Source: Halobacillus amylolyticus
Lineage (GTDB): Bacteria; Bacillota; Bacilli; Bacillales; Halobacillaceae
Direction of reading: 5' to 3'
Assembly: GCF_022921115.1 (NCBI RefSeq)
Contig: NZ_CP095075.1
Location: forward strand, 2,026,001 to 2,090,000
DNA length: 64,000 nt
The translations under genes were made by a program, and so were the position numbers. Positions within the stretch are counted from its first letter, which is position 1. Every line of letters begins with the position of its first letter. Below the pieces are notes generated by a model. The model searched no databases and was not told the DNA's origin. It was given only the letters and a program-made list of their open reading frames with translations. This document shows, in pieces, positions 1-64,000 of this stretch.

Positions 1-46
1 TTAGGGCCCGGTAAATTCACAAAATTCAGTATTCTACTGGGGAGAA

Positions 47-86
47 TTGATTCTATTTTGAATCGAATTATTCGAAATTGAATCAA
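47..86. repeat. Nested inverted repeats at left edge
   Basis: TTGATTC (47-53) is mirrored by GAATCAA (80-86), with an inner dyad TCGAA-TTA-TTCGA (63-75). This could be a regulator operator or a structured 3' end of the adjacent minus-strand gene. The gene to the left lies outside the window, so the role is unknown. Confidence 0.35.
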
Positions 87-114
87 CCAAAAAGGAGGCG
101 TTGGGTACGCCTCC
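85..114 (-). terminator. Terminator of the PAS/sigma-54 activator gene
   Basis: On the minus strand a 7-bp perfect stem (GGAGGCG/CGCCTCC, loop of 7) starts directly after the stop codon at 115 and is followed by TTTTTGG, a typical rho-independent terminator. Confidence 0.85.
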
Positions 115-1554
115 TCAATCATGAACATATTCTTGACTGGATAGATGGAACCTTTTCATCTTCTTAACTAAGGTGGATTGACTTATCCCTAACGAGTCTG
201 CCGCTTTTCTCGTCGTTAGATGTTTTTTTAAAGCTATTTGGATCATATCCACTTCTAATCTATACACCTGTTCTTTTAAACTTTTGTTTTCAGAGGATTT
301 ACTACTATTGGAGGCCTTATCCTTATTGAGAATAGCCAATTCGGATGGTACGATTTCATCTTGGTCGCATGTGACTGCAACTCTCTCAATTACGTTCTCC
401 AACTCTCTAATGTTCCCTGGCCATGAGTAATTTTCTAAAACGGGAAGTACTTCTGGATGGAGGGTTTTATTCATGTCATATTTCTGATTCAAGCGTTTAA
501 GAAAATGGTTAGCCAATGAAGCAATATCTGATGTTCGTTCTCTTAGTGGAGCAATATCGATAGGAACAACATTCAGTCGATAATACAAATCTTCACGAAA
601 CTTTCCCTGTTCCACTAATTTTTCCAATCTTTGATTTGTCGCGGTTATAATTCTGATATCAAGAGGAATCTGTCGTGTCCCTCCAACTCTTTTAATCTCA
701 AGCTCCTGTAGAACTCTTAGAAGTTTCACTTGTAGTTCAAACTGAATTTCACCTATCTCATCCAGGAAGATCGTTCCTCCGTTTGCTTCCTCAAACAATC
801 CAGTCTTCCCATTATTGACCGCACCAGTAAAAGCCCCCTTCTCATAACCAAACAATTCTGATTCCAGTAAAGCAGCGGGGATCGCCGCACAATTTACTTT
901 TATATAGGCTTTTCCTTTTCTCCGGCTATGATCGTGAATAAAATCTGCGAATACTTCCTTCCCCACTCCTGACTCTCCGGTTAAAATTACCGTAGAATCA
1001 ACTTTCGCTACTTTCTTTGCGATCGATAAAGCTTTCCTTATTTCTTTGCTTCGCGTGATCATACCTTTTAAGTGTGGATTGATCTCTTCTTCCCCACTCC
1101 GTTGGCTGAACTCCTTCAATAGGTTATCCGTAAAAGCTCGAGAAGCATTCAACTCAGACTTCAAATAATTCAGATCACGTAAATCTCTAATATTCGTGAC
1201 TACGTGAGTAATCTTTCCTTCATCATCCGTAACTGGGCTCCCTGTCGCCAGCACTTCAACACCATTTACATTTTGAACAATGGTAATTGCCCTCTTTTCC
1301 TCTAACACCCGGTACGTGACTGAATCGGAGATGATCCCCTCTTTAATGGCATCTTTCAAGTCTCTATATAAAAGCTCGCTTTTTGACACTCCGGTAATGC
1401 GTGTATATGCTTCGTTCATTGTCCAGCCAACACCTGTAGCATCCGCAACAAAAATACCATCATAACTCGACTGAATGATGGAATCCAGGAGATTTAATTG
1501 CTGGGGTAATGGGCTCTTAGAAGTACTTTCTTTTGCCTGAGCTGAGTTCAGCAT
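115..1554 (-). CDS. PAS-domain sigma-54-dependent transcriptional activator
   Basis: A 479-residue enhancer-binding protein that would activate RNA polymerase carrying sigma-54 (SigL). A PAS sensor occupies about residues 20-130. The AAA+ domain, about 163-400, has the Walker A GESGVGKE, the sigma-54 contact loop GAFTGA, and the FLDEIGE Walker B. A Fis-type helix-turn-helix sits near the C-terminus (RKAADSLGISQSTL). The order PAS-AAA-HTH matches the RocR/BkdR group of Bacillaceae regulators, which usually control amino-acid or organic-acid catabolism. The usual target would be an adjacent operon, but the gene to the left is outside the window and no convincing -24/-12 promoter was found nearby. 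Start at 1554 is ATG, with GGAGGG just upstream on the minus strand. Confidence 0.9.
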   Translation of the reverse strand: MLNSAQAKESTSKSPLPQQLNLLDSIIQSSYDGIFVADATGVGWTMNEAYTRITGVSKSELLYRDLKDAIKEGIISDSVTYRVLEEKRAITIVQNVNGVEVLATGSPVTDDEGKITHVVTNIRDLRDLNYLKSELNASRAFTDNLLKEFSQRSGEEEINPHLKGMITRSKEIRKALSIAKKVAKVDSTVILTGESGVGKEVFADFIHDHSRRKGKAYIKVNCAAIPAALLESELFGYEKGAFTGAVNNGKTGLFEEANGGTIFLDEIGEIQFELQVKLLRVLQELEIKRVGGTRQIPLDIRIITATNQRLEKLVEQGKFREDLYYRLNVVPIDIAPLRERTSDIASLANHFLKRLNQKYDMNKTLHPEVLPVLENYSWPGNIRELENVIERVAVTCDQDEIVPSELAILNKDKASNSSKSSENKSLKEQVYRLEVDMIQIALKKHLTTRKAADSLGISQSTLVKKMKRFHLSSQEYVHD

Positions 1555-1855
1555 ATTTCCCCTCCATTATTAGAGTCATATCATAATTATTAGATACAGC
1601 TCTTAATATGTCAAAGTTTTCTGTCTATTACTAAAACAAAACGAATGTACCCATGGAAATGAAAATAATATTTGGTGCCCCCCCCAACTGCGGATAAAAA
1701 GATAAACCCCAAGTATTTCCACCTCAGGTCATCCATTAAATGGATGATACGCCCATTTTTACTTGCTATATACACATGTGTCCCGTAGATGAATATCTTG
1801 ATAGGGAATGTTTTTTTAAAAATAGTACACAGAATACAGGGAGGGGTTGGAAACA

Positions 1856-2227
1856 ATGCATCATGGTATGAACGCAAATATGAATGCAAATTCTATGGGG
1901 AATATGAACGTTGACCCGAAACATATGGAACATATGTTTCATCTTTGCAAACAGCATATGAATAAAAAAGTGCATATACAAACCGTTTTTGGAGATTCTT
2001 TCAAGGGTTTCATCGATCATGTGGATGGTGAGAACGTTCATTTATCGTTAGCCAACCAACATCATGAAAATAATTCAAGACAATGGGGATATGGTTATGG
2101 CCCAGGCTACGGATACGGTGGATATGGTTTCCCAGGTTATGGCTATGGGGGATATGGAGGATTCGGTGGTGGTGTTGGAAGGCTTATTCTTCCTTTGACA
2201 GCGATTGCTGCGTTATCGGTACTGTAA
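1856..2227 (+). CDS. Small His/Met- and Gly/Tyr-rich protein, possibly spore-associated
   Basis: A 123-residue protein with three parts. The N-terminus (1-35) is rich in Met, Asn and His. The middle, about 36-70, reads like a short beta-rich fold (KKVHIQTVFGDSFKGFIDHV) reminiscent of the Sm-like segment seen in some small Bacillaceae proteins. The C-terminus has repeated GYG/GGYG motifs and ends in a hydrophobic stretch. Gly/Tyr-rich tails are common in spore coat and exosporium-associated proteins, so a spore role is a guess. ATG at 1856 is preferred over the in-frame TTG at 1847 because GGGAGGGG (1839-1846) lies 9 bases before the ATG and abuts the TTG. The family was not recognised. Confidence 0.7.
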   Translation: MHHGMNANMNANSMGNMNVDPKHMEHMFHLCKQHMNKKVHIQTVFGDSFKGFIDHVDGENVHLSLANQHHENNSRQWGYGYGPGYGYGGYGFPGYGYGGYGGFGGGVGRLILPLTAIAALSVL

Positions 2228-2265
2228 CAAAGAGATTTCCTGAAAAGTTGATGTAGTAAATTGAG

Positions 2266-2290
2266 AACAGCTCCAAGTGGGGCTGTTTCT
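2266..2290 (+). terminator. Terminator after Gly/Tyr-rich gene
   Basis: Stem AACAGC (2266-2271) with GCTGTT (2282-2287), extended by CC/GG inside the loop, followed by TCTTA on the plus strand. Confidence 0.7.
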
Positions 2291-2439
2291 TATGCCTTGA
2301 TTAATACCATATTTATTCAAATAAAATGGATTACTAAATGTACCGATTGGTCAAGAAGCACAGATTAAATCATTCTGTACAATGAATATCAAAATCAAAG
2401 TTCAATTTAAATTCTAATCAAGAGATCCATGATCCATGA

Positions 2440-2477
2440 CTAGAAAGAGCCTGATTGATGAGTCAGGCTCTTTCTAG
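2440..2477. terminator. Strong hairpin between convergent genes
   Basis: A 15-bp perfect stem (2440-2454 with 2463-2477, loop of 8) lies between the end of the plus-strand Gly/Tyr gene and the end of the minus-strand yerD-like gene. It probably terminates the yerD-like transcript. The remaining bases of the 2228-2580 gap show nothing else recognisable. Confidence 0.65.
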
Positions 2478-2580
2478 GAGGTTATATACGATTTCCAGAA
2501 GGATCCATAGGGCGTTTAGAACCTAGTTCCTCACTAGTTTCCATTCGATAGGATCTTAAAAACAGACAATGTTAATCAAC

Positions 2581-4171
2581 TTACTTTTCTTGGTCAACAA
2601 TGGATTGATAAATATCATCCAGTGACCACACTCTGCCTTTTTCATCATTATAAACAACATGTTCCCGCTTAAAATGAACGGGCGAGTCTAAACCTGCTGC
2701 TGCAGCAATCCGAAATAATCCCTTCCGCATCGTAATGACATAATTCGCTGTTCGCCATTTCTTTTCACCAATAACGAGTCCTTTTTGTAATTCAGGATCA
2801 GTTGTGGCTACCCCGACTGGACAAGCATTCGATGAGCATTGGAGAGCCTGGATACAGCCTACCGTAATCATGAATCCTCGTGCTATATTAACCAGAGCAG
2901 CTCCCATTGCCAGAGCAATAGCGATTCGATCCGGCGAGACCAGCTTGCCTGAAGCTATGATTTTAACTTGATCACGAACACCGTATTTTTTAAGGTATTA
3001 TCCACTGGCAACGCAGACCTAATTGGTAAACCAACACTGTCAGCCAACTCTTGGTAGGAAGCACCTGTCCCGCCTTCCCCGCCATCGACGGTAATAAAGT
3101 CGGGGCTCTTTCCCGTATCCTTAATATATTTTGCCAATTCTTCAGCTTCATAATTAATGCCAATAACCACTTTCATTCCAACTGGTTTCCCTGAATGTAC
3201 ACGGACGCGTTCGATAAAATCAAATAATGAAGGAAAATCGCTGAATTCACGAAAACGATTCGGACTATCGATCGATTTAAATGGTTCTACCATACGAATT
3301 CTTGCAATTTCTTCTGTTACCTTTTCGGCATCAATGTGGCCGCCACGTGTTTTCGCACCTTGGCCTAATTTAACCTCAAATGCTTTCAATTCAGGAATTT
3401 CGCTTTTTTCCTTTAAGGCTTCCCAGCTAAAATTACCCTCTTTGTCCCTGACCCCAAACAAACCTGGGCCGATTTGCATGATAATATCAACACCACCCTT
3501 TAAATGGTAATCAGAAAGCCGCCTTCTCCAGTATTCATCCAATTTCCTTTCGCAAACCCAAGGCCCTCTGAAAGTGCTGTAATTGCACGGTCGCCCAGGG
3601 ACCCATAACTCATTGCCGACATACCAATTTGGCCTCTTACGATAAAAGGATCTTTTGCCTTCTCCCCTATCACTATGGCGTCTTCATCCTCAAGCAAATA
3701 AACGGGGGATTCATCCTGCTCTAACTTTTCCTTTTTCTGTGTAAATAAAGGCTCTTTTATCAGTAGGTAGCGGTCTATAGTTACTTTCGTTTCTCGGTCC
3801 ATCTTTAATTCTTCCGTCAACTTTGGAAACATTGAATTCCTAACATAATAACCCTCTTTTTCAAAATCTCTCTGTGACCCATAGCCAAAGACATCACGTT
3901 TATATTTTGACTTATTCTTAATATGTTCGTAATCATTTCGGGAAAAAGGTTTCCCTTCTCGATCATTATTAAATAGATACGAACGCATCTCTGGACCAAT
4001 TTGTTGTAAAAAGTATCTGGCCCTTCCGACTATTGGATAATTACGTAGAATTGGATGCATTTTTTGCGTACGATCAACTGAATATAAATATAATCCAGTT
4101 GCAATGAGTATTAGCAAAATGAGAGCACCCGTTACAAAGCCGATGATTGTCATGATATTAGCTACATTCAC
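2581..4171 (-). pseudogene. yerD: Glutamate-synthase-like protein YerD, broken by two frameshifts
   Basis: Three consecutive minus-strand frames together encode one protein of about 530 residues, similar to B. subtilis YerD, a membrane-anchored homologue of the FMN/Fe-S region of glutamate synthase. The start is GTG at 4171 with GGAGG upstream; one transmembrane helix occupies about residues 8-28. The first frame carries the FMN-domain start (RGQIGMSAMSYGSLG) and runs to about 3520, where loss of one base moves the reading to the next frame (LSDYHLKGGVDIIMQIGPG). A second one-base loss in an A-run near 2990 (six A where seven keep frame) moves it again to the C-terminal frame (GFMITVGCIQALQCSSNACPVG). 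All conserved blocks remain, so this is either recent inactivation or sequencing error. The enzyme activity of the family is not established. Confidence 0.85.
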
Positions 4172-4348
4172 GATCGATTCCTCCTTAATGTAATCACCCT
4201 TAGGATTTCCAAAAGAGTAAGAGGTACCCTCTGCTTTAATTTAAAAACTTGATTTCCTAAGTATTCCATTAAAAATCGACACTACTTTACGTTCTGTAAC
4301 ATATGTTGTAAGGAGTTTTACAAATCATTACTGGAGGTAGAATAATCA

Positions 4349-4693
4349 GTGTACAGATACTACTGTCAACCTTACCTCAGAACTAATCCATACCCTCAAG
4401 TAAATACCGACAATTTCCAACAATCCTTACAGGCTTATCACAAATTGTTCGAGCACGGAAAAATAGTGATTAATCGCCTTATGGCGTCCCCAGAAATGAG
4501 ACAACAGCTTATGCAAGCTGCCCAAAGAGATGACCAAGAGACAGTCGATCGTGTCATTAAATCAACCGGGATACCTGGAGTTATTGAAACATCTTACACA
4601 CCAAGCTCAGTAACCTTTACACTTTACGCAGATGCTGACAGCTTTCAAAATTGTTGTACACTAACTATGAATTTAGTTTGGGGATTATTTTAA
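4349..4693 (+). CDS. Small conserved Bacillaceae-type protein, unknown function
   Basis: A 114-residue protein starting at GTG 4349, chosen because GGAGGT (4333-4338) lies 10 bases upstream. The N-terminus is Tyr/Pro-rich (MYRYYCQPYLRTNPYP), followed by an amphipathic helical region (about 25-75). The C-terminal beta-like segment (IETSYTPSSVTFTLYADA) ends in hydrophobic residues and a CC pair. The layout resembles small sporulation or inner-coat proteins of Bacillus, but no family was recognised with confidence. It stands alone between the yerD-like gene (divergent) and an arginine-deiminase-family gene. Confidence 0.7.
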   Translation: MYRYYCQPYLRTNPYPQVNTDNFQQSLQAYHKLFEHGKIVINRLMASPEMRQQLMQAAQRDDQETVDRVIKSTGIPGVIETSYTPSSVTFTLYADADSFQNCCTLTMNLVWGLF

Positions 4694-4724
4694 AAAGCAG
4701 TCCGTCGAGTACGAACTGCTTTTT
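4692..4724 (+). terminator. Rho-independent terminator
   Basis: AAAAAGCAGT (4692-4701) pairs with ACTGCTTTTT (4715-4724). The stem overlaps the stop codon of the gene ending at 4693. Confidence 0.85.
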
Positions 4725-4941
4725 ACGTAGCTATCAAAAATGTGACGCATTAATTGCGATAATTATCCCTTTTCCAAAGCACCTATTATTTAACTTAAGG
4801 ACAAGCCGATAAATTTCTAATTTAATATTGAAGGCGATTAACATATCAAAAAGAAATACATTATCTTCCATTAAGATTAAAACCCATGCTTTTCGGGGAG
4901 CCTTTTACTATCAAAACAATAAGAATAGAGGTCATTTAAAA

Positions 4942-5934
4942 ATGAATAATACCAATCGATACCTATCGAGGAGTTTGGTCACAGAGCCCTTTCACGACAA
5001 GACTATGCTACAAGAAATATGGGGAGAAAACTGGGGAGCCTCAACTGATATAGGTCGTATAAAAAAAGTACTGATGCATCGGCCCGGCAAAGAAATTCTA
5101 AAGCTACATAGTAATGCTCAGCAAATTGAATCCGGAACAGTTTTAGACAGGAATATTAAAGGGACGACTCCGGAGGATTACCAAAATACTGACTTGCCTA
5201 ACTTAGATTTACTTCAGACTCAGCATGATCAGTTAGCACACGTATTAAGCAATGAAGGGATAGATATTGTCTACCTTAAGGGACAATCAGAGGATTGGCC
5301 AGAGAGAATCTTCACAAGAGACTTGGGTATGGTGATTCCTGGTGGTGTAATCCTTTCTCGCCTGGCCCTGTACATCCGACATGGAGAAACATTATTCGCA
5401 TCTCAAACGTTCAGCCAAGCGGGTCTACCAATGTTAGGCTGCATTCAGGGTGACGGGTTTGCAGAGGGCGGCAGCTTCTCCATGTTAGATGAATCAACAG
5501 CCATTATTGGGCGGTCAGAGCGTGTCAACCCAAGCGGCATTGAACAGATCAGGCACATTCTATCCATTCAAAATATTGAACTCATTACTGTCGATTTACC
5601 ATCGACCATCATTCATCTTGATGAGGCTTTTCTTCTACTGGATCGTCGCAAAGCTCTTATAAATAAGGCTCTTTTACCATTTTGGTTCCTAGATGAGCTG
5701 CATAAAAGAAACATTGAACTATTACATGTAGAACCTAAGGATCCGCCTCTATCGATTAACGTTCTACCAATAGCACCTGGTAAAGTTGTATGCCCTAGTT
5801 CAGGATTACAAACAAGGAAGCTGCTTGAGTCAAATGGGATAATTGTAATACCTGTAGATATCTCTGAGTTTTACAAGTTAGGCGGCGGGATTCATTGCTT
5901 AACCTTACCATTGATACGGGAACCACTGTCTTAA
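4942..5934 (+). CDS. Arginine-deiminase / dimethylarginase family amidinohydrolase
   Basis: A 330-residue hydrolase of the guanidino-group-modifying superfamily (arginine deiminase, DDAH, amidinotransferase). Visible active-site blocks are FTRDLG (Asp), GDGFAEGGSF (Glu), IIHLDEAF (His) and GGGIHCLTLP near the C-terminus, whose Cys at about residue 319 would be the nucleophile. The expected reaction is hydrolysis of a guanidino compound to citrulline or ornithine plus an amine or ammonia; the exact substrate cannot be read from sequence. ATG at 4942 with AGAGGT upstream is preferred; an in-frame TTG at 4828 would add 38 poorly folded-looking residues. No arcB, arcC or arcD neighbour is present, so it is not part of a standard arginine deiminase operon. 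Confidence 0.8.
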   Translation: MNNTNRYLSRSLVTEPFHDKTMLQEIWGENWGASTDIGRIKKVLMHRPGKEILKLHSNAQQIESGTVLDRNIKGTTPEDYQNTDLPNLDLLQTQHDQLAHVLSNEGIDIVYLKGQSEDWPERIFTRDLGMVIPGGVILSRLALYIRHGETLFASQTFSQAGLPMLGCIQGDGFAEGGSFSMLDESTAIIGRSERVNPSGIEQIRHILSIQNIELITVDLPSTIIHLDEAFLLLDRRKALINKALLPFWFLDELHKRNIELLHVEPKDPPLSINVLPIAPGKVVCPSSGLQTRKLLESNGIIVIPVDISEFYKLGGGIHCLTLPLIREPLS

Positions 5935-6032
5935 ACTCTGCTAATTAAACACCCTGTTTTATTTTTATAGGAATAAACATCTTTCACTTTAAAAATAGGA
6001 ATCGAATATGCTTTCATTCAGGAGGGAAAACA

Positions 6033-7610
6033 GTGCATGAGTTAGATTTACACCATATCTTTTCACTTATTCTCATCTTAGTTATGATGGCAGCGGGAAT
6101 TACCGCTATTGCTAAATTATTTAAACAGCCCTACCCGATTGCACTTGTTATTATTGGTGCAATCATCGGTCTGATAGACATTCCTGTGCTTGCGCCTTTA
6201 AAGGATTTTATCACTGAAGGAGAAGTATTTAACTTCGCCATCATCACATTGTTCTTGCCTGCTTTATTAGGGGAAGCCGCATTAAAGCTTCCCTTTTCAC
6301 ACTTAACCGAAAATAAAAAGCCGATTATTGCACTCGCCTTTGGTGGTACCTTTTTATCTTTTATCGTGATTGGCTTTTCTTCCATGTGGCTTTTACAGTT
6401 CTCGCTTCCAGCTGCCTTTGTTTTTGCAGCCATCATGAGCGCTACGGATCCCGTAAGTGTTTTATCCATTTTTAAAAATGTCGGCGTGAACAACAGGCTC
6501 GCAACTGTTATTGAAGGAGAAAGTTTATTTAATGATGGATTAGCTGTCGTTCTTTTTAATATATCGGCCTTTTCCTTACTCGCTTATACAGAACTTGGGG
6601 TCGTTGGCGTCGGGAATGGTGTATGGGAATTTATTAAGGTAGTAGCACTAGGTCTGATCATTGGTGGGGCCCTGGGGTACGTTGTATCGCGGGTAACTCA
6701 GTACTTTGATGATTACCCTCTGGAAATTATTTTTAGCATCATTCTTTTTTATGGTGCATTTCTACTGGCTGAAACCGTGCATGCCTCAGGGGTCATTGCT
6801 GTTGTAGTTGCAGCACTTATCTTGGGGAATTATGGTGCAAAAATTGGTATGACACCTGCGACAAAGTTAAATATCAGCAACTTTTGGGATGTCGTTACAT
6901 TACTTGCCAATTCCCTTGTATTCTTAATGGTTGGTCTTGAAATTACCCGAATTGATGTCACGGACAAATGGGGTTATATATTTTTAGCCATTCTGATCGT
7001 TCTTATCGCAAGAAGTGTTGCGGTGTACTCAAGCTTATTATTCATCAAGGATTTCCCTGACTCATGGAAGCACATTTTAAATTGGGGTGGGTTAAAAGGA
7101 TCATTATCGATTGCCCTTGTTCTCAGTCTACCCCGAGATTTTACAGGCCGTGAAGATATTTTAATTTTAGCTTTCAGCGTAGTCTTGTTTTCATTAGTCG
7201 GCCAAGGTCTTTCCATCAAACCAGTTATCACCTGGTTAGGTGTCAATAGAGAAGAAAAAGGCTTTGTAGAGTATGAGGAACTTATAGCACGTGTTTACCG
7301 ATTTAAAAATGCCATTTCAGAAATAACTAAAGTAAGGAAAAATTTGTTCATAACCGAAACGGTCACCAAAGAAATTGTAGATCAGTACGAACAGGAACTT
7401 GCTCAACTACACAAAGAAATTGATCAGCTTTTTGAAAAGCATCCTGACCTTAAAGAAAAACAGCAAATCACATTACGGAAGCATGCTTTATATGCCCAGC
7501 ATGAGGCGATTGAAAGGTTATTAAAAGAAGATATCATATCTAATGAAGTGGCTGAAAAGGAATTAAATGAGATCACAAATAAACTTGTGGAAATCGAGGA
7601 TGATGACTAA
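6033..7610 (+). CDS. CPA1-family Na+/H+ antiporter
   Basis: A 525-residue membrane protein with about 12 hydrophobic segments to residue 400, then a hydrophilic, coiled-coil-like cytoplasmic tail of roughly 120 residues rich in Glu and Lys. Diagnostic CPA1/NhaP motifs are SATDPVSVLSIF and EGESLFNDGLAVV, which carry the ion-binding acidic residues in helices 5 and 6. It would exchange cytoplasmic Na+ (or K+) for external H+, giving pH and salt tolerance. The start is GTG at 6033, fixed by GGAGGG (6021-6026) 6 bases upstream. It is monocistronic, ending in a bidirectional terminator shared with the convergent symporter gene. Ion selectivity is not deducible. Confidence 0.9.
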   Translation: MHELDLHHIFSLILILVMMAAGITAIAKLFKQPYPIALVIIGAIIGLIDIPVLAPLKDFITEGEVFNFAIITLFLPALLGEAALKLPFSHLTENKKPIIALAFGGTFLSFIVIGFSSMWLLQFSLPAAFVFAAIMSATDPVSVLSIFKNVGVNNRLATVIEGESLFNDGLAVVLFNISAFSLLAYTELGVVGVGNGVWEFIKVVALGLIIGGALGYVVSRVTQYFDDYPLEIIFSIILFYGAFLLAETVHASGVIAVVVAALILGNYGAKIGMTPATKLNISNFWDVVTLLANSLVFLMVGLEITRIDVTDKWGYIFLAILIVLIARSVAVYSSLLFIKDFPDSWKHILNWGGLKGSLSIALVLSLPRDFTGREDILILAFSVVLFSLVGQGLSIKPVITWLGVNREEKGFVEYEELIARVYRFKNAISEITKVRKNLFITETVTKEIVDQYEQELAQLHKEIDQLFEKHPDLKEKQQITLRKHALYAQHEAIERLLKEDIISNEVAEKELNEITNKLVEIEDDD

Positions 7611-7679
7611 TTTGCAGGACGCGTTTTCGTGATTTCATACCTAAAGAGGTTATGGATGTTACGTTGCCTTAAAAGAGAA

Positions 7680-7709
7680 CCCCCTTTCTCACCTAGTAGA
7701 GAAAGGGGG
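7680..7709. terminator. Bidirectional terminator between antiporter and symporter
   Basis: An 11-bp perfect stem CCCCCTTTCTC (7680-7690) with GAGAAAGGGGG (7699-7709) lies between two convergent genes. Confidence 0.85.
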
Positions 7710-7746
7710 ATTACACTATATGATTTGGAATGGCGACAGTTCATAG

Positions 7747-9261
7747 CTACTGAGCCTGTTGTTCAGCACGCATTACTTTGTCTCTCCTCACTACATACCC
7801 TGAAATAATGCTAACCGTTATCATGAGTACAAAACCAACAATAGAGCTGAAGAATAACGCTTGAAAAACATGGCTTACAATCCCAGTACCAGTTAGGAAC
7901 ATGAAGCAGCCTGATCCAAATAAGACGGATGTAATAGCTCCGATCTTATTGGCTGATTTCCAAAAGTAACCTAAACTGATAGGAGCAATAATGCCACTTA
8001 TAATTGCCGATATTCCAAACTGTGTAAGTAATGCTAACGATTCGGGACGATCAATTGACATATAAAGAGATAACAATCCAATAACGATCAGGGACATTTT
8101 CGAAACTCGCAATACTTTCCGATCCAGTTGTTTTTCGGAGAGATTTTTATTTTTATAAAGCAATGGAACCACTAACACTTTGTATAAATCGTTGCCAATG
8201 CTAGACGTAATACCCAGGTACAAGCTATCTGTAGTTGATAGTATAGCGGAAATGATCCCAGTAACCATTAGCGCTACAATAATAGTAGGAAATGCTTCCA
8301 TTATATAGGCAGGTATAGCACCATCCGCTGAAACGAGTCCCGGGGTGAGCACGCGTGCAGCTAGTCCGGCAAATACTGAAAAAACGGACAACAGAAATAG
8401 GGTTATGCCAGACGATAATGTAAAGGTGCGCAACTCTTCTTCTTTCTCAATCGTTAGCACTTTATTCATCAAATGTGGAAGCAATACAAAAGAAAATAGC
8501 AGCCACTGAATACTTAAAATAGCAAAGCCGCTATAAAATGGTCCACCGTCAGAGGTTGGTGCAACTAAACTTTTATCAATTTGACTAAGCTCTGTATGCA
8601 AATGACCTAAAACGTTCCACCCACCACCAATTGTCCATAATAAGGAAACGAATAAAAGGACAGATACCACTGACATGATAATGCCCTGAATTCCGTCACT
8701 AATGATCTGGGCAAAGGCTCCTCCTAAGCTTACATATAAAATAGTAATTCCTACACCAATTCCAATCCCCCAAATATAGGGAATACCTACAACTGTTTCA
8801 AACATTGTAGCTAGCCCGACATTCTGACCTACAATGTAATAAATATTGAACAAGATCAGTAGCGCAACGATTACTTGTAATGTTTTACTCTGGTATCGAT
8901 CCCCTAGCCACTGTGGCAGTGTAAGACTGCCACCATTCCTTTGACCTTGTCTCCAAAATTTCTTTGTGAACAATAGTAAACCAATCCATGTAACACCAAA
9001 GCACCCTAGTGCCCACCATAAAGTGGATACACCATAGGTATAGGCCCATCCAGGTACCCCTAAGAATAGGTTGGCACTTGCAAAGGAAGCTCCAAAACTG
9101 ACCCCGACAATCCAAGGTTTTACTTTTCCTTTAGCGATTGAGAAACCTTTCATCGACCGACTGTGGACGGCGCCTTTTTTTCCTAGCCAAGTAGTGAGTA
9201 CAAAATATCCAACTAACAATATACTAATGATCCACAACAACGAATTCGATTCTTCACCCAA
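7747..9261 (-). CDS. Sodium:solute symporter (SSS family)
   Basis: A 504-residue polytopic protein with about 13 transmembrane segments and SSS-family features (VGVSFGASFASANLFLG near the N-terminus, ILSTTDSLYLGITSS in the middle). It would couple Na+ entry to uptake of a small solute. It is the last gene of an operon behind a SAM-I riboswitch and an FMN monooxygenase, so the substrate is inferred to be a sulfur compound or a methionine-related metabolite. The TTG start at 9261 overlaps the end of the 34-codon gene at 9254-9358 and is preceded by AAAGGGG, suggesting translational coupling. The gene is full length. It differs clearly from the PutP-type symporter at 45103-46614. Confidence 0.88.
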   Translation of the reverse strand: MGEESNSLLWIISILLVGYFVLTTWLGKKGAVHSRSMKGFSIAKGKVKPWIVGVSFGASFASANLFLGVPGWAYTYGVSTLWWALGCFGVTWIGLLLFTKKFWRQGQRNGGSLTLPQWLGDRYQSKTLQVIVALLILFNIYYIVGQNVGLATMFETVVGIPYIWGIGIGVGITILYVSLGGAFAQIISDGIQGIIMSVVSVLLFVSLLWTIGGGWNVLGHLHTELSQIDKSLVAPTSDGGPFYSGFAILSIQWLLFSFVLLPHLMNKVLTIEKEEELRTFTLSSGITLFLLSVFSVFAGLAARVLTPGLVSADGAIPAYIMEAFPTIIVALMVTGIISAILSTTDSLYLGITSSIGNDLYKVLVVPLLYKNKNLSEKQLDRKVLRVSKMSLIVIGLLSLYMSIDRPESLALLTQFGISAIISGIIAPISLGYFWKSANKIGAITSVLFGSGCFMFLTGTGIVSHVFQALFFSSIVGFVLMITVSIISGYVVRRDKVMRAEQQAQ

Positions 9262-9358
9262 TGTTTACTTTCCCCTTTCGTTTGGGATAGACTTTATTCC
9301 AGATGCTTAATCCCAAAATCCAACAGACTGCTATACTTATCCAGTAAATAGTAAACAT
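9254..9358 (-). CDS. Tiny single-helix membrane protein upstream of the symporter
   Basis: A 34-codon gene with ATG at 9358 and AGGAGT (9366-9371) seven bases upstream, inside the end of the monooxygenase gene. The product starts MFTIYWISIAVCWILGL, one transmembrane helix, and ends in a Lys/Arg-rich tail (NKVYPKRKGKVN). Its stop (9254-9256) lies just inside the symporter gene, whose start overlaps it. Very small single-helix proteins encoded immediately before SSS transporters are known as small symporter accessory proteins; the second SSS gene here (46621-46749 before 45103-46614) has one too. It is probably a subunit or stabiliser of the transporter; this is inference from position. Confidence 0.75.
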   Translation of the reverse strand: MFTIYWISIAVCWILGLSIWNKVYPKRKGKVNIG

Positions 9359-9360
9359 AT

Positions 9361-10749
9361 TTACACTCCTTTTACCTGTTGATAAAGGTTCTTATAAGCA
9401 AAGCCTGGGTGACTCTCCTTCAAATGGTTCTGTCCTTTACCATATAATTTCTCTCGGTACGTTCCTTCTTCATAATCTGTTTGCACAAGACCACGCTCCT
9501 GCAAGATCGGAATCACAAGTTCAACGAAATCTTCAAAACTTCCCGGGGCCAATGTGTAGGCTAAATTGAATCCATCTACTCCAGTCTCTTCCACCCAATA
9601 CTCTAATTGATCAGCGATTTGTTCAGGTGATCCGACAGCCACCGGGCCTCTCCCTCCGATTCCGACAAAAGTGGCCAGTTCCCGAACCGTCCATTTATGA
9701 TTCGGATCTGCTTTAGTAAACACTTCCACTGCTGATTGGATCGCATTACTTTCGATATACTCAAGCGTCTGGTCTGGATCATATCCAGAAAAATCAATTC
9801 CCGTCCATCCACTTAGAAGTGCCAAAGCTCCTTCATAGCTTACATAACTTTTGATTTCTTCATACTTTTTCTGTGCTTCCTCCTCCGTTTTCCCGACAAT
9901 TGGTGTGAATACAGTATAAACAATCACATCTTCTGGATTACGCCCATGATTTTTTGTCCTTTCACGTAAGTCTGCCACACCTTTCTTCACGATGTTCGCT
10001 GTGGGTCCTGCAGTAAAAACACACTCGGCATGCTTGGCAGCGAATTCTCGTCCACGAGGAGAAGCACCCGCTTGATATAGTACGGGGGTGCGCTGTGGTG
10101 AAGGCTCACACAGATGCGCACCAGGCACCTTAAAAAATTCCCCCTCATGATTAATGTCATGAACCTTTGAAGGGTCCGTGTATACCTTTCGTTCTTTATC
10201 ACGCACTACCGCGTCATCTTCCCAGCTGCCTTCCCACAATTTATAAGTAACATCTAAAAACTCATCCGCAATGTCATATCGCTTGTCATGTGGAATTTGC
10301 CCCTCTAGACCAAAGTTTTTCGCTGCACTCTCTAAATAAGAGGAAACAATATTCCAAGCAATTCTGCCTTTTGTAAGATGATCAAGTGTCGAAAATCTTC
10401 TCGCCAGCATATAAGGCTGTTCGTATGTCAGAGAATACGTTAAGCCAAACCCTAAATGCTCTGTCGCATTAGCCATAGCAGAAATTAATAGCAAAGGATC
10501 ATTAGCAGGCGCTTGAACAGCTTGCTCAACAGCTGCATTTTTACTGCCATTGTGAACATCATAGAATCCCAGTACATCAGCCAAGAATATTCCGTCAAAC
10601 TTTCCCTTTTCTAATAATCTAGCTAGTTCCACCCAGTAATCCAGATCACGATATCTTTCAGACTGATCTTCCGGATGGCTCCAAAGCCCCGGAGATTGGT
10701 GTCCCACCGTATTCATGTCAAAAGCATTTAAATAGATTCGTTTTCCCAT
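9361..10749 (-). CDS. FMN-dependent monooxygenase (NtaA/SnaA/DszA-type)
   Basis: A 462-residue flavin monooxygenase of the luciferase-like superfamily, NtaA/SnaA/DszA/DmoA branch. Characteristic text includes LNAFDMNTVGHQSPGLW at the start, the TLDHLTKGRIAWNIVSSY block (residues about 125-142) and VLYQAGASPRGREFA (about 225-240). Members use FMNH2 from a separate reductase to oxidise a sulfur or nitrogen compound; no reductase is in this operon. ATG at 10749 follows TAGGAGG (10756-10762). The leader is a SAM-I riboswitch, so the gene is expected to be on only when S-adenosylmethionine is low, which points to scavenging sulfur from an organosulfur substrate (sulfide, sulfone or sulfonate). The exact substrate is unknown. 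Confidence 0.85.
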   Translation of the reverse strand: MGKRIYLNAFDMNTVGHQSPGLWSHPEDQSERYRDLDYWVELARLLEKGKFDGIFLADVLGFYDVHNGSKNAAVEQAVQAPANDPLLLISAMANATEHLGFGLTYSLTYEQPYMLARRFSTLDHLTKGRIAWNIVSSYLESAAKNFGLEGQIPHDKRYDIADEFLDVTYKLWEGSWEDDAVVRDKERKVYTDPSKVHDINHEGEFFKVPGAHLCEPSPQRTPVLYQAGASPRGREFAAKHAECVFTAGPTANIVKKGVADLRERTKNHGRNPEDVIVYTVFTPIVGKTEEEAQKKYEEIKSYVSYEGALALLSGWTGIDFSGYDPDQTLEYIESNAIQSAVEVFTKADPNHKWTVRELATFVGIGGRGPVAVGSPEQIADQLEYWVEETGVDGFNLAYTLAPGSFEDFVELVIPILQERGLVQTDYEEGTYREKLYGKGQNHLKESHPGFAYKNLYQQVKGV

Positions 10750-10778
10750 TGTTATTCCTCCTAAGATCTGATTACAAT

Positions 10779-10813
10779 AAAAAATCCCTTCACTCTAAGA
10801 AGAGAGAAGGGAC
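10779..10813 (-). terminator. Riboswitch expression-platform terminator
   Basis: On the minus strand TCCCTTCTCTC pairs with GAGTGAAGGGA and is followed by TTTTTT. It sits between the SAM-I aptamer and the monooxygenase ribosome site, as expected for a transcription-attenuation S-box. Confidence 0.9.
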
Positions 10814-10837
10814 AATATATGTATATAGGGCCTGAAT

Positions 10838-10951
10838 CTCTCTTCTCATCTTCGGAATGTTGCTGCATTCCTCTGAATTTAGCACCGGGTTTATCATACA
10901 AACTGGTTGCCGAGGCTTCGTAGGGTCAGTCCCTCCACCTCTCTTGATAAG
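10838..10951 (-). promoter_or_regulatory. SAM-I (S-box) riboswitch aptamer
   Basis: Read on the minus strand, the leader begins CTTATCAAGAGAGGTGGAGG, followed by GGACTGACCC, then CGGCAACC, then GGTGCTAAATTC, and closes with GATGAGAAGAGAG pairing to the 5' CTCT-side arm. These are the conserved P1, P2, P3 and J elements of the S-box class. The 3' arm can alternatively pair with the downstream terminator, so bound SAM should cause early termination. It controls the monooxygenase, small peptide and symporter operon. Confidence 0.95.
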
Positions 10952-10981
10952 AAGAAATTTTTCGATTATTTAGTTTACAAT

Positions 10982-11011
10982 AATTTATCATGGAAATGGT
11001 TTTCTTGTCAA
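10982..11011 (-). promoter_or_regulatory. Sigma-A promoter of the S-box operon
   Basis: Minus-strand TTGACA (11006-11011) and TAAATT (10982-10987) are separated by 18 bases and lie about 30 bases before the riboswitch. Confidence 0.65.
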
Positions 11012-11038
11012 TAACTAATTAACCATAGTGGATTAATA

Positions 11039-11068
11039 AGGATTTGGATTTGGATTTGGATTTAGATT
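11039..11068. repeat. GGATTT hexamer tandem repeat
   Basis: Four GGATTT units and a fifth variant AGATTT follow in tandem in the gap upstream of the esterase gene. A simple repeat without an obvious role. Confidence 0.8.
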
Positions 11069-11248
11069 TTGACTTCGCCACCCATTTTATAGATAGTTTG
11101 AAAAAAACATGTGCCTCCTTCGAGTTTATTTAAGTTCTTCAGAAAATATGCAGCATTGTTGACCATATACTAAAATCGTTAATGATAGATAAACACAAAG
11201 TATGAGATAATCAATTAATGAACCTACTTTTGACAATGGGGTGAAGAC

Positions 11249-12058
11249 ATGGAAAAAATATTTTATGGCACAGATGAAAGTCAATATGGTGAATTGCGGC
11301 TTCCTGAAAATGGAGGTCCTTACCCCGTGGCTATAGTTATTCACGGCGGCTTTTGGAAAGAATCGTTCGGACTTGATCTTATGACAGACGCGGCTGAAGA
11401 TTTGACTGCCCATGGGCTCGCCACCTGGAATATTGAATATCGTCGGGTAGGACAAGCAGGCGGCGCCTGGCCAGGAACGCTGACAGATGCAGCTAAGGCG
11501 TGTGATTATCTTGCCTCCCTTGCCGAAACATACCCGTTAGATTTGAATCAGGTAATTACAATCGGCCACTCTGCTGGAGGGCATTTGGCGTTATGGCTTG
11601 CTGCGCGTCATCACCTTCCTAAGGATGGTGAACTCAATATAACTAGCAGCCCTCTCCCTATTTCCGGTGCTATTAGTTTAGCAGGGGTTAATGATTTAGA
11701 GATGATGTATGGTGTCCACCACTTCAGGGACCAAACCTTTTCCATGGAGCCTAATAATCCTACAGCCGATTTGCTTCAAAGTACTCCTGAAGATCATCCA
11801 GAACGTTACCAACAGGCATCCCCTATAGAACTGCTCCCTTTAGGAGTACCACAAGTGTTGGTTCATGGGGCGCTCGATGTAAACGTCCCTATTGGTATTA
11901 GTAACCACTACCATCGTCAAGCACAGGAATTTGGCGATCTTGTAAAATTAGTTGAATTACCGGAAGCCGAGCATTTTATGTTAACAGATACCTATACACA
12001 GGCATGGACGGAGATTCGTGAAGAAGTCAAAACACTTCTACTAAATATAGGAAGGTGA
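11249..12058 (+). CDS. Alpha/beta-hydrolase (esterase/peptidase-like)
   Basis: A 269-residue alpha/beta-hydrolase. The oxyanion-hole block VIHGGFWKE lies near residue 30-38 and the nucleophile elbow TIGHSAGGHLALW at about 105-117. The Asp (HGALDVNVP, about 210) and His (EAEHFMLTD, about 245) complete a plausible catalytic triad. Sequence style fits the BD-FAE/acylaminoacyl-peptidase-like esterases, cytoplasmic and lacking a signal peptide. The substrate is unknown. ATG at 11249 has GGGGTGA upstream. The following small gene starts 5 bases after the stop, so the two are co-transcribed. Confidence 0.85.
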   Translation: MEKIFYGTDESQYGELRLPENGGPYPVAIVIHGGFWKESFGLDLMTDAAEDLTAHGLATWNIEYRRVGQAGGAWPGTLTDAAKACDYLASLAETYPLDLNQVITIGHSAGGHLALWLAARHHLPKDGELNITSSPLPISGAISLAGVNDLEMMYGVHHFRDQTFSMEPNNPTADLLQSTPEDHPERYQQASPIELLPLGVPQVLVHGALDVNVPIGISNHYHRQAQEFGDLVKLVELPEAEHFMLTDTYTQAWTEIREEVKTLLLNIGR

Positions 12059-12063
12059 TCTAG

Positions 12064-12294
12064 ATGGGGAAATGTAATATCGATCATTCAATTGGAGATG
12101 TCGTGAACAAACTTGAGAGTCAGAAAGAATTTTTACCGAATCATTTAGCTGACGGGACACGTGTTTTTTTGCAAAGAGAACTTCCCCAGGAAACACTAAA
12201 TGATCTATTCCATCTTTTAAAAAAGTATGACCTTTCGTCTGAAAGTGAACAAAAGGAAAGAAATGAAGCGATCGAAAAAATGATAGCTAGTTAA
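12064..12294 (+). CDS. Small protein of unknown function, co-transcribed with esterase
   Basis: A 76-residue acidic/basic mixed soluble protein, mostly helical by appearance, without Cys pairs or a membrane segment (single Cys at residue 4). GGAAGGTGAT upstream supports ATG 12064. It starts five bases after the hydrolase stop. It resembles short group-specific proteins of Bacillaceae, but no family was recognised. Confidence 0.65.
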   Translation: MGKCNIDHSIGDVVNKLESQKEFLPNHLADGTRVFLQRELPQETLNDLFHLLKKYDLSSESEQKERNEAIEKMIAS

Positions 12295-12440
12295 CTAGGG
12301 ACTGAAGGGGCCTTGTTCCTCTGCTGTTAAGCGAAGGGAGAGGTCCCTCATTTTACTGCGGCCTCCATATTAGCACCCGGCCCAAATAGTTCTCTTCCAT
12401 TGAACCAAATCGCGGACGTCAAAACCTCCTTAATCAGTAA

Positions 12441-12530
12441 TTGCACATAATCTTGGATAATTGCACGAAATTTTGATTAATTGCACATAATTCCGATTAA
12501 TTGCACGAAATAGCCTTTTTTTGCACATTT
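12441..12530. repeat. 20-bp-period TTGCAC array A (five units)
   Basis: TTGCAC occurs at 12441, 12461, 12481, 12501 and 12521, exactly every 20 bases. The three bases after the core alternate ATA/GAA/ATA/GAA, ending ATT; the rest of each unit is AT-rich and variable, but the first three spacers end in (G)ATAA or GATTAA. It lies between the 3' ends of convergent transcription units. The same core and period recur at 47154. The 12295-12440 stretch holds a weak AGGGAC/GTCCCT dyad but no gene. Confidence 0.9.
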
Positions 12531-12564
12531 GACCCATCTTTATTTGAACCTCAATCTTACGTTA

Positions 12565-12890
12565 TTATGACGGAGGCTTAGATACCGGACTCTGATCATA
12601 AATAATTTGGTAACATTTGTTTATTTCTTCTCGTAGACTAACTGAAGCCCCTTCATCTAATGAGGTCAAACTTCAACAGATTATCCAATTTTTCTTCTAT
12701 CTTGCACGAAAATTTCAGCCAATCAAGCTGTACCATAACCCGGTGCTATAATCGCGAGATCAATATCAGAGTCTTCCTGATGATCTCCATAAGCTCTTGA
12801 ACCGAACAAAACGATCTTTTCTATTACTAGAAACTTTTCTGCAATAGTAATGATTTGTTTCGCTAGTTTTATAGGAATCAATCTATACAT
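12565..12890 (-). pseudogene. MNT-type nucleotidyltransferase (HEPN partner), decayed
   Basis: From ATG 12890 the minus strand encodes a minimal nucleotidyltransferase of the Pol-beta superfamily: MYRLIPIKLAKQIITI, then the catalytic motif FGSRAYGDHQEDSDIDLAII (Gly-Ser and two Asp). Reading stops early after about 55 codons. The rest of the family (WLKFSCKIEEKLDNLL, LREEINKCYQIIYD) continues in another frame, with at least two shifts before a stop at 12565. Such MNT proteins pair with HEPN proteins in two-gene systems, some acting as toxin-antitoxin modules. The partner remnant lies directly upstream at 12891-13229. Confidence 0.8.
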
Positions 12891-13229
12891 CAGGCTGGTT
12901 GGCTAAAAGATGAACAGGCATGGCTGCAAATGCTGAAAGACCGTAACGAGATTCCCCATACGTACAATGAGGAAGTGGCAAATAGTATATTGGCGAACAT
13001 TAACGACTAAAAGCACTCTTTAAAGTTTCTTTGGGAGTTCTTGTTTCAATACCTTCAGCCACAGTAACCTCCGGAGTGTTTTCCAGTATATAGTAATTTT
13101 AAACCGATGGGGAGTTCCATCAACAATGAGACTATTACTTTGATCTTTAGATAAGGCTTTTTCTAATCTTGTAAGAGCCTGTTCAAGATTCACCATACTT
13201 TGGTTAATTCTTCGTTCTAGGTTCTCCAT
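12891..13229 (-). pseudogene. HEPN-type (HI0074-like) partner with internally inverted segment
   Basis: The N-terminal half runs on the minus strand from ATG 13229 (GAGGAGG upstream) to about 13009: MENLERRINQSMVNLEQAL and then HRFKITIYWKTLRRLL, as in HI0074-like nucleotidyltransferase substrate-binding proteins. The C-terminal half is on the plus strand, 12891-13010: QAGWLKDEQAWLQMLKDRNE followed by IPHTYNEEVANSILANIND. Together they make one normal family protein, so about 118 bp appears inverted in place. A one-base loss also shifts frame at about 13025 (PKKL instead of PKETLKSA). Restoring the segment would put a TGATG stop/start overlap with the MNT gene, as expected for the two-gene operon. 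Confidence 0.8.
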
Positions 13230-13287
13230 CGATTTATCCTCCTCTTTCAGGGATTGGCTGATGAATGATCATTTTATTTATTATAAG

Positions 13288-13316
13288 GGACTGATCTGGA
13301 AATACCAGATCAGTCC
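13288..13316 (-). terminator. Terminator after TraB-family gene
   Basis: A 12-bp perfect stem GGACTGATCTGG (13288-13299) with CCAGATCAGTCC (13305-13316), loop of 5, followed on the minus strand by CTTATAATAAATAAAAT. Confidence 0.8.
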
Positions 13317-13335
13317 GCGAAATCAAGCAACTATT

Positions 13336-14502
13336 TTACAAGTTTTCAATGAATAATCGAATGACATCTGCCCCACCAATAACTGTTCCTAATGTACTTC
13401 CCAAGTTTGCTAAAACAACCACTAACAGGATACGGGTTACTTTATTACTCCAAAATCCTTTCACACTGTAAACATCTTCCGTAATTTTTTCAAAATCACC
13501 TACATTTGGCCGGACAAAATAGGCTTGGACAAAACCCGCAAACCAACCTGAAGCAGTGATCGGATCTAAGGAGGTCAACGGTGCTGCTACAAAGGCAGTA
13601 AGAATCGCGAGCGGGTGCCCCAAAGCGATTGCCGTTCCAATAGCTGATAACGTCCCATTCCATAACACCCAACTGATGGTTTGTTGGAGTCCAGCAGACG
13701 GATCTGCATTAAAGGTGTAAGCAATAATAGCGATTAACAGAATTGGTATCGTCCAGGCGATGATTTTAGGTGCCCTGGACTTAGGCGGAAGCTTAGTCAA
13801 TTGCGCTAAATCATGTTCTTTCTTTATTTCTTCTTTAATACCTGGAACGTGTGCAGCCCCCAGTACAGCCACAACCTTTTTTCCAGGCGCCTCCTTGATT
13901 TTTTGAGCTAAATATTGATCACGTTCATCAATGAGAGGCCTCTTTAGCTTTGGAAAGGACTCCGTAAATTCATTCAAAACTGAATTGATCGTATCCTGCT
14001 TCTTCATTTTTTCTAGTTCCTCTTCGGAAATACTCTCCTTGCTGAAGATACTAGCGATCACCTGGGTTAGAAGAACAGCCTTGCCCTTCAGCCCAAGTCC
14101 ACGCCAAATTCGAGAAAAAGTGATTTGAATATTCCGGTCAGCTAAAACAAGTTCAGCCCCCGCTTCCTTAGCTGATTCAATCCCCTGAATCATTTCCTGA
14201 CCTGGCTTAATGCCAAATTGCTTGGCCATACGATTCTGAAAGGAAGAAATGGCAAGGTTCATTAACAGTAAGGTAGACTTCTTTTCTTTAATCACCTTAA
14301 ATATGTCCATATCTCTCCAGCGATTTCCATCCACGATCGATTGATAGCGCTGTTCGTCGAGCTCTACGCAAACAGAATCCGGCTGTTCTGCTTCGATGAC
14401 TTCTTTTACTTGCTCCGCGCTGTGTTTCGAGACGTGAGCAGTACCGATAAGTATGAGTTCTTTATCATCTAATTGTATTCTTGTGATATTATCTTCTGAC
14501 AT
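13336..14502 (-). CDS. TraB/PrgY-family protein
   Basis: A 388-residue protein of the TraB family. The N-terminal domain (1-230) has the family signatures ILIGTAHVSKHSAEQV and CVELDEQRYQSI, and the repeat AAHVPGI near residue 215. The C-terminal third contains about four transmembrane helices, ending near the C-terminus. Enterococcal PrgY/TraB limits pheromone activity; most chromosomal members are uncharacterised membrane proteins thought to be metalloprotease-like. ATG at 14502 with GGAAG upstream is preferred over the adjacent TTG at 14505. CamS, a pheromone-type lipoprotein, is encoded at 47296-48441; any link is only thematic. Confidence 0.85.
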   Translation of the reverse strand: MSEDNITRIQLDDKELILIGTAHVSKHSAEQVKEVIEAEQPDSVCVELDEQRYQSIVDGNRWRDMDIFKVIKEKKSTLLLMNLAISSFQNRMAKQFGIKPGQEMIQGIESAKEAGAELVLADRNIQITFSRIWRGLGLKGKAVLLTQVIASIFSKESISEEELEKMKKQDTINSVLNEFTESFPKLKRPLIDERDQYLAQKIKEAPGKKVVAVLGAAHVPGIKEEIKKEHDLAQLTKLPPKSRAPKIIAWTIPILLIAIIAYTFNADPSAGLQQTISWVLWNGTLSAIGTAIALGHPLAILTAFVAAPLTSLDPITASGWFAGFVQAYFVRPNVGDFEKITEDVYSVKGFWSNKVTRILLVVVLANLGSTLGTVIGGADVIRLFIENL

Positions 14503-14621
14503 CAATTATCTTCCTTTTTATAACTGTCTTCACTCTAAAAACCTATGATAATCTTTTCCATTATACAATATTAAATAAAAATATAAAAATAAGATTCGTA
14601 CACACTGAGTACAGAGAAAAG

Positions 14622-15035
14622 ATGAAAAAAAGGTTAGAATTAAGAAACAAAATCAACCAGGCAATCAGTTATAACTACTCAGAACAAAAGGCAGTAATAC
14701 AGCATTTCTTTCACAGTAATAAACCTATACCACTTGGGCTATTTTTGAGGTAATAAATATGGGTGAATTCGGTTTTTTCTTACAATGTCTAAATCCAAAA
14801 CACAAGGATTGAAATTGCAAAGGATTTAAATGTACATACTACCTCTCATAATCAAAAAGGAAGAATTATAGAGGATATAATTTTTCTTATTAAAGATCTT
14901 CGAAATGCAGTTGCTCATAATTCTGTGGTTTTTGATTGCCGTTTCAAAAAAGCTAATCCACAAGCAAGATTGAAGGATTATATACATAGTGAAACTGGGA
15001 TATCTAATATCACCTTTGAACAAATTGTAGATTAA
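14622..15035 (+). pseudogene. Abi-like (Abi_2/AbiD-F) abortive-infection protein remnant
   Basis: The plus strand encodes, across three frames, the C-terminal two thirds of an Abi-family HEPN-type protein: LRNKINQAISYNYS and QHFFHSNKPIP, then (one-base loss near 14728) WAIFEVINMGEFGFFLQCLN, then (second shift near 14800) RIEIAKDLNVHT through IIFLIKDLRNAVAHNSVVFD to a stop at 15035. RNAVAH is the R-x4-H motif of HEPN RNases. The N-terminal part is missing. It is a decayed phage-defence-type gene near the HEPN-MNT remnant. Confidence 0.75.
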
Positions 15036-15195
15036 TTTATCATTGTAATTTTCTTACTAAAAAAATTAGGTGTATCAAAAAACCGGGGACCAATATCTCC
15101 TAAACGAACGCCCCGTAATGATGTGAAGCATATGTTAAAATAAAAGAATCATAGACCAAAGGATCATACCAGACCAGCTTAGGAGTGAACGATCG

Positions 15196-16362
15196 ATGAA
15201 TAAAAAAGACATAGCCGGCATCCGCAAACAACTAAAAGTGGACAACGACTTATTAAAGATTACTGACATTTTTAACGTATATATCATGAAAGAAACGACG
15301 GACATTTACCATCACCAGAGTCAGCCGTTTGAAATGCTCGATCGAGATCAGCAGGAGCTTTTTATGAATAATTTTAAAAAGTTACTGACAGGGCAGTTGG
15401 ATGAAAAATTATTCGAATTAAAATTCAAGCGCGATGCTGAAAATCACAGTCAGCTCACTTTACATAAAGGGCTGCTAAGCAACGAAGTCGAGGACTGGAA
15501 GGAACAAATGCTGAAGATGACAGAAAAAATGATCAACGGCCATCCGTATGAAAAGGATGTCGTCATCACCTTCATCCGCGCCGAATACATGAAACCAATG
15601 AAACGCAGTAATGAAGAAGCTGAGGAAAGTGGGCGGGACGCCGTTTATTCGAATCCCTTTATTCTTTGCAGCGCCAACCAAACACAAGAGCCTAAAAAAG
15701 AAATAAAATTCGACTATGTCGAGAAAGAGTTCAAGTACAAGATTGAGGTCGACCCGGTCATTGATCTCAAGAACCCGATGACAGGATTTCTATTTCCCGG
15801 CATCACTGATGGTACTTCCGATGTGAACCACATTCTCTATGCTGCAGGCAAAGCCAATGAGCCTGACTATCGCTTTATTGAAGACGTTTTAAACGGAGAA
15901 GAGATTATGACAGCGAAGGAAGACAAAGCGGTGTTTGAGGAAGTAATCAAGGATGTCGTAGGAGACCAGGTCAACCCCTCCACCCTCGCTTCTGTCTATG
16001 GAGAAATCAACCGTACCATTGAAGAAAATGAAGAGGATACAGCACCAAAGCTCGACTATAAGGACGTGGAGCGTGTGTTAAACCAGAGTGGTGAAAAAGT
16101 CGATAGCGAAAAAGTTAAAACCGCTTTCCAAAGAGTCACCGACGACGAAACATACGAGCTTAAAGCAAGCAACATCGTCCCCAAATACAAATCAAAATCG
16201 ATCAAAATCAACACGAAAATAGCCAACATCGCAATCAGCCCCCAGGACCTGCAATACGTGAGGCAAGTCAACTATAAGGGCAAACGTTGTATTATGATTG
16301 AGGTGGAAGAGGATGCGGAGGTTGACGGGTTTAAGATGCTTCCGGAAGCTTTTGGAGAGTGA
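15196..16362 (+). CDS. DUF4317 family protein
   Basis: A 388-residue soluble protein opening MNKKDIAGIRKQLKVDNDLL, typical of the DUF4317 family found across Firmicutes. It contains no signal peptide or membrane helix, is rich in charged residues, and has conserved-looking blocks FLFPGITDGTSDVNHILYAA (about residues 200-220) and a C-terminal VNYKGKRCIMIEVEEDAEV. The family function is unknown. TAGGAGTG upstream supports the ATG at 15196. Codons GCGC-type and GC content look slightly higher than the AT-rich remnants on either side, consistent with a maintained gene in a decayed stretch. Nothing recognisable was found at 15036-15195. Confidence 0.85.
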   Translation: MNKKDIAGIRKQLKVDNDLLKITDIFNVYIMKETTDIYHHQSQPFEMLDRDQQELFMNNFKKLLTGQLDEKLFELKFKRDAENHSQLTLHKGLLSNEVEDWKEQMLKMTEKMINGHPYEKDVVITFIRAEYMKPMKRSNEEAEESGRDAVYSNPFILCSANQTQEPKKEIKFDYVEKEFKYKIEVDPVIDLKNPMTGFLFPGITDGTSDVNHILYAAGKANEPDYRFIEDVLNGEEIMTAKEDKAVFEEVIKDVVGDQVNPSTLASVYGEINRTIEENEEDTAPKLDYKDVERVLNQSGEKVDSEKVKTAFQRVTDDETYELKASNIVPKYKSKSIKINTKIANIAISPQDLQYVRQVNYKGKRCIMIEVEEDAEVDGFKMLPEAFGE

Positions 16363-16376
16363 AGGAATGTTTTCTA

Positions 16377-16413
16377 GAGGGGGCTAAACTGACTAATTCG
16401 GGGTTAGTCCCTC
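16377..16413 (+). terminator. Terminator after DUF4317 gene
   Basis: GAGGGGGCTAA (16377-16387) pairs with TTAGTCCCTC (16404-16413) with one wobble/bulge; a run of T follows about 20 bases later. Confidence 0.6.
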
Positions 16414-16439
16414 CACACAAAAAGTGTCCTCTTTTTTCA

Positions 16440-16862
16440 TAAGAATCGGCATTCCATACGAAGCAGTTTTTAAAGCAGACAGCCGGCCACTTCGGAGACA
16501 CTACCGCAGATTATTACCTTCAACACCTTCCCCGAGAGCGCTACCACATTATTCAGGACCTGCGTCTATTTGATGGCATCCAGCATTTTCAGATCGACGC
16601 CCCCATCCTCTGCTCCGAATTCATCCTCATCCTTGAAGTGAAAACATCAAAGCAAAACTCATATTCGACTTCGAACACAGTCAACTTTTCCGTGAACTGA
16701 ATGGCAAAAAGGATATTTTCCATGATCCTTTTTTACAAGTTGGACACCAGACCATCCAACTCTCACGTTGGTTGGATCAATTTAACTTTCCTTCCGTTCC
16801 TATTGACTCTTTCGCAGTTGTAGCAAACCCGCATACCATAATTAAAACCAATAGTCGCAACG
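16440..16862 (+). pseudogene. NERD-domain protein remnant
   Basis: Degenerate copy of the NERD gene at 39546-40485. Fragments in shifting frames read AGHFGDTTADYYLQHL, YHIIQDLRLFDGIQHFQID, LILILEVK, FDFEHSQLFRELNGKKD, DPFLQVGHQTIQLSRWLDQF and then ANPHTIIKT, after which similarity ends. Several indels interrupt it and the C-terminal zinc-ribbon half is absent. DNA identity with the other copy is evident by eye in the stretch around GCCGGCCAC (16482-16490). Confidence 0.8.
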
Positions 16863-16869
16863 CACAACG

Positions 16870-17075
16870 GTTAAAAAATAATAGGACCGGTGATGTAAAT
16901 ATGTATTCATAACCAACTTTCGTGTCTCTATCTTTTTCTTTAACGTTTTCTATCCCGTTTAGTAAAAACATTAAAACTAGAAATGAGGAAATTATATTCA
17001 TCGACAGGTCGATACTATCATTAAAAAAATGGTAAAAAGCTGTAATCAATGTTCCAGTTGCAATAATTATATACT
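16870..17075 (-). pseudogene. Small two-helix membrane protein, YczI/DUF3953-like, damaged
   Basis: The minus strand encodes KYIIIATGTLITAFYHFF, then NIISSFLVLMFLLNGIENV and a short polar end, resembling the YczI/DUF3953 group of about 75-residue two-helix proteins. AGGAGG lies at the right place (about 17089), but the initiation region is one base out of frame (TTGAAAG where one A fewer would fit), and the C-terminus runs into antisense of the NERD remnant. It may be inactive, or a frame error may hide an intact gene. Confidence 0.45.
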
Positions 17076-17199
17076 TTCAAAAATCTTCCTCCTTTCTGTT
17101 CAACAAATAGGATTACTGCTGTTTAATTCCAATTATTTCAAATACCGATCATTTACAAAATACGTTATTCCAGAAAATGACCCTTTAACAAAGAAAGAG

Positions 17200-17224
17200 C
17201 GCAATCATTATTCCAGATTTGCGC
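17200..17224 (-). terminator. Terminator after GNAT gene
   Basis: GCGCAATC (17200-17208 region) pairs with GATTTGCGC up to 17224; on the minus strand a T-rich tract (CTCTTTCTTTG) follows. Confidence 0.65.
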
Positions 17225-17251
17225 CCTAGTTTGTTGAAATAGCTTTATGAC

Positions 17252-17710
17252 TTATAAAGTTTTTTCCATTTTAATATTTTTTTCTATATATCCTAACTTT
17301 TCATATAAACCTCGTGCTATTTTGTTGTGAGCAAAGACGTGAAGTCCTATACTTTTCAATCCGATTTTCTTGGCTAAGACTTCAATTTCTTGCATAGCTT
17401 GTTTGCCATAACCTTTATCTTGGTTTCCTTCCCAAATGTTAATGCCATAAATAAACCCTTTTTCATTTGTTATTTGCGCGAGCCAAATCATACCAACTTC
17501 TTTGCTTCCATCACGAATTGTAAATAGATTGTTGTTTTCCGTATTCTGTCCTTTGGGCAACAACTTTTCATATTCTTGTGTGGCCTTGCTAATTGCCTCT
17601 TGCGGCTCCCAATTACCGGACTTAATTTGTTCGTCTGCAAAGTGTTTAATTGCAAAACTTAAATATTGTTGAAATTCCTCTGAACTCATTTGCTCTAATC
17701 TCACCGTCAT
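17252..17710 (-). CDS. GNAT-family N-acetyltransferase
   Basis: A 152-residue acetyltransferase with the GNAT core: a beta-strand region (NNLFTIRDGSKEVGMIWLA), the acetyl-CoA-binding loop EGNQDKGYGKQAMQEIEVLA (about residues 93-112) with the Q/R-x-x-G-x-G/A pattern, and the terminal NKIARGLYEKLGYIEKNIKM. It would transfer an acetyl group from acetyl-CoA to an amine on an unknown substrate. ATG at 17710 follows GAAGGGGAG. It is monocistronic, between two hairpins. A match to a specific antibiotic or protein substrate is not possible from sequence. Confidence 0.85.
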   Translation of the reverse strand: MTVRLEQMSSEEFQQYLSFAIKHFADEQIKSGNWEPQEAISKATQEYEKLLPKGQNTENNNLFTIRDGSKEVGMIWLAQITNEKGFIYGINIWEGNQDKGYGKQAMQEIEVLAKKIGLKSIGLHVFAHNKIARGLYEKLGYIEKNIKMEKTL

Positions 17711-17835
17711 TTTTCTTTCTCCCCTTCTATTTTTAAAAAAAGATAGAAATCCTTATTAAATTAACCTGATCCTATAATGGAATAACGGTTATGTTTTAGT
17801 TAAATAAAATTTCTTTAAATCTTCCTTATTTTAAA

Positions 17836-17868
17836 GAATTGGCTTATCGAACTTCGATAAGCCAATTC
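17836..17868. terminator. Perfect 15-bp hairpin after YfiT-like gene
   Basis: GAATTGGCTTATCGA (17836-17850) and TCGATAAGCCAATTC (17854-17868) with a loop of three. It lies 13 bases past the stop of the DinB gene and probably ends that transcript. Confidence 0.8.
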
Positions 17869-17881
17869 CATACATGTTGTA

Positions 17882-18391
17882 TTATTTTCTTAATGCGATT
17901 TTTATATGGGCTAAGTGGTGCTCTTCGTGCCAAGCTAATTTTGCAACTTTTGTTGCAACTGTTATTTTACCGTTTTCCTGGTGAGTAAAAGTTCGATTTA
18001 ATTGCTCTTCAGTTAAACTATATCCTAAAGATACGATCCGCTCATTTATACCTTCTAGCATTTTAATTGAGCTTTCTATAGGAAGCTTTGTATCCGGTTG
18101 AATAGCCCACTTTTCTTGATCAAAAGCTGGTACTGTTGGATTCTCATCTGTTAATGCCAGCTTCAATCTTTGATACATGTTCAACTGAGAATCTGCAATG
18201 TGATGAACAAGTTGACGAATTGTCCAGCTACCATCACGATATATTCGGCTTAATTCCTCATCACTCAAGGAATCAACAGTTTCTCTTAATCGAATCGTGT
18301 AAGTTTCGATTTCCTTTAGCCATTCCTGAATATTCTCTAATGTTACTTTTTTAGGAACTTGTAATTCTCCAATTGGAAACCTTACATCCAT
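17882..18391 (-). CDS. DinB-superfamily metal-dependent hydrolase / bacillithiol transferase-like (YfiT)
   Basis: A 169-residue four-helix-bundle protein of the DinB/YfiT group. The YfiT pattern is clear: DVRFPIGELQ at the start, SWTIRQLVHHIADSQLNMYQ (about 58-77) and KLAWHEEHHLAHIKIAL at the end, whose His residues would bind a metal. B. subtilis YfiT relatives include the bacillithiol S-transferase BstA, which conjugates bacillithiol to electrophiles. ATG at 18391 with AAGGGG upstream is preferred over TTG 18397. The molecule it acts on is unknown. Confidence 0.85.
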   Translation of the reverse strand: MDVRFPIGELQVPKKVTLENIQEWLKEIETYTIRLRETVDSLSDEELSRIYRDGSWTIRQLVHHIADSQLNMYQRLKLALTDENPTVPAFDQEKWAIQPDTKLPIESSIKMLEGINERIVSLGYSLTEEQLNRTFTHQENGKITVATKVAKLAWHEEHHLAHIKIALRK

Positions 18392-18481
18392 TTTCAATCC
18401 CCTTCTCCCTATTTGTGATTTTTTACTTATTTATTATTTCATAATCCTCTTTATATCTCTTAGGCTTGTTCGGCTAATGGA

Positions 18482-19363
18482 TTACGAAATAATGTCCTCG
18501 ATTGTAAATGAAATATCCATGTGTTTTGGTTTCATTATTGACTTATAGTTATATACGCCCCTTCCTCCAATATAAAAAGAAGTGGACGCATGTCTCTCTG
18601 CCAGTTGATCAAGCTGTTCCAACAGGTTTTCATTCTGTTGAAAAGGAATCCCGGTTGATGCTGAAAACAATACCTTCTGAGGCCGCATATGTTCAATAAG
18701 CCTTTCAATTGATGACAATTTAGGGGAGGCTCCAACTCTTGTTGTTCGCCATCCCTTCACCTGCAATTGAAGTAATAATATTTGCAGAGGGATTTCGTGC
18801 AATTCACCAGGCAGGCAAAAACCAAGAGCGTGTGGTGCTTTCAAGTTATGTTTGAAGTTTCGGCTTAATTGCGTGAGAAAATCTTTAACGACCAGGCTGG
18901 ATACTGTTTCCTGGCTTTCATCCCACTCACCGTTCTCCCACAACACACCAATTTCCTCAAGAAAAGGTTGTACAGTGTTTTGTAAAAATAAATCAAGACC
19001 ATATTGATGATGAGATTGCTGCAACAAAGACTCCAATCCTTTTTCATCGTATATGGTTCCTTTCTCAATCATCTTCTTAACATTAGGACTCTTCTCCACT
19101 GATCTCAATGTATAGGTTGAGTTTTTTTCGGCTACGACACTATGAATAGCTTGCTTCATGGATTTCCCCTGATCCCTCAATGCTTTTAATTCTTTTAAAG
19201 TTGAAAGATCTTCAAATGTATAAAGACGATACCCGTTGTCTAACCTTTGCGGTTGTATAACGTGATATCGATTTTCCCATTTACGAATAAGCTGCTCGGA
19301 AAGACCCGTCAATCCAGCAACTTCTTTAATATAATAATATCGCCTTTGTAATTCCTCCATCAT
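18482..19363 (-). CDS. MerR-family regulator with B12-binding-like domain (CarH/LitR type)
   Basis: A 293-residue regulator. Residues 5-75 form a MerR winged helix (YYIKEVAGLTGLSEQLIRKW, then GYRLYTFEDL). Residues about 95-175 look like the helical cap and 180-290 like the Rossmann cobalamin-binding domain of CarH/LitR, with LPGELHEIPLQ giving the lower-axial E-x-H motif. In CarH the cap carries W-x9-E-H; here it reads W(ENGEWDESQ)ET, so the upper-face His is replaced by Thr. CarH/LitR regulators repress carotenoid genes in the dark through adenosylcobalamin. It is divergent from crtM with overlapping promoters, which argues that it controls the crt operon and itself. Whether it binds cobalamin is uncertain. 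Confidence 0.85.
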   Translation of the reverse strand: MMEELQRRYYYIKEVAGLTGLSEQLIRKWENRYHVIQPQRLDNGYRLYTFEDLSTLKELKALRDQGKSMKQAIHSVVAEKNSTYTLRSVEKSPNVKKMIEKGTIYDEKGLESLLQQSHHQYGLDLFLQNTVQPFLEEIGVLWENGEWDESQETVSSLVVKDFLTQLSRNFKHNLKAPHALGFCLPGELHEIPLQILLLQLQVKGWRTTRVGASPKLSSIERLIEHMRPQKVLFSASTGIPFQQNENLLEQLDQLAERHASTSFYIGGRGVYNYKSIMKPKHMDISFTIEDIIS

Positions 19364-19382
19364 ATCCGCCCTCTAAAATTGT

Positions 19383-19410
19383 ATTCTAACAATAGTATAA
19401 CATTGTACAA
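19383..19410 (-). promoter_or_regulatory. Promoter of the MerR/B12 regulator gene
   Basis: Minus-strand TTGTAC (19405-19410) and TAGAAT (19383-19388) are 16 bases apart. The -35 box overlaps that of the crt promoter within the palindrome TTGTACAA (19403-19410). Confidence 0.6.
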
Positions 19411-19431
19411 GTATAAATAGTATTGTATAAT
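19403..19431 (+). promoter_or_regulatory. Sigma-A promoter of the crt operon
   Basis: TTGTAC (19403-19408), a 17-base spacer and TATAAT (19426-19431), a near-consensus promoter directed at the crt operon. AGTATAA (19393-19400 and 19410-19416) and TTGTA (19403 and 19423) recur around it, plausible half-sites for the MerR regulator. Confidence 0.8.
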
Positions 19432-19479
19432 GTTTCTTAATAACAAAATTTCTACCAACAAAGGGGTAATATTACCACA

Positions 19480-19614
19480 ATGATGTTGGTTGAATTCATC
19501 CTATCAGTAGCAGCCAAACGTTTTAAGGTTTATGGCTCATCATCCTGGGATAAAATAGATATTAAACGAGCAGCGGAAATATGGAGTTATTCCAAGCCAT
19601 TCGACTATGTATAA
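19480..19614 (+). CDS. Possible 44-codon leader ORF of the crt operon
   Basis: ATG 19480 opens a 44-codon frame (MMLVEFILSVAAKRFKVYGS, then SSWDKIDIKRAAEIWSYSKP) ending 21 bases before crtM. AAGGGG lies about 13 bases upstream, a loose ribosome site. It lies downstream of the crt promoter, so it would be the first gene of the transcript. It may be translated or a chance frame; the product is not recognised. Confidence 0.35.
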   Translation: MMLVEFILSVAAKRFKVYGSSSWDKIDIKRAAEIWSYSKPFDYV

Positions 19615-19635
19615 ATCGTTCAGGAGGAGATCGTT

Positions 19636-20532
19636 ATGGACACCAAGCAAAGGCGAGCGGACTTTTATTATTGTGAAAAGATAATAAAAAGACATTCCAA
19701 AAGCTTTTATTATGCTTTTTCAAAACTCCCCACTGAAAAAGCAAATGCCGTATATGCAATATATGCCTTTTGCAGAACCGCAGACGATTGTGTAGATGGC
19801 AATCAGTCACCCATGGAAAAGCGTCAGGCACTAAAACAATTAAAAAAAGAGCTGGATTTATTCGAGGATCATGCGGAATTGGATAAACCACTATGGCGCG
19901 CACTCAGACATGTGTTTAATAAGTATGATATGGATATCAAGCCTTTTAACGACCAGTTAACGGGACAATCCATGGATGTAGATTTTAATATCCCGAAAAC
20001 AATGCAAGAACTGGAAACATACAGTTATTACGTAGCTGGTTCTGTCGGTTTGATGCTTCTGCCTGTCATTGCTTCGGAATCTTCTGCTGATCTGCATTCA
20101 TCAGCAACAGATCTTGGCGTCGCCATGCAAATAACGAATATCCTGCGTGATATTGGAGAAGATCTTCATGAGAAAAACCGTATCTACCTTCCAAAGGATG
20201 AATTAAGCCATTTTCAATATACACAAAATGATTTACATAAAGGTATCATCAATGTAAACTTCATAAATCTATGGGAAAAAATGGCGGTACGTGCTGAATC
20301 TCTATATAGTAATTTCTTACTCAACATTAGCCATTTCGACGCTGACAGCCGTCTACCCGTTTACTTATCTGCCCAAGTATACAGAGGAATACTAGATGCT
20401 GTGCGAAAAAATGACTACCAGTGTTTATCCAAACGGAACTTTGTTAGCAAAGATAAAATGGCAGAATTAAAGCTGCTATCAGCTGCTGCCCTAGATTTGC
20501 AGAAAGGTAGTGTGTTAAATGTTGAAAAATAA
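19636..20532 (+). CDS. crtM: 4,4'-diapophytoene synthase
   Basis: A 298-residue squalene/phytoene synthase family enzyme, expected to condense two farnesyl diphosphates to the C30 carotene 4,4'-diapophytoene. Both aspartate-rich motifs are present: RTADDCVDG (Asp50, 51 and 54) and ILRDIGEDLHEKNRIYLP (about residues 170-187). SKSFYYAF near residue 21 is the usual N-terminal block. The C30 rather than C40 product is inferred from operon partners (crtN, crtO, crtP, crtQ, aldH), the staphyloxanthin-type set. ATG 19636 follows CAGGAGGAG. The last 14 bases overlap the crtN start. Confidence 0.92.
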   Translation: MDTKQRRADFYYCEKIIKRHSKSFYYAFSKLPTEKANAVYAIYAFCRTADDCVDGNQSPMEKRQALKQLKKELDLFEDHAELDKPLWRALRHVFNKYDMDIKPFNDQLTGQSMDVDFNIPKTMQELETYSYYVAGSVGLMLLPVIASESSADLHSSATDLGVAMQITNILRDIGEDLHEKNRIYLPKDELSHFQYTQNDLHKGIINVNFINLWEKMAVRAESLYSNFLLNISHFDADSRLPVYLSAQVYRGILDAVRKNDYQCLSKRNFVSKDKMAELKLLSAAALDLQKGSVLNVEK

Positions 20533-22020
20533 AAGTGTACTGATCGTCGGAGGCGGACTCGGAGGCCTTTCTGCTGCCATTTCACTAGCCCAAAAGGGAT
20601 ATGATGTCTCTCTATATGAAAAAAACGATCACATAGGGGGAAAATTAAACCGGCTGGAGCAGGATGGTTTCGGTTTTGACCTTGGTCCATCCATTCTTAC
20701 GATGCCGAAGGTCTTTGAAAAATTCTTTACCGCCAGTGGGAAAAAAATGGAGGACTATGTCCCGCTTGAAAAGCTGGATCATCAATGGCGCTCCTTTTTC
20801 CCTAATGGCAATGTAATTGATTTATATCAAGATTTAGAAGAGATGCAAGCGAAGAACCCAACCCTGAAAAAAAAGGATATGCGTCAGTATCGAAAACTAC
20901 TTACATATTCAAAAAAACTTTATGATATGACTGAGAAAACTTACTTTCAGCATGGTGTTGATAACACGAAAGGAATCATCCAATATTCAGGTGCGCTAAG
21001 TGCTTTGAGGAACTTTGATTTATTTTCCACAGTGCATCAGGCCATTGATAAACGAATAAGTAATAAGCAATTGAGAGACATGCTCTCCTATTTTATTAAA
21101 TACGTTGGTTCTTCCCCTTACGATGCACCAGCCGTATTGAATATGATGATTTACATGCAGCATGCCCAGGGCGTATGGTATGTGCCCGGGGGATGCATTT
21201 ACTCGCCAAAGGCCTGGTACAGCTGGCTGAAGAAATCGGTGTTACATTTCATACAGGAAAGAAAATTGTCCGACTTGAAAAAAAGAAAGGCGAAGTTACC
21301 GGCGCTCTTTTGGAAGATGGGACAGTACGAACCGCAGATTATTATATTGCTAATATGGAAGTCATACCAGCTTATGAGCAATTACTCCAGGAAAATAAGC
21401 GTTATGTAAAAAAATTAAAAAAGAAATTCGAGCCCTCCAGTTCCGGCCTTGTTATGCATTTGGGAGTGAAAAAAAGTTATCCACAGCTCAACCATCACAA
21501 TTTCTTCTTCGCAAAAAATATGAAGAAGCAAATGGATAAAATATTCCATCGTCACCAACTGCCCGATGATCCAGTTATTTATTTGGTGAATGTTAATAAA
21601 ACAGATCCGGCACAGGCACCTGCAGGATATGAGAATTTAAAAGTACTACCCCACATCCCCTATATCAAGGATAAACCTTTAACCCAGCAAGAATATGATC
21701 AATTCGCAGAGCGCGTACTCATCAAATTGGAAAAAATGGGGCTGGATGATTTACGGGATAACATTGTGACGAAGGATATATGGACACCAGAAGATATTAA
21801 ACGTGTCTATGGTTCTGACCACGGTTCCATTTACGGGACATTATCAGATCGAAAGAAAAATAAAGGCTTTAAGCATCCGAAGCAGAGTGAACGCTATAAC
21901 AATCTGTATTTTGTCGGTGGAACTGTAAACCCGGGGGGAGGAATGCCAATGGTTACATTAAGCGGTCAGCAGGTAGGAGATAAAATTGCTGAGAGGGATA
22001 CGCACCATGGCAGACAATGA
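20519..22020 (+). pseudogene. crtN: 4,4'-diapophytoene desaturase, interrupted by one frameshift
   Basis: Two overlapping frames form one FAD-dependent carotene desaturase of about 500 residues. The first (from ATG 20519) has the dinucleotide motif VLIVGGGLGGLSAAISLAQK and runs to VWYVPGG. The second continues MHLLAKGLVQLAEEIGVTFH to the C-terminal FAD-contact block FVGGTVNPGGGMPMVTLSGQ and ends at 22020. The break is in CCCGGGGGATG (21187-21197): six G instead of five would restore VPGGMHLLAKG. All other conserved parts are intact. CrtN introduces the desaturations that make 4,4'-diaponeurosporene. If the shift is real, the operon's later steps lack substrate; a sequencing error or slippage in the G-run are alternatives. 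Confidence 0.88.
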
Positions 22021-23404
22021 CGGTTCAAGTTTAAAGGTATTACTAGAAAGGCAGCGAGAGGACTTACGTACCAGCGCCATTCCTTCGGTAGACCTTCGAA
22101 AGAAAAAGCTTTTGCAACTAAAAACCATTCTTATAGAACATGAAGCAGCATTTATTCAAGCTCTCTATTCAGATATGCGAAGACCGGCATTCGAAGCTTT
22201 TTCTTTTGAAATCGCAGTCTTATTGAATGAAATTGATTATGTATGCAAGTATTTAGAAAAATGGGCCCGACCCGTCCGCTCCCGTCATATAAAATTCGGA
22301 TACGTGGAAGCGATCCAAAAGATGAGGAACCCATACGGCAGTGTATTGATCATCAGCTCGTGGAATTATCCGCTCCAGCTCGCACTCATGCCTGCTATCA
22401 GTGCGATAGCGGGCGGAAACCGCTGTGTGATCAAACCATCGGAACATGCACCGGCAACAAGTGAACTGCTGGAAAAGACGATCAATCAAGTTTTTTCTCC
22501 CGAACAGCTGGTGGTAGTTACTGGGGATGCACATACCGCCAAGTTCTTGACTTCCTCACCTTTTGATCTGATTTTTTTTACAGGCAGCCAGCAGACAGGA
22601 AAAGCCGTAGCACAGCAGGCCGCCCATCAACTCACACCGGTGATACTGGAACTCGGCGGAAAAAATCCCTGTATCATAGATGAGACAGGCTTTTCAAAAG
22701 CGGCAATCCAGGAAATCGTCTGGGGTAAATTTCTTAACGCGGGGCAAACCTGTATTGCGCCGGACACACTTTTTGTCCATGAATCTATTTATGAACAAAC
22801 ATTATCTGAAATTTCTGCGACGCTTTCAACTTTCTATGGAGACCAAGCTGAGGCCAGCAATGATTATGGGAGGATTTGTAACGATGCCCATTTTCAAAAA
22901 GTGGTTCATTTCATGGAACAAGGCGATGTATGGCATGGTGGTGCATATGATGAAGGTGATTTGTTCATTGAACCAACAGTGGTTACAGACATGAAGCCAG
23001 GAAGTTCCATTCTGCAGGAAGAGATTTTTGGGCCGGTCCTTCCTGTCATCCCATATACAGACTTTACTACATTATTATCAAAGCAGATTATTCAACGTGA
23101 TGCTCTTACGGGGTATATCTTTAGTAAAAACAAGCATCATATCCGTTTATTCAAGCAACACATGCAATCACCAACGACCAGTGTCAATCAAGTGATCCAT
23201 CACGCCGCAAGTCCTCATGTCGCTTTTGGCGGTGTTGGGCGAAGCGGATACGGCGCCTACCATGGCAAAGCGGGTTTTTTAGCCTTCAGTTATGACAAGA
23301 CAGATTATAAAGCACACCATTACATGCATGTTCAAGACAAATTCCCGCCGTATACGGATAGAAATATGAATATAGTAAAGAAGTTTAGAAAGTGGCTGTT
23401 GTAA
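22007..23404 (+). CDS. aldH: 4,4'-diaponeurosporen-aldehyde dehydrogenase (AldH-type)
   Basis: A 465-residue aldehyde dehydrogenase. The catalytic Cys249 lies in NAGQTCIAPD and Glu215 in ILELGGKNPC; the NAD(P) site is around IIFFTGSQQTGKAV. It has the short form typical of the AldH that oxidises the terminal aldehyde of 4,4'-diaponeurosporene to diaponeurosporenoate in staphyloxanthin synthesis. ATG 22007 is preferred because GAGAGGG (21991-21997) lies 9 bases before it; an in-frame TTG at 21986 lies before the ribosome site. The gene overlaps the crtN end by 14 bases. Confidence 0.88.
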   Translation: MADNDGSSLKVLLERQREDLRTSAIPSVDLRKKKLLQLKTILIEHEAAFIQALYSDMRRPAFEAFSFEIAVLLNEIDYVCKYLEKWARPVRSRHIKFGYVEAIQKMRNPYGSVLIISSWNYPLQLALMPAISAIAGGNRCVIKPSEHAPATSELLEKTINQVFSPEQLVVVTGDAHTAKFLTSSPFDLIFFTGSQQTGKAVAQQAAHQLTPVILELGGKNPCIIDETGFSKAAIQEIVWGKFLNAGQTCIAPDTLFVHESIYEQTLSEISATLSTFYGDQAEASNDYGRICNDAHFQKVVHFMEQGDVWHGGAYDEGDLFIEPTVVTDMKPGSSILQEEIFGPVLPVIPYTDFTTLLSKQIIQRDALTGYIFSKNKHHIRLFKQHMQSPTTSVNQVIHHAASPHVAFGGVGRSGYGAYHGKAGFLAFSYDKTDYKAHHYMHVQDKFPPYTDRNMNIVKKFRKWLL

Positions 23405-23461
23405 ACATTGCACTCGTTGTGACAGGGAAAGGAAATAAAGAGTTGATTTAGGAGAATTGCC

Positions 23462-23935
23462 ATGCCGATTGTTTCATTGCCCGTCATTTGGATTATTTTC
23501 ATTGATATTATTGCATGGACATTTTTTCATCTGTTCATTTCTGCGATTTGTATGCGACTGCCTTTAGCATTCTTTCTGAAAGATCGCCTCTTGTTTCAAG
23601 TTTTCTCTTGGGAAAAATCAGGAGAGTTGTGGCAACGATTATTTCGGGTGAAAACATGGAAAGGTTTTCTTATAGATGGCACGATTTTTCTTAAAAAAGG
23701 GTACAGTAAAAAGGGATTGCATGGCACCCGATTAAATGACTTAAAAATTTTTGCTGCGGAAACAAAACGCGCGGAGTTGACACATTGGCTCTCCATTCTG
23801 CCCGCTCCGTTGTTTTTCTTATGGAACCCGTTATGGGCGGGCTGGGTGATGATCTTATATGCCTTTTTATTCAACCTGCCCATTATTATTGTTCAGCGCT
23901 ACAATCGCGGACGTATTGCTGCGATCACAGCATGA
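23462..23935 (+). CDS. crtO: Glycosyl-4,4'-diaponeurosporenoate acyltransferase
   Basis: A 157-residue integral membrane protein with about four hydrophobic segments (residues 5-30, 32-48, 110-130, 132-148) and a central polar loop. DGTIFLKKGYSKKGLHGT matches the CrtO acyltransferase family, which attaches a fatty acid to the sugar of glycosyl-diaponeurosporenoate, the last step of staphyloxanthin-type pigments. Length is close to S. aureus CrtO (about 165). TTTAGGAG precedes ATG 23462. Confidence 0.82.
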   Translation: MPIVSLPVIWIIFIDIIAWTFFHLFISAICMRLPLAFFLKDRLLFQVFSWEKSGELWQRLFRVKTWKGFLIDGTIFLKKGYSKKGLHGTRLNDLKIFAAETKRAELTHWLSILPAPLFFLWNPLWAGWVMILYAFLFNLPIIIVQRYNRGRIAAITA

Positions 23936-24038
23936 GTTCTCCTGAACAACGGGGTTACCTTGGGGTATAGAGCAGTATTTTTATCCGTAACCAAATTCAC
24001 CGCAAATGAACAAATAAGTTGGAAATGAGGGAAGTTAG

Positions 24039-25553
24039 ATGAGAAAGAAGGTCATAGTTGTTGGTGCGGGTGTTGCAGGTCTTGCCAGTGCCATAAGACT
24101 GCAGCACGCCGGCTACCAGGTAGAACTATATGAAAAAGAGTCAAAGCCTGGAGGAAAGATGAATCAAATTGAAATAGATGGCTACAAATTTGATTTGGGA
24201 CCAAGTATCGTCATGATGCCAGAATTGTATCGGGAAATATTTGAACTGTGCGGCCGCAATCCTGACGATTATATTCCCATGGAAAAATTGGACCCGATTT
24301 ACCGGGCTTACTTCAGTGATATGCCCGACAATCCTTTTGATATCTCTTCAGACCTTACCGAATTAACGAAGACGATTGAATCCATCAGTGAAGAAGATAC
24401 CGAGGGATTTTTTAAATATCTGCATGAAATTTACAAACGCTTTATCGTTGCAAAGCATGATATCCTCCAAAGACCGTTTCGAAAACAAACTGACTTTTAC
24501 AACCTGCCCATGTTGAAGAAGGCCATGAAGCTGAAAACATTCGACACTGCGGATCAATTTATCGGTAAATATATAAAGAACGAGCGACTGAAGCAGTTAA
24601 TTAGTTTTCAAACGTTGTACATAGGAATTTCTCCCATAAAAAGCCCGTCTTTTTATACGATGATTCCCATGATTCAATTTTTATATGGGGTATGGTTTAT
24701 TAAAGGCGGTATGTACACAATGGCATTAGCTATGGAAAGACTTTTTAAAGAACTTGGGGGAACGGTTTACTATAACAAGAATGTCCAGGAAATATGTGTT
24801 GAAAATCATAAAGCGACCGGCATTATGGTAGATGATCAGAAAGCTCCTGCAGATTTAGTAGTCTGCAATGCAGATTTTCCATATGCCATGAAAAACCTCG
24901 TCAAGGACCCGTCGGCCAAAGGGAAATATACAGACCGAAAGATTGACCGCATGAAATACTCCTGTTCTTGCTTTCTATTATATCTGGGCATGGATAGGAA
25001 ATATGAAGAAGTTGAGCGTGTTCACAATTTTATTTTCAATGAAAAGCTGGATCAAAATTTGCAGGATATTTTTGATGGAAAGAAACTGACGAATGCCTCT
25101 TTTTATGTGTATATAGCATCGAAAATGGATCCTTCCCTGGCACCCGAGGGAAAAGACGGATTGTATATCCTTATGCCTGTCTCCAATGTAGCTTCTGCGA
25201 ATTATGAATGGAATCAGGAAACGATTCAATATTACCGCAGCTACATTTTAAACGAACTTAAGAAAATAAAGGGTTTTGAAAATATTGATCATGAGATTGT
25301 GACCGAAACTTGCATAACACCACTGGACTTTGAATCAAAATTCAATGCCTATAATGGTGCCAGTTTTGGTTTACAGCCAACCCTTTCTCAAAGTAACCAC
25401 ATGCGTCCGCAAAGTAAGGCGACGCATTGTGACAACCTGTATTTCACCGGAAGCAGCACACATCCAGGTGCTGGTGTTCCCATTGTGCTATTGTCCGCCA
25501 AGATCACCACACAGGAACTCATAAAAGACGACCAAGGTATTTTATTTGGCTAA
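24039..25553 (+). CDS. crtP: 4,4'-diaponeurosporene oxygenase (CrtP/CrtNb)
   Basis: A 504-residue flavoprotein of the CrtN/CrtI amine-oxidoreductase family. The N-terminal FAD motif is KVIVVGAGVAGLASAIRLQH and the C-terminal block is NLYFTGSSTHPGAGVPIVLL. The form GSSTHPGAGVP rather than the GTVNPGGGMP of crtN marks the CrtP/CrtNb branch, which oxidises the terminal methyl group of 4,4'-diaponeurosporene. ATG 24039 follows GAGGGAAG. The gene is complete, unlike crtN, and lies in the order crtM-crtN-aldH-crtO-crtP-crtQ. Confidence 0.9.
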   Translation: MRKKVIVVGAGVAGLASAIRLQHAGYQVELYEKESKPGGKMNQIEIDGYKFDLGPSIVMMPELYREIFELCGRNPDDYIPMEKLDPIYRAYFSDMPDNPFDISSDLTELTKTIESISEEDTEGFFKYLHEIYKRFIVAKHDILQRPFRKQTDFYNLPMLKKAMKLKTFDTADQFIGKYIKNERLKQLISFQTLYIGISPIKSPSFYTMIPMIQFLYGVWFIKGGMYTMALAMERLFKELGGTVYYNKNVQEICVENHKATGIMVDDQKAPADLVVCNADFPYAMKNLVKDPSAKGKYTDRKIDRMKYSCSCFLLYLGMDRKYEEVERVHNFIFNEKLDQNLQDIFDGKKLTNASFYVYIASKMDPSLAPEGKDGLYILMPVSNVASANYEWNQETIQYYRSYILNELKKIKGFENIDHEIVTETCITPLDFESKFNAYNGASFGLQPTLSQSNHMRPQSKATHCDNLYFTGSSTHPGAGVPIVLLSAKITTQELIKDDQGILFG

Positions 25554-25621
25554 AGGAATGCCAACAAGGAAGGGAAATTATTATTCAGCGTATCGCGGCT
25601 ATGATGAAGGAGGTATATTAA

Positions 25622-26746
25622 ATGACAGCTGTAGAGGTAGTTAATCTTGTTATCGGTTTGCTTGCCGTTTTGATTGCCATTCTGATGTTCTGGTCTTTGC
25701 CAGTTCCAGATTTCTCCTCCAGTGATCATGCCAGTCTTCCGTTTCTATCCATCATTATTCCTGCCAGAAATGAAAGCAGCCGGATCGCACCATTATTGCA
25801 ATCATTGCAGGAACAAAAATTCCAATCATTTGAGATTTTGGTTGTGGACGATAATTCCTCTGACAATACAGCCGCTGTCGCGAAAGCTTATGGTACAAAG
25901 GTTATACAAAATAAAACAAATGATTTGGAATCGGGAGCCGGAAAATCATTGGCATGCTGGTACGGGGCTAAGCACGCAAAAGGGAAATGGCTCTTGTTTT
26001 TAGATGCAGACACTTATTTCACCAATGCGGACAGCATGAAACATTTGCTGCTTTACTACCAGCAAAAAGGAGCCAAGGGTATTGTATCATTACAGCCATT
26101 TCATACAGTTCATCGCTTGTATGAAAATTTCTCCGCAATATTTAATATTATTGTCGTTGTGGGAATGAATACATTTACATTTTGGAGATACCGGTTTACA
26201 ACCGCTGGCTCATTCGGCCCGTGCATTTTATGTAACAGAGACGATTACTTTTTGTCGGGTGGCCATAAAAAGATCCAAGGAGCAATTATGGATGACCTGG
26301 CATTGGGACAGGCATTTCTCGACAAAAATCTTCCGGTTTATTGCTTAGGCGGCAAAGGAGTCATATCTTTCCGCATGTACCCGGAAGGATTAAAAAGCCT
26401 TGTCGAAGGCTGGTGTAAAAGCTTTGCTGTGGGTTCAAAGTCTACACATCCAGTCGTTATGTTGATGACCATCATCTGGATTTCCGGAAGTTTTATCATT
26501 ACAGGAGCACTGTTCTCTTCCATTACTGCCCTAAACCCTACCGCCATAATTTTCAGTGGCCTATTGTATATTCTTTATGCTTTTCAAACTGCATGGTTTG
26601 CCCGAAGGTGCGGTGATTTCAGGTGGTTTATTTTCCCTTTCCATCCGGTTTTGTTTTTATTTTTCACAGGAATTTATTTATATTCCTTATTCCGAGTAAA
26701 TATCCTACATTCTGTAAAATGGAAGGATCGCAAAATAAATGTCTAA
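25622..26746 (+). CDS. crtQ: 4,4'-diaponeurosporenoate glycosyltransferase
   Basis: A 374-residue family-2 glycosyltransferase. The N-terminal helix (5-24) anchors it in the membrane. The GT-A fold follows: SIIIPARNESSRIAPLLQSL, VVDDNSSDN (first Asp pair) and LFLDADTYF (D-x-D). Two or three C-terminal transmembrane helices lie at about 280-360. It would esterify diaponeurosporenoate with a glucose from UDP-glucose at the inner face of the membrane. AAGGAGGTAT precedes ATG 25622. The order and length fit CrtQ. Confidence 0.88.
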   Translation: MTAVEVVNLVIGLLAVLIAILMFWSLPVPDFSSSDHASLPFLSIIIPARNESSRIAPLLQSLQEQKFQSFEILVVDDNSSDNTAAVAKAYGTKVIQNKTNDLESGAGKSLACWYGAKHAKGKWLLFLDADTYFTNADSMKHLLLYYQQKGAKGIVSLQPFHTVHRLYENFSAIFNIIVVVGMNTFTFWRYRFTTAGSFGPCILCNRDDYFLSGGHKKIQGAIMDDLALGQAFLDKNLPVYCLGGKGVISFRMYPEGLKSLVEGWCKSFAVGSKSTHPVVMLMTIIWISGSFIITGALFSSITALNPTAIIFSGLLYILYAFQTAWFARRCGDFRWFIFPFHPVLFLFFTGIYLYSLFRVNILHSVKWKDRKINV

Positions 26747-26779
26747 AAGGACGTGGTATTCGGTTAGGAGGGAAGCAAT

Positions 26780-27451
26780 ATGGACACTGTTCTTTTCACC
26801 TTTCTTACAATTGCTTATACAATCCTTTTAGTGCTAGCAATAAAAGTGCTTAGAAATTATAAAGTTCTCAGTACATTACTATTACTGCCTGTTATCGTTG
26901 GTCTTATCTATGAAAACGGGATTATTTCAACTGGCCGCTTTATAGGAAAAGGTCCTCTCTTAGAAGGTTTAAACCTCGCTAGGTTTTGGATACATGCTTT
27001 TTTCACACCACTCCTAGTCCTGTATGCTTGGAAAACGCTTGAACAAGCAGAGGTTCAGTGGGCGAGTAAAAACTGGGTAAGGATTTTTGCTTTACTTTTA
27101 ACAGCTTCGCTTATATTAATGGAGTTATTTACTGTAGTAATTGGCCTCAATATAGAAGCAAGTATAGAATACGGAGTTTTAAGCTACAGTAGCAACGAAC
27201 CTTCAAGTGGTCCGCCCATCATGGTACTGATTGTTTCAGTAGTGCTGCTAGTCTCTTCCCTGATCATTTGGCGCCGACAAGAATGGATATGGTTTTTCAT
27301 TGGTTCGCTTTTGATGATCGTAGGAAGTGCTATCCAGCTGCCAGTAGATAGTGGTGCCATTACAAACTTCTTTGAACTGATACTAATAAGCTCTTTGCTT
27401 GGCACGGCTTACTTTCAACGAAAAGTTCATAAACCTATTAAAGGAGGTTAA
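26780..27451 (+). CDS. Seven-helix membrane protein in the crt operon
   Basis: A 223-residue protein with about seven transmembrane helices (near residues 5-25, 30-48, 68-86, 100-123, 150-168, 171-190, 193-212) and short loops. No cofactor or catalytic motif was recognised; RFWIHAFFTPLLVLYAW has a conserved-looking His in the membrane. GTTAGGAGGGAAGC precedes ATG 26780, and its stop lies three bases before the next gene, so both are part of the crt operon. A role in pigment membrane placement or light response is speculation. Confidence 0.75.
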   Translation: MDTVLFTFLTIAYTILLVLAIKVLRNYKVLSTLLLLPVIVGLIYENGIISTGRFIGKGPLLEGLNLARFWIHAFFTPLLVLYAWKTLEQAEVQWASKNWVRIFALLLTASLILMELFTVVIGLNIEASIEYGVLSYSSNEPSSGPPIMVLIVSVVLLVSSLIIWRRQEWIWFFIGSLLMIVGSAIQLPVDSGAITNFFELILISSLLGTAYFQRKVHKPIKGG

Positions 27452-27454
27452 CGT

Positions 27455-27862
27455 ATGCGATTATGGCATGAGACACTCATCCCCTACTTACCTAGACAGC
27501 AGCTCCTCGGGCAACACCGCGAATGCTGTGCGCTCAGAGGAAAAGGTTGGGGAAAAGGACATTCAACGGTGAATTACGTTTTTAAATACAGTCCCTATTA
27601 CCTTTATTTGTATCATATGAAAGTCATGGAAGAAATGAGGAACAGAGGGTACAATTGTGACCCCCTTTGGTATGATATGTTTTACCGCGGCAAACAATGT
27701 AACCCCTATAGCAATGACCAACTTGGTGTTTTCAATTCATCTGCACCTGGTTCCGAACTAACGATTTACCCGGAGCATGAACAAACTTATCTGGACGAAT
27801 GTCTTTCAAACCTCAAAGATAAAGGGATACAACTGAACCTAAATAAAACAAAAACCCCTTAA
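27455..27862 (+). CDS. Pyrimidine-dimer DNA glycosylase-family protein (TIGR02328-like)
   Basis: A 135-residue protein opening MRLWHETLIPYLPRQQLLGQ, followed by HRECCALRGKGWGKGHSTVN and a C-terminal YPEHEQTYLDECL. This is the Pyr_excise/TIGR02328 family, related to T4 endonuclease V, which removes UV-induced pyrimidine dimers. Activity of this bacterial branch is not established, so a repair role is inference from family and context. Its ribosome site AAAGGAGG overlaps the end of the 7-TM gene, meaning tight coupling to the pigment operon. A terminator follows. Confidence 0.78.
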   Translation: MRLWHETLIPYLPRQQLLGQHRECCALRGKGWGKGHSTVNYVFKYSPYYLYLYHMKVMEEMRNRGYNCDPLWYDMFYRGKQCNPYSNDQLGVFNSSAPGSELTIYPEHEQTYLDECLSNLKDKGIQLNLNKTKTP

Positions 27863-27872
27863 CGAAACACAA

Positions 27873-27904
27873 TCCAACATCGTTTGCGATACCGCGATGT
27901 TGGA
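27873..27904 (+). terminator. Terminator of the crt operon
   Basis: TCCAACATCG (27873-27882) pairs with CGATGTTGGA (27895-27904), followed by CTGCTTATTTTCC. Confidence 0.8.
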
Positions 27905-27981
27905 CTGCTTATTTTCCAGAAGAGTTTATGATCACTGTTTAAACAATTCCTCAAGCTTCTTACGCCTATACCTGAAGATTT

Positions 27982-28385
27982 TCATTCAGCTTCTTCGACA
28001 TTTACCCGGTGTACTAACCGTCCAAGAATGGCATAAGGAAATGCATAATGAACAATATCCGTCATTTCTACGCCCTTTTCAAGTTTTTTAAAATGATGTT
28101 GATGATACCAAAACCGGTATGGACCAAAACGTTGTTCATCAACAAAGTACTTGCCCTCCACCATGTGAGTGATCTCCGTCACCCAACTTAAACTCCAAGT
28201 AAGGGCTTTAAACGATAAGTCGCAAGCATCCCAGGATACATGTGCTCAGGAAGGTGTCCAGTAACTTCAAACTTCATCCAAGGGGGTGTGATACTTGATA
28301 GATTTCCTGCATTTGAAAAAAACGACCATGCCTCACTTGCCGTAATGGAAAGTTGCTGTGTTGTTTCCATCATATATATTCTCAA
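27982..28385 (-). pseudogene. SRPBCC-superfamily protein, interrupted by one frameshift
   Basis: Two minus-strand frames make one protein of about 135 residues of the START/SRPBCC ligand-binding fold: METTQQLSITASEAWSFFSN, then NLSSITPPWMKFEV in the first frame; LSWVTEITHMVEGKYFVDEQ and FGPYRFWYHQHHF in the second. At about 28190, GTTTAAG has three T where four would restore the frame (LLGVLSWVT). TTG 28385 with GAGGTG upstream is the likely start. It is convergent with the crt operon. Ligand and role are unknown. Confidence 0.75.
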
Positions 28386-28580
28386 TTGCTCTCACCTCTT
28401 ATAAGGTTTTCCACTTCGAAATAAAAGTTAATCATAGTTAGGCTGTTAACTGAAAAAGGCATGTTTACAAAGTCTTAATTCTTTTAACTTCCGTTGTAAG
28501 GAAAACACTTTTAACAAGGCCCCATACATATGTACTTAGTGAAGGTCCCAAGGCAAAAGTAACCTCCTTATTTTTCTATC

Positions 28581-28619
28581 GTAAAAGAAGCCAACCATTT
28601 TTCAGGTTGACTTCTTTTA
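28581..28619 (-). terminator. Terminator after 48-residue protein gene
   Basis: GTAAAAGAAGCCAACC (28581-28596) pairs with GGTTGACTTCTTTTA (28605-28619) with one mismatch. It lies downstream of the small minus-strand gene; 28386-28580 shows no gene. Confidence 0.7.
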
Positions 28620-28631
28620 ACCAAATGCTGT

Positions 28632-28778
28632 TTACTTTTTATTGGTAAAGTCGTCCCTCATAACTTTATCTTCAGTGGTATTTAACCTTTGTTGTTCTTC
28701 TTTTTCATAATATTTAGAGGAAGGCTGATATAGTTCATTTACATTCGTTTCAAACTTTTTTCGTCTGTTCTTGGCCAT
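28632..28778 (-). CDS. Small hydrophilic Lys/Glu-rich protein (48 aa)
   Basis: ATG 28778 with a strong ribosome site GGGAGG (AGGAGGG at 28784-28790) five bases upstream, 48 codons, and a terminator. The product starts MAKNRRKKFETNVNELYQPS and ends KVMRDDFTNKK: very polar, no Cys, without membrane segment, like small acid-soluble or Yfh-type sporulation proteins in style only. Not recognised. Confidence 0.6.
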   Translation of the reverse strand: MAKNRRKKFETNVNELYQPSSKYYEKEEQQRLNTTEDKVMRDDFTNKK

Positions 28779-29149
28779 ATAAACCCTCCTATCTTTAGGT
28801 CAGATTCTTCTTCCCTGCTTAGAACCACAGTTAACGTTGAATGCTCAACCACTTGTTTCTTATTTTGTTTATCGCTAAGCCAAATTATTCATCTCCTGTG
28901 GCATGGAAAGATTGTTAATTATGGTAGGGAGAGTAGCGCCAATTCAGCCTGAAGCACTTGTTGTTAAATCTCCATTACGTTAATATTTGGCTAAACAATT
29001 CATGAACTCTAAAATCCATACACAACAACATATACATTCTGTTCGATCATAGTGCCTACTGAATTAAACTTTATTGGAAAAATAAGTATTTACTCTTATA
29101 CGTTGTGCAAAATAAGCTTGTATTTTAATATCCATCTAGGATAAGTATT
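28779..29149. other. Intergenic region, no gene seen
   Basis: AT-rich, about 370 bases between the divergent 48-residue gene and the coat gene. Presumably holds both promoters; none could be named with confidence. Confidence 0.5.
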
Positions 29150-29700
29150 ATGCAATTAGCTTTACACGAATTACACGACTTAGCAGAATTAACTATGGGC
29201 TGCTACAACACCATAGGTTGTATGGCGGGTTTTATTCAAAAAGCGCAGGATCCAGAGTTAAAAGATATGCTTACACGTCCATTTCCTTTACACGTGGAAG
29301 ATTATAACTTAAAGGTTGAATACAAAGTGACCAAACACCAAACGTTGACAAATTCCAGCCGGATCAACAAATGAGAAACCTCCCTAACTTTACAACGGGA
29401 ACCGTACCTCTTCAGCCAGGTCAACCAAGAACAGCATTACAAACTCATAATAACAGAGAGATGGCTACAGCTTATCTACTAAACCAAAAAGGATCTGCAA
29501 AAAACTATGCCTCGGCTGCCGTTGAGTGTGCAAACCCTGATTTACGCCATTTTTTAGAGAAAGCATTTATGAATAGTAACCGTCATGCCTATGAAACATG
29601 GCAGTATATGGTTCGAAAGGGATACTATCCATTATCGCCAGCACCTCAAGAAAGCATTCAGGATATGGCCGGACTTTTCACCCCAGTTCCCATGCAATAG
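29150..29700 (+). pseudogene. CotF-like spore coat protein, interrupted by one frameshift
   Basis: Two frames make one coat protein. First: LHELHDLAELTMGCYNTIGC, MAGFIQKAQDPELKDML and HVEDYNLKVEYKVTKHQ. Second: NVDKFQPDQQMRNLPNFTTG, NREMATAYLLNQKGSAKNYA and RHAYETWQYMVRKGYYPL. The pattern of two CotF-type ferritin-like helical repeats is clear. The break is near 29340 (CCAAACG has three A where four would restore KHQNVDKF). It would be a coat layer protein made in the mother cell. No ribosome site as strong as those of its neighbours precedes ATG 29150, so the true start may lie a little upstream. Confidence 0.8.
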
Positions 29701-29711
29701 CAGAAAACAAT

Positions 29712-29744
29712 CCCGGCACCTTTAAAGATGTCGGGCATTATTTT
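29712..29744 (+). terminator. Terminator after coat gene
   Basis: CCCGGCA (29712-29718) pairs with TGTCGGG (29729-29735) with one wobble, followed by CATTATTTT. Confidence 0.6.
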
Positions 29745-29766
29745 CCTAAAAATTTAATTTGAGTCT

Positions 29767-30795
29767 TTACGTGAAATACTCTAACCTTGCATAAGGAAAA
29801 TACTTATCAATATATCCACCTAGTGTATCTTTCATATCTTCCTGCTCCTCATTCTGATAAACGTATTTTCCAATCCCATATCGGCCCCACTTCCACTTTC
29901 TTTTAGACTCCTCAAGTTCGAGCTTACTCATGGGATAGTTTTTTTCAATTACACGCTTAGCTGGTTTAGTAAAACGATGCTGAATGAGTTCAAAAGTTAA
30001 ATCCCTTACGGCGTGAGAAGGGAGAGCCTTCTTTAAATGTTTAAACATTTCCTCATATCCATCCTTCCACCCTTCATGCAGGTAAATGGGCGCAACGATG
30101 AATCCCAAAGGATAACCTGCTTCAGCTATCTTTACAGCAGCTTTTATTCTGTCCTTGAGCTTTGACGTTCCAGGTTCAAAATACTTGATAACATAATCAT
30201 CATTAATACTAAAACGAAACCGTGTTCGACCATTGTGCTTCGCATCAAGTAAATGGTCAACATGTTCGAATTTGGTCACGAAACGAAGCTTTCCATATTC
30301 AGACTTCCCAAAATACTCAATCGCATCTTTCAATGTATGGGTTAGATGATCTACTCCTACAATATCTGATGTACATGAAGCTTCAAAACGCGTGGGCTCC
30401 GGCGCCCGTTCTTTCATGTATTCCTCTGCTGCAGCAAAAATCTCATCCGTATTTACATATGTCCGTATATATGGCTTGCTTCCCATCGTCGTTTGTAAAT
30501 AACAATAATGACAGTGGCCCATACACCCTGTTGCAAAAGGGATCGCATATTCTGCAGAAGGCTTCGAAGTATCAAATTTTAACGTTTTGCGGACACCGAC
30601 GACGAGGGTAGACTTGGCAACACGATATTTTTGAAAATCGTTCTCCCCAGGTAAATTCCTAATCTGATTGTGGGAAGTGGTACGTCTAATTTCGATGCCC
30701 ATACCTTCAAACTTCTTAATAAGTTCCCTGCCCTTTGCATACTCTAGTGCCCGAGGCTCTACGTAAACAAGCTGAGGTACGAAAGGCTTAACCAT
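29767..30795 (-). CDS. splB: Spore photoproduct lyase
   Basis: A 342-residue radical-SAM enzyme that splits the spore photoproduct (a thymine dimer of UV-irradiated spores) during germination. The Fe-S motif FATGCMGHCHYCYLQ gives Cys91, Cys95 and Cys98, and FEASCTSDIVG the H-donor-path Cys141, the same positions as in B. subtilis SplB. The start MVKPFVPQLVYVEPRALEYA also aligns with it, so ATG 30795 with GGGGAGGG (30801-30808) upstream is preferred over an upstream in-frame ATG at 30876. It is the second gene of splAB, overlapping splA by 8 bases, and lies near a LOV photoreceptor and the pigment operon. Confidence 0.96.
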   Translation of the reverse strand: MVKPFVPQLVYVEPRALEYAKGRELIKKFEGMGIEIRRTTSHNQIRNLPGENDFQKYRVAKSTLVVGVRKTLKFDTSKPSAEYAIPFATGCMGHCHYCYLQTTMGSKPYIRTYVNTDEIFAAAEEYMKERAPEPTRFEASCTSDIVGVDHLTHTLKDAIEYFGKSEYGKLRFVTKFEHVDHLLDAKHNGRTRFRFSINDDYVIKYFEPGTSKLKDRIKAAVKIAEAGYPLGFIVAPIYLHEGWKDGYEEMFKHLKKALPSHAVRDLTFELIQHRFTKPAKRVIEKNYPMSKLELEESKRKWKWGRYGIGKYVYQNEEQEDMKDTLGGYIDKYFPYARLEYFT

Positions 30796-31042
30796 AAAAG
30801 CCCTCCCCTTCAGCTCCAAAAGCTTCCCTGTAGGCTTGCTCAGCATGATCTTCTGTCTTATAAACAGCCACTTCATCTGTTAAAGGATAATATGTTTCGT
30901 ATACAAATAAGGATAGCTCCCCAGGGTTTTCTGGGTTTTGAACAACTGCTGCTTCTTGTACATTCGCCACGTTTTGGGCATGAGGATTTCGAATAATGAC
31001 ATAAACAATTTCTCCAGCGTTAAACGTTTCGTGTATATCCAT
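30788..31042 (-). CDS. splA: Transcriptional regulator of the spl operon, SplA
   Basis: An 84-residue TRAP-like protein: GEIVYVIIRNPHAQNVANVQ, then ELSLFVYETYYPLTDEVAVY. In B. subtilis SplA represses splAB. It is immediately upstream of splB (8-base overlap). ATG 31042 follows TTAGGTGG. The splAB promoter in B. subtilis is used by forespore sigma-G; a clear sigma-G site was not identified here. Confidence 0.92.
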   Translation of the reverse strand: MDIHETFNAGEIVYVIIRNPHAQNVANVQEAAVVQNPENPGELSLFVYETYYPLTDEVAVYKTEDHAEQAYREAFGAEGEGFYG

Positions 31043-31085
31043 AATTCCACCTAACCTTTTTCAGTTTTTCGTTATAGGGATGATA

Positions 31086-31124
31086 GAAAGCCTCCTCTTT
31101 CGAAGTAAAAAAGAAGAGGCTTCT
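31086..31124 (-). terminator. Terminator between small membrane gene and splAB
   Basis: AGCCTCCTCTTT (from 31089) pairs with AAGAAGAGGCTT (to 31122) with one mismatch; a T-rich tract follows on the minus strand. Confidence 0.7.
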
Positions 31125-31128
31125 GTAT

Positions 31129-31401
31129 TCATTGATAATTTTTATGATATTCTGCAGTTGAGTGGACTATATGAATGATCATCATAACCCAGGCCACTTC
31201 TGAAAGGATAAGCCCCAGGTAGAACGTTAACCATGGGATCGAGAGTACTGCAGGTGCCTCAACGAATAACGCCTGAAAATAGTAAACCCACATGCCCACA
31301 AGCAGAATGGTTTGAGCAACAGCAAGTGTCATTCTCTTCAGGTTCATAAACATGAAAGGAGCCACTGTTGCCAATAACAGAAAAATAAGCACGATATCCA
31401 T
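31129..31401 (-). CDS. Small three-helix membrane protein
   Basis: A 90-residue protein with about three transmembrane segments (near residues 2-18, 25-45, 55-75) and a polar His-rich tail (HIVHSTAEYHKNYQ). Start at ATG 31401 with AGGTGG just upstream; an in-frame GTG at 31410 overlaps this ribosome site. Not recognised. Its own terminator separates it from splAB. Confidence 0.65.
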   Translation of the reverse strand: MDIVLIFLLLATVAPFMFMNLKRMTLAVAQTILLVGMWVYYFQALFVEAPAVLSIPWLTFYLGLILSEVAWVMMIIHIVHSTAEYHKNYQ

Positions 31402-31429
31402 CGAAACCACCTCTTTAAGAGTGTCCCCT

Positions 31430-31909
31430 TATAGGCGTATTTCTATTATAAAACGGACACATTGAGGTTTAGCTTATAAACGAAAGAGTGTATTTTTTCG
31501 GGTGTACCTTAGGATCTTTCAGACAAGGAAAACATAAGAGATTAGAAAGAATATTCATGCTTACGAAAAAAGTAATTAAAGAAATGAATCAAATACTTAG
31601 GTAATATGTGAAAATCAATGCCTGCGAACACATTTGATTAAACATACCGAGGGCCAAAGTATTAAAGCTACGTTGTAAAAGATCTAACAGGAAAAAGGAG
31701 CATGCTACAAAAGTTGCCGAAATAATAAAAATTTTGAGTGAGAAAGCTGTGGAAGGGTAATCGACTCGTGGGTTAAGTAGTACTTGAGAATTCCAATAGC
31801 CAACTAATCTCGGCCGATCTTGGTTAGAGAATGGGAACTTAAACTTCTGATATACACCCATATCATTTTTTGCATACCCTACTGATGTACTTTGTATAGG
31901 AGGGTTTAA
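31430..31909. other. Intergenic region with one doubtful ORF
   Basis: A 90-codon minus-strand frame (31589-31861, with one hydrophobic stretch) has no ribosome site and unconvincing composition, so it is not called. AGGAGGG at 31898-31904 belongs to the Mn catalase remnant start on the plus strand. Confidence 0.4.
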
Positions 31910-32737
31910 ATGTTTATCATGTAAAAGAATTCAATGTGGAGCCAAAGTTTCTCGCCCTGATCCTGAGTATGCCAAAACTACAGGAAGTTTTGGGAGGGCA
32001 GTGGGGAGAAATATCGGTTATGATGCAATGCCTCATGCAAGGGTTAATGTTCGAAGTAATTAAAATATCGCGACCTACTTTTGGACATTGGGACGGAGGA
32101 AATTGCTCATGTGGAGATCCTTTCCACGTTAACCGCTCGCTTATTAGACGGTACTTCTCTAGAAGCACTGGAAGCACAGGAGAACGCCTATAAAACTGCC
32201 CCAGCGATAGCGGCTGTTCTTGGAGGGATGAACCCGCAACATGCTACCTTGTCAGGGCTTGGAACGATGCCATCTGACAGTGATGGTAATCGTTGGACAG
32301 CAGATTATATCATTTCAAGTGCAACCTCTTGGCGGATTTCAGGGCTAACCTAAATGCTGAGTCACAAGGACGCCTTCAAGTAGTCGCCTTTATACTATTT
32401 CAGATGATCCATTAGTCAAAGATACATTAAGCTTTCTTTTAGCTCGTGATACAGCGCATCAAAACCAATGGATAGAAGCCATTAATGAACTTGAACAGCA
32501 AGCTCAGGATGTTGTTGTTCCTACAACCTTTCCACGTGAAAAGGAATTACAGGCTGTATCGTATGATTTTTACAACACATCCAGAGGTCAAGAAGATGCT
32601 GCTGGACCTTGGGCACAAGGGGTTGCGCCAGATGGAGGGGCTCATTTAATTACGTGCCTTAACCTGTGCCTTATGGAAATAAAGCCAAGTTATCTCCTGC
32701 TCCAAAAGACGTTTACGATACTCCACCTTCCTACTAA
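31910..32737 (+). pseudogene. Manganese catalase remnant
   Basis: ATG 31910 with AGGAGGG upstream begins MF(Y)HVKEFNVEPK, and pieces in three frames follow the Mn catalase family: QEVLGGQWGEISVMMQC, MDIGTEEIAHVEILSTLTAR (metal ligands E and H), AAVLGGMNPQHATLSGLGT, NLNAESQGRLQ, LLARDTAHQNQWIEAINELE and DVYDTPPSY to the stop at 32737. Multiple indels, at least five, make the gene non-functional. Mn catalases in Bacillaceae are frequently spore-coat-associated (CotJC-like), which fits the neighbouring coat gene. Confidence 0.82.
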
Positions 32738-32827
32738 GGGACAAGTGAAAAAGACATCCCAAATTTCTGCAGTATGATATTGATTTAAAGATCATTACGA
32801 ACTATGCACTTTTGTTGATAGATATAA

Positions 32828-32867
32828 GGGATCCTACATGTTAATCAGGACTCACATGTAGGATCCC
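32828..32867. terminator. Strong hairpin downstream of catalase remnant
   Basis: GGGATCCTACATG (32828-32840) pairs perfectly with CATGTAGGATCCC (32855-32867); CTGCTTTTTC follows, so it ends plus-strand transcripts and may also serve the convergent gene. Confidence 0.8.
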
Positions 32868-32972
32868 CTGCTTTTTCATGCAAAATTAATACTAAATCCT
32901 AAATTAATAACCAGCATCTAACATAATAATTTTGACATGAATAAAACCTATTAAGAGGAGGTGAACACAACC

Positions 32973-34232
32973 TTATGTTTGCTTTTCTTCAGCTTTCTGT
33001 TTCTCTTGTTCTGCTTCTAGCTTCTCTTCAGCTGCCTCTTGTTTCTCTTCCTTGGCCTCCTTCTTCTCTTCTTCAGATTTCTTAATCTTTTCATAACGCT
33101 GACGCTGACGGTAGCCATAAGTAGAAGCCAGAACAACCTCTTCATTTTCAAGAGCAGATCCCAGCGCACCAATGATGGTGGAGACACTTGTTGCAGTCCA
33201 AGCAATGTAGAAATAGTTGATATATCCTATACTTCCGGATAACTGAGATTCCAGCATACCCATTGGAATTAGTACGATGACGGCTACAGAAAACAGGAAG
33301 AATAATATGAAGTAATACATGGTTACCGTGAATAATAGCGTGAAAAAAGTAGCAGCATTGTATAACTTTCTTATATAATCGTTTCCTCCGTCGTTCCTTT
33401 TTTCCCATAACTGGTGTGCCAGAATGATCCAAATGACCATGGCCAATATGCAAATGATCGAAAGCATGAACATACGCCATGTGCTGTAACTATTACTGAG
33501 CTTCCATAACGTCGGAAAAACAAGAGCGTATGAACCAGTCGTAAAGGCAATAATGATGACCTTCATAAAAGCTGGAAACATAGACCACGGGCGGTTGGCA
33601 CGCACCATTCCTGTCAAAATTCGTAAAGCACCGCTCATACGTGACTTTATAGTGAACCGAACATCGATCTTCGATTCATTCTCTTCCGGTGTTTCCCGTT
33701 GAATAGGAGACAGCATCTCAAATCCACGTTTTCCGACTAATCTGGTAGATTTTTTATTTTTCAACTCTTCGTGGGCGTCATCGTCTTTAGCCTGGATTCG
33801 CTGTTCTGCCTGCTCTCGGTCCTCATCTGAAACTCCATAGTACATCTCATTCACTAATTGTAAAATCGATTCACGTATTCGTTTGTACATGGCAGTAGAC
33901 CCAAGGCCCGGAAGACTGATTAAGGCTACATTCTCCTCTTCAAATGCTTCGGCGACAATTGGCTTCTTCCCTTTGAATAACGGTAAGTCGGTTAGGCCTA
34001 TCGCAAAATCCCATTCCTCCTTACTCTTTTTATCTAAAGTGGCTCCTATTACTTCTGATGAATTTCCCGTTCCTCCAGTAAGCGGGTCCTCTATATGTTC
34101 CAGATTCCACTCGTATTTTTCATCTACATAGTATTTAAGTAAATCGGGCAGTTCATTTTTTAAACTTTTTACTAATGAATTCGGATACCCCGGGGCTGTA
34201 ATTAATCCAAGTGTTTTGGTTGATTGGCTCAT
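32973..34232 (-). CDS. Membrane protein with N-terminal soluble domain and C-terminal coiled coil, unknown
   Basis: A 419-residue protein in three parts: a soluble N-terminal region (1-150) opening LGLITAPGYPNSLVKSLKNE; a central region with about four to five transmembrane helices (around 225-350); and a very charged C-terminal helix of Glu/Lys/Gln (about 375-419) predicted to form a coiled coil. It is long for an adapter and has no recognisable enzyme motif. Similar Bacillaceae proteins carry misleading names such as 'methylenetetrahydrofolate dehydrogenase'; nothing here supports that. ATG 34232 follows AGAGGT and AAAGGGAG. Confidence 0.72.
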   Translation of the reverse strand: MSQSTKTLGLITAPGYPNSLVKSLKNELPDLLKYYVDEKYEWNLEHIEDPLTGGTGNSSEVIGATLDKKSKEEWDFAIGLTDLPLFKGKKPIVAEAFEEENVALISLPGLGSTAMYKRIRESILQLVNEMYYGVSDEDREQAEQRIQAKDDDAHEELKNKKSTRLVGKRGFEMLSPIQRETPEENESKIDVRFTIKSRMSGALRILTGMVRANRPWSMFPAFMKVIIIAFTTGSYALVFPTLWKLSNSYSTWRMFMLSIICILAMVIWIILAHQLWEKRNDGGNDYIRKLYNAATFFTLLFTVTMYYFILFFLFSVAVIVLIPMGMLESQLSGSIGYINYFYIAWTATSVSTIIGALGSALENEEVVLASTYGYRQRQRYEKIKKSEEEKKEAKEEKQEAAEEKLEAEQEKQKAEEKQT

Positions 34233-34515
34233 CTCCCTTTACCTCTCCTATAGCTATCAATTTGTTCATTACTATATAACCATCATTTATTTTACCTAAA
34301 CGTGGAGAGGAACAAGGTTGTACTACATACGGGCTTAAAGAGCCGGCCCTTTATGAATGAAGATATGTATGCCGAAAAGGCAAAAGGAACAGGAATCTAC
34401 GGAATGTAGGTTTAATCCATACAGCCTTGGTTTCATAGCGCAAAATGACAGTAGGGATTGCCAAAAAGTGCTCTTTGATTTTCGATAAATCCCTAGTACC
34501 GTCGCCCAAACAAAT

Positions 34516-35286
34516 TTATTTATCCATCAATTCCTCTAAGATGGTTTTAACAGAAGAGGCAGTTCGAATTTCCTTTTTTGTGAAGCCAGTCAAGTTAACC
34601 GCCTGTATAGCCATTTCTGTTGAGATACCACTTAAGCGCATTTCCGTTCCTAAGAAAGATAAAACCGATTTAAGCCTAATAATTCCTTCCATCTCAAAGT
34701 CCCTTAGTACGGTTAACCCTGACACATCAATAATTAATGTTTCAATGTTATCATTTCTAACGTAACTTGATACATCTTTAAAAACAGTTAAAAAACGCTC
34801 TTCACTCATTTCTCCAATTAATGGCAAAACCGCAATATCATCCATCAAAGGTACAATGGGAAAAGCCAAAGATTTAACTTCTTTTACGGATTCGTAATAG
34901 CTTTTCTCTATATTTTTACGATTGGTGACGTCTCGTTGAACCCCCACAAAATAGTGGCGATCTTCTTCCTCCATGTAGATGGGATCAACCGAAAGACTGT
35001 TCCAAAACTTCGTCCCATCCTTTTTGTAATTCAACAGTTCTACAAATACAGATTCATGATTTCGAATTCCTTCTCTTAGTCGATCTACTTCAGCCATATT
35101 CGTTTCTTCACCTTGTAGAAAACGACAATTACTTCCCATAATTTCTTCAAGGGCATAACCAGTCATGTCTACAAACCCTTGATTTGCATAGACGATTGGA
35201 TTATCTTCTAAACTTGGATCCGTAATTAATACCCCAGCACGAGTGTAGTTAAGTGCTTCAATGATTACATTAATATTATTTAACAT
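34516..35286 (-). CDS. ytvA: Blue-light photoreceptor, LOV-STAS (YtvA-like)
   Basis: A 256-residue protein with a LOV-type PAS domain (about 8-125) and a C-terminal STAS domain (about 145-250). The LOV signature GSNCRFLQGEE has Cys54, which forms the blue-light adduct with FMN; the flanking Asn/Gln FMN contacts (NQGFVDMTGY, VGVQRDVT) are present. STAS carries LIIDVSGLTVL. In B. subtilis YtvA is part of the stressosome and activates sigma-B under blue light. Length and domain order match. It lies near splAB and the pigment operon. ATG 35286 has a GGGGG-rich ribosome site. Confidence 0.93.
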   Translation of the reverse strand: MLNNINVIIEALNYTRAGVLITDPSLEDNPIVYANQGFVDMTGYALEEIMGSNCRFLQGEETNMAEVDRLREGIRNHESVFVELLNYKKDGTKFWNSLSVDPIYMEEEDRHYFVGVQRDVTNRKNIEKSYYESVKEVKSLAFPIVPLMDDIAVLPLIGEMSEERFLTVFKDVSSYVRNDNIETLIIDVSGLTVLRDFEMEGIIRLKSVLSFLGTEMRLSGISTEMAIQAVNLTGFTKKEIRTASSVKTILEELMDK

Positions 35287-35597
35287 CTAATAGCCCCCTC
35301 CACCAATATACCATCTTAGCATTAATACGGAATAAACTTAAAATAAATAGTCCAAAAGTAAAATACATAGTCCCCACATTAGCTATTTTAAGATCATATA
35401 GTTCTTCCGTTAAATGGCCCGACCACATTACAAGGTCAGCCAGTCATTTCTGTTGGATTTTTATACTAGCGAGGACAATCAATAACATTTTGCTGCTGTT
35501 ATCCAATTTTCAAATTTAGACCAGGCTCTATATTCTTAAAAGTCGATTATCCACAGCTTCCTAAGGGTACAATGATTAAAAAAAAGTGAGGTCACCT

Positions 35598-36479
35598 ATG
35601 TTCACTACGCCTATTGCAAAATTACTGCGACTCTTTCCTAATCAAGCAAAAAAGAAGCCTATGATCCCCTTACAACAAGTAAAAATGAAAAAAGAAGTCA
35701 TAGTTGAAACATCCGTTCAGCTTACCTATATATCTTTTTACTATCCTTTAGGAGCCGAAAAGGAGAAGCTCCCTGTCTACATCAACTTCCATGGCGGAGC
35801 ATTCATAATGAATGAAAAGGAGATGGACGACCCTTATTGTCGCTTCCTGGCCAATCAGACAGGGTGTGTAATTCTTAATGTCGATTATGCAAAAGCACCG
35901 GAGTACCCTTTTCCAAAACCGATTGAACAGTGCTATGAAATTCTCAAATGGATAAAGAGAAGAGCGGATGATTTGAATATTAATTCGGAAAAAGTCATGG
36001 TGGGTGGACAAAGTTCAGGTGCAAATATCGCAGCCGCTCTCTGTCTTTACCTTGAAGATAAAGGGGAAAATCAGCCACTCCTTCAAGTGTTATCTTGCCC
36101 TATGCTGGATTTTGTAACCTCGCATGCAGATAAACCAGAACCAGATCAGTGGCGTTCCAGCCACCCTCAGGTCGCAAGTTTTTTTAACATGTGTTATGTA
36201 CCTGAAAGAGAACAAGCCGAGCATCCTCTCGCTTCCCCTGTACGTGCTGATATCGGTAACCGTTTAGCCTCTGCCCTTATAATCATCGCAGAGTACGACG
36301 CTTTTAGACCAGAAGCCGAATTTTATACTGAGAAATTAAAGGCAGCAGGAATAATGGTTCAAGAAAAGCTATTCAAAGACTGTTTCCATGCTTTTACCCA
36401 CCTAGGCCCGAAGGCAAAAGCTGAGGAGGCTTGGAACTTGATAGCAAGGAAAATCAAAGAAACGGTCGAATCCCTATGA
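35598..36479 (+). CDS. Alpha/beta-hydrolase, HSL (hormone-sensitive lipase) type esterase
   Basis: A 293-residue hydrolase with the HSL oxyanion motif NFHGGAF (about 63-69) and nucleophile elbow VGGQSSGANIAAALCL (about 135-150). Asp (IIAEYDAFRPE, about 235) and His (KDCFHAFTH, about 265) complete the triad. It would cleave short-chain esters or an unidentified acyl substrate, cytoplasmic. ATG 35598 follows GTGAGGT six bases upstream; an in-frame GTG at 35586 is part of that ribosome site. The upstream 35287-35597 region holds no other gene. Confidence 0.83.
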   Translation: MFTTPIAKLLRLFPNQAKKKPMIPLQQVKMKKEVIVETSVQLTYISFYYPLGAEKEKLPVYINFHGGAFIMNEKEMDDPYCRFLANQTGCVILNVDYAKAPEYPFPKPIEQCYEILKWIKRRADDLNINSEKVMVGGQSSGANIAAALCLYLEDKGENQPLLQVLSCPMLDFVTSHADKPEPDQWRSSHPQVASFFNMCYVPEREQAEHPLASPVRADIGNRLASALIIIAEYDAFRPEAEFYTEKLKAAGIMVQEKLFKDCFHAFTHLGPKAKAEEAWNLIARKIKETVESL

Positions 36480-36778
36480 AAATTGAAACACGAAAAGGTG
36501 CTAAACGGTTACATACCCTTTGGACAGTTCTTTTACAGGATCCCTTGAGTTTACAGCCGTGACCGAGTCGTCCATTCCTAGGTATTTAAAAAAAAACTTT
36601 ATTATGGTTAGCGAAGGGTTCCTGTGCAAATCCAAAATAAAGAACCAATACATGGACAAAAATACCGCAAACCTCTGGTAGACATATCGCGAACAGTTCC
36701 CAAGGCCCGGTTTCGGAGAAGTTTTTTTACAAATAACATAAGGCACTTATGCCTATAAATTGAATGGAGGAACAACAA
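36480..36778. other. Intergenic region without recognised gene
   Basis: About 300 bases with no reliable reading frame; an 81-codon minus-strand frame (36501-36746) has unconvincing composition. TGGAGGAACAAC at 36764-36776 is the ribosome site of the nitronate monooxygenase remnant. Confidence 0.4.
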
Positions 36779-37100
36779 ATGTCAGAAAACCATCAATTCT
36801 TCAGAATTTGAGTTTCCCTGTAATCGGAACGCCATTATTTATTATTAGTAACCCTAAGCTAGTGATCGAGCAATGTAAGGCAGGAATCGTTGGATCAATG
36901 CGTTGAATACTAGAACTGGATCCTTACTTGATGAATGGCTGGCAGAAATTACATAGGAGCTCGCAGCTTATAACGCAAAAAATCTAGATCGTCCAGCTGC
37001 ACCATTTGCTACTAATCAAATTGTTCACAAGCCTAATAAACGGTTAGAACACGACATAAAACTGGGTGAGAAATATAAAGTCCCCATTATCATTTCTTCA
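36779..37100 (+). pseudogene. Nitronate monooxygenase remnant (N-terminal part)
   Basis: ATG 36779 with GGAGG upstream. Frames shift after ten codons. Readable pieces are LQNLSFPVIGTPLFIISN, KLVIEQCKAGIVGS, TRTGSLLDEWLAEIT and FATNQIVHKPNKRLEHD, the N-terminus of 2-nitropropane-dioxygenase/nitronate monooxygenase enzymes. It stops near 37100 and the rest is missing. Confidence 0.78.
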
Positions 37101-37270
37101 TTACTCTTTGAAGCTTATTTAGCATGGTGTTAATTTTTTTATCTTTTTTAGTCCTCCCTGTTGACCTTCCATTATCTGGTATTGCCTAATAAGGAAATTC
37201 CTCAAATATCAAAAATCCATATAAACATTGTTTCAAACAGTACGACGTTATTTTAAATCTACAGAAAAAA

Positions 37271-37305
37271 ACACGTAGGTGGTCAAAATGTGACCACCTA
37301 CGTGT
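37271..37305. terminator. Strong 15-bp terminator before rlmCD
   Basis: ACACGTAGGTGGTCA (37271-37285) pairs perfectly with TGACCACCTACGTGT (37291-37305), followed by TTTTCTTTTAT on the plus strand and by TTTTTTCTG on the minus strand, so it probably ends rlmCD and the plus-strand remnants. Confidence 0.88.
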
Positions 37306-37322
37306 TTTTCTTTTATAAAAGT

Positions 37323-38702
37323 CTATGATTTAGGGGTTAAATAGGTAACGCACTCCACATGTTCTGTCTGCGGAAACATATCAACTGGCTGAACGACTTT
37401 CGTCTCATATCCCCCATCCTCAAGCACACGCAAATCACGCGCAAGCGTCGAAGGATTACAGGAAACATAAACAATCCGCTCCGGCTCCATATCGAGCATG
37501 GCCTTCAACAATTCCTCGTCACAGCCTTTTCTCGGGGGATCGACAACAATCACGTCTGGAAGCAGCCCTTGGTTACGCCACCACGGCATGATTTCCTCTG
37601 CTTGTCCTACGTAAAATTCAGCATTATCCATCTTATTCAAACGCGCATTTTTCTTAGCGTCAGTGACAGCTTCAGGAACAATTTCGACTCCATACACTTT
37701 CTTTGCTTTCTGTGCTAAAAACAGTGAGATGGTTCCAATTCCGCAGTAAGCATCGATCACAGTTTCCCCGCCGCGCAAGTCAGCATACTGCAATGCTTGA
37801 TCATAGAGCTTCTTCGTCTGTGTCGGGTTGACTTGGTAAAAGGATTTTGGTGAAATCATGAATTTGACGTCACCTATTGTGTCATAAATGTATTCATCGC
37901 CCCATAGAACGGTCGTTTCTTTTCCTAAAATGATGTTTGTCTTATTAGGGTTCACATTATGAACAACCGACTTCACGTTTGGAAAAGTTTCACGTAATTC
38001 GTCTATCAGTTCATCCTTATGGGGAAGTTTTTTCGTACGGGTCACGAGAATGATCATGATATCCTTCGTTGCTTGTCCTGTACGTACCATAATGTGGCGC
38101 AACACACCGCGATGGGATTCTTCGTCATACGCATCAATTCCCAGGTGGCTGGCAATGCGGCGTACGGATTCTACCATGCGGTCATTCATTTCATCCTGGA
38201 TGACACAGGTGTCCATGTCGATAATGTTATGGCTGCGCTTTTGGTAAAAGCCTGTCATCAGCTGGCCATCTTCTTTTTGACCGACAGGGATTTGTATTTT
38301 ATTACGATAGCGCCATGGGTCGTCCATACCGATTGTTTCGTGAACGGGGACGTGTTCCAAGTGACCAATTTTCTTCATGGCGTTTTTCACTTGATTGCGT
38401 TTCATGTCAAGCTGCATGCTGTAGCTCATGTGCTGCAGCTGACAGCCGCCGCATTGGTAGAAGACGTCACAAGGGGGCTCCACGCGGTCTTCACTTGTTT
38501 TGTCCACCTCCAGCAATTTGCCGAAGCCGAAGTTTTTCTTTACTTTTACCACTTTGACTTGAGCTGTTTCTCCTGGAAGGCCGTAGGGGACGAACAGGGG
38601 ATAGCCGTCGACTTTTCCAACCCCACTGCCTTCGTGGGTGAGGTCCTCGAATGTAAGTTTAATGGTTTCATTTTTCTGTACGGGTGGCTTTGGTTTGGCC
38701 AT
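37323..38702 (-). CDS. rlmCD: 23S rRNA (uracil-5-)-methyltransferase RlmCD
   Basis: A 459-residue SAM-dependent methyltransferase of the RumA family. An N-terminal TRAM domain (about 10-70) is followed by a Fe-S cluster site: Cys78, Cys84 and Cys87 in [10 protein letters not shown], and Cys166 in MDTCVIQD. The SAM-binding block is [16 protein letters not shown]. The nucleophile Cys lies in [14 protein letters not shown], after [10 protein letters not shown]. In B. subtilis RlmCD methylates U747 and U1939 of 23S rRNA. The position next to dgkB and gatCAB is the same as in B. subtilis. Confidence 0.93.
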
Positions 38703-38864
38703 GGTTTGATCCGTCCTTTTCTCATCATTGCTGTTTAAAGTTTACCATATCAAGGGATAAAATCATAAGCGACTAGTTTTCCTTCATCTAATGATACACA
38801 TTTTTTGTATCGGGGATTGTATTTCTACAGAAAGGGGGAATGTTTGCTCTGGCACTACCTTCAT

Positions 38865-39427
38865 AAGTGTCGTACCATTGCTAGCCTAGGGACTTGGTTA
38901 ATTTGGGCAACCCCATTTCATCGTGCGATTTATGATAATCAGATCAACAAAAGACATTCCAAAGGCACGCCTCGTTGGTATGTCCTGGATGGTTATCTCT
39001 TTATTTGGCTCCATTCTTTCAGGGAAGAGTGCAAGTCAGAAAAAGGGATGATTACAGGAAGAATCGTCGTGCTAGGAATTGCATGTCTCACTGTCTTACT
39101 AGGTTATGACCGTGATAGTAAGGTGCTTGAGCTTGTAAGTTACTCATGGGCAGGATTTGGTGCTGCATTAGGTCCTGTTATCATTCTAAGCCTATTCTGG
39201 AAACGCATGACTGGAAGTGGTGCACTGGCCGGGGTTATTGCCGGTACAGCAACCGTCATTATCTGGAAGCAAGCTATCAGGAGTCATTTTCGAATTATAT
39301 GAACTAGTCCCCTGCTTCATCCTTGCCGCTCTTGCTATTATTATCGTAAGCCCTTCTTGGTAAAGAACCACCACAAGAAGTTCAAACGGAATATGATGAG
39401 TACAAAGAAAAAATGGAAGATGCTTAA
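38865..39427 (+). pseudogene. Sodium/proline symporter remnant (C-terminal part)
   Basis: A decayed relative of the PutP-type symporter at 45103-46614. After two nonsense codons (TAG and TAA at aromatic positions of SLAWGLGYFGQP), it reads [20 protein letters not shown] and [17 protein letters not shown], then skips about 90 codons to GRIVVLGIACLTVLLGY and LVSYSWAGFGAALGPVIILS, with a frameshift before the C-terminal ELYELVP and DEYKEKMEDA. So it has stops, an internal deletion and a frameshift. It lies 5.7 kb from the intact symporter gene. Confidence 0.85.
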
Positions 39428-39545
39428 TATTGACTATCATTACCCTGTTTCCCCTTCAGGTCACAGGAGTTTTTAGGCGCTAAAATAGAGGAAATGATTA
39501 TAACATGACGAATACTATTAAGGATTGGAGCGAGCGTGATATATT

Positions 39546-40485
39546 TTGGAAAAAAGAATGAAGACCACACAACACAAGCAACTGGCATCATTACTTGGGC
39601 GCCTACCCCTTGCTCACTCGAAACGCAGCGACGTCCAAGAACAGTATTCCATAAGGTCGGCCGGCCACTCTGGAGAAACGACCGCCGATCATTTCCTTCA
39701 ATACCTTCACTCAGAAGAATACCATGTTATCCAGGACATCCGCCTCTTCGACGGTATCCAACACTTTCAAATTGACTGCCTCGTCCTCACTCCTTTCTTC
39801 CTGCTCATCCTTGAAGTGAAAAATTTTCGAGGAAAACTTATCTTCGACTTCGAACACCACCAACTTTTCCGTATTTTTGAGGGCAAAAAAGAAACATTTC
39901 CAGATCCTTTTTTACAAGTAGAACACCAAAGTTATCAACTTAAAATGTGGCTAGACCAATTCAATTTCCCTGAGATTCCAACTCACTCATTTGTGGTGGT
40001 TACCAATCCCAAGACAGTCATCAAGACACATGGACCTGACCCAGAAGGACGAAAGAGGCGTATCATCCGCCCGAAACAATCCCCCTCGTCCGTGACAAGT
40101 CTAACATCCGTATTTAACAGGAAGTATTGGGATTTTCCACAAATAAAGACGGCAGCGAGTCGCTTTAAAAAAGAAAACCACGCCTCATCGCGGCCGTATT
40201 CTAGAAAAGTTTAATTTGACAACAGAGGATTTAGTAAAAGGTGTTCAATGTCAAATATGCAAAAAGTTCCCTATGGAGCGTAGGCGAGACCACTGGGTTT
40301 GCTGGTGGTGTGGGTTTAAATCGAAGAATGCTCACTTAGCGGCGTTGCGCGATTTCCAGCTTCTTGTGGGGGATGAGATCTCTAATGTGGAATTCCGGGA
40401 GTTCGCGAAAATCAAAACGGAATACATAGCGAGAAGAATTTTATTAGAAAATAGTCTAAGCTTTTCCGGACGCACGAAAGACTGA
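39546..40485 (+). pseudogene. NERD-domain protein, frameshifted
   Basis: The first frame encodes a NERD (nuclease-related) domain: FDGIQHFQIDCLVLTPFFLL, LEVKNFRGKLIFDFEHHQL and LDQFNFPEIPTHSFVVVTNP, with the E-V-K of the restriction-endonuclease-like core. The second frame (from about 40170) carries the C-terminal zinc ribbon FNLTTEDLVKGVQCQICKKF and HWVCWWCGFKSKNAHLAALR, with paired Cys. The junction follows the six-A run in CTTTAAAAAAGAA at about 40160. The two parts normally form one protein of about 310 residues. NERD proteins are linked to DNA processing, but the function of this type is not established. A degraded second copy lies at 16440-16862. Confidence 0.8.
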
Positions 40486-40505
40486 AAATATAAGCTGAAA
40501 CCTGA

Positions 40506-40620
40506 TATTTGAGAATCCAAGCTATTTATTTAAGAATCCTTCACATTATTTAAGAATCATTAGGCGTTATTTCAGATCACCTCAACTTATTTCGTAATCA
40601 TAGAAAGTTATTTCAGAATC
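40506..40620. repeat. TATTT-core array C (six units, 20-21-bp period)
   Basis: TATTT occurs at 40506, 40527, 40547, 40568, 40588 and 40609: spacing 21, 20, 21, 20, 21. Most units continue with (A/C)AGAATC or similar (TTTAAGAATC, TTTCAGAATC, TTTGAGAATC). The array lies between the convergent ends of the NERD and dgkB genes, just before the dgkB terminator. Confidence 0.85.
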
Positions 40621-40652
40621 CTCATCTGAACGCCTCACCCCAGCAAAAACCT

Positions 40653-40692
40653 AAAAAAGCCATCCCCACATTTATATGCAGGGATGGCTTTT
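40653..40692 (-). terminator. Terminator of dgkB
   Basis: AAAAAAGCCATCCC (40653-40666) pairs with GGGATGGCTTTT (40681-40692); on the minus strand it overlaps the dgkB stop codon and is followed by TTTTTT. Confidence 0.88.
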
Positions 40693-41623
40693 AGACTGAT
40701 GACCGCTCTTCATCAATAATGCGCTCATCTGAGAATTTCTCTTCTGGGACAAAAAAGTCGATATGCTTGTAGAGATTAACGAATTCCCCTGGCAAGAGTC
40801 CTCCAAATTCTCCATCAATGTTTAACTGCATCTTTTCTTCCGTTTTCACTTTTACACGACTGGCGGTGGTATGAATAAATTTAGGATGGTTCAAATGCGT
40901 ACCTTGAATGGCGAGTGTAGCAAGCCTTACAAATTCAGCAATGTTCATTTTCTCTATGATCATTAAATCAAATAAACCATCATTCATTTTCGCTTTTGGT
41001 GCCAACTTTTCCAGTCCGCCTACGGAGTTGGTGTTGGATACGAGGAAAAGCATAATATCACCTTTATACAGTCTCCCATCGTATTCCATTTCAACATAGG
41101 TAGGCCTCACGGATGGAAGCATTTCAATCCCTTTTAAATAATAGGCGAGTTGTCCAAGCATTGTCTTGAGCTTACTTGGGACTTCATAGGAAAGTTCAGT
41201 AATCTTTCCTCCGCCTGCAATGTTCATGAAGTATTGATCGTTAACACGGCCGATATCAAGTGGTGTTGAATAGTCTGCTAAAATAACATCGACAGCTTTA
41301 TGAATATTACGCGGCACGTATAGAGCACGTGCAAAATCGTTTGTTGTTCCGACTGGAATGATTCCAAGCTTCGGTCTGAATGGCTGTTCAGCTACGCCAT
41401 TGATGACTTCGTTAATCGTTCCGTCCCCGCCTGCTGCAACTACGACGTCAAATTTTCTGTCGACGGCGATTTGCGCTGCTTTTGTTGCATCTCCCGCACA
41501 TGTTGTTGCATGTGTGGAGGTTTCATAGCCAGCCTGTTCAAAACGTTGCAGGATGTCAGGAAGGACTTTCCTGATCACTTCTCTTCCTGATGTCGGATTG
41601 TATATTATTCGGGCACGCTGCAT
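40691..41623 (-). CDS. dgkB: Diacylglycerol kinase (DgkB/YerQ)
   Basis: A 310-residue lipid kinase. The catalytic/nucleotide loop AAGGDGTINEVINGV (about 64-78) and the downstream IPVGTTNDFARAL mark the DAGK catalytic domain. It phosphorylates diacylglycerol to phosphatidic acid, recycling the by-product of lipoteichoic acid synthesis at the membrane. C-terminal residues beyond 285 are polar (DERIIDEERSSV). The order gatCAB-dgkB-rlmCD is conserved in Bacillus. Confidence 0.93.
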   Translation of the reverse strand: MQRARIIYNPTSGREVIRKVLPDILQRFEQAGYETSTHATTCAGDATKAAQIAVDRKFDVVVAAGGDGTINEVINGVAEQPFRPKLGIIPVGTTNDFARALYVPRNIHKAVDVILADYSTPLDIGRVNDQYFMNIAGGGKITELSYEVPSKLKTMLGQLAYYLKGIEMLPSVRPTYVEMEYDGRLYKGDIMLFLVSNTNSVGGLEKLAPKAKMNDGLFDLMIIEKMNIAEFVRLATLAIQGTHLNHPKFIHTTASRVKVKTEEKMQLNIDGEFGGLLPGEFVNLYKHIDFFVPEEKFSDERIIDEERSSV

Positions 41624-41709
41624 AGTAAGCCCTCCTTCATCCAGGTATGCTCCACATTACATCATAGCTTTTTTTCAAGAATTTGCAAATACTTTTTTCT
41701 AACCATGCA

Positions 41710-41736
41710 AAAGCACGCATGGTAAGTGCGTGCTTT
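41710..41736 (-). terminator. Terminator of gatCAB
   Basis: AAAGCACGCA (41710-41719) pairs with TGCGTGCTTT (41727-41736). It is just downstream of the gatB stop on the minus strand. Confidence 0.85.
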
Positions 41737-41750
41737 CTAACGGGAACTTT

Positions 41751-43181
41751 TTAGCGCTTGTCCATTTCTTCAAGAATGATTTTATTAACCATCGGCGGGT
41801 TCGCCTGTCCTTTTGTTTCCTTCATCACCTGTCCGACAAGGAAACCGAGTGCTTTGTCTTTCCCATTCTTATAGTCTTCGATCGATTGTTGATTACCATC
41901 GAGAATCTTGGTGATAATTTCTCTAAGCTGGCCTTCATCAGAAATTTGGACGAGTCCTTTATCTTTAACGATTTTCTCTGGATCTCCGCCTTTTTCAACA
42001 AGCTCGCTGAAAACCTTTTTGGCAATTTTAGAGGAAATCGTTCCATCTTCAATCAGCTTCGTCAGCTGAGCAAGTGATTGTGGGGTAAGGGCCAAGTCAC
42101 TGAACTCTTTCTGCTGCTTATTCATATAAGCTGAAACTTCACCCATCAGCCAGTTGGAAGCTTGTTTAATATCTCCATCACTTGCAATCGTTTCTTCAAA
42201 GAAATCCGACATTTCCTTATTATTCGTCAGCACCATCGCATCATATGCTGGCAATTCAAGTTCCTCAATGTAACGCTTTTTCCTTGCGTCAGGCAATTCA
42301 GGAATTTGCTCGAAGATTCGCTTCTTCCAGGCTTCATCAATGTGTAATCGCACAAGATCTGGTTCAGGGAAATAGCGATAGTCGTCTGATCCTTCTTTCA
42401 CGCGCATGAGAATCGTTTCTTTCGTTTGTTCATCATAACGGCGCGTTTCTTGTAAAATTTCTCCGCCAGTAAGAAGAACTTTTTCCTGACGCTTCTCTTC
42501 GAACTCCAGTCCTTTTTGTACAAAGGAGAACGAATTCAAGTTCTTAAGCTCTGTCTTCGTACCGAACTCCTCTTGACCAATCGGACGTAAGGATAGGTTG
42601 GCGTCACAACGTAGTGAACCTTCTTCCATCTTACAGTCCGACACGCCAGTATATTGGATGATATTCTTTAACGCTTCAAGGTATGCATAGGCTTCTTTCG
42701 GCGAGCGAATATCAGGCTCTGAGACAATCTCAACGAGCGGTGTCCCTTGACGGTTATAGTCAACCAGCGAATATCCATCGTCGCTATGAGTCAATTTACC
42801 CGCATCTTCTTCCATATGGAGACGTGTAATACCGATCCGCTTCTTCACGCCATCCACTTCAATGTCGATATAGCCATTTTCACCAATCGGCTGATCAAAT
42901 TGGGAAATCTGATAAGCTTTCGGGTTATCTGGGTAAAAGTAGTTCTTCCGGTCAAACTTCGTATTTGTCGCGATTTCACAATTAAGTGCCATCGCTGCTT
43001 TCATAGCAAAATTAACGGCTTCTTCATTTAATACAGGAAGGACACCTGGGTAACCTAAATCAATCGGGTTGACGTTCGAGTTTGGTTCATCTCCAAACAT
43101 GTTGGAAGATGGGCTAAAGATTTTGGAATCTGTTTTTAATTCAACATGGACCTCTAGTCCAATAATCGTTTCGAAATTCAT
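41751..43181 (-). CDS. gatB: Aspartyl/glutamyl-tRNA amidotransferase subunit B
   Basis: A 476-residue subunit of GatCAB, which recognises mischarged Glu-tRNA(Gln) or Asp-tRNA(Asn) and activates the carboxylate with ATP. Signature opening [38 protein letters not shown], and the YqeY-like helical tail with [17 protein letters not shown] at the C-terminus are all present. Its ATG overlaps the gatA stop (ATGA), so translation is coupled. Last gene of gatCAB, followed by a terminator. Confidence 0.97.
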
Positions 43182-44650
43182 GATTGTGCACCTCCAAGGG
43201 ACGGGCGAAGTTTATGGAAGTCTGTTACCTGTTCGAAGGCGTGTGCCGTACGATAGACTGTGCTTTCATCAAAATGCCTGCCAATGATTTGCAGACCGAT
43301 TGGCAACCCATCTGAGGATAAGCCGCATGGTACAGAAATACCAGGTACACCAGCAAGGTTGACTGGAATCGTTAGAATGTCGTTGGCATACATCGTTAAT
43401 GGATCATCGATTTTCTCACCGACTTTAAAGGCTGGTGTCGGTGTTGTCGGTCCAATGATGACATCGTAGTCCTCAAGCACTTTGTCAAAATCGTTCTTAA
43501 TCAAGGTACGGACTTGCTGAGCCTTCTTATAGTAAGCATCATAATAACCGGAGCTTAAAGCAAAGGTTCCAAGCATGATCCGGCGTTTTACTTCATCACC
43601 AAATCCTTCTGAGCGTGAGTTTTTGAACATATCAAGCATCGTTTCAGCATTGTCGGTACGCACACCGTAACGGACACCGTCAAAACGAGCTAGGTTGGCA
43701 GAAGCCTCAGATGAAGAAAGCAGATAGTACGTTGACACCGCATACTTCGAGTGGGGCAGAGATACTTCTTCCCATGTCGCACCTAATTCTTCATACTTCT
43801 TGAGCGCAGCTTGTACCGCTTCCTTGACTTCGAGAGTAACTCCTTCACCCAGGTATTCCTTAGGGACAGCAATTTTCAAACCTTTAACATCACCTGTCAA
43901 AGCCTCAGTATATCTAGGAACCTCTACATTCGCAGAAGTGGAGTCCATCTTGTCATGTCCGGCAATGGTTTCCAGTAAAAAGGCATTGTCTACCACTGTA
44001 CGGGTAATCGGTCCAATCTGGTCGAGTGATGAAGCAAAAGCGATTAATCCAAAACGAGATACACGACCATATGTCGGCTTCAATCCTACGACACCACAAA
44101 AAGCGGCTGGCTGACGAATCGAGCCGCCTGTATCTGAACCTAGCGAGAATGGCACTTCACCTGCTGCAACAGCTGCGGCTGACCCACCACTTGAACCGCC
44201 TGGTACGTAGTCGGTGTTCCAAGGGTTACGTGTTGCTGTGAAGCTTGAGTTCTCATTAGAAGAACCCATGGCAAACTCGTCCATGTTTAATTTTCCAATT
44301 GTAATTGATTTTGCTTCGTTCACCTTTTGGACAACTGTTGCATCATAAAGTGGGTCTTCAAGATTACGGAGCAGTTGACTTGCTGCTGTAGTACGCAAGC
44401 CTTTAGTAACAATATTATCTTTCACACCAATTGGCAGACCAAATAGCTTTGCTGCATCATCACCGCGTTTATCATCAAGCTCTGCTGCCTGATTAAGCGC
44501 CTCTTCTTTATTCAAGGTCAGGAAAGCCTTCACTTGCTCATCGACTTCCTCGATTCGCTGGTAGGATTCATCTACAAGATCGGTAACGGTAATTTCTTTG
44601 TTATGTAGCTTCTCTTGAAGCTCACGTAGGGTATAGTCAAATAAAGCCAT
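43178..44650 (-). CDS. gatA: Aspartyl/glutamyl-tRNA amidotransferase subunit A
   Basis: A 490-residue amidase-signature enzyme that releases ammonia from glutamine for GatB. The Ser-Ser-Lys triad is visible: Lys in [12 protein letters not shown], the first Ser in [13 protein letters not shown], and the catalytic Ser in [13 protein letters not shown]. Length is normal. It lies between gatC (16-base gap) and gatB (4-base overlap). Confidence 0.97.
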
Positions 44651-44666
44651 AGTTTATACTTCCCTC

Positions 44667-44957
44667 CTATTCCAAGATCGATGGTACTTTAAATTGACCA
44701 TCTTGCTGATCCGGTGCATTTTTTAAGGCGTCTTCTTTTGAGATCCATTGTTTCGGTTCATCTTTACGCATCACATTTTGCAAGTCAAGGACGTGGGTGG
44801 TTGGCTCCACTCCTTCTGTATCAAGCTCATTCAACTGCTCAGCATACGTAATAATGTCATCAAGCTGTTTCGTAAATGTATCAGCTTCTTCTTCGTTGAT
44901 TGAAAGACGCGCTAAGTGTGCTACGTGCTTTACTTCATCTTTGCTTATACGGGACAT
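44667..44957 (-). CDS. gatC: Aspartyl/glutamyl-tRNA amidotransferase subunit C
   Basis: A 96-residue stabilising subunit of Gat[23 protein letters not shown] and [20 protein letters not shown] are family hallmarks. First gene of gatCAB, ATG 44957 with GAGGTAAC upstream. Confidence 0.96.
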
Positions 44958-45059
44958 CTTGTTACCTCCATTTCGAACTCACATATTATATGATCATACC
45001 AAAAAGTTTATTTGATACGCAAACGGACTAGTTCACACCCTTACTATTTTAACATAAAA

Positions 45060-45087
45060 AGAACTCCCGAACGAAGTCGGAAGTTCT
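45060..45087 (-). terminator. Terminator of the proline symporter gene
   Basis: AGAACTCCCGA (45060-45070) pairs with TCGGAAGTTCT (45077-45087) with one mismatch, followed on the minus strand by TTTTTATG. Confidence 0.8.
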
Positions 45088-45102
45088 AGTTTTATAGATA
45101 GA

Positions 45103-46614
45103 TTAACGTTGTTTCGCTGCCTCAAATTCCTCTATCACTTCTTTAGATGGTGTACCCATCATACTGACAACAATCGCTACAATAAGGTTCAAGAAGAAAC
45201 CTGGAATCATTTCGTAAAGATTGAAAATACCACCGGTCAAGAAGCCGCCCCATACCATAACAGTAACAGCACCCACGATGATACCAGCAAGCGCACCGTT
45301 TCGTGTGAAGTTTTTCCAGAACAGCGCTAGGAGGATAGTCGGACCAAATGCGGCACCGAATCCAGCCCACGCATAAGATACAAGGGCTAATACTGAACTA
45401 TCCGGGTTTCCGGCAATTAACACTGCTATAAGTGCAATCACTGCTACGGCTAAACGACCAATCCATACGAGTTCACGCTCTGAAGCATTTTTACGGAAGA
45501 TCGCTTTGTAGAAATCCTCTGCCAGTGCAGAAGATGATACAAGCAGCTGTGAATCAATTGTACTCATGATAGCAGATAGAATCGCCGCTAGTAGAATACC
45601 TGCAATAACCGGGTGGAACAGAAGTTGAGAGAATGTAATGAAAATCTTCTCAGCGTCAGCCAGCATTTGAACGCCGCCCTCACTCATTACTTCGACACCA
45701 AAGTTCTCAAGCCCACTTACATCCTGTGTAGCTACGAATGCTAGTCCGAATAAACCTGTTAAGATAGCACCATACATTCCGATAACCATCCAACCAGTCC
45801 CGATCAAACGGGCTCTTGGAACATCTTTAGCAGAACGCAGAGCCATAAAACGCACCAGGATATGTGGTTGACCAAAATAACCTAGCCCCCAGGCTAAAGA
45901 GGAAATAATGGCCATGGCCCCCACGCCTTGAACCATATTTAAGTGAGCTGGGTCAATTTGTCCAACAGCATCGATTGCAGCACTCCATCCGCCTAACTCA
46001 GATACAGCTACGACTGGTACAGCAATCAAAGCTAAAAACATAAGGATACCTTGAACAAAGTCCGTCCAGCTTACGGCAAGGAAACCGCCAAGGAAAGTAT
46101 AAGAAATTGTTACGATTGCACCAATCCATAAAGCCTGCGTATAACTTAACTCAAATGCAGCCTCAAACAGCTTTGCTCCAGCAACCATTCCAGAGGAGGT
46201 GTAGAATGTGAAGAATACAAGGATTACAAATGCAGAAATAACACGTAAGATATGGGAGTTATCGTGGAAACGATTCTCAAGGAAATCGGGAACCGTAATG
46301 GAATCTTTCGCTACCTCCGTATAAACACGCAGAGGACGAGCCACAAACTGCCAGTTTAAGTACGCACCAATGGAAAGACCTACTCCAATCCAGGCTGCTC
46401 CTAAACCGGATGCATAAATAGCACCAGGTAAACCTAATATAAGCCAACCACTCATGTCGGAAGCGCCGGCACTTAGTGCGGCTACCCCCGGTCCTAAACG
46501 ACGACCACCTAATACATAATCAGATAAATTGCTTGTTAGTCGATATGCGGCAAATCCAATAAGCAGCATACCAATCAAATAAACGATAAAGGTAATTAAC
46601 GTTGCTATACCCAT
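45103..46614 (-). CDS. putP: Sodium/proline symporter (PutP/OpuE)
   Basis: A 503-residue SSS transporter with 13 predicted helices. LSAGASDMSGWLILGLPGAI near residue 50 and LSAIMSTIDSQLLVSSSALA near 340 contain the Na+- and proline-binding positions of PutP. The position between camS and gatC is that of opuE in B. subtilis, where it imports proline as an osmoprotectant and is controlled by salt; a proline role is thus likely, the induction mode not visible. AAGGAG lies in the end of the small upstream gene (46621-46749), six bases before it. Decayed relative at 38865-39427. Confidence 0.93.
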   Translation of the reverse strand: MGIATLITFIVYLIGMLLIGFAAYRLTSNLSDYVLGGRRLGPGVAALSAGASDMSGWLILGLPGAIYASGLGAAWIGVGLSIGAYLNWQFVARPLRVYTEVAKDSITVPDFLENRFHDNSHILRVISAFVILVFFTFYTSSGMVAGAKLFEAAFELSYTQALWIGAIVTISYTFLGGFLAVSWTDFVQGILMFLALIAVPVVAVSELGGWSAAIDAVGQIDPAHLNMVQGVGAMAIISSLAWGLGYFGQPHILVRFMALRSAKDVPRARLIGTGWMVIGMYGAILTGLFGLAFVATQDVSGLENFGVEVMSEGGVQMLADAEKIFITFSQLLFHPVIAGILLAAILSAIMSTIDSQLLVSSSALAEDFYKAIFRKNASERELVWIGRLAVAVIALIAVLIAGNPDSSVLALVSYAWAGFGAAFGPTILLALFWKNFTRNGALAGIIVGAVTVMVWGGFLTGGIFNLYEMIPGFFLNLIVAIVVSMMGTPSKEVIEEFEAAKQR

Positions 46615-46620
46615 GTTTTG

Positions 46621-46749
46621 TTATTCGCTCCTTCCAGTAAATAGTGTGATAATTGATAGTACGATTAATAAAGGCATTGGTACGAACAACCAAAACCATG
46701 TTGCTCCTGAAAGTGAAAATTGCCCTGCTGCAGTAGCTAGTTCAAACAT
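46621..46749 (-). CDS. Tiny single-helix membrane protein upstream of putP
   Basis: ATG 46749 with GGAGGTG (46756-46762) seven bases upstream, 42 codons, stop TAA at 46621. The product starts MFELATAAGQFSLSG and has one helix (WFWLFVPMPLLIVLSIITLF). Only six bases separate it from putP, and it provides the putP ribosome site. It parallels the 34-residue peptide before the other SSS symporter (9254-9358). A transporter accessory role is inference. Confidence 0.75.
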   Translation of the reverse strand: MFELATAAGQFSLSGATWFWLFVPMPLLIVLSIITLFTGRSE

Positions 46750-47065
46750 GAGTGTCACCTCCATTTTTTATTATACACTTCTATGCAATTTTTATATAAT
46801 TCAGAATGCCTGTGTTGACAGCATAGAAGCGGAAAAAGCCAAACACAGATACCACTATATCATAGTATATTTGTCTGAACATTGCAAAAGTTATCATAAT
46901 AACTTTCGTCACGTATAAATATGCATTCTCCTTACATATATACCAAAAAATCTACCATATAAATGATATCTATTCATAAAATTTCATAAAAAAAAGTTTA
47001 AGGTTTTATATTTCCTGATGTAACCCAAAACGTTTGACCTACTTATTATGTCCTATTCATATAAA
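46750..47065. other. Promoter region of the putP operon
   Basis: About 315 AT-rich bases; presumably holds osmoregulated promoters (B. subtilis opuE uses sigma-A and sigma-B ones) but no clear boxes were singled out. No gene seen. Confidence 0.4.
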
Positions 47066-47102
47066 AAACCTCTTTCTCTCGTTAAATAGAAAGAAGAGGT
47101 TT
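47066..47102 (-). terminator. Second hairpin downstream of camS
   Basis: AAACCTCTTTCT (47066-47077) pairs with AGAAAGAAGAGGTTT (to 47102); on the minus strand TTTTTTATATG follows. It lies beyond array B and the first camS terminator. Confidence 0.75.
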
Positions 47103-47153
47103 CTAAGTAATTTCTACAGCATAGGCTATGGTTAGGAACATGAAGTTAGATAA

Positions 47154-47255
47154 TTGCGCGAAAAAGAGATTAATTGCACATAAAACCATCTTATTGCACA
47201 TTTGAAAGAATAATTGCACGAAACAGTCACTTTATTGCATATTTCCATTTTGCGA
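47154..47255. repeat. 20-bp-period TTGCAC array B (five units)
   Basis: TTGC(A/G)(C/T) occurs at 47154, 47174, 47194, 47214 and 47234, exactly every 20 bases: TTGCGCGAAA, TTGCACATAA, TTGCACATTT, TTGCACGAAA, TTGCATATTT. A degenerate sixth TTGCGAAA lies near 47250. The core and its GAAA/ATAA/ATTT variants match array A at 12441. It is sandwiched between two terminators after camS. Confidence 0.9.
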
Positions 47256-47263
47256 AATAAAAA

Positions 47264-47289
47264 CCGCGATGTCTGCTATCACATCGCGG
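47264..47289 (-). terminator. Terminator of camS
   Basis: On the minus strand a nine-bp perfect stem CCGCGATGT/ACATCGCGG with loop of eight is followed by TTTTTATTTC, seven bases past the camS stop. Confidence 0.93.
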
Positions 47290-47295
47290 CACGGA

Positions 47296-48441
47296 TTAAT
47301 CATAAATGTAGACAAAAGGCTCTTTCTTACCCGGTTCTTTCACAATCAAGCTTTCTTGTTGGTCCATACTGTTAATTCTCACTTGTATAGCGTAATGATC
47401 CTCGAACATTTCCATCACAAGACTATATACATACTGCGTGAATCCTACGACCTCAGATTGTGATCGGAATTGGATTGGAATATCAATTTTAACCCTTTTT
47501 AGTTCTTCATCAATATAAAATCCATTCGCAATCATCCCTACAAAATTTGGGAAGTAATCCGAGACCTGCACTCGAAAGTCAGAGAACAATTTCGAATCAT
47601 CGAAGTGATGCTCCTCTGCTTCGTCTGAAGGAAAGAGAACATAATCTTCATTTATTTCTTGCCAATCACTTACTTGGTTTTCAGAAGCCTCTACGTAGGT
47701 TTTGCTTAAAAAATTCCCTGGTGATTTCGCGTTATCTCGTTCCTCTTCGTAAATCGCAAAAACAATTGGTACTCCTTCCAGCTCTTTTTTGTTACGAAGA
47801 CGCTCTAAAATGATGGCTGCATATTCTTTTCCTTTTGCTAATAATTTATCAGTAGACAAGTTTTCTGTGTATTCCCGTCCATGAGCAGTAAAATTATATA
47901 CAGTTCTCATGGAAATTCCGATGGTGACCCCTGCCACTTCGACGACATTATCTTCTTTTCGAACTAGATAGTCTTGTTCGATAATGTTTGAGATATAGCG
48001 CGGGTTATTACGGAACTCTTTTTCTGAAGCCTCGTCTTCATTCAATTCAGGGTTCAGACCCTTAGGGTTATCCTCTGATTTGCGAGACAGCCAGTTCAAC
48101 AGCTCAGCATCTGTCAACGTCTGTCCAGGCTGAAAATAATAATCATCTGGACTGTAGTATTCTTTGGAATGACGGCGTAAGCCCTTCTCAAATGCTGCTA
48201 TGTCTAATCGATTATCCATTTGGTTTGTTGTTACACCAGGTGCTGCCGAAACCTTTGCACTATCTTCTGTCAAAATCATCCGATACGTATCATCAGATAA
48301 ACTATAGTTCGGTATAATGGCTGTTTGATTATTGCTATCGTCTTTTGTTTCTCGAACGACTTCATCCGTATTATCATAAACGGGTGTACACGCGCTTACA
48401 AGAAGCAAGCTACTAAGTAATAGTGCATGCAGCTTCTTCAT
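47296..48441 (-). CDS. camS: CamS-family sex-pheromone lipoprotein
   Basis: A 381-residue lipoprotein with a signal peptide and lipobox LLVSAC, giving lipidated Cys18. The mature part matches YerH/CamS (FEKGLRRHSKEYYSPDDYYF; GMIANGFYIDEEL). In staphylococci and enterococci the cleaved signal peptide of CamS-type proteins yields pheromone peptides sensed by plasmid donors; the role in Bacillaceae is unknown. The position next to ligA is as in B. subtilis. A long hairpin lies directly before its ribosome site (48456-48503). Confidence 0.93.
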   Translation of the reverse strand: MKKLHALLLSSLLLVSACTPVYDNTDEVVRETKDDSNNQTAIIPNYSLSDDTYRMILTEDSAKVSAAPGVTTNQMDNRLDIAAFEKGLRRHSKEYYSPDDYYFQPGQTLTDAELLNWLSRKSEDNPKGLNPELNEDEASEKEFRNNPRYISNIIEQDYLVRKEDNVVEVAGVTIGISMRTVYNFTAHGREYTENLSTDKLLAKGKEYAAIILERLRNKKELEGVPIVFAIYEEERDNAKSPGNFLSKTYVEASENQVSDWQEINEDYVLFPSDEAEEHHFDDSKLFSDFRVQVSDYFPNFVGMIANGFYIDEELKRVKIDIPIQFRSQSEVVGFTQYVYSLVMEMFEDHYAIQVRINSMDQQESLIVKEPGKKEPFVYIYD

Positions 48442-48455
48442 TTATTCCACTCCCT

Positions 48456-48503
48456 ATTAGAGGTTCGTTCAAAAAGTCACCAAATGAAGAACGAACCTCT
48501 AAT
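48456..48503 (-). promoter_or_regulatory. Long hairpin in the ligA-camS junction
   Basis: ATTAGAGGTTCGTTC (48456-48470) pairs perfectly with GAACGAACCTCTAAT (48489-48503), loop of 18. On the minus strand it is followed by AGGGAGTGG, the camS ribosome site, not by a T-run, so it is unlikely to be a simple terminator. It could be an RNA-processing or stability element in the pcrA-ligA-camS message. Confidence 0.6.
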
Positions 48504-48527
48504 TCAGCAACTTTTGAACGTTCATTG

Positions 48528-50543
<2,016 letters not shown>

Positions 50544-52778
50544 TTACGCTTTCGTTATCGGTGCAAATCGGGCAAGCAGGCGTTTAATTCCGGTTGGTGC
50601 AGGGAAAGCAATATCAAGCTCCATGGCGTCACCTTCCCCTTGAACTTTAACAACAGTGCCTTCGCCCCATTTTTTATGTTTGGCTTTGTCCCCCGGCTGC
50701 CAGGCAATTTTTTCGCCACCTGAGGAGTCTTTTTCGATCTTTTTCGAGGCACGTTTCGTCGGTTGTTTCTGAGTTTGAGATGGAATGGATGGTGATTCGC
50801 GTTTCTTATTGAAAAATGGCAGTTCTTCCCGTTCATCTTTCCCATCAACGAATTCCTTAGGGATTTCGTTGATAAAACGGCTGATTGGATTCATATTCGT
50901 CCGTCCATATAGTGTGCGCATTTTTGCGTGGGTCATAAACAACTGGCGCTCCGCACGGGTAATTCCTACGTAGGCAAGACGACGTTCTTCTTCCATTTCA
51001 TCTTCATCCATTAGCGAGCGGCTGTGCGGAAATACGTTCTCTTCCATCCCGATTAGAAATACGACAGGGAATTCAAGCCCTTTTGCAGAGTGAAGGGTCA
51101 TTAGTGTAACTGTATCATCACTCGTCGGATCTTCATTCATTTGGTCGATATCAGCAATCAGAGCAAGGTCTGTCAGAAAAGCGACAAGCGTTTTATCTTC
51201 ACTATTTTCTTCAAAATTTTTCGTTACGGATTTGAATTCTTCGATGTTTTCTAGACGGCTTTGCGCTTCAAGACTTTTCTCATTGCGGAGCATCTCTTCA
51301 TAGCCTGTTTTTTCAATCACTTCTGCAACCATATCTGTCGCTGATAAAAACTCTTGCTGCTGTGTCCAGTTTCTGATCATCGTATAGAAGTTCATGATTG
51401 ATTTAGCCGCTTTCGCACTTACGCCCACAAAGTCAATTTCTGCCGATGCTTCATAAAGAGAAATATCGTGATCGGTTGCATAGGCCTGCAGCTTGTCAAG
51501 ACTCGTCTTCCCAACACCGCGCTTTGGTTCATTAACGACACGCTGGTAGCTTAAATCGTCATTTGGGTTGGCAATCAATCGCAAATAAGCGAGCAAGTCT
51601 TTGATTTCTTTACGATCATAGAACTTTGTACCGCCGATCATTTGATAAGGGACTCCTGCTTTTACAAATGTTTCCTCAATCGTACGGGACTGGGCATTTG
51701 TCCGATACAAAATCGCGACATCTTTATATTGAAAACGTCCGTTGCGAATCAGGTCTTCAACATGATCTGTTACAAATAACCCTTCTTCCCGCTCTGTCCC
51801 GGCTTCATGGTATTGAATTTTATTCCCACCGGTATTATCAGTCCAAAGATTCTTCGCTTTACGGCCGCTGTTGTTGCCGATCACGTTGTTTGCTGCGTTT
51901 AAAATTAATTCCGTTGAACGATAATTTTGTTCAAGCATAATTGTCTTTGCAGTAGGATAATCTTTTTCAAAGGAAAGAATGTTTTTAATATCTGCCCCGC
52001 GCCAACCATAAATCGATTGATCCGAGTCGCCAACAACACATAGATTCTGATAGCGACTCGCTAAATAACTGACCAGCTGGTATTGGGCATGGTTCGTATC
52101 CTGGTACTCATCGACATGAATGTACTGAAAACGGCGCTGGTAATTCTCGAGAACTTCGGGAAGACGTTCAAACAGTGTCAATGTCTGCATAATTAAATCA
52201 TCAAAATCGAGTGATTGATTCTTTCTCAATTTCTTCTGATAGCCTTTGTACACTTCTGCAATCTGTTCTTCATGCATGCTTGCTGCTTCACGCACATAAT
52301 CTTCTGGTGTGAGCAGCTCATTTTTGGCATTACTAATCGCTCCGAGCATCGCACGCGGATCCCATTTCTTAGGATCAAGGTTCAAATCTTTTAAAACCTG
52401 CTTGATCACAGAAAGCTGGTCACTTGAATCGAGAATAGAAAAATTACGATCATACCCGATTCTGTCAATGTCTCTGCGCAAAATTCGTACACACATCGAG
52501 TGGAAGGTTGACATCCAAATTTTCTCGCCCTCAGATCCAACGAGGGCTTCGACACGCTCCTTCATCTCCCGTGCAGCCTTATTCGTAAAGGTAATCGCCA
52601 ATACATTACGAGGGGCAACATCCTTCTCATTAAGTAAGTAAGCGATTCGGTGGGTTAATACCCGGGTCTTCCCGCTTCCGGCCCCTGCCATAATTAAGAG
52701 CGGTCCATCGGTATGGGTCACCGCATTTCGTTGCTGTTCGTTTAATCCTTTAAGTAAAGGGTTTATTGCTTGCGTCAT
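50544..52778 (-). CDS. pcrA: ATP-dependent DNA helicase PcrA
   Basis: A 744-residue UvrD/Rep superfamily-1 helicase essential for DNA repair and rolling-circle replication. Walker [13 protein letters not shown] (about 31-42), Walker B VDEYQDTN, motif [18 protein letters not shown], and [20 protein letters not shown] (motif V) are visible. A basic C-terminal tail binds partners such as RNA polymerase. It is normally followed by ligA, as here. Confidence 0.97.
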
Positions 52779-52938
52779 GTGGACACCATCCTTTTCAAAA
52801 TTGAAAGGTTCCTAGACCTAAAACGCACAAGCGCAGTGTTTCCGTTGAAGGGTCGTCCCCTGTGGAAGCGAATCACTTATGCCGCAAAGGTCTACCCCTC
52901 GAAGCTAGATCTCATTGGTAAAAAAAGCATGCTTTCTC

Positions 52939-53625
52939 TTATTCTTTACAAGCCTGTACTGTCTCAAGTGCGGCTTGGATATTTTCATATAGGATATCAC
53001 CAACGACAATGACGTCGGCGTGTTCCTTCATTTGCTTCGCCTCGGCAGCAGAACGGATTCCTCCACCATAAAATAACATAGTATCGTGCAGCTGTTCCGC
53101 CGTCTCACGGACGAGGTTTACATCGCCATAACGACCGCTGTATTCGATATAAAAAATTGGGAGATGGAACATGTGCTCGGCCATTCGAGCATAAGCGATC
53201 ACGTCCTCCTGATCAGGCAGCGTACAGTTGGTTGCTTGAAAAACTTTGGCCTGTTCATTCATGACACAATAACCTTCGACGAGCATGTCACTCCAGTCGA
53301 TAAAATCTCCGAATTGCTTTACCGCCTCGTGCTGTACATCGAGCATGAAGCGTTTCTCCTTACTATTGAACACCATCGGAATGAAATATCCATCAAACTC
53401 AGGCGAAATAGCATGGATCGCTGAAACCTCAAGTACACAGGGTATCTCATAAGCTTGCACTCTCATCAACAGTGCAACCACATTCTCGTATGTGATGCCA
53501 TCTGTTCCGCCAATGATGACTGCATCCGTTCCAGATTCGCATACTTTCTTAAGGCTGCTGTCAGACAAGTGTTTATTCGGGTCTAGTTTAAAGACATGAT
53601 TCCATTCATTCACATTATAATCCAC
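52939..53625 (-). CDS. pcrB: Heptaprenylglyceryl phosphate synthase (PcrB)
   Basis: A 228-residue TIM-barrel prenyltransferase that joins a heptaprenyl chain to sn-glycerol-1-phosphate, giving an ether lipid precursor. Family motifs: HVFKLDPNKHLSD at the start, AVIIGGTDGITYENV, IYEYSGRYGD-type text (FYIEYSGRYGDVNLV) and LFYGGGIRSAAEA near the C-terminus, which bind glycerol phosphate. GTG 53625 with GGAGG upstream. It precedes pcrA by 160 bases. Confidence 0.94.
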   Translation of the reverse strand: MDYNVNEWNHVFKLDPNKHLSDSSLKKVCESGTDAVIIGGTDGITYENVVALLMRVQAYEIPCVLEVSAIHAISPEFDGYFIPMVFNSKEKRFMLDVQHEAVKQFGDFIDWSDMLVEGYCVMNEQAKVFQATNCTLPDQEDVIAYARMAEHMFHLPIFYIEYSGRYGDVNLVRETAEQLHDTMLFYGGGIRSAAEAKQMKEHADVIVVGDILYENIQAALETVQACKE

Positions 53626-53934
53626 CGCACATATTCCTCCAAAAACCTTTTATCCATTCATATATTATAGCAAAGATTCCCTGCTAGAACGAAACCATAT
53701 CCGATCATTACTGTGAAAAAATATAGATGTATCTTTGAAATAAAGATTAATCAAAAATACTTTAAAAACCCATATGTTGCCACAAATAGAAAGAACCCAT
53801 TTGGAAAAAATTGTTCAAAATGGATAGCTTTCAAACAAATATAAATTGGATTCTTATAAAAAAGTTTGATCAATTTATAGCTGTGATCTTCAACAATAGG
53901 AGTAAGGTTCCGTATTTTTTAATAAGAGGATGAG

Positions 53935-54040
53935 GGTGGGAAACCACTCGCTCGTATCCACGGGGAAGACGGCAAGTCTCCTCGGTCTCCGACATCCGGG
54001 GTCTCGCCAGCCTTTCCTTTCCCTCAGGAGTCTCGCAGTT
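53935..54040 (-). repeat. GC-rich structured repeat, minus-oriented copy
   Basis: Read on the minus strand the segment contains GAGACCCCGGATG, then GAGGAGACTTGCCG, then CCCCGTGGATACGAGCG, in the same order as GAGACCCCGCAAG, GAGGAAGCTCACCG, CCCACGGAAAGCGA in the plus-strand copy at 54190-54300. The family resembles GC-rich intergenic repeats in many Bacillaceae genomes. It contrasts sharply with the AT-rich surroundings (53640-53930, no gene). Confidence 0.7.
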
Positions 54041-54189
54041 CTCCATCCCCCATTTCGATAATGAGATCACCGGGACCATCTTAATAAAAATCGGAGGCGG
54101 TGTCTTTGCGAAATTCTTTTGAATAATTGTGTTAATAAACAGCAAATGGAAAGGTAATTTCGAAATGATTCCGAAAAAACATATGGCAA

Positions 54190-54300
54190 GGGGAGATGGG
54201 GAAGGGCGAATACAGGGTGAGACCCCGCAAGGCAGCAGCCTGAGGAAGCTCACCGTACTCCCACGGAAAGCGACTCCTTTCCTTCCCTTCCCCTTCCCAC
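54190..54300 (+). repeat. GC-rich structured repeat, plus-oriented copy
   Basis: GGGGAAGGG (about 54198-54206) can pair with CCCTTCCCC (about 54285-54293), enclosing GGTGAG...CTCACC, so the element folds as a branched hairpin of about 100 bases. It ends CCACGGAAAGCGACTCC, the typical distal end of this repeat type. An inverted relative lies at 53935-54040; the 150 bases between are AT-rich and hold no gene. Confidence 0.7.
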
Positions 54301-54540
54301 TCAAGCATCTCGGAATAGAGTCTTCAAGATAACAATTATTTCAAGTTTCTATATTTCCCACAAGAAGTTACTCAATTCAATGGACCGATTGCTTAAGGTT
54401 AATGGTAATTCTTTTCCGGTGCAACTTTTTTTATAAACGGTACGACTTTATTTCAAATCCACAATAGAGAGAGTTTTCTTGGAGAATTCGGAAAATACTC
54501 ATAAGAGAACTGCAAGAATTTATAGTTATCAATACATAAA

Positions 54541-54574
54541 AAAGACCGCTTCCTTTAATAGAAGCGGCTTTTTT
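54541..54574. terminator. Terminator of yerC
   Basis: AAAGACCGCTTC (54541-54552) pairs with GAAGCGGCTTTT (54561-54572) with one mismatch; T-runs flank on both strands, with yerC ending 13 bases away on the minus strand. Confidence 0.85.
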
Positions 54575-54586
54575 CCACTATACTTG

Positions 54587-54889
54587 TTATTTCGTTTTAT
54601 TAGCTTGTACGCGATCGAGCGCCTGTGTATAAGCATCATTTCCATAATTCAAGCATCGCTTCACACGTGAAATCGTTGCAGTTGAAGCTCCTGTTTCTGT
54701 TTCAATTTTATGGTACGTAAATCCTTCCCTTAACATGCGAGCGACTTCAAGTCGCTGTGCTAACGATTGAACTTCATTCATTGTAGCTAAGTCATCAAAG
54801 AATTCGTAGCACTCTTCTACGTTCTCTAATGATAGAATTGCTTCAAAAAGCTGGTCTAATGTTTTACCGCGTAGTTTATCAATTTGCAT
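54587..54889 (-). CDS. yerC: YerC/YecD family TrpR-related protein
   Basis: A 100-residue DNA-binding protein of the TrpR superfamily: MQIDKLRGKTLDQLFEAILS, then a helix-turn-helix of the form LAQRLEVARMLREGFTYHKI with TGASTATISRVKRCLNYGND. B. subtilis YerC is the type member; its regulon is not known to me. Last gene of yerA-yerB-yerC. ATG 54889 with GGAGGG nearby. Confidence 0.93.
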   Translation of the reverse strand: MQIDKLRGKTLDQLFEAILSLENVEECYEFFDDLATMNEVQSLAQRLEVARMLREGFTYHKIETETGASTATISRVKRCLNYGNDAYTQALDRVQANKTK

Positions 54890-54905
54890 GATGACATCCC
54901 TCCTT

Positions 54906-55949
54906 TTACTCAGCCGTAACGATGCCTGGTTGGTCTGGAACGATGTTCACCCACGTCTTCCCAGGAACGAAACTGACAGCCTCACCGTCTTTAAAGGGTA
55001 GAATTCTACCACCTTTATTCTTCCATTCTACCTCAATCATTTGCCCTTGTTGTACTAAATAACCTTCACCGCCCGACTTTAAATCAATCTCACGGCGTCC
55101 TGCATCGTCGACGACCTGATGCTCTGTTTTTACAATAAACACATTATCTACGGCAACTCGCTCGTTTGTCTCTTTTTCTATTGTCGGCTCACCATCACTT
55201 GAGCGTTTATACTGTCCGCTTTCTGGGTCATAAGTATAGCTTACCGTTTCAAGCTCATCATAGGCAACCCTTACCTGCTGTGCTGACTGTCCATCAAAAG
55301 CAGGCTTGTCCGCAAACGGCAGCGGCTCCACTTCTTTCGAGGAATCATACCCTTTTTTCTCAAGTAAGGCATCCAACCCAGAAGTTAATAGATAGGAATT
55401 GTGAGGAGCCTTACGATCTGTTGACCGCTTAAACAGCTTTCCATCATTATCGTGTAGTGCTCCATCTGCAAAGTCAATCCCACTGTCTTTAACCATTTCG
55501 TTTATAAAAGCCGCTGCCCCGTGATAGACATATAGCGCGTCATAGCCACTTGCTAATTTAAAATAATACGGACGAGCACTTCTCACTGGTCCTACGACCT
55601 CTGGAATTTCACTATGAAACAAGGCAAGGAAACGGGTAATCGGCCCTTCCGCTAACACTTCATAGACGATATCCGCTTTACTTAATCCCGTCTGTGGACG
55701 GGCATCACTATGGTTATTCACCATCACAGAAAGGATACGATGATCAACCAGCCCGTCGGCAGGCTCACCAGTCAAGGGATAAACATTTTCATCACTTGTC
55801 TCTGTTGCTTCACCTTTGCCCTCTTTTTCTATCTTTGTCTCTTCCTTGTCCTGATGCTCCTGCTTACTATCATCCTCTGCTGAGTTCGCACAGGCTGTAA
55901 GGACGAACATGATAATGGCCGCCAAAATTAACCAGACAATCTTTCTCAC
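54906..55949 (-). CDS. yerB: DUF3048 lipoprotein YerB
   Basis: A 347-residue lipoprotein. The signal peptide ends in a lipobox FVLTAC, so Cys20 is lipidated; a Lys/Glu-rich linker (about 25-55) follows. The DUF3048 domain opens PLTGEPADGL and contains RILSVMVNNHSDARPQTGLS and VGPVRSARPYYFKLASGYDA. The role in the wall or membrane is unknown. GTG 55949, with AGAGGAAG upstream. It is 16 bases before yerC. Confidence 0.92.
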   Translation of the reverse strand: MRKIVWLILAAIIMFVLTACANSAEDDSKQEHQDKEETKIEKEGKGEATETSDENVYPLTGEPADGLVDHRILSVMVNNHSDARPQTGLSKADIVYEVLAEGPITRFLALFHSEIPEVVGPVRSARPYYFKLASGYDALYVYHGAAAFINEMVKDSGIDFADGALHDNDGKLFKRSTDRKAPHNSYLLTSGLDALLEKKGYDSSKEVEPLPFADKPAFDGQSAQQVRVAYDELETVSYTYDPESGQYKRSSDGEPTIEKETNERVAVDNVFIVKTEHQVVDDAGRREIDLKSGGEGYLVQQGQMIEVEWKNKGGRILPFKDGEAVSFVPGKTWVNIVPDQPGIVTAE

Positions 55950-55988
55950 TAGAGCACTTCCTCTTGCACCTGTATATTCTTCTTTATT

Positions 55989-57734
55989 TTAACGCATCAT
56001 CGCAGGATAGAGTACCTCTTTCTTTTTCACATCCATAATTCCCTTTGGTGTAATTCTAATATAAGGGAGATGCATCGATGATAGAAACAGCAAGGTGTAA
56101 ACAGGGTCCCCGAAGACGTATCCATAAGAGTTTAGGTGCTCTCTTAGTCTATGCTCTTCCTCTATTAAAGATGACATGGGCATATCTGCCATAATTCCAC
56201 CAAGCGGCAGTGGCAGTTCATAGACAATTTCACCCTGATCGGCGAGGACGATACCACCGCCAAGCTCTTTCATCCGCTCAAAGGCAAGCCTCGTATCCTC
56301 TCGTGAATTTCCTATTAAAATAAAGTCTCCGGTATTAGAATAAGAGCTTACAAGACCACCGAGTGAATCGGTAAATCCCTTTAATAATGTATTGACCTGC
56401 CATTTTCCGTCTCTGTCTAGTAAAGTAAGAAAGGCTTCTCTCGTTTCAGGGGGCAAACGATCTACCGATGCGTCATTATCTATCGCGTATGGCTTCATAA
56501 TAACCTCATTCACCATCTCCATCCCAATCGGCATCGAAAATTGCAGGTCATCAGCAGTCAATTCCCAGTTAATATCAAGTGGGGCGACACCGTTTTCTTC
56601 CCAGTGAACTTCTTTATGTCTTGCCACATCGTTATGATCACGCTTCACCCATTCCCCTTTTGCGATTACAGAGTGGGGAGTGGGATCAGTTGGATCTGAC
56701 AAGAAGTTCAAGTGGGCTACTCGACCGGACGCAAGGCTTCCAATCCGGTCTTCGAGGCCAAAATGACGCGCTGGCTGATAGGACCCCATCAAATAGGCAT
56801 CAATCTCAGGGATACCTGCCTCGATAGCAATTTTTATACAAACATTGATCAATCCTTCACTAAAAAATCCGGGGGTAGATCCATCCGTTGTGTACATCAA
56901 CTTATCAAAATGAGTGAGATTCTTTTCCTTCAGCCCTTTTAAAATGTCAGGCAAATCCGGTCGTATCGATGAGTAACGCAACCCCGTTTGATACCCATGC
57001 ATCAATCGATCCATCACTTCATCTGCCGTCATGGATTCATGTTCTGAATCAAGTCCAAGCAATTTCATCTTCACCAATGTTTTCCATGATGCGCCAGGCA
57101 AATGACCCTCAAGCGGCTTTCGGGAACGCTTCGATTCCTGCATCCAATGAAGCATTTGATCATCGCCCCCATACAGCACATCAGGCCAGGCTGTCAGTTC
57201 TCCACCTTGAATGACTGCATCATGATTAAGCCAGGATAGCACCTGATCATCGAAGTCAAACTGATCCTCTTCCTGCAGGGCAGACTGTGAGTCAAATCGA
57301 GCCCACCAAAACACAGAAGCAGATAATTTCGCGCAGTCTTCAAGCAAAGAAAACGCTTTCTTTTTGTCTGTTAAAAAAATCCACATTAAGTTATCATTTA
57401 TCAGTGTTGTTGTTCCCGTTTGGACAGCATGCACTGCTAAGCTGAGAGGGTTATATAACTGATAAGGATGCACATGCGGCTCAACATAGCCAGGGACAAT
57501 ATAACTCCCTTGCCCATCAATGATTTCTGTTCCTTCCGTAAGAGGAGGAAGCTCTGGGCCAGAGTAAATGATACGATCCTCATAAATCCATATATGACCA
57601 GTCATCCATTGTTTTAAGTAGACATTTAAGTAGGTTGTATTTTTTACTAGTTTGGTCGGCGCAAGTTTACCTTCAACGACGGCTACGTGTTCACGCAACT
57701 GTCTATTACGCCAACGGAAGCGTTGTTCATTCAC
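55989..57734 (-). CDS. yerA: Adenine deaminase-like protein (YerA)
   Basis: A 581-residue amidohydrolase. The metal-binding site IVPGYVEPHVHPYQLYNPL contains the H-x-H pair (about residue 92). LEGHLPGASWKTL and LMYTTDGSTPGFF follow, with a C-terminal domain like that of adenine deaminase. YerA in B. subtilis is a putative adenine deaminase (adenine to hypoxanthine), related to AdeC but not proven active. GTG 57734 is preferred because AAGGAGG lies nine bases upstream, inside the longer frame that begins at 57755. Neighbouring the purine operon agrees with salvage. Confidence 0.85.
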   Translation of the reverse strand: MNEQRFRWRNRQLREHVAVVEGKLAPTKLVKNTTYLNVYLKQWMTGHIWIYEDRIIYSGPELPPLTEGTEIIDGQGSYIVPGYVEPHVHPYQLYNPLSLAVHAVQTGTTTLINDNLMWIFLTDKKKAFSLLEDCAKLSASVFWWARFDSQSALQEEDQFDFDDQVLSWLNHDAVIQGGELTAWPDVLYGGDDQMLHWMQESKRSRKPLEGHLPGASWKTLVKMKLLGLDSEHESMTADEVMDRLMHGYQTGLRYSSIRPDLPDILKGLKEKNLTHFDKLMYTTDGSTPGFFSEGLINVCIKIAIEAGIPEIDAYLMGSYQPARHFGLEDRIGSLASGRVAHLNFLSDPTDPTPHSVIAKGEWVKRDHNDVARHKEVHWEENGVAPLDINWELTADDLQFSMPIGMEMVNEVIMKPYAIDNDASVDRLPPETREAFLTLLDRDGKWQVNTLLKGFTDSLGGLVSSYSNTGDFILIGNSREDTRLAFERMKELGGGIVLADQGEIVYELPLPLGGIMADMPMSSLIEEEHRLREHLNSYGYVFGDPVYTLLFLSSMHLPYIRITPKGIMDVKKKEVLYPAMMR

Positions 57735-57853
57735 TCGAGAGCCTCCTTCATTCATTTTTTCTATCTTAACACACGTGAAACAACTTCGCGAAGCAAAAAA
57801 TACTGTGTAAATGAGTGTTTACACTTAAATCTTGAGTAGTTAGGTTGGACTTT

Positions 57854-57925
57854 GTCACATTTACGTGGAAAAGCGAGCAATTTGAGCAAAATCTGGTGCA
57901 TTTCGTCAAAAAATTTAGCGTTTTC
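57854..57925. repeat. 20-21-bp-period array D (four degenerate units)
   Basis: Cores TCACATTT (near 57855), GCAATTT (57877), GCATTTC (57898) and GCGTTTTC (57918) recur with spacing of about 21, 21 and 20. The array lies between the yerA start and the purD terminator. Cores are less uniform than in arrays A-C, so confidence is lower. Confidence 0.55.
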
Positions 57926-57942
57926 CACCTTTTATAAAATGC

Positions 57943-57975
57943 GAAAAAAATCCGCCCTGGTGGACGGATGATTTT
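57943..57975 (-). terminator. Terminator of the purine operon
   Basis: On the minus strand ATCCGTCC pairs with GGGCGGAT (57950-57957 with 57962-57969) and TTTTTTTCGC follows, 33 bases after the purD stop. Confidence 0.88.
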
Positions 57976-58007
57976 TCTTTATAAGGAAAGGCAAGTTTGC
58001 CCCTAAG

Positions 58008-59264
58008 TCATTTCGTTTGAAACGATTTCCCGATATCTTTTCTAAAAAAAAACCCTTCATGCTCGTCAAAAGCAGTCAATGAACTATACACAGCGTTAAG
58101 GGCCTTATCGAGTGTTGTCGCCATCGTACCTACAAGCAGTACGCGCCCGCCGCTTGTAACATATCCATCATCCACAGCCTCTGTCCCTGCATGGATAGCG
58201 AAAGTATCTTCCTCCGGCCATTCCGGTAACCGTACACCTTTTTCATAACTTCCAGGATAGCCTGCAGAAGCTACGACGACACCCGCACATGCCTTCTCAA
58301 ACCATTTGAGTTGCGGATTTTTCCCTTCAAGAACATCTGTCAACACTTGGACGAGATCATTAGTTAAAAGCGGCAGCACAACCTGTGTTTCAGGATCGCC
58401 AAAACGTGCGTTAAACTCGATCACCTTAGGACCTGCATCTGTTTGAATCAGGCCCGCATATAAAATTCCCGTAAACGACCGACCTTCAGCCACTAAACCC
58501 GAGGCTGTCTTCTCCAAGATCGACTCAACGGCATAATCATAATCCTCCCAAGATAAATGGGTAGCAGGAGCAAAGGCCCCCATTCCACCTGTATTTGGAC
58601 CTTCGTCCCCGTCAAAAGCGCGCTTATGATCTTGAGCAGTCAGCATCGGATAGACATTTTTCCCGTTCACAAAAGCCATCAAAGAAAATTCCGCACCTTG
58701 CAAAAATTCTTCAACGACGATTTCCCGGCTCGCCTCACCGAATTGGCCTTCAAGCAGCATATCCTCTACAGCTTCACATGCAATTTCCACAGTCTCAGCA
58801 ACAACGACACCTTTCCCTGCAGCCAATCCATCTGCTTTAACAACAATAGGCGCGCCTTGCTCACGAATATAAACTTTTGCTTTCTCAGCATCGGTGAAAG
58901 CTTGATAATCAGCCGTTGGAATATCATACTTCTGCATCAGTTGCTTGGCAAAATGCTTACTTCCCTCGATCAAGGCAGCTGCTTTTGTCGGCCCGAATAC
59001 TTTGAGACCAGCTTCAATAAAGCAGTCGGCAAGCCCATCCAACAATGGGTTTTCCGGACCAATGATGGTAAGGTCAACTCCATTTTCTTTAGCAAAAGCG
59101 ACAAGCTGTTCCTGATCGGTTTCTTGAATCTGAACACGGACAGCCTGCTCTCCCATTCCTGCATTCCCGGGTGCTGCAAAAAGGGTTTCAACCTGTGTAC
59201 TTGAAGCGAGCTTTTTGACAATGCTATGCTCACGTCCCCCACGTCCGATAACTAGAACCTTCAT
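58008..59264 (-). CDS. purD: Phosphoribosylamine--glycine ligase
   Basis: A 418-residue ATP-grasp enzyme for the second step of IMP synthesis (PRA + glycine + ATP to GAR). MKVLVIGRGGREHSIVKKLA is the N-domain; ATP-grasp text VKADGLAAGKGVVVAE and EFNARFGDPETQVVLPLL follow. Last gene of the purine operon in this window, 18 bases after purH; ATG 59264 with AGGAGG. Confidence 0.97.
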   Translation of the reverse strand: MKVLVIGRGGREHSIVKKLASSTQVETLFAAPGNAGMGEQAVRVQIQETDQEQLVAFAKENGVDLTIIGPENPLLDGLADCFIEAGLKVFGPTKAAALIEGSKHFAKQLMQKYDIPTADYQAFTDAEKAKVYIREQGAPIVVKADGLAAGKGVVVAETVEIACEAVEDMLLEGQFGEASREIVVEEFLQGAEFSLMAFVNGKNVYPMLTAQDHKRAFDGDEGPNTGGMGAFAPATHLSWEDYDYAVESILEKTASGLVAEGRSFTGILYAGLIQTDAGPKVIEFNARFGDPETQVVLPLLTNDLVQVLTDVLEGKNPQLKWFEKACAGVVVASAGYPGSYEKGVRLPEWPEEDTFAIHAGTEAVDDGYVTSGGRVLLVGTMATTLDKALNAVYSSLTAFDEHEGFFFRKDIGKSFQTK

Positions 59265-59282
59265 GATTCGCCGCCTCCTTGA

Positions 59283-60818
59283 TTAATGTTTGAAATGACG
59301 CATTTTCGTAAGTACCATCGCAATGCCATGTTTATTACAGGCATCGATCGAATCTTGGTCGCGTTTTGAGCCACCCGGCTGAATAATCGCTTTCACACCG
59401 GCATGTGCTGCCGTTTCAACTGTGTCCGGCATTGGGAAAAAAGCATCTGAAGCCATAACCGCGCCTTCAGCTTGATTACCTGCTTGTTCAAGAGCAATTT
59501 TAGCAGCGCCAACACGGTTCATTTGACCTGCACCCACACCGAGTGTTTGATCGGACTTTGCAATCACAATGGCATTGGACTTTACGTGTTTGACCACTTG
59601 CCAGCCCAGCGCTAGATCCTTCAGCTCTTGCTCCGTTGGTTGACGATCCGTCGCTACCTCAAGCTCAACGTCTTCGAGTGATCCTTCATCTGTATCCTGA
59701 ACGAGTAAGCCGCCGTCTACAGAAGTAAGCTTATGGGTTTGGACACCTGGCTTCTTCATTTCGACTTCAAGCAAACGTAGATTCTTTTTCTGTTTAAGGA
59801 GATCCAGCGCCTCCTGGCTGAAGGAAGGAGCGATCACAATCTCAAGGAAAATTTCCTTAAGTTTTGCTGCTGTCTGCTCGTCCACTTCACGGTTCAAGGC
59901 AACAATTCCACCGAAAATAGAGATCGGGTCACCAGCGTAAGCTTTACCATAGGCTTCAAAAAGCGTTTTCCCTGTTCCCACACCACATGGGTTCATATGT
60001 TTAACGGCAACGGCTGCTGGCTCTTGAAACTCAAGAACAACATCCAAAGCTGCATTGGCATCTTGTATGTTATTATAAGAAAGCTCTTTGCCATTTAATT
60101 GTCTAGCATCGGCTAACGAAGCACCATCATAATTTGCCTTTTTATAAAAAGCAGCGGTTTGGTGCGGGTTTTCACCATAACGCAATGACTGCACCTTTTC
60201 ATATGTAACGGTGTATGTTTCTGGATACGATTCCTCCGTTACGTCTGTAAAATAGCCAGCAATCATTGCATCATAATTCGCGGTGTGACGGAATACTTTG
60301 GCGGCGAGCTGTTTGCGGGCATCAAAAGAAAGCTCACCTGATTGCAAGCTTGCAATCACCTCATCATAATCGGCAGGATCTACCACCACAGCGACATCTT
60401 CAAAACTTTTTGCTGCTGCACGCAGCATCGTCGGGCCGCCGATATCAATATTCTCAATTGCATCCGCTTCTGTGACATCCTCTTTAGCGATCGTTTCCTT
60501 AAACGGATAGAGGTTTACAGCGACAAGGTCGATCGTTTCGATGCCAAGCTCAGCCAATTGCTTCATATGGTCTTCATTGCCGCGTTTCGCAAGCAAACCC
60601 CCGTGAACCGACGGGTGCAGTGTTTTCACACGTCCATCCATAATTTCTGGGAAGTCAGTAATCTCCGAGATTGATTTTACAGCTATGCCAGCTTCTTCAA
60701 TCGTCCGCTTCGTCCCACCTGTAGAGATGAGTTCGAAATCTAGTTCTATTAAGCTTTTTGCAAAAGCAGTTAAACCTTGTTTGTTAGAAACACTTAGAAG
60801 TGCGCGCTTCTTGTTCAT
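59283..60818 (-). CDS. purH: Bifunctional AICAR transformylase / IMP cyclohydrolase
   Basis: A 511-residue bifunctional enzyme for the last two steps of IMP synthesis. The N-terminal MGS-like cyclohydrolase domain is marked by [16 protein letters not shown] and [13 protein letters not shown]; the transformylase by [14 protein letters not shown] and [14 protein letters not shown]. Its start overlaps the purN stop (ATGA), hence coupled. Confidence 0.97.
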
Positions 60819-61393
60819 TTGGATTCCTCCTTGACCATTAATGATTGAATGACTCGCGGATAAAGTACATGCTCTACCGCTTGAATTTTTCGCTGGACAT
60901 CTTCTTTCCTATCCTGTGCTTCGATACGAACGGCTTCCTGATCAATAATCGGTCCTGTGTCCATGCCATTGTCAACATAATGAACCGTCACCCCTGTAAC
61001 TTTAACCTTTTTGTCAAAAGCCTGTCCGATCGCGTCCTTTCCTGGGAAGGCCGGCAGCAAGGATGGATGAATATTTAGGATGCGATTCTCATATGCCGTA
61101 AGCAATGTCGGACCAATAAGCCGCATGTAACCAGCTAGGATAATCCATTCTGCCCCTCTGTCCTTGCAATCAGCAAGCAAGGCTTGTTCAAAGGCTTCTT
61201 TATTCGCAAATGATTTAGGATGAAACACGACGGTGTCGACATGTCTTTTTTGTGCTTTCTCAATGACGCCTGCATCGATTCGATCAGAAACGAGCAAGGA
61301 AACCCTTGCATCAAGATTTCCGTTTTCTATTGCATTCATCACCGCATCAAAATTAGAGCCGGTTCCTGATGCAAAAACAGCTAAATTCATCAT
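60815..61393 (-). CDS. purN: Phosphoribosylglycinamide formyltransferase
   Basis: A 192-residue enzyme that transfers a formyl group from 10-formyl-THF to [23 protein letters not shown] binds the phosphate; [15 protein letters not shown] with the Asn/His and the [14 protein letters not shown]sp are the catalytic part. ATG 61393 overlaps the purM stop (ATGA); a TTG at 61399 is in frame but less likely. Confidence 0.95.
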
Positions 61394-62412
61394 GACCAAT
61401 GAATTCCCTTCTGTTCCGTGACATATCCAATCATTCGTGCTTCTTCTCCTCCCACTTGCAATGCTTCAAGCGCAGCAGAGACATCCTCTTCCGCGACAAC
61501 TGCAACCATGCCGATGCCCATATTGAACACTCCAAACATATCATCAGTAGTCAAGTCTCCATGCTTACGAAGGAAGTCAAAGACCGCCGGCGTGCTCCAG
61601 CTGTTTTGATCCAGCTTGACTCCTAATCCCTCAGGAAGCGCGCGCGGAATATTTTCATAGAATCCGCCGCCTGTTACGTGCGCTAACCCTTTTACAGTAA
61701 CAGCTTTTTTTAATGCCTGAATCGCCTTCACATAAATTTTTGTCGGTGTTAAAAGAATTTCACCTAATGATTTGTCAAAAGGAGCATAGATTGTCTGAAG
61801 ATCGAGGTTGTGTTGTTCGATGATTTTTCTAACAAGTGAAAAACCGTTCGAGTGGACACCGCTTGAGGGCACGCCAATCAATACATCCCCTTGTTGCACC
61901 TGCTGCCCAGTAATCAGCTTTTCCTTATCTGCCATTCCGACAACAAAGCCAGCTAAGTCATATTCATCTTCCTGGTACATACCAGGCATTTCAGCGGTTT
62001 CGCCGCCAACGAGGGCACTGCCTGCTTGTTCACAGCCGTCCGAGATCCCTTTGACGATTTGTTCTATTTTAGCCGGGTCATTTTTGCCACAGGCAATATA
62101 GTCTAAAAATAATAGCGGATCCGCACCTTGAGCAATAATGTCATTTACACACATTGCTACGACATCGATGCCAATTGTGTCATGTTGATCCATTTCAAAC
62201 GCGAGCTTAAGTTTAGTTCCAACCCCATCTGTTCCTGTCACTAGGATAGGATGTTTATAACTCATTGAGCTTATATCAAATAAGCCAGCAAATGCGCCTA
62301 GGCCGCCCATCACTTCTGGGCGCATCGTTCGTGCCACGTGCTTCTTCATGCGGTCAACAGCTTCGTAACCTGCCTCTACATCCACACCTGCTTGTTTATA
62401 AGATTGACTCAT
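61390..62412 (-). CDS. purM: Phosphoribosylformylglycinamidine cyclo-ligase
   Basis: A 340-residue AIR synthetase, which closes the imidazole ring with [23 protein letters not shown] and [20 protein letters not shown] with the GVGTK ATP-binding loop, then [12 protein letters not shown], are typical. It forms part of purF-purM-purN-purH-purD in the usual Bacillus order. Confidence 0.97.
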
Positions 62413-62430
62413 GCTGTCCCCCTCCTCTCC

Positions 62431-63843
62431 TTATGCCTTCTCATACGGTAATACCGTGTTTGGATAAATCTCGGTTGGATAGTTACCAGTGAAACAAGCT
62501 GTACAGCCGCCGTGTTCCATCGACTCTTCACCTTGGTAAATAGCTTCATTTAACCCATCAACCGACAAATAGGCAAGACTGTCGGCACCAATTTCCGTTT
62601 CAATATCCTTGACAGAATGGTTGGCTGCAATCAATTCCCCGCTGGTCGATGTATCAATACCGTAATAGCAAGGATTCTCGATGGGCGGTGAAGCAATACG
62701 GACGTGGACCTCTAAAGCCCCTGCCTCTTTAAGCATCTTTACAATCCGCCTGCACGTTGTCCCGCGTACAATCGAATCATCGACCATCACGACACGCTTG
62801 CCTTCAACGATACCGCGGACGGCCGATAGCTTCATCTTCACTCCTTGCTCGCGAAGCTCTTGTGATGGCTGGATGAATGTCCGGCCGACGTAGCGGTTTT
62901 TAATTAAACCAAGCTCATAGGGAAGGCCGGCCGCCTCCGCATAACCAATAGCCGCCGATATACTTGAGTCCGGCACACCTGTGACCACGTCCGCTTCAAT
63001 CGGTGCTTCACCAGCAAGCGCCTTCCCCATCCTTTTTCTTGACGCATGGACATTTTTCCCATCAAGGTTACTGTCAGGACGGGAAAAATACACATGTTCC
63101 ATCGAACAAAGTGTACGCTGGATTGGCGCTGCGAACCGTTTTGACTCCAAACCATTTTTATCAATAACAATTAATTCTCCTGGTTTCACTTCACGTTCAT
63201 ACGTTGCGCCAACGATATCAAACGCACACGTCTCAGAAGAAACGACCCAGGAATCACCTAGATAGCCAATCGATAATGGCCGCAGACCACGCGGGTCATT
63301 CGCGACAAACAGTTGATCCTCCGTCATTATTAAGAAAGCATAGGCCCCTTTAATCATCGATAGTGCCTGACAGATCGCTTCATCAATCGGAACATTTCCC
63401 GCCCGTTTAATTAAATGAGCGACGACCTCCGTGTCTGATGTCGTTTGCAAAATGGAACCTTGGGCTTCAAGCTGACCTTTCAATGCTTGGGCATTGACGA
63501 GGTTGCCATTGTGAGCGAGAGCAAGGCCGCTGGTTTGTGAACGGAACATCAGTGGTTGAATATTCTCATAGCTTCCGTCCCCAGCTGTTGCGTACCGAAC
63601 GTGGCCGATGGATGCATGCCCCTCAAGCTCTTTCAAGCTATCTTGTGAAAATACATCATTGATTAAGCCGTGTCCTTTAGCTATCTTCATATGATCTCCA
63701 TCTGACGTGACAATGCCTGCGCCTTCCTGCCCGCGATGCTGGAGGGCATGTAGACCATAATACGTCAGCTGTGTAGATTCCGGATGACCCCAGACGCCAA
63801 AAATGCCGCATTCTTCATTTAAGCCTTTGATTTCACCAAGCAT
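62431..63843 (-). CDS. purF: Amidophosphoribosyltransferase
   Basis: A 470-residue enzyme, first and committed step of IMP synthesis. MLGEIKGLNEECGIFG begins the protein: residues 1-11 are a propeptide and Cys12 becomes the N-terminal nucleophile after cleavage, as in B. subtilis. The PRPP loop is VVMVDDSIVRGTTCRRIV. Four Cys including C-terminal CTACFTG support an Fe-S cluster. ATG 63843 with AAAGGAG upstream is preferred; the longer frame to TTG 63861 would destroy the propeptide spacing. The start overlaps the end of purL. Confidence 0.96.
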   Translation of the reverse strand: MLGEIKGLNEECGIFGVWGHPESTQLTYYGLHALQHRGQEGAGIVTSDGDHMKIAKGHGLINDVFSQDSLKELEGHASIGHVRYATAGDGSYENIQPLMFRSQTSGLALAHNGNLVNAQALKGQLEAQGSILQTTSDTEVVAHLIKRAGNVPIDEAICQALSMIKGAYAFLIMTEDQLFVANDPRGLRPLSIGYLGDSWVVSSETCAFDIVGATYEREVKPGELIVIDKNGLESKRFAAPIQRTLCSMEHVYFSRPDSNLDGKNVHASRKRMGKALAGEAPIEADVVTGVPDSSISAAIGYAEAAGLPYELGLIKNRYVGRTFIQPSQELREQGVKMKLSAVRGIVEGKRVVMVDDSIVRGTTCRRIVKMLKEAGALEVHVRIASPPIENPCYYGIDTSTSGELIAANHSVKDIETEIGADSLAYLSVDGLNEAIYQGEESMEHGGCTACFTGNYPTEIYPNTVLPYEKA

Positions 63844-64000
63844 GGAATAGCTCCTTTCCAAATTTGCTTCAACTTCCCTGTCTGCTCTTCAACAACGATT
63901 TCACCATTTGACTTGAGACGGTACACCCCATCTCCTGTTACTTTTCCTAGCAAACTAGCATCGTCCATGAGCGATTCAAATGTCTGTTGATTTTCTTGGG
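63819..64000 (-). CDS. purL: Phosphoribosylformylglycinamidine synthase II, C-terminal end (partial)
   Basis: At the right edge the minus strand encodes the last part of PurL: LGKVTGDGVYRLKSNGEIVV and then IWKGAIPCLVKSKA, stop at 63819. It overlaps the purF start by 25 bases. The rest of the gene and the operon leader lie beyond the window. Confidence 0.85.
   Translation of the reverse strand, partial: QENQQTFESLMDDASLLGKVTGDGVYRLKSNGEIVVEEQTGKLKQIWKGAIPCLVKSKA

Follow-up and report, generated by a model that had tools for sequence, protein, structure and literature searches.

The locus considered here raises the question of what a short core that returns every 20 bp, i.e., at close to two helical turns, is doing in an intergenic region of a bacterial chromosome. 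It lies in the 12441-12530 region of the window, by which the whole 64-kb stretch under analysis is meant, and the window belongs to the 4.30-Mb genome G000 (dnaA at C1:2713193-2714514).

Array A and its counterparts in the source chromosome

The five TTGCAC cores of array A were expected at a strict step of 20 bp and were confirmed at 12441, 12461, 12481, 12501 and 12521; among 6-mers recurring at one exact period between 10 and 60 bp, TTGCAC at period 20 is the sole one with five copies in the window. TTGCAC is present as predicted, but the conserved core is wider and reads TAATTGCAC, followed in the unit by GAAATT or ATAATT and approximately five variable bases. On the forward strand, the array thus consists of unit 1 (TAATTGCACATAATCTTGGA, 12438..12457), unit 2 (TAATTGCACGAAATTTTGAT, 12458..12477), unit 3 (TAATTGCACATAATTCCGAT, 12478..12497), unit 4 (TAATTGCACGAAATAGCCTT, 12498..12517) and an end-type unit 5 (TTTTTGCACATTT, 12518..12533). 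The alternation of ATAA and GAAA claimed for the bases after the core holds for the first four tails (ATAA, GAAA, ATAA, GAAA), whereas the fifth is ATTT. The flanking called ORFs are convergent, in line with the original prediction, yet both are short (76 and 55 aa) and have low coding scores (14 and 11): the left neighbor (12064..12294, forward strand) matches no Pfam family, and the right one (12723..12890, reverse strand) has a nucleotidyltransferase domain. A lone TTGCACGAAAA core is found at 12702, 181 bp past the last core of array A.

A second TTGCAC array of identical period had been placed at 47154. Array B (47151..47247, forward strand) has units at 47151 (start type), 47171, 47191, 47211 (21 bp long) and 47232 (TTGCATATTT, end type), with TTGCAC at 47174, 47194 and 47214, but its first core is TTGCGC, and the 20-bp steps give way to a last step of 21 bp, leading to TTGCAT at 47235. 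The CamS gene (47296..48441, reverse strand) points its 3' end toward array B, with a terminator-like hairpin in between, and the array has an orthologous array in a second species of the genus, G007.

Comparison of the spacing with shuffled sequence, as had been proposed, gave six matches of TTGCAC-N14-TTGCAC in the window (arrays A and B together) against a mean of 0.02 and a largest value of 1 in 100 dinucleotide shuffles. In G000 as a whole, the 20-bp pair has 42 matches, all on contig C1, and the reversed-core control has none; with a free gap of 0-30, 62 pairs are found (42 at 20 bp, 4 at 21 bp and 16 scattered) against 13 for the reversed control. A permuted core, CTCATG, gives at most two matches per genome in the 150 genomes searched below. 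The pattern is far above all of these, and chance or base composition as its source is ruled out by the shuffles and the reversed- and permuted-core controls. The 42 pairs group into 20 arrays, and two further arrays hold exact pairs at 21 bp only, giving at least 22 arrays of three to six units; the census needs two exact cores per array and arrays below that escape, so 22 is a lower bound.

The window also contains a second array of unrelated sequence, with six units of ATATTT/TTATTTnnGAATC at 40505, 40526, 40546, 40567, 40587 and 40608 (40505..40628, forward strand), i.e., with steps of 21, 20, 21, 20 and 21 bp. It is flanked by a NERD gene and, on the other side, a convergent gene of diacylglycerol-kinase type, and lies ahead of a hairpin. 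By the pattern used, this family has three loci in G000 (L223, L225 and L227; six pair matches, reversed control 0), which have in common the first-unit type and a leader ending in ACCTG and vary in unit number. That a like geometry recurs on an unrelated core hints, more strongly than any other observation, at a role for the layout as such. NERD-domain-like genes adjoin arrays in three places (L060 5420-6650, window 39546-40214 and L104), namely twice in G000, once beside the TTATTTnnGAATC family, and once in G095, with weaker matches farther off in L097 and L047; this adjacency may be due to chance.

Relatives, unit order and turnover

Among G000 and 149 relatives, the 20-bp pair occurs in 39 of 150 genomes, in 24 of them as a single match. 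The highest counts are those of G131 (98), G115 (49), G000 (42) and G007 (27), and low counts are seen in G111 (6), G008 (4) and G126 (3), the latter having mainly 21-bp arrays (among 32 pairs listed, 19 at 21 bp and 3 at 20 bp). G131 has longer and more uniform arrays, with as many as 18 units. The 11 matches of G068 belong to a uniform repeat, TTGCACTT[TC]GGC..., and were set aside as a different thing. The reversed-core control itself matched G088 (15), G125 (7) and G095 (7): G088 and G125 have arrays of a related kind, built on the core AATC[CG]CACGTTA, and those of G095 read TTGCACGTT. Such related arrays, with other spacers or the CACGTT core, are distributed patchily across this bacterial order and have a 20-21 bp step. 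The arrays are hence both enriched and present in related genomes, where the original prediction had reserved chance or local slippage for a pattern that was neither.

A triple pattern searched across 84,980 species, each represented by one genome, yielded eight stretches, in Metabacillus arenae, Rossellomorea aquimaris (two strains), Bacillus sp. SJS, Alkalihalobacillus deserti and Terrilactibacillus tamarindi (mostly 21-bp steps), and in two metagenome bins labeled Methanoplasma and actinobacterium, the matches of which look like other repeats. In viral contigs, the triple pattern has no match, the double pattern two and the 21-bp triple pattern one, and, at an E threshold of 0.01, window 12380-12600 matches none of 72,556 plasmid records, which is a weak test with one AT-rich query. 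A plasmid or phage origin was rejected on the absence of matches in the plasmid records, weak as that test is, and of triple-pattern matches in the viral contigs.

Within the genus the distribution is patchy, with seven of ten other genomes having no 20-bp pair and one more a single pair. Beside pta (260 bp printed), arrays are present in G000, G007 and G008 and in none of the other eight genus genomes; the 470 bp before upp hold six units in G000, two in G007 and none in the other nine (the gene names glyA, upp, pta and lplJ were assigned by eye). The glyA-upp gap, which holds a TTGCAC array in G000, contains GTACCnGGTAC-like dyads every 27-28 bp in G009, G004 and G001 (L140, L142 and L145) and another short repeat, approximately CGAACTTCC, in G008 (L138; about every 27 bp, spacing by eye).

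The units within an array follow an order. Spacers of the same rank match better across arrays than after shuffling of the unit order, with z values counted from start and end of 8.8 and 11.7 in G000, 7.5 and 6.5 in G007, and 6.2 and 9.8 in G115; in G088 the order is clear from the end only (2.6 and 8.1), and in G131 it is weaker (-0.1 and 4.0). This analysis left out L203, the flank of which resembles L200, and the G000 chains W1 and L067b include a spurious far first unit here as well as in the unit listing and the fold analysis. Arrays often end in TAATTGCATATTT, and in G000 GCATA is found in 14 of 22 last units and 5 of the 92 remaining units (in G007, 8 of 16 and 2 of 61, respectively), while the step pattern 21-21-21-20 occurs in five of the eight fetched G115 arrays. 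A unit order common to unlinked loci implies copying and rules out slippage alone, which had been proposed as an origin, although whole units are indeed gained and lost in a slippage-like manner.

Copying is expected of a parasitic or neutral interspersed repeat, a status that has been proposed for BOX, RUP and SPRITE in pneumococcus; such a repeat would spread in this way, sit where it is harmless, i.e., away from promoters, and change its unit number by slippage. The patchy presence and the other short repeats in the glyA-upp gap of G001, G004 and G009 fit this explanation, as do the comparisons with G007. Seven of 13 orthologous pairs from G000 and G007 differ by gaps of 20, 21, 40, 41 or approximately 80 bp, with flanks 87-94% identical (the comparison covers 13 of 22 arrays from G000 and excludes the non-orthologous pair L076/L079), and the counterpart of array A has one 20-bp unit fewer within the stretch of units 2-3. 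At L067 3930-4010, the array L067a is intact in G000, while its G007 counterpart, L217, is decayed and has no recognizable core, hence not every array is kept.

Copies fixed without function should, however, decay evenly, whereas the rate of change of TAATTGC between the two species is three to seven times below that of the far spacer. For this comparison, G007 regions were sought for all 22 G000 arrays without requiring the motif in G007, and at least two core-like hexamers were found in 19 of the 22, with none at L067a. When only units with at least 11 of 20 matching bases are kept, the species differ at 11 of 438 TAATTGC sites, compared with 81 of 437 sites at unit positions 14-20 (p = 6e-16; in this filtered test W2 is misplaced, L060a and L060b lie on the same G007 region, and for L060 and L069 a single flank served as anchor). 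Unfiltered, the 18 two-flank arrays, i.e., leaving out W2, both L060 arrays and L069, show differences at 37 of 454 TAATTGC sites and at 123 of 449 far-spacer sites (p = 2e-14), both rates being inflated by misaligned units left in, e.g., at L073, where two G007 units were seen elsewhere in the analysis. Flanks differ at 155 of 1228 sites (13 pairs; flank pieces more than 70% identical only), and all spacer positions taken together, with 79 of 564, are indistinguishable from them (p = 0.45), while TAA alone, which lies outside the search motif, differs at 5 of 141 (p = 7e-4 vs. flanks). Constraint is lower on the last C of the core, which differs in 12 of 63 cases. Gene conversion between arrays could mimic such core constraint. 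Since the alignment of flanks around the G000 and G007 arrays gave no conserved flanks or terminal repeats either, which also speaks against a mobile parasite, we consider a parasitic or neutral repeat a possible but rather doubtful explanation.

A transposon end or a recombination site at which a transposase or integrase binds repeatedly, like those of Tn7 or Mu, would likewise combine ordered sites of approximately 20 bp with a distinct end. Elements in G088 and G125 have a conserved TTTCGACA downstream of the array, the NERD gene at L060 comes with its own array and is missing from G007, which has a single two-unit array there (start and end unit only), and the arrays of L074 and L075 are inverted and approximately 10 kb apart. 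Tn7- and Mu-like elements have two inverted ends around their cargo and a target-site duplication. The closest pairs of arrays (L060, L067 and L100) are in direct orientation, and the neighbors at L074 and L075, like most neighbors, seem by eye to be ordinary chromosomal genes, so that a transposon end is very unlikely. A longer element type is seen in G088, in which a hairpin-like ATACCTCACnAGGTAT precedes the CACGTT array, which is followed by CCACGAGTCGACA...GGACAAATTTCGC...GATACCC; it is largely conserved in five aligned loci (L166, L168, L173, L174 and L176). At L072, an ORF that resembles an IS110-type transposase by eye lies 485 bp from an array.

Placement, RNA folding and chromosome position

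In six genomes, 73 arrays were placed relative to genes: 22 from G000, 16 of 17 fetched regions from G007, 10 from 12 in G131, 8 from 8 in G115, 11 of 12 in G088 and 6 of 7 in G125. Arrays with fewer than three units or near a region end were dropped, the fetched sets are a subset of the G131, G115 and G007 matches, and the 73 arrays are not independent, those of G000 and G007 being partly the same by descent. None lies in a divergent region, while 23 are convergent and 50 co-directional, and no midpoint falls inside a called gene; genes were called by codon score rather than annotation, and a few overlap an array edge. In array-free gaps of at least 100 bp from the same loci (n = 231), 67 are divergent (29%), 27 convergent and 137 co-directional. 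This avoidance of divergent regions is also what harmless insertion of a parasitic repeat predicts.

Being located beyond gene 3' ends, the arrays could alternatively be RNA elements of 3' untranslated regions that serve message stability or termination. A terminator-like hairpin follows within approximately 20 bp to the right of 9 of 22 arrays in G000 and 6 of 17 in G007, and a small number of individual arrays are better folded than shuffled sequence (z of -3.8 in G000 and -6.5 in G131). The mean fold z is nevertheless near zero, from -0.8 to +0.8 on both strands in the six genomes (computed for 71 arrays out of 73, including 20 of 22 from G000), no Rfam family is matched at gathering score in five loci (L200, L173, L225, L189 and L100), and around array A there are chance-level Rfam matches only, none of them at gathering score. 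Both orientations to co-directional genes occur, the last unit lying toward the end of the upstream gene in 32 of 50 arrays and the other way in 18, and it is not apparent what a 20/21 spacing would mean in single-stranded RNA. We therefore regard an RNA element as improbable.

The original prediction had also proposed to examine the position of the arrays relative to terminators and the origin. Besides the hairpins near some arrays, arrays cluster around dnaA in two genomes: 18 of the 22 in G000 are no more than 0.68 Mb away (p = 3e-6) and 14 of the 17 in G007 no more than 0.71 Mb (p = 8e-6), with cut-offs that were set after looking, distances worked out by hand and many arrays in common between the two genomes. 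In G088, however, 6 of 12 arrays are in the dnaA-near half, i.e., without origin enrichment, hence no general chromosome-organizing role follows, and such an origin-proximal role was rejected. On G088:C1, seven of the 12 CACGTT arrays are found at distances of 0.99-1.15 Mb from dnaA, distributed over both arms, a pattern noted post hoc. The dnaA gene of G000 was matched in two overlapping pieces (open frames of 319 and 182 aa), which suggests a frameshift or an assembly error. A regulon of array neighbors was likewise rejected, as the neighboring genes, read by eye, are mixed.

A candidate protein-binding platform among known repeat systems

The arrays probably bind a putative protein. Array A would then be one of at least 22 ordered intergenic elements of three to six units of approximately 20 bp, built on the core TAATTGCAC and in most cases closed by an end unit of its own type, each serving as a double-stranded DNA platform on which a candidate host protein could assemble cooperatively, one per approximately two helical turns, into an ordered nucleoprotein patch outside gene 3' ends. 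Binding on duplex DNA is suggested by the near-constant two-turn step despite change in spacers and core, the slowly changing core, the lack of RNA structure on average and the unit-wise turnover. That the arrays lie past gene 3' ends and avoid divergent promoters favors an insulating, road-block or structural role over promoter regulation; the most likely effect would be local, as a road-block or insulator against transcription running into the neighboring gene, or as an anchor of nucleoid structure. The protein, its cooperative binding and its effect we infer from the arrays themselves, their order, placement, turnover, slower core change and relatives. As a whole, the reading of the arrays as cooperative binding platforms for a host protein, perhaps insulating gene 3' ends or organizing the nucleoid, has in our estimate an even chance of being correct.

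The data are consistent with the ordered protein binding that was proposed from the sequence of array A, and the accompanying claim that all cores face the same side of the helix holds approximately: 20 bp is slightly less than two turns and not an exact multiple of 10.5, steps of 20 and 21 bp are mixed, and G126 has mostly 21 bp. The binding reading is also opposed by the GTACCnGGTAC dyads of sister species, which at 27-28 bp do not fit two-turn phasing, by the patchiness of the arrays in the genus, by the decay of L067a in G007 and by the few single arrays that fold well. AA/TT phasing at 10 bp is high but was discounted as evidence, since a 20-bp tandem unit partly forces it. Extending the binding reading to the other cores is more tentative: a class of chromosomal nucleoprotein sites, described nowhere yet, might exist in this bacterial order, in which interchangeable cores (TAATTGCAC, AATC[CG]CACGTTA or TTATTTnnGAATC) are set at a step of roughly two turns past the 3' ends of genes, avoiding divergent promoters, each with a presumed protein of its own, and insulate transcription units. 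Among open-licence papers, none describing the TTGCAC array repeat was recognized.

CRISPR loci consist of repeats of approximately 23-47 bp and unique spacers of similar length. The arrays resemble them in repeat-spacer layout only, having a 20-bp unit, a 9-bp core and spacers with a common consensus, and no cas gene is seen by eye among the printed neighbors, in agreement with the original rejection of CRISPR. In the ParR-bound plasmid centromere parC of pSK41, tandem sites of approximately 20 bp are bound in order by an oligomerizing protein, and the parM/parR operon is adjacent. The arrays would be like parC in this working principle of tandem 20-bp sites, yet they are scattered at 22 chromosomal loci, and no partition gene is seen by eye among the printed neighbors. 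The BOX, RUP and SPRITE elements of pneumococcus, reported to be small interspersed repeats with extensive secondary structures (PMC3049150), are similarly small, interspersed and lineage-restricted, but the arrays do not on average exceed shuffles in folding, with few single exceptions.

The STAR elements of S. aureus are the closest described kind, although the arrays are not STAR elements. STAR elements are intergenic direct repeats of a short core and variable spacers, with 32-39 loci per S. aureus genome, one to seven motifs per locus, a start signature and a distinct last "anchor" spacer; whole units expand and contract, presence across species is patchy, and for interspersed intergenic repeats of low-GC Gram-positives such as these, neither function nor spreading mechanism was known as of 2012 (PMC3532100). 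The core-spacer build, the start and end parts, the interspersed intergenic location, the change of copy number per locus and the patchiness are thus common to both. The STAR core is GC-rich, T(G/A/T)TGTTG(G/T)GGCCC(C/A), with spacers of 40-44 bp at the locus described (PMC3532100), whereas the array core, aligned over the 22 G000 arrays, is TAATTGCAC and not a GC-rich TGTTGnGGCCC, the spacers are 11-12 bp at a 20/21-bp step rather than at least 40 bp, and the unit order is common to loci, in contrast to the spacers of STAR, which are distinct per locus. A binding protein, if real, would add a new layer of intergenic organization in these bacteria, and with their near-fixed two-turn step, ordered build, slowly changing core and orthologs in species that are approximately 90% identical, the arrays present a sharper case than STAR.
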